Source: an uncultured Acidipila sp.
GTDB taxonomy: Bacteria; Acidobacteriota; Terriglobia; Terriglobales; Acidobacteriaceae
NCBI GenBank assembly: GCA_937859835.1
Contig: CALMAN010000120.1
Coordinates: forward strand, 1-34,421
Direction of reading: 5' to 3'
DNA: 34,421 bases
Shown here: positions 1 to 34,421 of the stretch, in pieces
Numbering within the stretch: position 1 is the first letter of the stretch
Layout: each line of letters begins with the position of its first letter
The notes under the pieces: model-generated
Database searches by the model: none
Told to the model about the DNA's origin: nothing
What the model saw: only the letters and a program-made list of their open reading frames with translations
Translations under genes and position numbers: made by a program

Positions 1-2444
<2,444 letters not shown>

Positions 2445-2520
2445 CTGGGCGGACACGGCTATTTTGCCAGTGCATCGAGCGAACTGTGCCTATCTCGCTC
2501 GCGCTGCACATCTGCCAACT

Positions 2521-2994
2521 CTACCTGGCCGTAAGTGGCCTTCGTAGGTAGATTGTGGCCTGGGGATTCTGGTTATATGGTTCACAGGGCTGGTAGCCGC
2601 GCTTCTTGTACATGCGGATAGCTACGTCTAAATCATCTTTGCTATCCAGGTATACCCACCGGATCCCTTCAGCGCCGGCATGCGCTTCCAGGGCATCGAG
2701 CAAAGCCTCGGCGATCCCGCGTCTGCGGAACCGTGGCCTGACATACAAGCGCTTGCACTCGCCGGCATGGTCGACGGACGGAAGCGGGCGCAGCACAACG
2801 CAGCCGGCCGGCGCCCCTTCTAGGTAGGCGATCCAAAGGCAATACTCATTGGTGCCGAGCAAGCTCCTGATCGTCTCCGCACTTTCCGGTTGCAGGACGC
2901 CAACGGCTGCATAGTACTCGTCTAACAACGCGGTTGCTTCCTCGAAGTGTGCGACTGAAGCGCGAAGAATCTCCATGTCACCATTGTCGGACAT
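2521..2994 (-). CDS. GNAT-family N-acetyltransferase
   Basis: About 157 residues if started at the Met at 2994, before SDNGDMEILRAS. The frame stays open to 3114, and a second Met at 2976 is also possible; none has a strong ribosome-binding site. The fold signature is clear. Strand 4 (AGCVVLRPL) and a CKRLYVRPRFRRRGIAEALL stretch give the acetyl-CoA pyrophosphate-binding R-R-x-G-I/A motif. This is followed by WVYLDS and AIRMYKKRGYQP, typical of the C-terminal half. The family transfers an acetyl group from acetyl-CoA to an amine; the substrate cannot be read from the sequence. It converges on pyrG with a 76-bp gap in which I see no convincing terminator. Confidence 0.88.
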   Translation of the reverse strand: MSDNGDMEILRASVAHFEEATALLDEYYAAVGVLQPESAETIRSLLGTNEYCLWIAYLEGAPAGCVVLRPLPSVDHAGECKRLYVRPRFRRRGIAEALLDALEAHAGAEGIRWVYLDSKDDLDVAIRMYKKRGYQPCEPYNQNPQATIYLRRPLTAR

Positions 2995-3132
2995 GGCGTC
3001 TTGCCTAAGCGTAGGTCGCGCTCGACGAGGAAGCCGTAGGGCTGCTTGCGAGTCGTGCTTCCACCGAAAGATCGCTACTGCGGTTTGGAAGCAGTCTCTT
3101 GATCTGTTGATCAAGGCGAACCATCAGCGAAC

Positions 3133-3495
3133 TTACTTCGCCCGACTGATACCAGACTGCGCATCCGGCCGTTCCGCAACGACCTTTTCCTGCCCGGCGC
3201 TTTCTTCTGTTTGTGAGTGGTTGCTGATGCCCTGTGCCTCCCCTTCGGGCGCCCGGGTGTCGAGCGAGCCTTCCAGCGTGAGATCCGGTTGCACGGCACT
3301 GTGGTGGCGATGCCCGCTTGACGGTGCGTGCACTGGACCGCGGTTCATGCCGGTTTGCGCCCCGTCACTCTCACTGTACAAAGCAGCATCCTCGCCGCGT
3401 GCGACCGTGTCGACGGAAATGCCCGGCTCCAGATCACTCTGGTCGAGATCCTGATTCTGCCCTGATTCTGTGTGCGGCGTTGTGTTCCGTGCCAT
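3133..3495 (-). CDS. Small hydrophilic, probably disordered protein of unknown function
   Basis: A 120-residue product rich in Asp, Glu, Ser, Gln and Gly, with no hydrophobic core, no membrane segment and no cysteine. I do not recognise a family. The reason to call it a gene is its start: AGGGAGGAG sits seven bases upstream of the ATG at 3495, one of the best ribosome-binding sites in the window. Segments such as ARNTTPHTESGQNQDLDQSD and RGEDAALYSESD suggest an unstructured or stress-type protein, but that is a guess. It lies between the GNAT gene (138 bp downstream, same strand) and the divergent kdsA gene. Confidence 0.6.
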   Translation of the reverse strand: MARNTTPHTESGQNQDLDQSDLEPGISVDTVARGEDAALYSESDGAQTGMNRGPVHAPSSGHRHHSAVQPDLTLEGSLDTRAPEGEAQGISNHSQTEESAGQEKVVAERPDAQSGISRAK

Positions 3496-3617
3496 GTGGG
3501 GTCTCCTCCCTTACTCAGAGGCTACGAAGCAGGCAAAGCGTTGGCCTGCGGCAAGCAGCCGGCATCCATCCCGTACGCCCGGAAGGTTGGCCGCGGCAGT
3601 GTGGTTGAATACCTGGT

Positions 3618-4445
3618 GTGATCCCCGACTTTGAAATAGGCCCGGTTCCGGTCGGCGCGGGCCAGCTCTTCCTCATCGCCGGCCCCTGCGTCATCGAGTC
3701 CGAAGCGCACGCGCACCGAATCGCCGAGAGCATCGCCCGCATCACTGCCGGGCTCAGCATGCCATACATCTTTAAAGCTTCTTACGACAAGGCGAACCGC
3801 ACCTCGGTGACCAGCTTTCGCGGTCCGGGCCTCCGGGAAGGCACGCGCATCCTCCGCAGCATTGCAGAGTCGACCGGCCTTCCCGTTCTCACCGATGTGC
3901 ACGAGCCCGCGCACTGTGAGATCGCCGCCGAAGGCGCGGATGTTCTGCAGATCCCTGCCTTTCTGTGCCGCCAAACGGATCTCCTGGTGGCGGCGGGCCG
4001 GACCGGCCGCGCGGTCAACGTCAAGAAAGGCCAGTTCGTCGCCCCGGCCGACATGCAGCACGCGGTAGAAAAGATCGGCACCACCGGCAACGAGCGCATC
4101 TCGCTGACCGAGCGCGGCACCACTTTCGGCTATGGCAACCTGGTCGTTGACATGCGTTCCCTGCCGGTTCTGCGCCGGCTCGCGCCTGTGGTGTTCGACG
4201 CCACGCACTCGGTCCAAATGCCCTCGGCAGCAAACGGCGTGTCCGGCGGCCAACCCGAGTTCATCCCGACCCTTGCGCGCGCTGCTGTGGCGGCCGGGAT
4301 CGACGGCATCTTCCTTGAGGTCCACGACAATCCCGCCGAGGCAAAGTCCGACGGCGCCAACGCACTCCGCCTCGACCTGCTCGCGCCTTTGCTGGAAACT
4401 TTGCTGGCCCTCCATGCCCTGGCGCCTGCCCGCCCAGGTCACTAG
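3618..4445 (+). CDS. kdsA: 3-deoxy-D-manno-octulosonate 8-phosphate synthase
   Basis: Condenses phosphoenolpyruvate with arabinose 5-phosphate to KDO 8-phosphate, a precursor of the LPS inner core, in the cytosol. The start is GTG at 3618; the conserved FEIGPVPVG follows at once and the ribosome-binding site is weak. The length of 275 residues is normal. IAGPCVIESE, FKASYDKANRTS, TDVHE, FLCRQTDLL, VKKGQF and DATHSVQ are all present. The residues that bind metal in class II (metal-dependent) enzymes, known from Aquifex (Cys11, His185, Glu222, Asp233), line up with Cys24, His197, Glu234 and Asp245 here. The enzyme is therefore predicted to be metal-dependent, unlike E. coli KdsA, which has Asn at the Cys position. 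Its presence argues for a Gram-negative envelope. Confidence 0.97.
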   Translation: MIPDFEIGPVPVGAGQLFLIAGPCVIESEAHAHRIAESIARITAGLSMPYIFKASYDKANRTSVTSFRGPGLREGTRILRSIAESTGLPVLTDVHEPAHCEIAAEGADVLQIPAFLCRQTDLLVAAGRTGRAVNVKKGQFVAPADMQHAVEKIGTTGNERISLTERGTTFGYGNLVVDMRSLPVLRRLAPVVFDATHSVQMPSAANGVSGGQPEFIPTLARAAVAAGIDGIFLEVHDNPAEAKSDGANALRLDLLAPLLETLLALHALAPARPGH

Positions 4446-4536
4446 GCCCGCCTGAGGCACTCCGCCGGCACCCTCACCACGCTGCCGTCACAGGGGCAAC
4501 GAGGCACGCGAGCAGCCGCTACGTTGCTCCCGGAAC

Positions 4537-4565
4537 AAAAAAAGGGCCCCTCATACAGAGGGGCC
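4537..4565 (-). terminator. Rho-independent terminator of the OmpA-like gene
   Basis: Read on the minus strand, a perfect 8-bp stem GGCCCCTC/GAGGGGCC with a five-base loop (4545-4565) is followed directly by a run of seven T (4543-4537). It lies 54 bp beyond the stop of the OmpA-like gene. A second hairpin (CTCTCGT, loop TGAG, ACGAGAG; 4580-4597) sits between stop and terminator and may protect the 3' end of the message. Confidence 0.9.
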
Positions 4566-4618
4566 AATCTGCCTTGGTTCTCTCGTTGAGACGAGAGCCT
4601 GGTGCGGTGCCGCGCGCT

Positions 4619-5521
4619 CTACTGGGTAGGAGCGCCGGTCGGGGATGCGGTGCCGGCGGGTGCATTGCCCGTCCCTGCTCCCGCATTGCCCGTTGCCGCT
4701 AAACTGTTCTGCATCACGCTGACGCGGACGGCGCTGCCACTGGGCAGTGCAATCCCGTCCTGCGACTGCGCGTCGCCAAGCGCGATCTGGTGAATCTTGT
4801 ACACCGGCACCTGGTGCTGCTCTACCAGGTAGCGCACCACGGCGTCCGACATCCGCTGGGAGCTTTCCAGGCCCGCCTGTCCACGCAGGTGGGAGTAGCC
4901 CGAAACTTCGACCACGTAACCCTTTTGACCCTGCAGCTGCATTGCCACCTGGTCGAGCGCCTGCTTGGCCCGGTCATTCAGCATGGTCTGTCCGGTCCGG
5001 AAGCGGAGCTCGGTGTCGGAAACCTTCTGGTACTGGTCCAGCCCTGCGACCGTGCTGTTGAGCTGGGTTGTGCGCGTCGATGCCTGCTGGGCCAACTGCT
5101 GCGCTTGCCCCGCGGTGGTGTTGGCCGTTGTAGCTGTTTGGCTGGCCTGGTCCGCTGTGGACTGAGCCTGCCGGATGCCGGTCCCGGTCTTCTCATCCAA
5201 GGCCTGGATATCCCGGCTGTTCTTTGCCTGCAGCTGATCGAGTTCGTTCAGCCGGCCCTTTACCGGGTCGAGCTGCCGGTTTACCCACTTCTTGCGGGCA
5301 AACGGATTGAGGTGGCCCCAGAACCCTTCCTTTGACTTCGTTTGCAAGGGTGTGCCGGTTGCGTAGGTGCTGTTGTCCGCGGCGTTCATGTTGCCGGTAC
5401 CGGTACTCTGGGCCGTCTGAGCCGTTGCCTGTCCTTGGGTCGATTGTGCGGCAGCCGGAAAAGCCGGGGATGCTGCAAGCAGCAAAGCTGCGCTTGCCAG
5501 TGCTAAGACTCTCTGATTCAT
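4619..5521 (-). CDS. OmpA-family periplasmic/outer-membrane protein
   Basis: A 300-residue exported protein. Residues 1 to about 25 form a Sec signal peptide (basic start, Leu/Ala core, AAAQ cleavage region). A Thr/Gln/Ala-rich linker follows, then a short WGHLNPFARKKWVNRQLDPV segment and a helical, coiled-coil-like Gln/Ala/Thr-rich stretch (about 85-165). The C-terminal region (about 170-270) looks like an OmpA domain: LRFRTGQTMLNDRAKQALDQ, VEVSGYSHLRGQ, QRMSDAVVRYLVEQ and VYKIHQIALGDAQ. This domain binds peptidoglycan in known members. The tail is Gly/Ala/Thr-rich. There is no N-terminal beta-barrel and no lipobox Cys, so a soluble, peptidoglycan-associated protein is the likeliest role. 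GAGG lies eight bases before the ATG. Confidence 0.85.
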   Translation of the reverse strand: MNQRVLALASAALLLAASPAFPAAAQSTQGQATAQTAQSTGTGNMNAADNSTYATGTPLQTKSKEGFWGHLNPFARKKWVNRQLDPVKGRLNELDQLQAKNSRDIQALDEKTGTGIRQAQSTADQASQTATTANTTAGQAQQLAQQASTRTTQLNSTVAGLDQYQKVSDTELRFRTGQTMLNDRAKQALDQVAMQLQGQKGYVVEVSGYSHLRGQAGLESSQRMSDAVVRYLVEQHQVPVYKIHQIALGDAQSQDGIALPSGSAVRVSVMQNSLAATGNAGAGTGNAPAGTASPTGAPTQ

Positions 5522-5783
5522 GAGGTGCCTCGCTGTTCCGGGTGTGGTGCCTCCACGCTCAGAACTCGCTTTCGCTTTCTGTGATGCAGTTGTACTGCCA
5601 AACGGTGACGAGCTCCCACGGTTTCTCGCTTGCCCCGGCTAAGTGGCGCGAATCGAGACACTTGGGCCGTAGCCCGGCCCGGCCCGGCCGCCTGCGCCCG
5701 GGCGCTTCGCAGCCCAGGCAAGAGCAAGTTCTACACGGCCGTCCACGCCTTTACCGAGGGGCAGCCCTCCGGGCAAGGCGCGC

Positions 5784-6380
5784 TCAACGCGTTTCGGCCT
5801 GGATCACGCGTACCTCCGGATAGGCCCCATCCCAGCTTTCCGGGATGGCGTCGAAGATCAAGCGGAACGGTCGCGACTCACCCGGCTTGATAGGCTCGGC
5901 GCTCACCGGCTCCGTATCCACATAGGGCTCGCGAAAACGGATCAGGTTCAGCGGCAGCGTGTTCTTGGCCGCCAGGATCCCGGCTACATCCTTGAAGGCG
6001 ATCTGCACCGTGATGCCGCGTACCGTCCTCGTACCCCGGTTGGTCACGACCCCGTCCAGGTACGTTTCTTTGCCCCCGGAAAGATTGCTCGAGTCGCTCA
6101 TCCGGACGTCGGTAATCGGCAGCGAAGCGGCATACGGCGCTGGCGCGGCCAGGCCCGCGCCGCCCGGGTTGGCAAGCTGCTTCGCCTGCTCGCGCCCGTG
6201 CCGGCCCAGCAGCACCAGGGCCACCAGGACCAGCAGCACTGCGGCCCCGGCCACCGCAAAGGGCTTCCACGCCACAGGCTCGGCCCGCCGAAGCGCTCCG
6301 CCGCCCGTAAACAAGGCGTCCCCGCCCGCGTTTGCCGCGGCAGGGGCTTCGGTTGCGCCGTCTTTTCCCGATGGATCCAT
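5784..6380 (-). CDS. Single-pass membrane protein, DUF2393-like
   Basis: A 198-residue protein. The first ~38 residues are a hydrophilic Ala/Gly-rich cytoplasmic tail. A strong membrane helix spans about 39-60 (FAVAGAAVLLVLVALVLLG), followed by basic residues and a C-terminal domain of about 120 residues. That domain contains LPITDVRMSDSSNLSGGKET, VTNRGTRTVRGITVQIAFKD and PGESRPFRLIFDAIPESW. It reads like a beta-sandwich of the FxLyD/DUF2393 type, in which external loops compare changed terms such as VTNRG. The family name is my recognition from pattern only and the function is unknown. It begins 22 bp after the DnaC-like gene stops, so the two are probably co-transcribed. The 262 bp between it and the OmpA-like gene contain no gene I can support. 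Confidence 0.7.
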   Translation of the reverse strand: MDPSGKDGATEAPAAANAGGDALFTGGGALRRAEPVAWKPFAVAGAAVLLVLVALVLLGRHGREQAKQLANPGGAGLAAPAPYAASLPITDVRMSDSSNLSGGKETYLDGVVTNRGTRTVRGITVQIAFKDVAGILAAKNTLPLNLIRFREPYVDTEPVSAEPIKPGESRPFRLIFDAIPESWDGAYPEVRVIQAETR

Positions 6381-6402
6381 GCCGCTATGGTACCGCCGCC
6401 CG

Positions 6403-7143
6403 CTAACCCAGGCGCGCCCGCTTCACGCTCTGCCGGTAATCCGCGCCCTGCATCTCGACCGGCACGCACATCTCCTGCAAACGCGACCGCATCCGCTCGC
6501 CGATCCGGTCACCCAGGGTTTCTTCCCGCGCCATACCGCTCCCCGGGGGAAGATTGGCATAGTTGGTTGTGATCACGGTGGTGCGCTTGTCGTTGTAGCG
6601 TGTGTTCAGGATGTGCGCCACCGTTTCCCAAACCCACTCGGTCGGCTTGGCTGCGCCCAGCTCGTCAAGCACCAGCACCTCGGCCCCGAATACCGGCCGC
6701 AGTACTTCCAGCTCGGTCGTGTCGACCCGCGGGTTGTAGGAGTTCGTAATCTTCTTGAGCAGCTCACGGTAATCGCAAAACAAGGCCGAAGCGCCCTTCT
6801 CGAGCACCAGCTTCTGCAGGATGGCTACAGCCAGGTGCGTTTTTCCCGTTCCAATCGAGCCGGTAAACAGCAGCCCCGTCCCGTCGTTGTCACCGGGGTA
6901 GATTTCAACAAAGCGCTGCGCGGTATTGAAGGCCAGAAACAGGGACGGGTCCGTCCCGGTTCGCTCAAAGCTTTCAAGCGAACAGCCCCGGTAGCGGAGC
7001 GGGATCTGTGCCCGGTGCAGCTGCAGAAACACCTTGCGCTCATGCTGGCACTCGCACGGCTCGGCTACCTGCCCGCCGGCCGGCTGCCGCACCACGCGCA
7101 TTCCCATGCCTTCGCACAGGGGGCACACTGCCGACTCCACCAT
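6403..7143 (-). CDS. DnaC/DnaI-like AAA+ ATPase (possible helicase loader)
   Basis: A 246-residue product from the ATG at 7143, with GGAG five bases before it; the open frame continues to 7281 without family sequence. The N-terminus carries a cysteine cluster, Cys7-x2-Cys10 and Cys30-x-Cys32, probably a zinc site. [14 protein letters not shown] is the usual linker of DnaC/IstB proteins. The AAA+ core has Walker A GSIGTGKT (95-102), Walker B VLVLDE with Asp160-Glu161, a sensor-like TTNYANLP segment and a terminal arginine-rich [10 protein letters not shown]. Members load the replicative helicase or serve transposons; no transposase is near, so a chromosomal role is more likely. It is divergent from rpmE. 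Confidence 0.85.
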
Positions 7144-7204
7144 ACAGCTCCAGTATGCATCGAACCGCCCCGGCAAACATCTACCAGGGAGGCAAACCCC
7201 TGCG

Positions 7205-7233
7205 TTGCGCACCACAGTGGAGCGCAGTAGGAT
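7205..7233 (+). promoter_or_regulatory. Possible promoter for rpmE
   Basis: TTGCGC (7205-7210) and TAGGAT (7228-7233) are spaced by 17 bp and would start transcription about 25 bp before the rpmE ATG. The -10 matches the consensus at four positions and the -35 is weaker. It lies in the 121-bp region shared with the divergent DnaC-like gene. Confidence 0.35.
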
Positions 7234-7264
7234 AAGGGGATTGCACGAAAGGCTTCCGAATACC

Positions 7265-7498
7265 ATGGCAAAACAGGGCATTCACCCCAGCTACAACGAA
7301 ATCAACGTAAAGTGCGCGTGCGGCACCGAGTTCAAGACCCGCTCGACCCACAAGGGCAATATCAACGTGGAGATTTGCGCGTCGTGCCACCCCTTCTTTA
7401 CCGGCAAGCAGAAGCTTGTGGACACGGCGGGCCGCGTGGAGCGCTTCCGCCGCAAGTACGCGCAAAAGGAAGCTCCGGCCGCAACCGCCGCCCGGTAG
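7265..7498 (+). CDS. rpmE: 50S ribosomal protein L31
   Basis: A 77-residue ribosomal protein of the large subunit, starting [20 protein letters not shown]. The Cys-x-Cys (residues 17 and 19) and Cys-x2-Cys (CASC, before HPFFTGKQK) show the zinc-binding C+ form of L31, not the zinc-independent paralogue made during zinc starvation. The [20 protein letters not shown] block is the family signature. The tail [10 protein letters not shown] is longer than in E. coli. The gene is followed within 25 bp by its own terminator. Confidence 0.97.
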
Positions 7499-7521
7499 CC
7501 CGCTAAGCGTATACCGTGGAG

Positions 7522-7550
7522 GCCTCCGCTACGCTGCGGGGGCTTTTCTT
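7522..7550 (+). terminator. Rho-independent terminator of rpmE
   Basis: GCCTCCGC (7522-7529), a six-base loop and GCGGGGGC (7536-7543) form an 8-bp stem with one G-T pair, followed by TTTTCTT. The first in-frame ATG of dusB at 7556 lies only a few bases beyond the T-run. Full termination here would leave dusB dependent on read-through or on a promoter hidden in this sequence. Confidence 0.75.
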
Positions 7551-7555
7551 CGCCT

Positions 7556-8764
7556 ATGCAAAAACACTGGGACAATCCGACCGTGCACTCCATGCCGAAG
7601 GGCGCGCGCGTGCCGGCCGCTCTAGCGGTCGGCCGGGTACGCATCGCACCCGCCACGGTGCTGGCGCCCATGGCCGGTGTTACCGACACGGTCTTCCGCC
7701 GGTTCATCCGCCACAGCAGCCTGTTTACAGCGCATGGCGCGGACGGCGACGTGGAAGCAGCGGTCACGAATGAGCAGTCCGGCTGCGGCCTGGTTATGAC
7801 CGAGTTCACCTCTGCCGATGGGCTCACACGAATGCGCGAATCCAAGCGCAAGCGCTACCTCACCTTTTATGACGACGAGCATCCCATCGCGGCGCAGCTT
7901 TTCGGCTCCGATCCGGAAACTCTTGCCGAGGCCGCCCGGATCGTTGAGGATACGGGGTTCGACACGGTCGACCTGAACCTGGGCTGCCCGGCCAAGCGGG
8001 TGGTGGCCTGCAATGGCGGCTCCGGGCTGCTGCGGGACCTGCCACGGATCGCGGAGATCTTCCAGGCGATGCGCCGGGCCGTCTCCATTCCCTTTACCGT
8101 CAAGTTTCGGATGGGCTGGAACGACCGGAACATCGTCTGTGTGGAGCTGGCGCGGCTTGCGCAAGAGTCGGGACTGGACGCGGTCGCGCTCCACGCCCGT
8201 ACCCGCGAGGACGGCTACTCAGGCCAGGCCCGCTGGGAGTGGATCGCCGCGGTCAAAGATGCGGTGCGCATCCCGGTCATCGGCAACGGCGACCTCCGCA
8301 CGCCCGAGGATGCCTGCGCCATGGTTGAGCAGACCCGCTGCGACGGCGTCATGATCGGGCGCGCCGCGCCCGCGAACCCCTGGATCTTCCGCCAGATTGC
8401 GCAGTACACGGCCGCCGGGCACTACGACGAGCCCACCGAGGCCGACCGCTACGCGCTGATCCGCGCCTACTTCGGCGCGCTGCTGGGCGAAGCGGAGGAG
8501 CCAGGGCAAGAGCACCCTCCGGGAGCCGGCGAGGGAGCCGGACAAAAGGAAGCGCAAGGCAAGATGAAGCAGTTCGCTTCCTGGTTTACCCACGGCGTCC
8601 CTGGCGGGGCGGCGCTGCGCAAGGCCATCTACGAAGCCCGCACCGGCCCGGCGATCCTCGAGGCAGTGGAGCGTTTCTTTGAGCCCCGGCTTTGCTTTCC
8701 CGCCGAAAGCGAAGCCCTCCGCGATGAGGGGACGCCGGCTTCGGCATCGCTGCTGCTCGGATAG
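7556..8764 (+). CDS. dusB: tRNA-dihydrouridine synthase, DusB-like
   Basis: An FMN enzyme that reduces uridine to dihydrouridine in tRNA with NADPH. APMAGVTD opens the TIM barrel; the catalytic Cys144 sits in NLGCPAKRV. KFRMGW, HARTREDGYSG, IPVIGNGD and GVMIGRAAPANPW complete the FMN-binding set. Length is 402 residues, longer than E. coli DusB (321). The extra length includes the region around residues 55-76, between FRRFIRH and the MTEF strand, and a Gly/Glu/Gln-rich stretch around 305-325. The start at 7556 directly follows the rpmE terminator; the Met at 7592 is an alternative, and neither has a good ribosome-binding site. Dus subfamily assignment is by general similarity. Confidence 0.93.
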   Translation: MQKHWDNPTVHSMPKGARVPAALAVGRVRIAPATVLAPMAGVTDTVFRRFIRHSSLFTAHGADGDVEAAVTNEQSGCGLVMTEFTSADGLTRMRESKRKRYLTFYDDEHPIAAQLFGSDPETLAEAARIVEDTGFDTVDLNLGCPAKRVVACNGGSGLLRDLPRIAEIFQAMRRAVSIPFTVKFRMGWNDRNIVCVELARLAQESGLDAVALHARTREDGYSGQARWEWIAAVKDAVRIPVIGNGDLRTPEDACAMVEQTRCDGVMIGRAAPANPWIFRQIAQYTAAGHYDEPTEADRYALIRAYFGALLGEAEEPGQEHPPGAGEGAGQKEAQGKMKQFASWFTHGVPGGAALRKAIYEARTGPAILEAVERFFEPRLCFPAESEALRDEGTPASASLLLG

Positions 8765-8806
8765 AATCTCGCCGAGCCCCCTGGAACCCGCTCCAACCCA
8801 GCCCGG

Positions 8807-10453
8807 CTACGCTGGTCTTTCTCCCGCGATCACCCGGGGCCACCGCGCCCCCGTTCCTCCGCTCTTTCTGAAGATCACAGCCCGCTTCTTGCGCCACTTT
8901 TCGTCAAGCGCCAACAGCCGCCACTCGACCTCCGGCGAGAAGTGCTTGAGCAGTGTGTCCACAGTCGAGTGCACCCGCAGCGCCGTGACGACGAAGTACA
9001 GGAGCGGCGGCTCGGGCGACAGGGGTACCCCGGGAAAGTACCCGGCACGCGCGATCTCCCCGGCCGCATGCAGCGCACGCACCCGCATCCAGTAGTCCAG
9101 CCCCTGCAATGGCATGTGCAGGTCTTCGCTTGTTTTCAGCTCCAGCACTGCCAGGCGGCCTTCGCGCGTGACCGCCAGCAGGTCCAGCATGCCTCGATCC
9201 GAGGTAAGCAGCGCCGGCACCTGCGTGTACACCGGGGCCGGCCGCAGCCCGGACTCCAGCTCGGCTAGATCCGCGCGCAGCACCGACTCAAGCCAGCGCT
9301 CGGGCTGCATCCGGTACAGCGGATCGCGCACGCTTCCACCGGCGTGCCGCGAGCGGAACAGCCTCAGGAGCAACTCCCGTAGCAGGGGCTCGGTTTCTTC
9401 GTTCAAGGGCGTTTCGCTCGCACCCGCACCAAAGCTGATCCGGTCTTCGCGCGCAAACGAGGTCGCGCTTACCCCGTGCCGCACCCGCGCAAACTCGAGC
9501 CCGTGCAGGCGAAAGCTGATCTCGGTTGGGGATCGCGGCAGCACCTCGGTCCGCTCGCGGTCCTGCGGATCGAGCAGCGCCAGCACCTGCTCGACCGCTG
9601 CGCCCGAGCGCGCGCGCGGCACCTCAGGATCAAAGGCCGCCGCCAGGTGCGACTGCAGGTTGCCGGCTTCCGCTTCCTGGGCCGGCGCCAGCACCTCCCG
9701 CAGCTCGTCCAGCTCGTACAACTCCCACTTGGCCGCGCCCGGGTGCAGCCACTCCACCCGTTCGCGCAGGGTTGCCGTCATGCCCGAGGGCGCGATCATC
9801 TTTACCCCTTCGACCAGCCGCCGCCCGCCGGAGCGCGCCCGGCACTGCTCCAGCCACAGGACCGCAACCGTCAGCAATCCGTCGACCGCGCTTTGCGTTT
9901 CTTCAGCGTTGATCGCAACCAGGGCCCAAACGGTTTGCCCGCGTTCCAGCAGCCCGCGCACGTAGGCGGGCCCAAAGGAGTGTTCCAAATCAGCGGCGGT
10001 GCTGGTGTCTCCACGCTTGAACTCGGGAAAACTTCGCGCCAGCACGCGGTCCAGCAGTAGGAGGTAGTTGCGCCGGGTGGTTTCGCGCGCCGAGGGCGTC
10101 CGCCCATCCCGGTCCGGCACCAGCCGCAGCACCTGCGGCTTCGGCTGCCCAAAGCGCTTCACTTCAAGCCGCAGTGCATCGCGCCGTTCTGTCAGCCCCA
10201 CCACGGTGCGCGACAGCGTGCGCCCCTCGCTCCACAACTGCAGCACGCAACGGCCACTCGCGGCATCGAGCGACCAGCGCGAGGTCGCCATGTCGAACAG
10301 GATGCTGCCATCTTCGACGACGCAGGCGCGGGGGTTGTCGGTCAGGAAGCTTTCAAGCGCACGCGCGAGCGCTGCGGGGTCAAGCGGCGCCGCCGTGCGA
10401 GCGACCGATGTGACGGGAAAGGACACGGTTGGTTCAGCATCGGCTCTCGGCAC
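8807..10453 (-). CDS. Uncharacterised protein with a C-terminal PD-(D/E)xK nuclease-like domain
   Basis: A 548-residue protein, start GTG at 10453. I do not recognise the full-length family. The C-terminal third shows the spaced residues of a PD-(D/E)xK (RecB/restriction-endonuclease-like) core. These are Glu389 (RWLES), Asp424 (GMLDLLAV), Glu438-x-Lys440 (AVLELK) and Gln450 with Tyr454 (QGLDYW), the last like the QxxxY motif of RecB-type nucleases. The hydrophobic strands before Asp424 and Glu438 are as expected. The N-terminal ~380 residues hold an early beta-rich part (RWSLDAASGRCVLQLWSEG), then an arginine-rich helical part. No helicase, polymerase or methylase motif is seen. Nuclease activity is an inference. 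It converges on dusB (42 bp). Loss of any one listed residue in homologues would weaken the call. Confidence 0.75.
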   Translation of the reverse strand: MPRADAEPTVSFPVTSVARTAAPLDPAALARALESFLTDNPRACVVEDGSILFDMATSRWSLDAASGRCVLQLWSEGRTLSRTVVGLTERRDALRLEVKRFGQPKPQVLRLVPDRDGRTPSARETTRRNYLLLLDRVLARSFPEFKRGDTSTAADLEHSFGPAYVRGLLERGQTVWALVAINAEETQSAVDGLLTVAVLWLEQCRARSGGRRLVEGVKMIAPSGMTATLRERVEWLHPGAAKWELYELDELREVLAPAQEAEAGNLQSHLAAAFDPEVPRARSGAAVEQVLALLDPQDRERTEVLPRSPTEISFRLHGLEFARVRHGVSATSFAREDRISFGAGASETPLNEETEPLLRELLLRLFRSRHAGGSVRDPLYRMQPERWLESVLRADLAELESGLRPAPVYTQVPALLTSDRGMLDLLAVTREGRLAVLELKTSEDLHMPLQGLDYWMRVRALHAAGEIARAGYFPGVPLSPEPPLLYFVVTALRVHSTVDTLLKHFSPEVEWRLLALDEKWRKKRAVIFRKSGGTGARWPRVIAGERPA

Positions 10454-10566
10454 TGTTCCGGCAACAGTACCGCCGTACCCTGCCGAGAGGGCGCGTCATG
10501 CGTGGCTCGCTTGGCTAAGCCCGGAGCCGGTCGGGTTTCGTCACCGCCACGATCCGAGGAGCCTGG

Positions 10567-11101
10567 CTACCAACCCTTGCGGCGGCGCAGCGCCAGCACA
10601 TGCGCGGTGTGGTGGCGTCCGTGCCAGCCGTAGAGGGCCGCGAACTGCGACAGCGTTGTCGGCCCGCTTTCTGGGTGGAGGTAGCCGCGCTCCCACTCGG
10701 CGGCCGTCAGTGACTCGAGCAAGGCTGCCATGCGAGCATGGAGTGGGCCCAGCAAGGCCAGGGGCTCTTCGACCGGGCCGCGCACTTCCCGTGTTTCCGC
10801 CCACCGCTTCTCGTCGTAGGGCACAATCGCGGGCCACTCGGTTGTTAACGCGAGCTTGAGGCGGAGAAACGCATTCATGTGCGAATCGGCGACATGGTGC
10901 GCCAGCTGGCGCAGTGTCCAACCACCGTCGCGATACGGCGTGTCCAGCTGGTCCGCGACCAGGTCTCTATACGCCGATGAGAATGCGTGAGGAAGGTTGC
11001 GAATGGCGGCGATCGCGGAAGCGCGATCTTCCGGGGGCCGCTACCCGATCGGGAAGCCCAATCGGGTACCGGTCGTTCAGCGGAGTTGTGGACGAGGTCA
11101 T
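10567..11101 (-). pseudogene. YfiT/DinB-family metal-binding protein, split by a frameshift
   Basis: Two frames together give one complete YfiT-like protein of about 177 residues, close to the 178 of B. subtilis YfiT (BstA, a thiol transferase). The first frame starts at ATG 11101 and encodes MTSSTTPLNDRYPIG...RVAAP. The second supplies EDRASAIAAIRNLP, LDTPYRDGGWTLRQLAHHVA, DSHMNAFLRL and finally GWHGRHHTAHVLALRRRKGW. Removing one C from the CCCCC run (11037-11033 on the minus strand) joins them exactly. The metal-binding histidines are present in HHVADSH and WHGRHHTAH. Without the repair, only 10567-10878 begins with an ATG, giving a 103-residue C-terminal fragment. The gap could be a real mutation, a sequencing error or a programmed shift. 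It follows the poly-His gene by 31 bp. Confidence 0.75.
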
Positions 11102-11132
11102 AGCCAGAAGACCGGGGCGCTCCTGCCTGCGG

Positions 11133-11234
11133 CTACTGGTGGTGGTGGTGATGGTGGTGATGGTGGTGATGTGTCGCTGCAAACGCCGAGGCGGAGCAGA
11201 GCAGTGCGAGCGAAAGAACAACAATCTTCTTCAT
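11133..11234 (-). CDS. Secreted poly-histidine mini-protein
   Basis: A 33-residue product. The first 20 residues form a textbook Sec signal peptide (MKK, then a Val/Leu/Ala core, ending SASAFAA), followed by Thr, eleven consecutive His, and Gln. Cleavage after FAA would leave a 13-residue, almost pure histidine peptide in the periplasm. Such a tract would bind Ni, Zn, Cu or Co, as in histidine-rich metal-storage proteins of Helicobacter, but no homology is claimed. The longer frame to 11387 adds no plausible sequence. No Shine-Dalgarno is visible before the ATG; a TACTAT -10-like element ends only five bases upstream, so a short or absent leader is possible. It lies 31 bp ahead of the YfiT gene and diverges from tldD. 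Confidence 0.6.
   Translation of the reverse strand: MKKIVVLSLALLCSASAFAATHHHHHHHHHHHQ
11139..11171 (+). repeat. GTG/ATG trinucleotide tract encoding the poly-His run
   Basis: Eleven consecutive triplets, GTG four times then ATG, GTG GTG ATG, GTG GTG ATG. On the minus strand they read CAC/CAT. The last nine triplets are built from a 9-bp unit (GTGGTGATG). Such tracts can gain or lose triplets by slippage, which would change His number without altering the frame. Confidence 0.85.
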
Positions 11235-11316
11235 GGCACGATAGTAGCAAGAGCGAGCGCCTTTTGTTATGTAAATCCTAGACAAGCACCCCCTTGAGTA
11301 CGGTACGAGGGGGATA

Positions 11317-11345
11317 TGGACGGCCGCCCGGTGCTTCCCTAGAAT
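11317..11345 (+). promoter_or_regulatory. Possible promoter for tldD
   Basis: TGGACG (11317-11322) and TAGAAT (11340-11345) with 17 bp between them; the -10 matches five of six consensus positions. The start of transcription would lie about 40 bases before the tldD ATG. An inverted repeat CCCCCT/AGGGGG (11289-11294 and 11308-11313) lies just upstream and could be an operator. Confidence 0.4.
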
Positions 11346-11392
11346 CGGAACGCCTCCGGTTCCATCCAATCGAGGTGCCTCCTTCATCCCCT

Positions 11393-12835
11393 ATGACAGT
11401 CGACCAGCCATCCTTTTTCTCCGCGAAGTTCGGCATCACCCCAGCCCTGATCGAGCGCTGCCTGGGGGAGGCGCTCGCAGCGGGGGGTGAGTACGCGGAG
11501 CTGTATTTTGAGTCCGTCGCCTCCACCTCGCTCGGGGTCGACGAGTCCCTGGTCAAGTCCGCGGCGCAGGGCGTCAGTGCCGGATGCGGCATCCGGGTGC
11601 TCGCGGGCGAGCGTACCGGCTACGCCTACACCGATGAGCTTTCCCCGGAGCGGCTCCTCCGCGCGGCACGCACGGCGGCGCTGATTGCCAGCGGGCCCGC
11701 CAAACAGTCCGTGGTCGGCCTTGGCTCAAGTCTCAGGGAGGCGCGTCCGCGCTTGTACCCGGCGCCGGCAGCCGAGCTCGATCCGGAGCTGAGCACCAAG
11801 CTCGCACTGGTCATGCGGGCCGACACCGCCGCGCGCGCCCACGACCGCCGCATCACGGAGGTGCGCGCCTCGTATGCCGATGAAGTGCGGCGCATCCTGG
11901 TCGCGGCTTCCGACGGTACCTACACAAGCGATACCCAGCCGATGGTCCGGTTAAATGTGTTTGCGCTGGCCAAGGATGGCAACAAAACCGCGCGCGGCAA
12001 CGCGGGTGGCGGGGGCCGTGTGGAGCTTTCGTACTTCGAGGGTGCCAAGTCGCCTGAGTACTTTGCGCGCGAGGCAGCCCGGCAAGCACTGCTCCAGCTG
12101 AACGCGGTTCCTGCTCCGGCCGGCGATATGGAAGTAGTCCTGGGGCCGGGCTGGCCGGGCGTGCTGCTCCACGAAGCCGTTGGCCATGGCCTGGAAGCGG
12201 ACTTCAACCGGAAAAAGACTTCGGCCTTCTCGGGCATGGTCGGCCAGCGTGTCGCCAGCGACAAGGTCACGGTTGTCGACAATGGAACCATCCCCTCGCG
12301 ACGCGGCTCGATCCACGTAGACGACGAGGGTGCCGACTCGCGGGAGAACGTGCTGATTGAGAACGGGATCCTGCGCGGCTACATGAACGACAAGCTCAGC
12401 GCGAAGCTGATGGGGACCGCGAACACCGGAAACGGCCGGCGCGAAAGCTACCAGCAGATGCCCATGCCGCGCATGACAAATACCTACATGCTGGCTGGCG
12501 AGGACGAGCCGGAGGACATCCTCCGCTCGGTCCGGCGCGGTTTGTACGCGGTCAACTTCGGTGGGGGCTCGGTAGACATCACGAGCGGCAAGTTTGTTTT
12601 TTCCGCGTCCGAGGCGTACCTGATCGAGGACGGCCGCGTCACCGCGCCGGTACGCGATGCAACCCTGATCGGCAGCGGGCCGGAAGCGCTGAAGTATGTG
12701 TCGATGGTCGGGCACGATCTGGCGCTCGACGAGGGCGTGGGCAACTGCGGCAAGCAGGGGCAGTGGGTCCCGGTCGGCGTCGGCATGCCCACGATCAAGC
12801 TGGATCGCATGACCGTCGGGGGTACAGGAAGCTAG
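11393..12835 (+). CDS. tldD: TldD metalloprotease subunit
   Basis: A 480-residue subunit of the TldD/TldE heterodimer, a cytosolic metallopeptidase that degrades unfolded peptides and matures peptide-derived products such as microcins and PQQ-like precursors in other bacteria. I start it at ATG 11393 (MTVDQPSFFS), since the upstream frame to 11294 is unlike the family; the Shine-Dalgarno (GAGGTG) is distant. The metal site HEAVGHGLEADF has His260, Glu261 and His265. DNGTIPSRRGSIHVDDEG, MPRMTNTY and the terminal GNCGKQGQWVPVGVG segment with its cysteine are the other hallmarks. tldE follows after 153 bp on the same strand, as is common. Its natural substrate here is unknown; no obvious precursor peptide is adjacent unless the poly-His peptide is one, which is speculation. 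Confidence 0.95.
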   Translation: MTVDQPSFFSAKFGITPALIERCLGEALAAGGEYAELYFESVASTSLGVDESLVKSAAQGVSAGCGIRVLAGERTGYAYTDELSPERLLRAARTAALIASGPAKQSVVGLGSSLREARPRLYPAPAAELDPELSTKLALVMRADTAARAHDRRITEVRASYADEVRRILVAASDGTYTSDTQPMVRLNVFALAKDGNKTARGNAGGGGRVELSYFEGAKSPEYFAREAARQALLQLNAVPAPAGDMEVVLGPGWPGVLLHEAVGHGLEADFNRKKTSAFSGMVGQRVASDKVTVVDNGTIPSRRGSIHVDDEGADSRENVLIENGILRGYMNDKLSAKLMGTANTGNGRRESYQQMPMPRMTNTYMLAGEDEPEDILRSVRRGLYAVNFGGGSVDITSGKFVFSASEAYLIEDGRVTAPVRDATLIGSGPEALKYVSMVGHDLALDEGVGNCGKQGQWVPVGVGMPTIKLDRMTVGGTGS

Positions 12836-12988
12836 TTCGATCCCCAGCAACCCCCTGCTCGGGACGCAAGCCGGGCCGTGCAGGATCAGCCGTTCCCTTC
12901 CATCGCATCCGGCCGACGCGCAGCAAAGAAAGCATCACCGCTTCGCAGCGTAGGCCACGCACACTTTCCCGCAAGGAGCTTTCGCTCG

Positions 12989-14383
12989 ATGGCAGCAGCA
13001 ACGAGAAACCTACCGGCGTACGCCTCGCAGCTCGCCGGGCAAGCGCAAGCGCTTGTGCAGCAGGCGCTGCAGGCCGGCGCCAGCGACGCGGAAGTGATCC
13101 TCCGCGAAAGCGACGAGTTCGATGCGCAGGTGCGCATGGGCGAGCTGGAAACGCTGAAGAACTCCGGCTCGCGGGGCGTGGGTTTACGCGTCCTCCTCGC
13201 CGGGGATGAGGGTCAGCGGGTCGGCAGCTCTTCTTCGAGTGACTTGACCCCCTCCGGGCTTGGGTACCTGGTGGCCAGCGCGATCGCGCTGGCGCGGATT
13301 TCGTCTCCTGACCCCATGCAGGGGCTCCCTGAGCCGTCTGCGTTTGGAGCCTTTGACGGAGAGCTGGATCTCTACCATGAGAGCGTCTACTCGCTGCCCG
13401 ACAAGGAACGCATAGAGTACGCGCGGCGCGTCGAAGCCGCCGCGCTCGGGGCGGACGCGCGCATCACCAACAGCGACGGCGGCAGCTTTACCGCAGCCAC
13501 AAGCCTCAAGGTTCTGGCCAACTCGCGCGGCTTCGTGGGGGCGTCGCGGGGTTCGTACTGCGGGCTTTCGGCAGTCCCTATCGCGACGGGCCGGAACGGC
13601 GAGATGCAGCGCGACGGCTGGTCGTCAAGCGCCCGCACTCTTAGCAAGCTTGAGTCGCCCGAGCAGGTCGGCGCCGAGGCTGCGCGCCGCACCCTGCGCA
13701 GGCTCGATGGCCGCCGTGTGCCTACCCAGCGCGTTCCCGTTGTGTTCGCGCCCGAGGTGGCGCGCTCCATCCTTGGCGCCATGGCCGACGCCGCAAATGG
13801 CGACAGCATCTATCGCGGCGCCAGCTTTTTCACCGGCAAGCTTGGGGCGCAGGTCGCTGCCTCCTCCATCACGGTCATCAACGACGGCACCCTGCCCGGC
13901 CTGTTTGGGTCCACTCCGTTTGACGGAGAAGGTCTGCCCACGCGCCGGACGGTGCTGGTTGAAAACGGAGTGCTTCGCTCCTACCTGCTCAACACCTACA
14001 CGGGCCGCAAGCTTGGTCTCCCGAGCACTGCCAGCGCTGCGCGCGGGCTCACCGGCAACCCCGGCATCTCGACGCACAACCTTTTTCTGCCCGCGGGGGA
14101 GCAGACCCCCGAGCAGATCATCGCGGCGATCCCGCAGGGGCTGTACCTGACCGAGTTCCTCGGCCGGGGCGTCAACATGGTCACCGGGGACTACTCGCGC
14201 GGCGCATCAGGCCTATGGATTGAAAACGGGGAGCTGGCCTTTCCCGTACAAGAGATCACCGTCGCCGGCAACCTGAAGGAGATGTTTCAGAACATCACTG
14301 CCATTGGCAACGATCTTCTGTTCCGCTCCGCAACAGCCTCTCCTACCCTCCGCATCGACGGATTGACCATCGCCGGCGCGTAG
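12989..14383 (+). CDS. pmbA: TldE/PmbA metalloprotease partner subunit
   Basis: A 464-residue partner of TldD. The start at 12989 (MAAATRNLPAYAS) has AAGGAG ten bases upstream; the frame is open from 12878, but that part is not family-like. Segments of the PmbA family are clear: GVGLRVLLAGDEGQRVGSSS, ITNSDGG, VPVVFAPEVARSILGAM, DGTLPGLFGSTPFDGEG and VNMVTGDYSRGASGLWIENG. It lacks the HExxxH motif of TldD, as expected, because TldE is the non-catalytic half. Downstream are two inverted repeats before the GGDEF gene. Confidence 0.95.
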   Translation: MAAATRNLPAYASQLAGQAQALVQQALQAGASDAEVILRESDEFDAQVRMGELETLKNSGSRGVGLRVLLAGDEGQRVGSSSSSDLTPSGLGYLVASAIALARISSPDPMQGLPEPSAFGAFDGELDLYHESVYSLPDKERIEYARRVEAAALGADARITNSDGGSFTAATSLKVLANSRGFVGASRGSYCGLSAVPIATGRNGEMQRDGWSSSARTLSKLESPEQVGAEAARRTLRRLDGRRVPTQRVPVVFAPEVARSILGAMADAANGDSIYRGASFFTGKLGAQVAASSITVINDGTLPGLFGSTPFDGEGLPTRRTVLVENGVLRSYLLNTYTGRKLGLPSTASAARGLTGNPGISTHNLFLPAGEQTPEQIIAAIPQGLYLTEFLGRGVNMVTGDYSRGASGLWIENGELAFPVQEITVAGNLKEMFQNITAIGNDLLFRSATASPTLRIDGLTIAGA

Positions 14384-14416
14384 CACCGTGCGGCCCAGGC
14401 CAACCTGTTCCGGGGT

Positions 14417-14432
14417 GCTTACCTTGGTAAGC
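14417..14432. promoter_or_regulatory. Inverted repeat GCTTACC/GGTAAGC
   Basis: A perfect 7-bp inverted repeat with two bases between the arms, 33 bp after tldE and 132 bp before the PAS-GGDEF-EAL start. No T-run follows, so it is more like an operator than a terminator. Confidence 0.35.
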
Positions 14433-14473
14433 TGGCCCGCTCCCTTTCCGCTTTGTTCTGCCCGGGCGCTGCC

Positions 14474-14500
14474 GGAAGATGGCATCACGACACATCTTCC
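14474..14500. promoter_or_regulatory. Inverted repeat GGAAGATG/CATCTTCC
   Basis: Two perfect 8-bp arms separated by 11 bp, 64 bp before the GGDEF gene start. The symmetry suits a dimeric regulator. No tract of T follows on the plus strand. Confidence 0.4.
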
Positions 14501-14564
14501 TGCGCACTCACGCACTTTCATGTGAATGGGCGAAGTCGCACGTCGACGCGGTGAGGCGCTTTCC

Positions 14565-16322
14565 ATGGAAGCAGAACCGATTGTAGCGGTGGAGGAAGCA
14601 GGAAGCTGCTTGCCTCCGCAAGCCAATGCCCGCGAATACCTTCACCCGCCGCGCGAGGGGTACCTGGTCTTTGGCCGCACGCAGGAGATCCGGTTTGCAA
14701 GCGATAGCCTGCGCGCCGTGCTCCAGCTGCCCTCTACGGCGAAAGTGGTTGGCGAGAGCCTGCTGCCGCTGCTCGCTTCCGTTTCCGGCCCGGACCCCCA
14801 AACGTCGGCGTCCGTCGTGCAATGGCTTGCGCGCCAGACAGCGGAGGGGTCCGGCACGGAGCTGCCTCCGTTTGCGCTGCTGACCGCCCCCGGCGCCAGT
14901 ACCGTGTACATCAGCCTAGATCCGGTTGGAGACGGCTACTGGGTCGCCACGTTTCGGGACGTCACTTCGACGTTGCAAGCCGAAAGCGAGATGGTCGCCA
15001 TCGCTGCCCGCGACCACCTCACCGGGATCGGGAATCGCGCCTTCTTCGAGAACCGTTGCGACGGCATGCTTGCCCGCCTGGCTGCGCGGGAGGTCGATTC
15101 GGCAACCGTACTGTTTCTTGACCTGGACCGGTTCAAACTGGTTAACGACACCCTGGGCCATGCAATTGGAGACGCGCTGCTCCAGCTGGTGAGCGAGCGC
15201 CTGAAGAAGTCGGTGCGCGAAGCCGACACCGTTGCGCGGCTGGGCGGCGACGAGTTCGCGATCCTGCTGGTGTCCGCAACCGGCAGAGAAGCAGCCGCCG
15301 CTCTGGCGACACGCATCATTGACATGATCCAACGGCCGTATCTCATTGATGGCCACGTGGTACACGTCGGCGCAAGTATCGGGATCGCCATGGGACCGGA
15401 AGATGGAAGCACCCGTGAGGCCCTGGTCCGGAGCGCGGACCTCGCGCTGTACCACTCCAAAGCCACCGGCCGCGGGGTGTTTCACTTCTTCGACGCTTCC
15501 ATGCAGCAAAGGGCGCAGCGACGACACTCGCTTGAAGTGGATTTGAGAAAGGCACTCGTTCTTCGGCAGTTTGAGCTCCACTACCAGCCGCAGATTGATG
15601 TAGAAAGCGGGGCGGTGATCGGCCTCGAAGGGCTGCTCCGCTGGCACCATCCCGTGCGCGGTATGGTGCTTCCCGGCGACTTCATTCCGCTGGCCGAAGA
15701 GCTGGGGCTGGCCGTGCCAATCGGCGAATGGGTTTTGCGCACCGCGTGCCGCGAAGCGATGCGCTGGCCGGAGTCGGTCACCATCGCGGTGAATGTGTCA
15801 CCCTTGCAGTTTGGAATGGGAAACTTCGCCGATTCCGTGCAGCGCGCCCTGGGCGCGAGCGGCCTGCCCGGCCACCGGCTCGAGATCGAAGTCACAGAAA
15901 GTATCCTGTTGCGTGATGGTCAAACGGTTTTGGCGACCTTGCAAGCATTGCGGGCCATTGGTGTTCGCGTCGCCATGGACAGGTTTGGCATTGGCATCGC
16001 TTCGCTGAGCCAGCTCGTCAACTTCCCTTTCGACAAAATCAAGATCGATCGATCGCTGATCACTCTCAACCAGGACGACGTAAAAAAGCGGGCCATCGTC
16101 TGCGCTATCTCGGCGCTCGGGCACAGCCTTGGGATTTCCACGCTGGCCGAAGGCGTGGAAACAGCCGAGCATCTGGCACACGTGCGGGAAGGAGGCTGCC
16201 ACTCTGTCCAGGGCTTCTACTACAGCCAGGCCGTACCTTCGGGCGAGGTGGCCGATATGGTCTCGCACCTGTTTCCCGCAAGGGCGCAAGCGAAGGCACT
16301 CGGAAGCGAGGGGGAAGCGTGA
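14565..16322 (+). CDS. PAS-GGDEF-EAL protein, likely diguanylate cyclase with a degenerate EAL domain
   Basis: A cytosolic c-di-GMP protein; no membrane segment. I prefer ATG 14565 because GAGG lies eight bases before it; ATG 14526 is the alternative. In numbering from 14565, residues ~25-140 look like a PAS sensor (YLVFGRTQEIRFASDSLRAV ending FRDVTST). The GGDEF domain has DHLTGIGNR, DLDRFK and an intact GGDEF (227-231), with the product-inhibition site RxxD (218-221) correctly five residues upstream. The EAL domain reads EGL at 355-357. The metal-binding DDFGTG loop reads DRFGIG (472-477), so the second Asp is Arg; VNVS, ExT, KID and EGVE remain. Cyclase activity is likely and phosphodiesterase activity doubtful. 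The stop overlaps the BLUF start. Confidence 0.92.
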   Translation: MEAEPIVAVEEAGSCLPPQANAREYLHPPREGYLVFGRTQEIRFASDSLRAVLQLPSTAKVVGESLLPLLASVSGPDPQTSASVVQWLARQTAEGSGTELPPFALLTAPGASTVYISLDPVGDGYWVATFRDVTSTLQAESEMVAIAARDHLTGIGNRAFFENRCDGMLARLAAREVDSATVLFLDLDRFKLVNDTLGHAIGDALLQLVSERLKKSVREADTVARLGGDEFAILLVSATGREAAAALATRIIDMIQRPYLIDGHVVHVGASIGIAMGPEDGSTREALVRSADLALYHSKATGRGVFHFFDASMQQRAQRRHSLEVDLRKALVLRQFELHYQPQIDVESGAVIGLEGLLRWHHPVRGMVLPGDFIPLAEELGLAVPIGEWVLRTACREAMRWPESVTIAVNVSPLQFGMGNFADSVQRALGASGLPGHRLEIEVTESILLRDGQTVLATLQALRAIGVRVAMDRFGIGIASLSQLVNFPFDKIKIDRSLITLNQDDVKKRAIVCAISALGHSLGISTLAEGVETAEHLAHVREGGCHSVQGFYYSQAVPSGEVADMVSHLFPARAQAKALGSEGEA

Positions 16323-16750
16323 ACGGCGGACTTTTCAAGATTCTCTACTGTAGTCGAAACTACATTGAAGGCGAACAGGCGCAGCAGGATGCCGAGATCA
16401 GCCAAATCCTCCACACCGCGCGCGCAAACAACAGCCGGCAAAGCATCACAGGCGCACTCCTTTTCAACTCCGGCTTCTTTGCTCAGGTACTGGAAGGACC
16501 TCGTCCGGCTATCGAGAAACTCTTCGAAAAAATCCAGTGTGATCCCCGGCACGGCGACGTCACGGTCCTGGATAGCGGCAATGCGGCGACACGCGACTTT
16601 CCCGAGTGGGCCATGGCGCATGTGCAAACGCCGTCCGATGTGCATGCATGCGGTGTGACCGCGGCCCTGGACCAGGCCTTTCTGAATCCGGGTGAGTCAG
16701 GCCGCGACGTACTTACCTTGCTTCGCACCCTTCTGGTTCAGGGAGACTAG
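16319..16750 (+). CDS. Single-domain BLUF blue-light sensor
   Basis: A 143-residue flavin-binding photoreceptor. The GTG start shares bases with the TGA stop of the preceding gene (GTGA), so translation is coupled. BLUF residues are complete: Tyr10 (LYCS), Asn38 (ARANNSRQSITGALL), Gln56 (GFFAQVLEG), Trp97 and Met99 (FPEWAMAHV). These correspond to Tyr21, Asn45, Gln63, Trp104 and Met106 of AppA, which create the light-dependent hydrogen-bond switch. The protein ends after a short helical tail, so it has no output domain of its own. Gene coupling suggests that it acts in trans on the GGDEF-EAL protein, as separate BLUF proteins do with EAL partners elsewhere. Confidence 0.93.
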   Translation: MNGGLFKILYCSRNYIEGEQAQQDAEISQILHTARANNSRQSITGALLFNSGFFAQVLEGPRPAIEKLFEKIQCDPRHGDVTVLDSGNAATRDFPEWAMAHVQTPSDVHACGVTAALDQAFLNPGESGRDVLTLLRTLLVQGD

Positions 16751-17098
16751 CGGGGATCAGCGCGACCGGCTCGCTGCGCAGCGTCGAAGCCGGCAAGTCC
16801 CGCAGGATGCAGGCAGCCAGGGATGCAGGGAAAGCGGGCCGGGCGAATCGCTGGTCGCAAAGCGTTCCATCGCGCAGCTGCCGCTTGCGCTCGCGATGAG
16901 CGTCCCGCGCGGGCGGCAAGGGCTAGTCACCCCACAAAGCGACCGCTTCGGGAGCCCCACAAAGCGACCAGTCCGGGAGGCCGTGCAGAGTGGAAACAAC
17001 ACCGGGACCTGCCTGGTCGCCTGGGGCCGCTTGTAGCCGGCAGCTGCGGCCCGCGCCGTGCGACATGCGCTCCGCTTTGCCGTACGCTGGGTTCAGCC
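16751..17098. other. Intergenic region between BLUF and UvrC-like genes
   Basis: A 348-bp stretch without a supportable gene. It contains a 2 x 25-bp tandem repeat (16930-16979) and otherwise GC-rich sequence. The UvrC-like frame is open through part of it, but the translated segment is arginine/alanine-rich and unlike the family. No terminator with a T-run is seen after the BLUF gene. Confidence 0.6.
16930..16979. repeat. Two tandem 25-bp repeats
   Basis: Two adjacent units (16930-16954 and 16955-16979) each start CCCCACAAAGCGACC and end CGGGAG, with three mismatches in the middle. They lie about 120-170 bp before the UvrC-like start. Repeated sites like this can bind a regulator, but no function is shown. 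Confidence 0.8.
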
Positions 17099-18328
17099 GT
17101 GTTTTCGCACCAGATTCCTTTTGACCCCCGGGCGCCTTCCCTGGCGCTCGAGCAGTTGCCGGCCCGAGCCGCGGTGTTTTCTTTGCGCGGCGAAGCAGGC
17201 GAACCCTACCTCAACCGGACCGCCGACCTGCGACGAAGGCTCGCGAAGCTGCTGACGCCCGCGCCCGCGCAAGGCAAGCGCTTGCAGCTCGCAGGCCTGG
17301 TGCGCCACATTGCCTGGACGGAAACGGCCTCGGACTTTGGGGCGCAGCTCTTGCTGTACCGGGCGTCGAGCGCCGCCTTCGGGGGCCGTGGAGCGCAGCG
17401 CATGCACCTCCATGCGCCGTATTTTGTGAGAGCGGGCATGCGCAACCGCTTCCCTCGCATCTGGGTCACCAACCATCTTCCGTCCACCGCGCTTGACGAC
17501 CTATTCGGACCATTCCCCTCGCGCCATGCCGCCGAACGCTACGCCGAGCAGGTGCTCGATCTCCATCTCCTACGCCGCTGCTTCCAGGATCTCGAACCCG
17601 ACCCGCAGTTTCCCGGCTGTATCTACTCTGAGATGAAGAAGTGCCTGGCGCCCTGTTATGCCGGGTGTTCCGATGAGCGCTACGCCCAGGAGGCGGCTGC
17701 CGTGCACGCTTTTCTGCGCACGAGGGGCCTTAGCCTCCTGGAGACACTCGCCGGAGAACGCGAACGGGCCAGCCAGGCACTCGACTTTGAGTCCGCCGCC
17801 GCCGCGCATGCGCGCTTCGGCAAAGCCGAAGCAGTCGCCGCACTCGCGCCTGAAGGAGCGTTTGCCTTAAGCGCGCAGCACGGGGTGCTGGTACAGCCCA
17901 GCACCGAGCCAGACCAGGTCGCGCTCTATGGGCTTCATCGCGGTCTCTGGACCGGGCCGGTGCCGTTCTCGGTTCTGGGGATGCGCTTACCGAATGAGCA
18001 GTCCGGGTCGAGCTCGCTGTTTGCCCATCCCGCCGCGTTCGCGCCGGTACCGATGGCCTCCTCCGGTTTGGCCGAACCCGCCCAAACGCCCGATGACCGC
18101 TTGCGCGGAGCGCTTGTTGCGCTCACGCGGGAGCAGGGGCAGAGCGGAAAGGCTGAGCTGGCCGAACACCAGGCGCTCTTTGCCCGCTGGTACTTCCGCC
18201 CGCAAACCAAGCGCGAAGGAGAGCTGGTCTGGACCGACGCGGGTGCGCAGGCGATTCCAGCGAAGCTTTTGCTGCGGGTTTGCGCCCGCGTCTACAAGGC
18301 GCACGCCGACCGGCATGCGCCCGCATGA
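17099..18328 (+). CDS. UvrC-like protein with degenerate GIY-YIG domain
   Basis: A 409-residue protein from GTG 17099, chosen because (M)FSHQIPFDPRAP resembles the start of UvrC-like proteins I recall from Acidobacteria; the frame is open to 16823. AAVFSLRGEAGEPYLNRTAD (25-44) occupies the place of GIY-YIG but lacks the GxY and YIG/YVG signature; the LRRRL arginines remain. The middle region matches UvrC: FGPFPSRHAAERYAE, then Cys161, Cys174, Cys182 and Cys186 (RRCF, PGCIYSEMKKCLAPC), the spacing of the four iron-sulfur cysteines of UvrC. ERERASQALDFESAAAAHAR is a UVR-type helix. The RNase H-like and HhH domains of true UvrC are absent. Role unknown: perhaps a DNA-repair accessory or a structure-binding protein without incision activity. 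Confidence 0.85.
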   Translation: MFSHQIPFDPRAPSLALEQLPARAAVFSLRGEAGEPYLNRTADLRRRLAKLLTPAPAQGKRLQLAGLVRHIAWTETASDFGAQLLLYRASSAAFGGRGAQRMHLHAPYFVRAGMRNRFPRIWVTNHLPSTALDDLFGPFPSRHAAERYAEQVLDLHLLRRCFQDLEPDPQFPGCIYSEMKKCLAPCYAGCSDERYAQEAAAVHAFLRTRGLSLLETLAGERERASQALDFESAAAAHARFGKAEAVAALAPEGAFALSAQHGVLVQPSTEPDQVALYGLHRGLWTGPVPFSVLGMRLPNEQSGSSSLFAHPAAFAPVPMASSGLAEPAQTPDDRLRGALVALTREQGQSGKAELAEHQALFARWYFRPQTKREGELVWTDAGAQAIPAKLLLRVCARVYKAHADRHAPA

Positions 18329-18491
18329 CAGCATGGAAGCGGGGCGTCCTCGCCATCCGGGCGACTGCGCCCGCGCGGCTACCGTGACACCAGGCGAGCT
18401 CCCTGCTTCCGAAAGGCCACTCCGTGTCTGCGGAGACCGGGGACGGCTGCCGCGTCGAGCCCCCCAGCACAGTCCAGGGCGGCGGCAGGAG

Positions 18492-21104
18492 CTACTGCCC
18501 GTGCGCGGCGAGCCACTGCTTCGCATTCCCTTCCTGCGCGGAGCGAAACTCAACGCAGTCGTTGATCTGCGCCTGCGCGATCTGCAAGCCACGCGCCGAA
18601 GCGTGCACCGGGTGGACGGTAAAGAAGTTCTTCACGTCGCCCGCTTTTTCCGCCGAGCAGAACGAACCCGCCGACCGCACCAGGTAGCCGCCGTTCATCT
18701 CCGTCAGCTGCGCCGACACGGCGGGCCAGTTTGCCTGGATGTACTTCCACGCCTCCTCGTGCGTGTCCGGGTTGCCGAGCGCCCCGGCAAAGATAAACAG
18801 CGAGTCCTGGTTCCGTACCTTGCCGGAAGCCGCATAGGCCAGCGCGCGATCCGTGAGGGCCGGGCTTTCGAAATCGGCCAGAAGCACCAGTGCTCGCTCG
18901 GAGCGTTGCGGATTGTTGTCGGTTTCAAACTCCTTCTGGAACTGGTCGAACATGGCTGTGTCGCCGTGCTCGGCGGCAACCTGCAAGGCCACCGGCGCCA
19001 GCGTCGGGTCTACGGCGTCCGGGTTCCTCAGGTAGGCAACCGTCATGCGCTTCGCTTCGGCTACTGTTGCCGGGTCTTCGCCCATGCCTCCTACCAGCCC
19101 GAACAGCTCGGCGCGCAGCAGCTGCGTATTCGGCGCATCGCCGGCCGTGGGCGCACCCAGCTTGGTGAGCTCCGGCTTGTAGGTCCTCACGACCCACGCA
19201 GCAAAGGCTCGGCGCTCATCCGGCGTGGCTAGGAGCCGCTCATAGACGGAACCGAGCTCGGCGTGGACAGTTTGCAGCACTTCGGCGCTCGCATCCGCGC
19301 GGGTCGCCGCAGCCAGATCAAACGTCTGCGCCACATTGCTCTTGCCCGCGCGGACCTGCGCCCAGGTGTTGCCGATCAGGTTGATGCGTTCGCTCGGGCT
19401 AAGAGCGCTTTCTATGTCCGTCGCAAGCGTCTGCTGGGCGCTCGCAGGGTACAGGCTGCGGTAGTAACCCTTCCCCCGCGCGTTCGCGAAGAACAGCGCG
19501 CTCGCCGGTACGGGAAGCTGTGCCTGCGCGCTGCTCAACAGGGGGCAATCCGGGGTCGTCGAGGACCCCGCGCCCTTGAAGCAGACAGGCACCGTCCAGG
19601 TCTGGGCGGCATCGCTCGCGTGCGCGCGCTGCGCTGCCGGACTTAAAAAGAAGCGGCTCTGACCTATGCTTACCTGCCCATTTTGAGGGTCGGCAAAGGT
19701 GAGCAGCGGCACCCCTGCCTGGCCGATAAAGCTACTCATGATGCGATCAACCGGCTTGTGACTAGCCGCGGTCTGCGCATTCCAAAAGTCCTCAGCCGTG
19801 GCGTTGCCAAACAGGTGCGCCTGCAGGTAGTTGTGCACCCCCCGGCGAAACTGCTCCTCACCCAGGTAGCTTTCGACCATGCCGAGGATGGCGCCACCTT
19901 TCTCGTAGGTGATGCCGTCGAACATTTCGTTGATCTCGTCGGGTGTGTTGGCCTCGGCACGAATGGTGCGCGTGATGGCTTGCGCGTCCAGGTTCAGGGT
20001 CGACTCCAGCGAGACTGCTTCCTGCTCGGGCACATCCCATTCCGGGTGCCAGGCGGCAACCGGCTTGTGCTCCATCCAGGTCGCAAACCCCTCGTTAAGC
20101 CACAGGTTATTCCACCACTGCATCGTTACCATGTCCCCGAACCACTGGTGCGCCATCTCGTGCGCGACCACCTGCGCCACCCGCTCCTTGGCATCGAGCG
20201 AGGCATGTTGCTCGTCGATGAGGAAGTCCGTTTCACGGTAGGTGATCGCGCCGAAGTTCTCCATTGCTCCGGCTTCAAAGTCAGGAATGGCGATCATGTC
20301 CAGCTTGGGCATCGGGTACTTGATGCCGAAGTAGGTGTCGTAGTAGTGCAGCACAAAGGTAGCCGCCTGCACCGCGTACGGCGTCAGCGCGAGCTTGTCG
20401 GGCGTTGCGCAGGCGCGGATCGGCACGCCGTCGCTTTCCCCCTTGCTGCACACGAAATCCCCTACCAGAAAAGCGACCAGGTAACTCGACATCTTGGGCG
20501 TGGGGGCAAAGTGCAGCGTGTGCTTTTCGGCGCCGGGCCCGGGGGTGTCAGACACAATGTTTGTGTTCGAAATCGCGGTGTCGCCCTTGTCGACCGTCAG
20601 GGTGACGTCGTAGGTGGCCTTGTCGGCCGGCTCATCCCACGAAGGAAAGGCACGGCGCGCATCGGTCGGTTCAAACTGGGTTACGGCATAGTTGCGCTTG
20701 GCAGTCTTGGACAGGTAGAAGCCGCGCAGCTGACCATTCAGGATGCCCGTGTACCGAATGTGAAGCAGAGCGCGACCGGCAGGCAGTGGCTGCGGAAAGG
20801 TAAACGTCGCCTGCTCCTTCTCCTTGTCCTCGCTCACCTGCGCAATCTGCGTGCCCCCCTTGGCATCTACCATGACGGACTGAAACGTGATCTCGGCGGC
20901 GTTCAGGGTCACCGTGTTGGCCGGTGCCGCCAGCAGGATATCGATGGTCTCCTCGCCGCGAAAGGTAGCCGCGGCAAGGTCGGGGGTAAGCGCCAGCGTG
21001 TAGTGCTGCGGGGTCGCATTGGTAGGGAGCCGCTGGGCGTGGACGGCAGACGCGAGAACAGCTAGAACGGCGACAGCAAACGAGGACCGCAGGAAAGAAT
21101 GCAT
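18492..21104 (-). CDS. M1-family aminopeptidase, secreted
   Basis: An 870-residue zinc aminopeptidase with an N-terminal signal peptide (residues 1 to ~23, ending AVHAQ), so it is periplasmic or exported. It removes N-terminal residues from peptides. The exopeptidase motif GAMEN is at 279-283; the zinc site HEMAHQWFGD has His315, Glu316 and His319, with Glu338 in LNEGFATWMEH. GITYEKGGAILGMVE holds the transition-state Tyr. The C-terminal half is the helical ERAP1-like domain. AAAGG lies six bases before the ATG. Sequence resembles eukaryotic puromycin-sensitive/ERAP enzymes more than E. coli PepN. It follows copC-copD by 76 bp. Confidence 0.95.
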   Translation of the reverse strand: MHSFLRSSFAVAVLAVLASAVHAQRLPTNATPQHYTLALTPDLAAATFRGEETIDILLAAPANTVTLNAAEITFQSVMVDAKGGTQIAQVSEDKEKEQATFTFPQPLPAGRALLHIRYTGILNGQLRGFYLSKTAKRNYAVTQFEPTDARRAFPSWDEPADKATYDVTLTVDKGDTAISNTNIVSDTPGPGAEKHTLHFAPTPKMSSYLVAFLVGDFVCSKGESDGVPIRACATPDKLALTPYAVQAATFVLHYYDTYFGIKYPMPKLDMIAIPDFEAGAMENFGAITYRETDFLIDEQHASLDAKERVAQVVAHEMAHQWFGDMVTMQWWNNLWLNEGFATWMEHKPVAAWHPEWDVPEQEAVSLESTLNLDAQAITRTIRAEANTPDEINEMFDGITYEKGGAILGMVESYLGEEQFRRGVHNYLQAHLFGNATAEDFWNAQTAASHKPVDRIMSSFIGQAGVPLLTFADPQNGQVSIGQSRFFLSPAAQRAHASDAAQTWTVPVCFKGAGSSTTPDCPLLSSAQAQLPVPASALFFANARGKGYYRSLYPASAQQTLATDIESALSPSERINLIGNTWAQVRAGKSNVAQTFDLAAATRADASAEVLQTVHAELGSVYERLLATPDERRAFAAWVVRTYKPELTKLGAPTAGDAPNTQLLRAELFGLVGGMGEDPATVAEAKRMTVAYLRNPDAVDPTLAPVALQVAAEHGDTAMFDQFQKEFETDNNPQRSERALVLLADFESPALTDRALAYAASGKVRNQDSLFIFAGALGNPDTHEEAWKYIQANWPAVSAQLTEMNGGYLVRSAGSFCSAEKAGDVKNFFTVHPVHASARGLQIAQAQINDCVEFRSAQEGNAKQWLAAHGQ

Positions 21105-21142
21105 GGGAGCCTTTCAGGGATGCAACGCGCGTGGCACGAGAG

Positions 21143-21154
21143 GGGTGCGCACCC
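21143..21154. promoter_or_regulatory. 12-bp perfect palindrome upstream of the M1 peptidase
   Basis: GGGTGCGCACCC lies between copD and the aminopeptidase gene, 38 bp before the latter's start. It could be an operator or a weak terminator stem for copD; no T-run follows. Confidence 0.3.
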
Positions 21155-21180
21155 AAACCAGGGCGAACCACCCCAAGGTA

Positions 21181-22875
21181 TCAGGATTCGCGGTAGTCAA
21201 GCAGCAGCAGCCCGACCAGCGCCAGGCAAAGCGGCCACAGAAGGCCGGCCGTGCGCGCGGTGCGCGTGCCCGGCAGCCGGAGCTGCAGCCACCGGCCCCA
21301 GCCGGCAGTTGCGCCCAGCACAGCGATGGGGGTGTGGGCCAGCTCGGCCAGCATTTCGTCCTTGATGTTGCGCAGCCCATGCGAGTGCGTCAGCAGGGCT
21401 GCGCCGCCGGCCGCGCAAAGCAGGGGAAACACATACGCGGCCCGGCTCGACCGCCAGCGCCCGGTGGCCACTGCCCACTCGAAAAAGGCGAAGCAGGCGA
21501 TCAGCACGGCATACAGCCGATGCTGCAGCACGTCGGGCGAGGAAAAGCTGCCCCAAAACGAGCGAGGCCCCAGCGGCCAGTTTTCGGGGTCGGCGCGCAG
21601 CAGGATAAACACGCCCAGGCCCAGAAACAACAGCGGCCAGTTGGTCGCCAGCCGGCGCAGGCGGCCGGGCGGCAGCGCGCGCGCGGCAAAGGCGAGCAGC
21701 CCGGCGGCAAGCACAATAAGCCCGGCCCAGTGATGGTTGTACTCTGACCAGGCGCGATCATTGGCATCGTTGACCCAGCCGGGGCTGTACTGCGATTCCC
21801 GCACCGCAACGGCCAGGCTGCTCGGCGGCGCCAGCTGCGCGACCGGCGGGCTGGTAAGCCGCGGCGCTACCCAGTGCATGCGCTCGGCGATCTCCGGGAA
21901 GCTGAGCCGGTCCTGTTGCAGATCAACTGCGGGCGGCTGCGAGGTGAGCGAAGCCGCGGCCAGAACGGCGGTGAACCCAAGCCCCAGCTCGGCCTCGCCA
22001 AAGCGGCGCAGGCGCAGCAGGAACGGGCGCCTGCTCCGGGGCGGCGCCCCAGCGCCGGCGCCTGCGGGGACCGCAATCGCCGCGGCCGATCCGCCGCTGA
22101 CCGGCAGCAGCTCGGCCCCGGCCCTTGCCCGGAGCAGCCGGTAGTTGCCGGCACCGAGCATCAGCATGACCAGCAGCAGGTACACCTTGGCCATGACCAT
22201 GACACCGTAGGTGGTGCCGTAGACGCCGGCTACCGAGCCGATATACAGCCAGCTCATGCCGATCCCGGCCAGGACAAGCAGCGGTGCGCTGATGAGGGCC
22301 ATGGCGGAGTAGCGGCGGGCCAGCGCTTGCGCGTTTCCAAGCGAGGGGCTGGTGCGCAGCGCAAGCAGCAGAAACAGCATGGCGCCGAGCCAGCCTCCTG
22401 TGCCCAGGTGGTGCAGCGCGGTGAGCGCGATGAGCAGCGGCCGGTCTTCAAGCCGCGAAGCGGAGTGGCTTTGCGCAACCGCTCCCCCGAGCACCAGCAG
22501 TGCCGGAAGCAGCGCGAGCGAAATACGGCCTGGGGCACCCCACCGGACCAGTCCTGCCAGCAGAAGGCTTCCCGCAATCTCGATCGACTCGGCAAGAAAG
22601 AAGTTCGCGGAAAGCAGCGAAGTGAAGGGAAGGCCGGAGCTGCCCATCAGGATGGCAATCGACAGCGCGATCGATGCTGCCTGCGCGGCGGCCAGCAGCA
22701 GGGCAAAACGAACCAGCGCCGCCCGCGTGCCGGACAGCTGTTTGGCTGACGCACGCCCCCCGGCCGCCACCAGCCAAAGAAACAGCAGGCCCCCCAGGGT
22801 CAGCGCCTCGAACGAAAGCGAGGCGGCATGGAGCAAGACGCTCAGCAGGTCGAAGTCCTTGAGCAGCCAGATCAT
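21181..22875 (-). CDS. copD: CopD-family copper resistance membrane protein
   Basis: A 564-residue polytopic inner-membrane protein from ATG 22875 (MIWLLKDFDLL); GGAAGG sits directly before it. The N-terminal half shows about eight hydrophobic helices of the CopD type, with conserved histidines in ALTALHHLGTGGWLGAM and a WLYIGSVAG loop. The middle has a Pro/Ala-rich periplasmic-type loop (LTSQPPAVDLQQDRLSF) and more helices follow, including NHHWAGLIVLAAG and THSHGLRN. CopD is thought to move copper across the inner membrane together with CopC. It starts 25 bp after copC stops. Confidence 0.9.
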   Translation of the reverse strand: MIWLLKDFDLLSVLLHAASLSFEALTLGGLLFLWLVAAGGRASAKQLSGTRAALVRFALLLAAAQAASIALSIAILMGSSGLPFTSLLSANFFLAESIEIAGSLLLAGLVRWGAPGRISLALLPALLVLGGAVAQSHSASRLEDRPLLIALTALHHLGTGGWLGAMLFLLLALRTSPSLGNAQALARRYSAMALISAPLLVLAGIGMSWLYIGSVAGVYGTTYGVMVMAKVYLLLVMLMLGAGNYRLLRARAGAELLPVSGGSAAAIAVPAGAGAGAPPRSRRPFLLRLRRFGEAELGLGFTAVLAAASLTSQPPAVDLQQDRLSFPEIAERMHWVAPRLTSPPVAQLAPPSSLAVAVRESQYSPGWVNDANDRAWSEYNHHWAGLIVLAAGLLAFAARALPPGRLRRLATNWPLLFLGLGVFILLRADPENWPLGPRSFWGSFSSPDVLQHRLYAVLIACFAFFEWAVATGRWRSSRAAYVFPLLCAAGGAALLTHSHGLRNIKDEMLAELAHTPIAVLGATAGWGRWLQLRLPGTRTARTAGLLWPLCLALVGLLLLDYRES

Positions 22876-22900
22876 TGCCTTCCAGTGTAACGACTGCGCA

Positions 22901-23260
22901 TCACTCGACGTGAAACGGGATCTCCCCGCGCGTGATGTGGCCATCACTGGCGAGGGCCTGCCAGCGCAGCATATACGCGCCCGCGTGCAAACCCTTCAGC
23001 TCCGCGTTCAGCTCGCTGGGGCTGCTTTGTCCACCGAGCGACACAGCCTTGACCTCCCCACTCGGGGCGAGAAGAGAAAGCGTGCAACGGCTTCCGTCGA
23101 TGCGCGAGTTGAAGCGGAGGTCCACGTGCACCTGGCTTCCATGCACAATGCCGTTGAGCTTGGGCGTGGACGCAACAAGAATGGCGTGTGCGTGGGCCAG
23201 CGCCGGGGTAGCAAGCGCAAGCGCGGCAAGCGCGGAGGTGCGGATAGCTTGGATCTTCAT
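22901..23260 (-). CDS. copC: Periplasmic copper-binding protein CopC
   Basis: A 119-residue CopC from ATG 23260 (MKIQAIRTSALAAL), with GAGGAG eight bases upstream; the upstream frame to 23293 adds nothing. The signal peptide ends ATPALA before His23, so the mature protein starts HAHAILVAS. The N-terminal His (the Cu(II) brace) and the C-terminal Asp106-x-His108 in SDGHITRGEIPF are the classical Cu(II) ligands of CopC. No Met-rich Cu(I) loop is seen, so it looks like the Cu(II)-only type. It leads the copCD unit, 78 bp after glk. Confidence 0.94.
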   Translation of the reverse strand: MKIQAIRTSALAALALATPALAHAHAILVASTPKLNGIVHGSQVHVDLRFNSRIDGSRCTLSLLAPSGEVKAVSLGGQSSPSELNAELKGLHAGAYMLRWQALASDGHITRGEIPFHVE

Positions 23261-23338
23261 GGGGAGTCTCCTCAACTCTGAAGCTGCTGTCACACAGGAT
23301 GGCAGGCCCGGGCGATCTCGACCGGGTACGGCGCCTGG

Positions 23339-24370
23339 TTAGCCGAGCGGGTTCGAGGCCATGCGGACAGACTGGCCGCTGATCTCAGCCGCGCGCGCTT
23401 CCGCATACGCAGCGGCGCCCATCAGTGCGGCGCGGCTTTCGAGGATGATGTGCACGGGTGTTTGTACCAGCAGATCGCTTAAGCGGCCCTTGTCGGTGAA
23501 AGCGTGCATAAAGGTGCCGTCCCGCATCTTGGTGAGGATCTTCGGCGCGATCCCTCCGCCAACAAACATGCCGCCGGTCGCCAGCACCTTGAGCGCAAGG
23601 TTGCCCGCTTCTGCTCCGTAGGCGGCGACAAAGATGTCGAGGGCGCGCGCGCAGAGCTCGTTCGAGCCGTTCTCGCCAAGCTCCGAGATCACGGCATTGG
23701 GGTCCTCGGTCGTCATCCGCTGCTTCAACTCCGGCGATTCGGTCATGCCCTGGTCGTCCCGAAGAAAGCTGTACACGTTCTGGAGGCCAAGGCCGGAAAC
23801 GACCCGCTCATAACTCACGCGGCCGCCAAGGGCCGTTTGCAGATACCGCAGGAGGGCGATGTCGGTCTCGTTCCTGGGCGCGTAATCGCAGTGGCCGCCT
23901 TCCGAAGCAACCGGGACGTGCAGCTTCCCGTTCCACATCAGCACCGCTTCCCCAAGGCCGGTCCCGGCGGAAACCAGCCCGCGATTGCCGAGCGCGCTCG
24001 GGTCGCCGGAAGACAGCGTGTACACCTGGTCCTTGGTCAGCTCGCCGATGCCGTAGCCATTCGCTTCCAGGTCGTTGATCAGAAAGACGTGATCAATGTT
24101 GAGGTTGCGGGAAAGTTCCCGGGCATCAAGCAGCCACGGCAGGTTGGTGAGCTTCAAGCGTCCGTTCCGGACCGGGCCGGGCACGCCAAAGCAGGCCGAA
24201 GTGACCTCAGGGTGCTTCTGCTGCGCAAAGAAAGTCTGGACGATTGTTTCGAGCCCCGGGTAGTTCCGCGCCGGGAAGCGCTCTTCCGCCACATGCTCCA
24301 GGCGGCCCTCGGTGAACTGGTAGAGCGCCAGCACGACCTTGGTGCCGCCGACATCGCCGGCCAGAATCAT
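23339..24370 (-). CDS. glk: Glucokinase
   Basis: Phosphorylates glucose with ATP to glucose 6-phosphate in the cytosol. The 343 residues begin MILAGDVGGTKVVLALYQ, with the ATP phosphate-binding motif. ACFGVPGPVRNG, NDLEANGYGI, SAGTGLGEAVL and SEGGHCDYAPRNE are hallmarks of the bacterial hexokinase-fold Glk family (E. coli type, not ROK). ATGGMFVGGGIAPKIL near the end is the second nucleotide motif. Its ATG overlaps the pgl stop by four bases (ATGA), so the two are translationally coupled. Confidence 0.96.
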   Translation of the reverse strand: MILAGDVGGTKVVLALYQFTEGRLEHVAEERFPARNYPGLETIVQTFFAQQKHPEVTSACFGVPGPVRNGRLKLTNLPWLLDARELSRNLNIDHVFLINDLEANGYGIGELTKDQVYTLSSGDPSALGNRGLVSAGTGLGEAVLMWNGKLHVPVASEGGHCDYAPRNETDIALLRYLQTALGGRVSYERVVSGLGLQNVYSFLRDDQGMTESPELKQRMTTEDPNAVISELGENGSNELCARALDIFVAAYGAEAGNLALKVLATGGMFVGGGIAPKILTKMRDGTFMHAFTDKGRLSDLLVQTPVHIILESRAALMGAAAYAEARAAEISGQSVRMASNPLG

Positions 24371-25164
24371 CGCGACAGTCCTGTATGGCCCACCCCATCG
24401 GGGCCGGGCTTTGGCAGCTTCGCCGCTGCGTGTTCGTCGAGCAGAAACAACAGGGAGCCGTTTTTGGGCTGGATCAGCTGCGCGGGGGTGTCGTCCGGAG
24501 AGTACTCGCCATACAGCACCCGTTCGAGTGGCTCGGCCTTGTCCGGGCCCGCAATCAGGAAGACGACCTCAAGCGCCTCGTTGAGGACGGGAGCGGTCAG
24601 CGAGATGCGCCAGGTGTCTTTTTGGGGCACGTGGTTTGCAATAGCGATCCGCCCTGCCTCATGGATGCCCTCGGTGTGGGGGAACAAGGAAGCCGTGTGA
24701 CCGTCGTCGCCCATGCCCAGCCAGACAACATCAAAGCGCGGCACCTCGGCGCCTTCGAGGCGAAACTGGCGCCGGATCACGGACTCGTACCGCGCCGCGG
24801 CCTCCTGGGGCTCCCGCTCGCCCTCGATGCGGTGAATGTGCTCAGGCGCCAGCGGGACCTTTGAAAGCAGCTGCTCGTTCGTCATCCGGTAGTTCGAATC
24901 TTTGTCCTCGGGACCGACGGTCCGCTCGTCAACCCAGAAAAGCTCGATCTTGTCCCAGGGCATTGCCTTGCCATAGGGCTCGTTCCCGTCGGCGAGCAAG
25001 GCAAAGGTCTGCTTCGGTGTCGAGCCGCCCGAGATGGCAATGCGCGCGCGATCCCGCTTGGTGACACACTGCTGCACGCGCTCGGCAAACAGCGCCGCCG
25101 CGGCACGCGCCAGCTCGTCGGGGGAAGGGTACACGCGGTAGGTAACTTCCAGTCGAGACGCCAC
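24367..25164 (-). CDS. pgl: 6-phosphogluconolactonase
   Basis: Hydrolyses 6-phosphoglucono-lactone, the product of Zwf, to 6-phosphogluconate. The 265-residue protein has the DevB/SOL-type motifs AISGGSTPKQTF, FWVDERTVGPEDKDSNY and WLGMGDDGHTASLFPH. The Asp, Glu, Arg and His residues of the active site are in these. It follows zwf after 41 bp and overlaps glk by four bases. Confidence 0.96.
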   Translation of the reverse strand: MASRLEVTYRVYPSPDELARAAAALFAERVQQCVTKRDRARIAISGGSTPKQTFALLADGNEPYGKAMPWDKIELFWVDERTVGPEDKDSNYRMTNEQLLSKVPLAPEHIHRIEGEREPQEAAARYESVIRRQFRLEGAEVPRFDVVWLGMGDDGHTASLFPHTEGIHEAGRIAIANHVPQKDTWRISLTAPVLNEALEVVFLIAGPDKAEPLERVLYGEYSPDDTPAQLIQPKNGSLLFLLDEHAAAKLPKPGPDGVGHTGLSR

Positions 25165-25205
25165 TTGCTTCTCCTTTAACTACAAGCCGCTAGCCGCGCC
25201 GGCTG

Positions 25206-26765
25206 TTATACCGCGTGCCAGCTGCGGTTGTCCTTGGCGAGCAGCTCGTCGGCGCTTTTTGGTCCCCAGCTGCCGCTGGCGTAGTTTGGAAAGTCGGTCG
25301 GCGGATGCTCGGCCCAGGTTTGGAGCAGGGGCGTGTACAAGGCCCAGGCGATCTCCACTGCTTCGCGATGCGAAAACAAGGTCGCGTCGCCCAGCATGGC
25401 ATCGAGCAGCAATCGCTCGTAGCCATTCGCGGTGTACTTGCCAAACGCGTCGACGTAATTAAAGCGCGACTGCACCGGGCAAATGGTTGTGTCCGGGGTT
25501 GGAAGCTTGTTGCCGAAGATAAAGGTGATTCCTTCGTCGGGCTGGATGCGAATACGGATCTGGTCGGTCGGGATCCCTGCGCACGGGCCATCCTTGGCGC
25601 CGGTGAAAATCTGCTTGGCCGGCGGTTTCAACGCGATCACGATCTCGGTCACTCGCTTCCCCAGGCGCTTGCCGGCGCGCACGTAGAACGGCACGCCCTT
25701 CCAGCGCGGGGTATCGATGGACAGCTTGACGGCGGCAAAGGTTTCGGTGACCGAGTGGGGATCGACGCGGTCTTCTTCGCGGTACGCTTTGGCTGCTTCG
25801 GTTCCGCCCTTGCCGTCGCTCACCTGGCCCGGGCCATACTGGCCGCGCACAGCGGTGTCGGTCGTCAGCGGCTGGATGGCTTGAAAGACCTTCGTTTTTT
25901 CCTCGAGAATGCCCTGCGCCGCATAGGTTGCGGGCGGCTCCATCGCCACAAAGGAAAGCATCTCCATCATGTGGTTTTGCAGGATGTCGCGGGAAGCACC
26001 CGCCTTCTCGTAGAAAGGGCCGCGGCCTTCGATGCCGATCGATTCGGCAGCCGTGATCTGGATGTTGTCGATGTACTGGCCGTTCCAGATGGGTTCAAAC
26101 AGCGCGTTGGCAAAGCGGAACACCAGGATGTTCTGCACCGTCTCCTTGCCGAGGTAGTGATCGATGCGGAAAGTCTGGTCCTCGGCAAACACCTTGGCCA
26201 CCGCGTCGTTCAACGCCCGCGCGGAATCGAGGTCGTGCCCGAAAGGCTTCTCGATCACGACCCGCACCGTGGCGTCTTTGTCTTCCCGGTTCATGCCCTG
26301 TTCGCCAAGCTTGTCGACGATTTCTTCAAAGTACTCAGGCGCGACCGCGAGGTAGAAAAGGCGGTTTCCCTTGGTTCCCTTGTTCTTGTCAATGCCGGCG
26401 AGCGTTTCCTTGAGCTTCGCGTAGCCGGCGGAGTCGTCGAAGTTCGTGGTGAAGTAGCTGACCTGCTTCAGGAACTCATCCAGCTTTGGGTCGTCCTCCT
26501 TGGTACCGGAATCGACGATTGCTTTCTTCATGTCAGGCACAAAGGTCGCGCTCAGGTCGCGGCGCGCTACCCCCACCACGGCGAACTCCTTCGGCAGCAG
26601 GCCACTCTCCGCGAGGTGAAACAGCGCGGGCAAAAGCTTTTTCTTGGTGAGGTCTCCGGAAGCTGCAAAGATCACCATCACCAGTGGCTCGGGGGTACGA
26701 TTGGCACTGCTGGGGGTCGCTGCTTGTACTTGATCCGGGGTCATCACTGCATCGCTGTTGCTCAT
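25206..26765 (-). CDS. zwf: Glucose-6-phosphate dehydrogenase
   Basis: Oxidises glucose 6-phosphate to the lactone with NADP(+), the entry step of the oxidative pentose phosphate pathway. The 519-residue protein has IFAASGDLTKKKLLPAL (dinucleotide binding), VIEKPFGHDL, the substrate motif RIDHYLGKETVQN and KGVPFYVRAGKRL. An N-terminal extension of ~28 residues (MSNSDAVMTPDQV...) precedes the Rossmann fold. It lies 24 bp after the HAD gene and before pgl and glk, giving one operon on the minus strand. The gnd gene for the next step is not in this window. Confidence 0.97.
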   Translation of the reverse strand: MSNSDAVMTPDQVQAATPSSANRTPEPLVMVIFAASGDLTKKKLLPALFHLAESGLLPKEFAVVGVARRDLSATFVPDMKKAIVDSGTKEDDPKLDEFLKQVSYFTTNFDDSAGYAKLKETLAGIDKNKGTKGNRLFYLAVAPEYFEEIVDKLGEQGMNREDKDATVRVVIEKPFGHDLDSARALNDAVAKVFAEDQTFRIDHYLGKETVQNILVFRFANALFEPIWNGQYIDNIQITAAESIGIEGRGPFYEKAGASRDILQNHMMEMLSFVAMEPPATYAAQGILEEKTKVFQAIQPLTTDTAVRGQYGPGQVSDGKGGTEAAKAYREEDRVDPHSVTETFAAVKLSIDTPRWKGVPFYVRAGKRLGKRVTEIVIALKPPAKQIFTGAKDGPCAGIPTDQIRIRIQPDEGITFIFGNKLPTPDTTICPVQSRFNYVDAFGKYTANGYERLLLDAMLGDATLFSHREAVEIAWALYTPLLQTWAEHPPTDFPNYASGSWGPKSADELLAKDNRSWHAV

Positions 26766-26789
26766 ACGTTTCTTGCTTTCCTGGGCCTC

Positions 26790-27410
26790 TTAAAGCAGCC
26801 CTAGTGTTTGGAGCTCGGCGCGCAGAGCGGCAGAGCCGGTGTACTGGATTGCGTGGAGGCCGAGGTTTCGGGCTTCCGCTACGTTTTTCTCGCGGTCATC
26901 GATAAAGAGGATTTCAGCTGCCGGCTTTTGCAGAACTTCGATCGCCAGCCGGTACATGGCAGGGTCGGGCTTGCGCAGCCGCACATAGCCGGAACAGAAG
27001 AAGACCGACATGTACTCCTTGAGTCCGAAGCGGGCCAGGCGCATGTCGTTCAGCTCCCGCGATTCATTGTTCAGCTGGCCCATGACGACCTCCCCGCGCG
27101 TGTGGAGCTGCTGCAGCACAGGCAGGGCTGTGTCGGGGAGCAGGATGGACTGGTCCTCAATGGCCGCGCGCACGGCGGCAAGCGTGTACGGACGCGGCTC
27201 AAAAAAGAGCGTACGACTCAGGTACTGTTCGAAGTCGATTGTCCCTTTTTCCCACGCATCGTTTTCCACCTCGTGTCGCGCTTCAAAGGCATCGCGCTCA
27301 GCCTGCGACAGCCCGAACTGATCGAACACGGCTTTGCGCTCGTTGTGATCCCAGCCATTGGTGAGAAGCACGCCGCCTGTGTCCCACAGCACTGTGCCGA
27401 ACTTGCCCAT
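26790..27410 (-). CDS. HAD-superfamily hydrolase, YihX-like
   Basis: A 206-residue HAD protein from ATG 27410 (MGKFGTVLWDTGGVLL), with AAGG six bases upstream; the frame stays open to 27710 without family sequence. Motif I reads DTGGVL: the nucleophile Asp is present, but the usual second Asp (DxD) is Gly. This is also seen in the DxG form of YihX, an alpha-glucose-1-phosphatase of E. coli. KPDPAMYRLAIEVL and ILFIDDREKNVAEARNLGLHAI give motifs III and IV. It is the first gene of the HAD-zwf-pgl-glk unit, so a hexose phosphate is a sensible but unproven substrate. Confidence 0.88.
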   Translation of the reverse strand: MGKFGTVLWDTGGVLLTNGWDHNERKAVFDQFGLSQAERDAFEARHEVENDAWEKGTIDFEQYLSRTLFFEPRPYTLAAVRAAIEDQSILLPDTALPVLQQLHTRGEVVMGQLNNESRELNDMRLARFGLKEYMSVFFCSGYVRLRKPDPAMYRLAIEVLQKPAAEILFIDDREKNVAEARNLGLHAIQYTGSAALRAELQTLGLL

Positions 27411-27897
27411 CGAGGCCTTGGATGCACGGGAAGCACGGGAAGTACAGCAAGGAGCGAGTGCGAACGTGGCTGCGCGCGCAGGCAGCTGCGCGCGGACCCT
27501 GCGCAGAGATCGGGAGTGTGAAGAGCTACAGGGTCGGTATGCCTGGCCGCTGCGCCTGGTTAGAGCCTGCCTGTTAGCGCCTGCTCGTTGTGCCCGGAAG
27601 GCCAAGACGCTCCGAGCGAGCCACCACTCATCCAGCTCGGGAACAGCTTGAAACAAGTGTCTGAGGCGACCCATGCCTGCCGAGAAGCTGGAAGGGAGCA
27701 GGTGCGGCACGCACGCAACCTGCCGGAACGTGCCGTCACTCAGAACAGCAGCTCACCAGACGCGTTGTGGATGGCGCCGCGCCCCCCCCTGCTTCTGCAC
27801 AGGGGAAGCGCAGCTCCAAGCCTTCCTCAGGTCATGCCTCGAGTCGAACCTCGAGTCCAGCCTCGAGTCCAGCCTCAGGTCCAGGTGCGAGCTGGCC
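27411..27897. other. Intergenic region between HAD operon and transketolase
   Basis: A 487-bp stretch without a supportable gene; translated frames are low-complexity and lack family matches. It should hold the promoter of the HAD-zwf-pgl-glk operon and the 3' end of the tkt message. It includes an 8-bp inverted repeat GCGCGCAG/CTGCGCGC (27474-27493) and five tandem 12-bp units (27825-27884). No tRNA-like TψC motif was found. Confidence 0.6.
27825..27884. repeat. Five tandem 12-bp repeats downstream of tkt
   Basis: Five adjacent units read CCTCAGGTCATG, CCTCGAGTCGAA, CCTCGAGTCCAG twice, and CCTCAGGTCCAG. They end 13 bp before the transketolase stop codon on the plus-strand map, so they lie in its 3' flank. 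The outer units are more diverged than the inner ones, as expected of an array that grew by duplication. Confidence 0.85.
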
Positions 27898-29958
27898 TTA
27901 GTTGTCGTTCACGCCCGCAAGGGCCGGGGTTTCCCGGCCGGCGCCGGCAAGCAGTGCCTTGGCCCGGGCGGTGATGTTGTCTACGCCAAAGCCCAGCTTT
28001 TCCAGGGCAAGCGTGCCGGGCGCCGAAGCGCCAAAGCGATCGAGCCCAATCACGTCGCCGTGACGGCCGACCCACTTCCACCAGCCCAGCGTCGCGCCCG
28101 CTTCCACGGCCAGCTTGGGTACGTGGTTCGGGAGCACTTCCAGCTTGTAGCTTTCGGGCTGCCGCTCAAACAGCTGCCAGCTGGGCATGGAGATGATCCG
28201 GGCGCTGATGCCTTCCTTTTTCAGCTCGGCTGCCGCCTTGACGATCTGCCACACTTCCGCGCCGGTAGACAGCATCAGCAGGTCGGGCTGCTCCGATCCC
28301 TTATCAAGGACGTAGGCGCCTCGCTTGACGCTCTCGTAAACATCCACCTTGGACGGATCGATGAGCGGCAGGTCCTGGCGTGAAAGGGCCATGAAGCTGG
28401 TTTCGCGCATTTCGAGAGCCAAGCGCCACGCAGCCGCTGTTTCGTTCGCATCTGCCGGCCGGAAGTCGATCAGGTGCGGCACGGCGCGCAGCATGGTCAG
28501 CTGGTCGATGGGCTGGTGGGTCGGGCCGTCCTCGCCGAGGCCGATCGAATCGTGCGTGTACACATAGATCGCGTGGAGATGCATGAGGGCGGCAAGACGG
28601 ATCGCAGGCTTTGCGTAATCGGAAAAGGTGAAAAAGGTCGAGGCGTAGGGAATCAAACCGCCGTGGGCAGCCATTCCGTTCACCGCCGCGTGCATGGCAA
28701 ACTCGCGTACCCCGAAAAACACGTTCCGCCCGGCTGCATCGACGTGGAAGTTGCCGGATTTCTTGAGGATGGTCTTGGTGGATTCGGTCAGGTCCGCGGC
28801 GCCGCCGAACAACTCCGGCACCACGTCGGCAAAGGCGTTCATCACCGCCCCGCCGGCGCTGCGCGTCGCCATCGGTTTCGAGTCCGCCGGGAAGCTCGGC
28901 AGCGACGTTTCCCAGCCCTCTTCGAGCTTGCCGGCCTCGCAACGCTCATACTGCGCAGCCAGCTCCGGGAACTCGCCCTTGTATTTGGCGAACAGGTCGT
29001 CCCACTCCTGCTCGTACTTGGCGCCCTTGTCCACAATCTGCAGCCAGTTCTTGCCTGCTTCTTCGGGCACGTAGAAGGTCTTGTCCTCGGGCCAGCCAAG
29101 CGTCCGCTTGGTTTCCTTCACGTTCTTTTCGCCAAGCGGCGCCCCATGCGCTTTGCTTGTTCCCGCGGCGGGCGAGCCGTAGCCGATAATCGTGCGCACC
29201 GCGATCAGCGAAGGCTTGTCGGTCACGGCCTTGGCTTCATCGATCGCCTTTGATAGCGCGTCCAGGTCATTGCCGTCCGCGACCGTCTGCACGTGCCAGT
29301 GATAGGCCCGGAAACGTGCCTGCACATCCTCGGTAAAGGAAAGGTCGGTTGGCCCGTCGAGTGAGATCAGGTTGTCGTCGTACAAGAAGATCAGCTTGCC
29401 CAGGCCCAGGGTGCCGGCCAGCGAGGCCGCTTCGTGCGAGATCCCTTCCATCAGATCCCCGTCACCGCACAGGCCGTAGGTAAAGTGCTCCACCACGGGA
29501 AGCCCGGGCTTGTTGTACACAGCGGCGAGATGCTTTTCAGCCATGGCCATGCCGACCGCCATCGCGAAGCCCTGGCCGAGCGGCCCGGTGGTCACCTCGA
29601 CGCCGTCGGTTTCGCCAAACTCGGGATGCCCCGGAGTCTTCGAACCCCACTGCCGGAACTGCTCGAGATCCTCGAGCGACAGGTCGTAGCCGGACAGGTG
29701 CAGCGCGCCGTACAGCATGGCCGAAGCGTGCCCGTTCGAGAGCACAAAGCGGTCGCGATTGGACCACTTGGAGTGCTTGGGATTGTGGCGCATGTACTTG
29801 TTGAAGAGCAGGTACACGATCGGGGAGTCGCCCAGAGGCGCGCCCGGATGGCCGCTGTTGGCTTTCTCGACCGCGTCGACCGCGAGAAAGCGGAGGGTGT
29901 TGATGGAAAGCAGGTCGAGATCAGGCTTGGGCTTGGAACCGTTCTGGGCGTCGCTCAT
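27898..29958 (-). CDS. tkt: Transketolase
   Basis: A thiamine-diphosphate enzyme moving two-carbon units between sugar phosphates in the non-oxidative pentose phosphate pathway. The 686-residue protein has the usual landmarks. These are [20 protein letters not shown] at the start, [32 protein letters not shown], the ThDP motif [18 protein letters not shown], and [20 protein letters not shown] with [19 protein letters not shown] in the pyrimidine-binding half. [13 protein letters not shown] leads the C-terminal domain. The Shine-Dalgarno is weak. It sits between the GH15 gene (143 bp upstream) and the zwf operon. Confidence 0.97.
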
Positions 29959-30101
29959 GGTATTGGGAGTCTTTCTTTGGGGTGGGGGTTAGCCGTCGCT
30001 CTCATCATAGCCTCTCGGAGGGAGGCATTTCCGTGCTGCGCCCCTGCTGCGCCAGGGTAGCTCCGGGACTGGACCGGGACTACACGGCGACGACACGGCG
30101 G

Positions 30102-32594
30102 CTACACGGCGGGGCTGCCGGCGATCACGGCCGGCTCAGGCTGCCCGGTCACCTGCACGCAGAAGTTTCGCCCTTCCCAGTGCTTTGTGACCGTCCAGTA
30201 CATGGTGAAAACGAGCGTCCCCGGCGTCGGGGCTGGGACGTCCGCAGCCGACCCGGCCGCGCCAAAAGAGCGGGAACACACGGTCCGCTGGGTCTGCCAG
30301 CCGTCGGTGGTGTAGCGCAGCTCAAAGGGGTTGGCAGACAGGATGCGCAGCGTCTTGCCGGCTTCCATCGACTGGATGGGGCGGCGCAGCTTCCAGATTT
30401 CGTAAGGGCTTGCCCGGGGCCCGTCTCCGTACCGGGCAGCCACGGCATCAATCCGGTCGAACACCCGCCCGTCGCAGGCCGAGCGCACCAGCTTCAGATA
30501 CTCGGCATGCGCCCACACGAGCGGCATGGCCGAGCCGGCCGGGTCGCCCAGCACCACCGGACCAGCGGTCGTGTTCAGTGCGGTCCGCTTGTCCCAGATC
30601 TGTTCGGGCAGCATGCCTCCGGGTGAGGCGAACCCTTCCATGGCGGCGATGAAAGACCTCACGCTGCGCCCGGCGGCCAGCTCGTAGTGGGCGCGCTCGC
30701 CGGTCAGCAGAGGCCACGCCCGACCCTCACCATGGGTGAGAAAGGGGCCGCCGCCTTCCTGCTCGCCATAGCCGTCGCCGTTGTACCGCCGCCAGCATGG
30801 GCCCTGGGGCGCCGAAACTCGTAGCATACGGTCGACCACCTTCAAGGAATCGGCAATCAACGGGTCGTCGGCCCGGCGCACGCCGTAGCGCACCAGCTCC
30901 AGAAAGCCCGCGTCCACAATGGAGTTCGCTGGAAACTCGTTCTGTTGCCAGGGGGCGCGATTGTTCAGCCGGATGTTGCCCGGCCCGATCTCGGGGTTGT
31001 ACCAGGGCTCGCCGGGCGCGGGCGGCTGGATGCGGATGTAGTGGCGCTTGATCTCCGGATGCAGCACCCCGTCGTTGGTCACGGTCCAGTCTTCGATATG
31101 CGCCTGGATCCAGTCGGCGTGCTCGTTCAAAAAGGAGCCGAGCTCGGGCTCTCCGTGGGCGGTGGCGATCTCGGCCGCGCAGCACAAGGCACTGACCACG
31201 GCAGCAAGGGTCGACGGCGAATAGCCGGCGTTTTCTTCCCATCGCTCCTGCTGGGTCACGGGTGCAGACCGGACCAGAAAGCCCGCGGCGCGGGAGACAA
31301 ACGGGAACACATCAAAGCTGCCGAGCCCGCCAGCCTTCCATAGCCGCCAGGCCAGGATGATGGGAAACGCCACTTCGTCAAGCTGTATGCCGGTCCAGTA
31401 CGGGGTGCCGTTTACCCAAAAGTTCTGGGCAAAGCCGCCATCGGCTTTTTGGGTGCAAGCCAGGTAAACGAGCGCGCGCAATGCGGTTTCGACCCGTCCC
31501 AGGGCCAGCATGGCGCTCGCGGACTGGACCATATCGCGCGTCCATACCAGGTGGTAGCCGCCCAGGTCGTCGTCGCCTTTGGCATAGCCCCACGGAATGG
31601 AAAGCGAGGCGATAAAGGCGCCCGAGTAGGTTTTGTCCTCGTGCATCAGCACGACCTTCTGGCTGGTGCGGAGCAGGCGGCCGCCATCGCCGGTGTGCGT
31701 GCTCAACTCGGTGGGCAACTGCACCCGCTCCCACTGGCGCACGTAACGCTGCAGCATGGGCTCAAACGGGGAAGCGAGCGAACTCATGGTGGCGTACAGC
31801 GCGGCGTGGTAGCTGTCGCCAAAGCCGATGGCCAGAACAAACTCGCGGGTCTTCTCGTTCACCGCCGTGGCATGGCCGAGATCGACTTCTCCCATGACCG
31901 CGACGTTGCCGTCGGTGGCCGAACCGTACTCCCAGTGCATGCGGAAGTCGTGCTTCAGGTCCTGCCAGCCGTCGCTGGTGCCCACAAAGCCGCACGAAGC
32001 GCGCGAGAAACCACAGTCCACCGCCAAGGCCAGGTTGTCCCCGTCGCGCCAGGCTAGCAGGGCGCGCGTCCCGGCTACGTCTACCACGCGCGCCGAGTTG
32101 TGCGCGCCGCCCCCGGCCAGGTGCGGCGAAAGCAGGGCGTACAGGTGCAGCCGCGCGAGCAGGCGAGGCTCGGCCTCCACCCGGACGCGCACCAGCACCA
32201 CCGACGCATGGGGGTCGCAGATCGTGTCTTTGGTGAGGGTGTACCTGCCCCCAGGGTCGCTGTTGATCTGCCGGGAAGCCGGGGCGGACGGATCGACATA
32301 GGAGAACTTGCGATCCATGTCGCGCTTTTCTTCATGGAAAAAGCTCTCGCCGTCGGTGACCAGGAACTCCATGTCGCGGGTCTGCGGGCGATCAATGGTG
32401 GGGTAGTAAATTTCGTTCAGGATGCCGTGCGAGGTTGTGAACCAAACCTTGGCCGAGGCCGAGTAGGCCGTGCCCACGCTGTCTTTTATGCTCGAAGTCC
32501 AGCGGCCGGGCAGGCCGGGAGCCCCCGGCGCCTCGCCTCCTTGCGATAGCCAAAGGTATTCCGGTGAGAGCGCAAGGCTCGATGAGTCACTCAT
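30102..32594 (-). CDS. GH15 glucoamylase (glucan alpha-1,4-glucosidase)
   Basis: Releases glucose from the non-reducing ends of starch- or glycogen-like alpha-glucans. I start it at ATG 32594 (MSDSSSLALSPEY), with AGGAG seven bases upstream; the Met at 32615 and the open frame to 32840 are less likely. The 830 residues comprise an N-terminal beta-sandwich of the glucodextranase type (about 30-285, SAKVWFTTSHGILNEIYYPT) and an (alpha/alpha)6 catalytic barrel. Catalytic-site landmarks are WTRDMVQSASAM (351-362), Glu453/Glu454 in RWEENAGYSPSTLA, and Glu664 in GMLPEQIWD. A C-terminal beta domain follows (~700-830). No signal peptide is seen, so it probably acts on internal glycogen-like polymer. 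It lies ahead of tkt, on the same strand. Confidence 0.92.
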   Translation of the reverse strand: MSDSSSLALSPEYLWLSQGGEAPGAPGLPGRWTSSIKDSVGTAYSASAKVWFTTSHGILNEIYYPTIDRPQTRDMEFLVTDGESFFHEEKRDMDRKFSYVDPSAPASRQINSDPGGRYTLTKDTICDPHASVVLVRVRVEAEPRLLARLHLYALLSPHLAGGGAHNSARVVDVAGTRALLAWRDGDNLALAVDCGFSRASCGFVGTSDGWQDLKHDFRMHWEYGSATDGNVAVMGEVDLGHATAVNEKTREFVLAIGFGDSYHAALYATMSSLASPFEPMLQRYVRQWERVQLPTELSTHTGDGGRLLRTSQKVVLMHEDKTYSGAFIASLSIPWGYAKGDDDLGGYHLVWTRDMVQSASAMLALGRVETALRALVYLACTQKADGGFAQNFWVNGTPYWTGIQLDEVAFPIILAWRLWKAGGLGSFDVFPFVSRAAGFLVRSAPVTQQERWEENAGYSPSTLAAVVSALCCAAEIATAHGEPELGSFLNEHADWIQAHIEDWTVTNDGVLHPEIKRHYIRIQPPAPGEPWYNPEIGPGNIRLNNRAPWQQNEFPANSIVDAGFLELVRYGVRRADDPLIADSLKVVDRMLRVSAPQGPCWRRYNGDGYGEQEGGGPFLTHGEGRAWPLLTGERAHYELAAGRSVRSFIAAMEGFASPGGMLPEQIWDKRTALNTTAGPVVLGDPAGSAMPLVWAHAEYLKLVRSACDGRVFDRIDAVAARYGDGPRASPYEIWKLRRPIQSMEAGKTLRILSANPFELRYTTDGWQTQRTVCSRSFGAAGSAADVPAPTPGTLVFTMYWTVTKHWEGRNFCVQVTGQPEPAVIAGSPAV

Positions 32595-32903
32595 GGGGAG
32601 CTCCTGTGCGGACATAGTACCGTTTCCGGTTGAGGGGAACAGAAACGCGAGTAACCATTGAAGGGAGGTGAAAACAGGGCCGGCGGGACAACAAACGCTG
32701 CTCGGCTGCCCAAGCGGGCCGATGCCATTACAAAGGTTTTCTCCCCGGTCTTTTTTTCCTTTCCGCCGCGGCGTAGACTGCGTTTCGCGGGCGTTTCGGC
32801 GCCCGGGGGCTGCTCTGAGTACAGCGTGCCGTGCAGCCACAGTTCCGTACGCTTTTGCCGTAAAGGGTAGTTTCGTAAAGGGTAGTTTCGTAAAGGTAGT
32901 TCT
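32595..32903. promoter_or_regulatory. Divergent promoter region, GH15 and TPR genes
   Basis: A 309-bp region that must hold the promoters for both divergent genes. I see no strong -35/-10 pair. It contains a T-rich patch (CTTTTTTTCC near 32755), a short CGGGCG/CGCCCG inverted repeat, and at its right end a 15-bp tandem repeat. Open frames crossing it are not protein-like. Confidence 0.5.
32860..32903 (+). repeat. Tandemly repeated Shine-Dalgarno unit before the TPR gene
   Basis: GTAAAGGGTAGTTTC occurs twice exactly (32860-32874, 32875-32889). A third, slightly shortened copy GTAAAGGTAGTTCT (32890-32903) runs into the ATG. Each copy contains an AAAGG ribosome-binding core; the last is eight bases before the start. 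Copy-number changes would alter the leader and could tune translation. Confidence 0.9.
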
Positions 32904-33695
32904 ATGCTGCCGGTTTCAAGCCTTTGCTCGCGCGTCCTCGCCCTGGTCCTCCTTGCGGCCCTGTTCGGAGCCGGACGAGCCTCGGCGCAGTCGCCCTCCT
33001 CCATGCCTGTTGCTTCCCTGCCGGCCGCCCGGGAGCTCGCGGGCCCGGCTTTGCCCCGCACAGAAGTGGCCGGCGACACGTTGATGGCACGGGGCCGCTA
33101 CCTGGCCGCCATGGAGGTGTTCAGCCAGCTGCAGCCAAAAACGGCTGCCGTCTATAACAAGCTCGGCATCGCGTGCGAGCACATGAGGATGGAACCCGAG
33201 GCCAGGCTTGACTTCGAAAAGGCCGTGCAGCAGGATCCGCGCTTTGCCGAGGCCTACAACAACCTGGGCACGCTGTACCACAGCGAAAAGGACTACAGGC
33301 ACGCCGAAAAGTTCTACAAGAAGGCCATCCGGCTCGACCCCAGAAACGCGATCGTCGAAGAAAACCTGGGCACCCTCTACTACGCGCGCGGCAAGTTCGA
33401 CAAGGGCGACCAGGCCTACCGGCGCGCACTCGCGATTGACCCCGATGCGCTGAAGCAGGCCGCCGAGCACAGCATTGCCGCCGCCACGGATGCCAAGGGG
33501 ATGGCGGCGCTCAACTTCCACGTGGCCCGGGCTTTTGCCCAGGCGGGCAACAACGAGCTGGCCCTTGCTTATCTGCAAAAGGCGGTGCTCGAAGGTTTCA
33601 AGGACCGGAAGCAACTTCTTGAAGACCCGGATTTTGCGGGACTGCGGAAGGCACCCGGCTTCAGCGAACTCCTGGCCGACCTGGCCCGCAACTAG
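32904..33695 (+). CDS. Exported TPR-repeat protein
   Basis: A 263-residue protein with an N-terminal signal peptide (Leu/Ala core, then ASAQS near residue 28), so periplasmic. Three clear TPR units follow: AAVYNKLGIACEHMRMEPEA, AEAYNNLGTLYHSEKDYRHA and VEENLGTLYYARGKFDKGDQ, at about 81-182. Two more diverged helical pairs (ALNFHVARAFAQAGNNELAL and the DPDFAGLRKAPGF segment) follow to the end. TPRs mediate protein-protein contacts; partner and role are unknown. The start is set by the last of three repeated ribosome-binding cores. It converges on the glycoamylase-like gene. Confidence 0.9.
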   Translation: MLPVSSLCSRVLALVLLAALFGAGRASAQSPSSMPVASLPAARELAGPALPRTEVAGDTLMARGRYLAAMEVFSQLQPKTAAVYNKLGIACEHMRMEPEARLDFEKAVQQDPRFAEAYNNLGTLYHSEKDYRHAEKFYKKAIRLDPRNAIVEENLGTLYYARGKFDKGDQAYRRALAIDPDALKQAAEHSIAAATDAKGMAALNFHVARAFAQAGNNELALAYLQKAVLEGFKDRKQLLEDPDFAGLRKAPGFSELLADLARN

Positions 33696-33715
33696 CCCCA
33701 CCTCCGGCGCACCCT

Positions 33716-33754
33716 AAAAAAACGTCCAGCGTGCGGGGAGAAGCTTCACTCCCC
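33716..33754 (-). terminator. Possible terminator of the glycoamylase-like gene
   Basis: Read on the minus strand, a GGGGAG/CTCCCC stem with an eight-base loop (33754-33735) is followed, after 12 bases, by seven T (33722-33716). The distance from stem to T-run is longer than usual, so the call is tentative. It lies between the two convergent genes. Confidence 0.45.
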
Positions 33755-33783
33755 TTCGCCGTTTGACCAACGCGATCAAGCAC

Positions 33784-34421
33784 TCACAGCACCTGCGTGT
33801 TTGCGTCAGGATCGGGATGGAACTGGACCTCGCTCATGGCATGGGTGATCTCCCGGTTCTTCATGAAGTACTGCCACACAAAGCCGGTGCGGAGGTTTTC
33901 GGCCATCAGGACGCTGATGCCCTGATCGATGCCAAGAATGTCCTGGGCAAACCACTGGCCCTTGACGTCAAAGGCGTCCACGAACCCGTAGCGGGTCCAC
34001 ACCCGGTTGCCCATCTTTTCGCGCATGGAAAGCAGCACATGCGAGCACTCGGCCGGCAGAAACGGAAGCGAGCCGGCGGTCGCGCAGGGCACCAGGGTCC
34101 CGTCGAGCGGGCCGATCGAAGGGGGGCCGCCCCAGACCCGGTAGCCGTCTCTTGAATCGGAAGCAGTGATGCCCCACATGTTCTCGTCAATCCAGTTGAA
34201 CTTCTGCCCCAGCACCATGCACCACAGCTGGTGCGCACGCGTCGCGGCGATGGAGTTGGTGAAGTAGTTGGCATGGAGGTCGCGCACATCGCGGTAATCG
34301 CACCAGGCATGCGCGTACTGATGGATAAACAGGGGAGCGACGCCGGAAATGTACTCGATGCCGCCGTAGCCGATCAGCGGCCGCTCCAGCCGGGGCGTCT
34401 CGGCGTGGAAGCCGAGCCAGC
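33784..34421 (-). CDS. Glycoamylase-like domain protein, C-terminal part (partial)
   Basis: The C-terminal ~212 residues of a gene that enters from beyond the right edge; no start is visible. The translated sequence includes WLGFHAETPRLERPLIGYGG, IEYISGVAPLFIHQYAHAW, HQLWCMVLGQKFNWIDENMW, GITASDSRDGYRVWGGPPS, a RTGFVWQYFMKN loop near the end and HAMSEVQFHPD. This pattern fits the 'glycoamylase' Pfam-type domain found in bacterial glucan-processing proteins, in which the enzyme activity is mostly unproven. The neighbouring GH15 gene supports a glucan-related role, but it is on a separate transcription unit, with the TPR gene between. Confidence 0.75.
   Translation of the reverse strand, partial: WLGFHAETPRLERPLIGYGGIEYISGVAPLFIHQYAHAWCDYRDVRDLHANYFTNSIAATRAHQLWCMVLGQKFNWIDENMWGITASDSRDGYRVWGGPPSIGPLDGTLVPCATAGSLPFLPAECSHVLLSMREKMGNRVWTRYGFVDAFDVKGQWFAQDILGIDQGISVLMAENLRTGFVWQYFMKNREITHAMSEVQFHPDPDANTQVL

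Follow-up and report, generated by a model that had tools for sequence, protein, structure and literature searches.

A conserved BLUF and GGDEF-EAL gene pair in a soil acidobacterium and its possible link to light-tuned c-di-GMP synthesis

The window analysed here, a 34,421-nucleotide stretch of DNA from a soil acidobacterium (uncultured Acidipila sp.), carries the gene of a BLUF sensor together with that of a c-di-GMP enzyme, both on the forward strand, as are all window features given below. The first gene (14565..16322) encodes a PAS-like-GGDEF-EAL protein and the second (16319..16750) a single-domain BLUF protein of 143 amino acids. As the first-pass annotation of the sequence had it, the two reading frames overlap by GTGA (16319..16322), the stop codon TGA of the former (16320-16322) being interlocked with the start codon GTG of the latter (16319-16321), which is preceded by GAGGGGG; such a junction points to translational coupling. 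The upstream open reading frame (14526-16322) contains two in-frame ATG codons, giving 598 amino acids from 14526 or 585 from 14565, and the latter, already chosen as the start in that annotation, reasonably looks the better candidate because GTGAGG lies about 8 nt upstream of it. Residues of this protein are nevertheless numbered from 14526. A scan for promoters and terminators returned nothing. Two genes of the PmbA/TldD metallopeptidase family lie just upstream (11294-14383, forward strand), and a 501-amino acid open reading frame downstream of the BLUF gene (16823-18328, forward strand) has a sub-threshold UvrB/UvrC motif (E 0.12) and possibly encodes a UvrC-related protein.

The BLUF protein matches the Pfam family BLUF (PF04940) with an E value of 5.2e-29 and 100.6 bits against a curated cut-off of 25, has 2byc (a BLUF-family blue-light receptor), AppA and BlrP1 among its relatives in the PDB, and retains all photocycle residues (Tyr10, Asn38, Gln56, Trp97 and Met99). 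Judged by this match and these residues it is photochemically complete, in line with its original description as a complete single-domain BLUF, and the key photochemistry residues are likewise intact in all 24 BLUF proteins of the pairs and fusions described below.

The partner protein begins with a putative PAS-like region (residues 44-153; 14655..14984), whose Pfam PAS_7 match is weak (19.3 bits, below the cut-off of 27; E 0.0013), and which is missing in the other three acidobacterial paired proteins. In the AlphaFold (AF2) model (mean pLDDT 85), an N-terminal domain is followed by a helix leading into the GGDEF domain and by the GGDEF-EAL tandem; residues ~43-146 form an ordered alpha/beta domain with a PAS-like order of elements. 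Among solved structures the nearest are MorA, PA0575 and PA0861, the last a PAS-GGDEF-EAL protein to which Foldseek aligns the chain over its full length; the Pseudomonas tandems of the MorA and MucR/PA0575 type, although the closest structural counterparts of the tandem in the window, have no BLUF link in the matched entries and an intact wild-type DDFG. The GGDEF domain (15003..15473; Pfam E 8.7e-44) keeps all listed catalytic residues of a diguanylate cyclase (D199, N207, D208, the GGDEF motif at 240-244 and K312), and an RxxD inhibition site, READ, is found at residues 231-234 (15216..15227); the residue table thus bears out the intact GGDEF and RxxD noted at first, the latter being present in the window protein only among the four acidobacterial paired proteins.

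The EAL domain (15540..16229; Pfam E 9.9e-68) departs from the consensus at two motifs, of which one can be set aside. EGL in place of EAL (15627..15635) had been counted as a defect, wrongly, as the catalytic, metal-binding Glu368 is retained; the same EGL is also found in the Granulicella homolog L038. The lesion lies in loop 6 (15978..15989), where DRFG replaces DDFG, as noticed from the start: D485 is kept while D486 is an arginine (codon AGG at 15981-15983), so that one of the two loop-6 aspartates of active EAL domains is lost, and the loop as a whole reads DRFGIG, with a further change of T to I. All other catalytic residues (E, R, N, ExTE, K, EGVE and Q) are in place, the retained set comprising E368, R372, N423, E455, E458, D485, K506, D508, E542, E545 and Q562. 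Both DDFG aspartates coordinate the active-site metal in BlrP1 (PMC3989770), and the second is a Mg2+ ligand in the M2 site of PA3825 (PMC5301497); because of this role, which rests on structural descriptions, no report of mutants of the second aspartate alone having been found in the literature searched, an arginine at 486 should remove the M2 metal site. Since every EAL catalytic residue except D486 is kept, the domain may still have some residual c-di-GMP hydrolysis.

A BLUF alignment scan of 84,980 species genomes, plus plasmid records, recovered 20 further adjacent GGDEF-EAL and BLUF pairs (21 with the window) and three single-ORF GGDEF-EAL-BLUF fusions (L048 and L056 from Sphingomonas, L054 from an alphaproteobacterial MAG). 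Besides the window, pairs in Acidobacteria are found in Granulicella aggregans (L040), a Granulicella MAG (L038) and a Terriglobus MAG (L039), all Acidobacteriaceae, and a wider hunt through ~400 genomes of the family, 400 of the phylum and two whole genera gave no more than these four in total. The others belong to Alphaproteobacteria (Lichenibacterium, Devosia, Roseomonas and kin, Rhizobium and kin, Aureimonas, Skermanella, Methylobacterium and Erythrobacter) and to Salinicola. BLUF is itself uncommon in the family of the window genome (20 of 298 genomes) and is absent from the only further genome of the genus, which is 88% complete. Four-nucleotide overlaps recur in L040, L044, L055, L064 and L197. 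The three fusions have the same domain order as the window pair and belong to the same family, with a short flexible linker at the place of the GTGA overlap—in the L048 model a disordered stretch of ~20 residues joins EAL to BLUF where the window has its gene junction—but they are single polypeptides and their EAL is fully conserved. Distances among BLUF proteins correlate with those among their GGDEF-EAL partners (Mantel r 0.64, 0 of 5000 permutations), to which common species history contributes. With 21 adjacent pairs, three fusions and correlated divergence, the two genes are, by this comparison, a conserved and old unit, and the pairing seen in the first-pass annotation is indeed kept in relatives, mostly in Alphaproteobacteria. 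On a plasmid of Rhizobium sp. CC-CFT758 (L201, 1879-3480), the BLUF gene is open and the GGDEF-EAL gene beside it lies in several frames and looks broken.

A phylogeny of 74 GGDEF-EAL proteins places all BLUF-linked members but L085 and L102 in one group (SH-aLRT 93) among alphaproteobacterial paralogs, and in it the four acidobacterial paired proteins form a clade (99) adjoining a Rhodospirillales MAG from a lichen, L041 (89). A smaller tree recovers the acidobacterial clade at full support (99.9/100), wider branches being weak there. In searches of five non-acidobacterial genomes, the window protein was best matched by a BLUF-linked protein in four, and its best non-BLUF match among 120 genomes of the family has 44-46% identity; the window genome and its Granulicella and Terriglobus relatives are members of one family. 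The nesting of the acidobacterial clade within alphaproteobacterial BLUF-linked proteins suggests, as the simplest reading, that the pair passed as a unit from Alphaproteobacteria into Acidobacteriaceae. An AU test rejected a tree in which all acidobacterial GGDEF-EAL proteins are held together (p 0.008), a result that fits transfer but is weak and unspecific as to where the pair came from, because the constraint also forces the non-BLUF proteins together.

The distribution of catalytic damage across this family is uneven. An alignment of EAL loop 6 places aspartate at the second position in 70 of 70 comparison proteins (17 other pairs, three fusions and 50 unlinked proteins), which, with the recurrence of the pairing, speaks against a chance observation, and its loss in three of the four acidobacterial pairs agrees with what had been proposed from the window alone: the residue is R in the window, S in L038 and L040 and D in L039, with codons AGG, AGC, AGC and GAC, respectively, and GAC in neighbours. 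Because AGC is shared by L038 and L040 and is one base away from AGG, the simplest path would be a single old change of D to S before the window and the two Granulicella proteins diverged, followed by S to R in the window. That D486R is recent decay or a base error is unlikely, L038 and L040 having AGC at the same codon. Further EAL losses affect five residues in L040 and two in L038, and L039 keeps DDFG and has K for T in ExTE; none of the four has a damaged GGDEF. No member outside Acidobacteria has an altered loop 6, and one other EAL change is found there (E542G in L083), whereas it is GGDEF that is damaged in L050, L051, L054 and L059. A Fisher test of EAL damage gives p 0.008, with the four acidobacterial rows coming from one clade and not being independent events. 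In L059 (Rhizobium sp. S152, 3539-5414), a mirror case of the window, GGDEF is almost worn away and EAL fully kept.

Ratios of EAL to GGDEF branch lengths, computed on a fixed tree, are 0.58 for the window tip, 1.04 for the acidobacterial interior, 0.81 for the rest and 0.35 for tips with a damaged GGDEF. A general relaxation of the window EAL can thus be discarded, its branch not being accelerated. So slow a branch indicates a domain that is not decaying, and continued constraint of this kind would suit docking, ligand binding or remaining catalysis.

A split BLUF and EAL module is already known from the characterised PapA/PapB of Rhodopseudomonas palustris, in which, as in the window, a short BLUF protein is separate from an EAL-containing c-di-GMP enzyme; the two work as a complex, PapB acting on PapA within a heterotetramer (PMC8846402). 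The window has the same layout of a short BLUF gene beside the gene of an EAL protein, conserved in relatives, and by analogy its products may form a putative direct BLUF-enzyme complex, for which the fusions are indirect support. PapA, however, is described as a solo EAL phosphodiesterase, whereas the window partner has a second catalytic domain, an intact GGDEF, and an EAL damaged in loop 6. The BLUF-EAL phosphodiesterases BlrP1 and BldP share with the proposed module the blue-light control of an EAL domain by BLUF, but are fused, with BLUF at the N terminus, no GGDEF and an active EAL, as opposed to separate genes with BLUF downstream. In a 2022 review, those BLUF photoreceptors that are tabulated for c-di-GMP networks raise phosphodiesterase activity (PMC8846402), and no BLUF-controlled diguanylate cyclase is described in the literature searched, where a mechanical route from BLUF to GGDEF is likewise without precedent.

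These data are compatible with a mechanism in which the BLUF protein would be a detachable sensor of the GGDEF-EAL protein, most likely docking on the EAL domain like PapB on PapA and like BLUF in the fusions, so that light would move the BLUF C-terminal helices and change the GGDEF-EAL dimer. The family, whose alphaproteobacterial members appear always to keep the EAL hydrolase, would have reached Acidobacteriaceae from Alphaproteobacteria, and in the acidobacterial branch loop 6 would then have lost its second metal ligand (D to S, then R in the window) with the GGDEF cyclase intact. Because this ligand was lost while GGDEF stayed intact, blue light would most likely tune c-di-GMP synthesis, the EAL serving as a docking and possibly c-di-GMP-binding domain. 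Given four known acidobacterial pairs, one of which (L039) keeps DDFG, we consider such a coupled module an even proposition, in which contact, EAL inactivity, cyclase activity and the light effect with its sign are the steps that we infer. The first-pass annotation had suggested synthesis as the light output: this gains from the conserved pair, the complete BLUF, GGDEF intact in four of four acidobacterial proteins and loop 6 damaged in three of four, and loses in that EGL is no lesion, split BLUF and EAL modules were already known, most family members keep a full EAL and RxxD is not conserved.

How far the EAL domain is disabled separates this proposal from that of an ordinary blue-light phosphodiesterase like PapAB, in which the EAL would tolerate D486R and light would drive c-di-GMP breakdown. 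The latter draws on the otherwise complete EAL catalytic residues, the slow EAL branch, and the fact that EAL is the output in PapA and in all alphaproteobacterial relatives; it appears improbable, however, as solved EAL structures show the missing aspartate to be a ligand of metal 2, a positively charged arginine there matches none of the 70 comparison proteins, and the same codon has lost its aspartate in two relatives, one with further losses. The EAL could instead be an inactive c-di-GMP receptor whose main output is protein-protein contact, with a GGDEF that is constitutive or governed by the PAS-like domain and I-site, and a BLUF whose light state alters only partner binding or the c-di-GMP affinity of the EAL. 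An EAL that is altered yet conserved, together with the intact RxxD site and the PAS-like domain, which could be the main input of the window cyclase, would agree with this; inactive EAL receptors are known, and coupling between BLUF and EAL is two-way (PMC3989770). This is a minority possibility, slightly ahead of a phosphodiesterase, since, of the other three acidobacterial members, two start almost directly at GGDEF and, with no N-terminal domain ahead of it, have BLUF as their evident input. Finally, the genes may merely be co-expressed, with BLUF acting on a different partner, as could be argued from the many partners of BLUF proteins in general and from a close lone BLUF relative (L026) with no GGDEF-EAL neighbour; against 20 other pairs, three fusions and correlated divergence, this seems very improbable.

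The coupled, synthesis-tuning module may thus plausibly be read as a split system like PapB-PapA with its output possibly switched from c-di-GMP breakdown to synthesis. The fuller claim, that this is a natural blue-light-gated diguanylate cyclase with a separate BLUF subunit, the phosphodiesterase polarity having been reversed after transfer by disabling the hydrolase and keeping the cyclase, mirroring the cyclase-disabled alphaproteobacterial members, is held more tentatively, somewhat below an even chance. If true, control of a cyclase by a BLUF subunit would give this kind of sensor the opposite output, would show that the sign of a signal from a two-domain enzyme can be reversed through the loss of one half, and would provide a two-part blue-light tool to raise c-di-GMP. 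Direct tests of this are within reach in the family, which spans fused and split members as well as cyclase-dead and hydrolase-damaged ones. Two candidate PilZ receptors and other GGDEF and EAL proteins indicate that c-di-GMP is in use in the window genome.

BLUF genes also occur in other settings. In other Acidobacteriaceae (L003, L004, L007, L017, L132 and L135), BLUF adjoins a short EAL-only gene as in PapB-PapA, with two BLUF genes in tandem in L132, and in another acidobacterial family (L152, L154 and L155) BLUF and EAL share a single ORF as in BlrP1. The lone BLUF of L026 (6755-7186, reverse strand), 43% identical to that of the window, is flanked by a lytic transglycosylase/TPR gene and an ECF sigma factor gene. 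On a plasmid of Skermanella mucosa (L202, 1826-5697), the GGDEF-EAL and BLUF pair lies directly before the bacteriochlorophyll genes bchE and bchJ.
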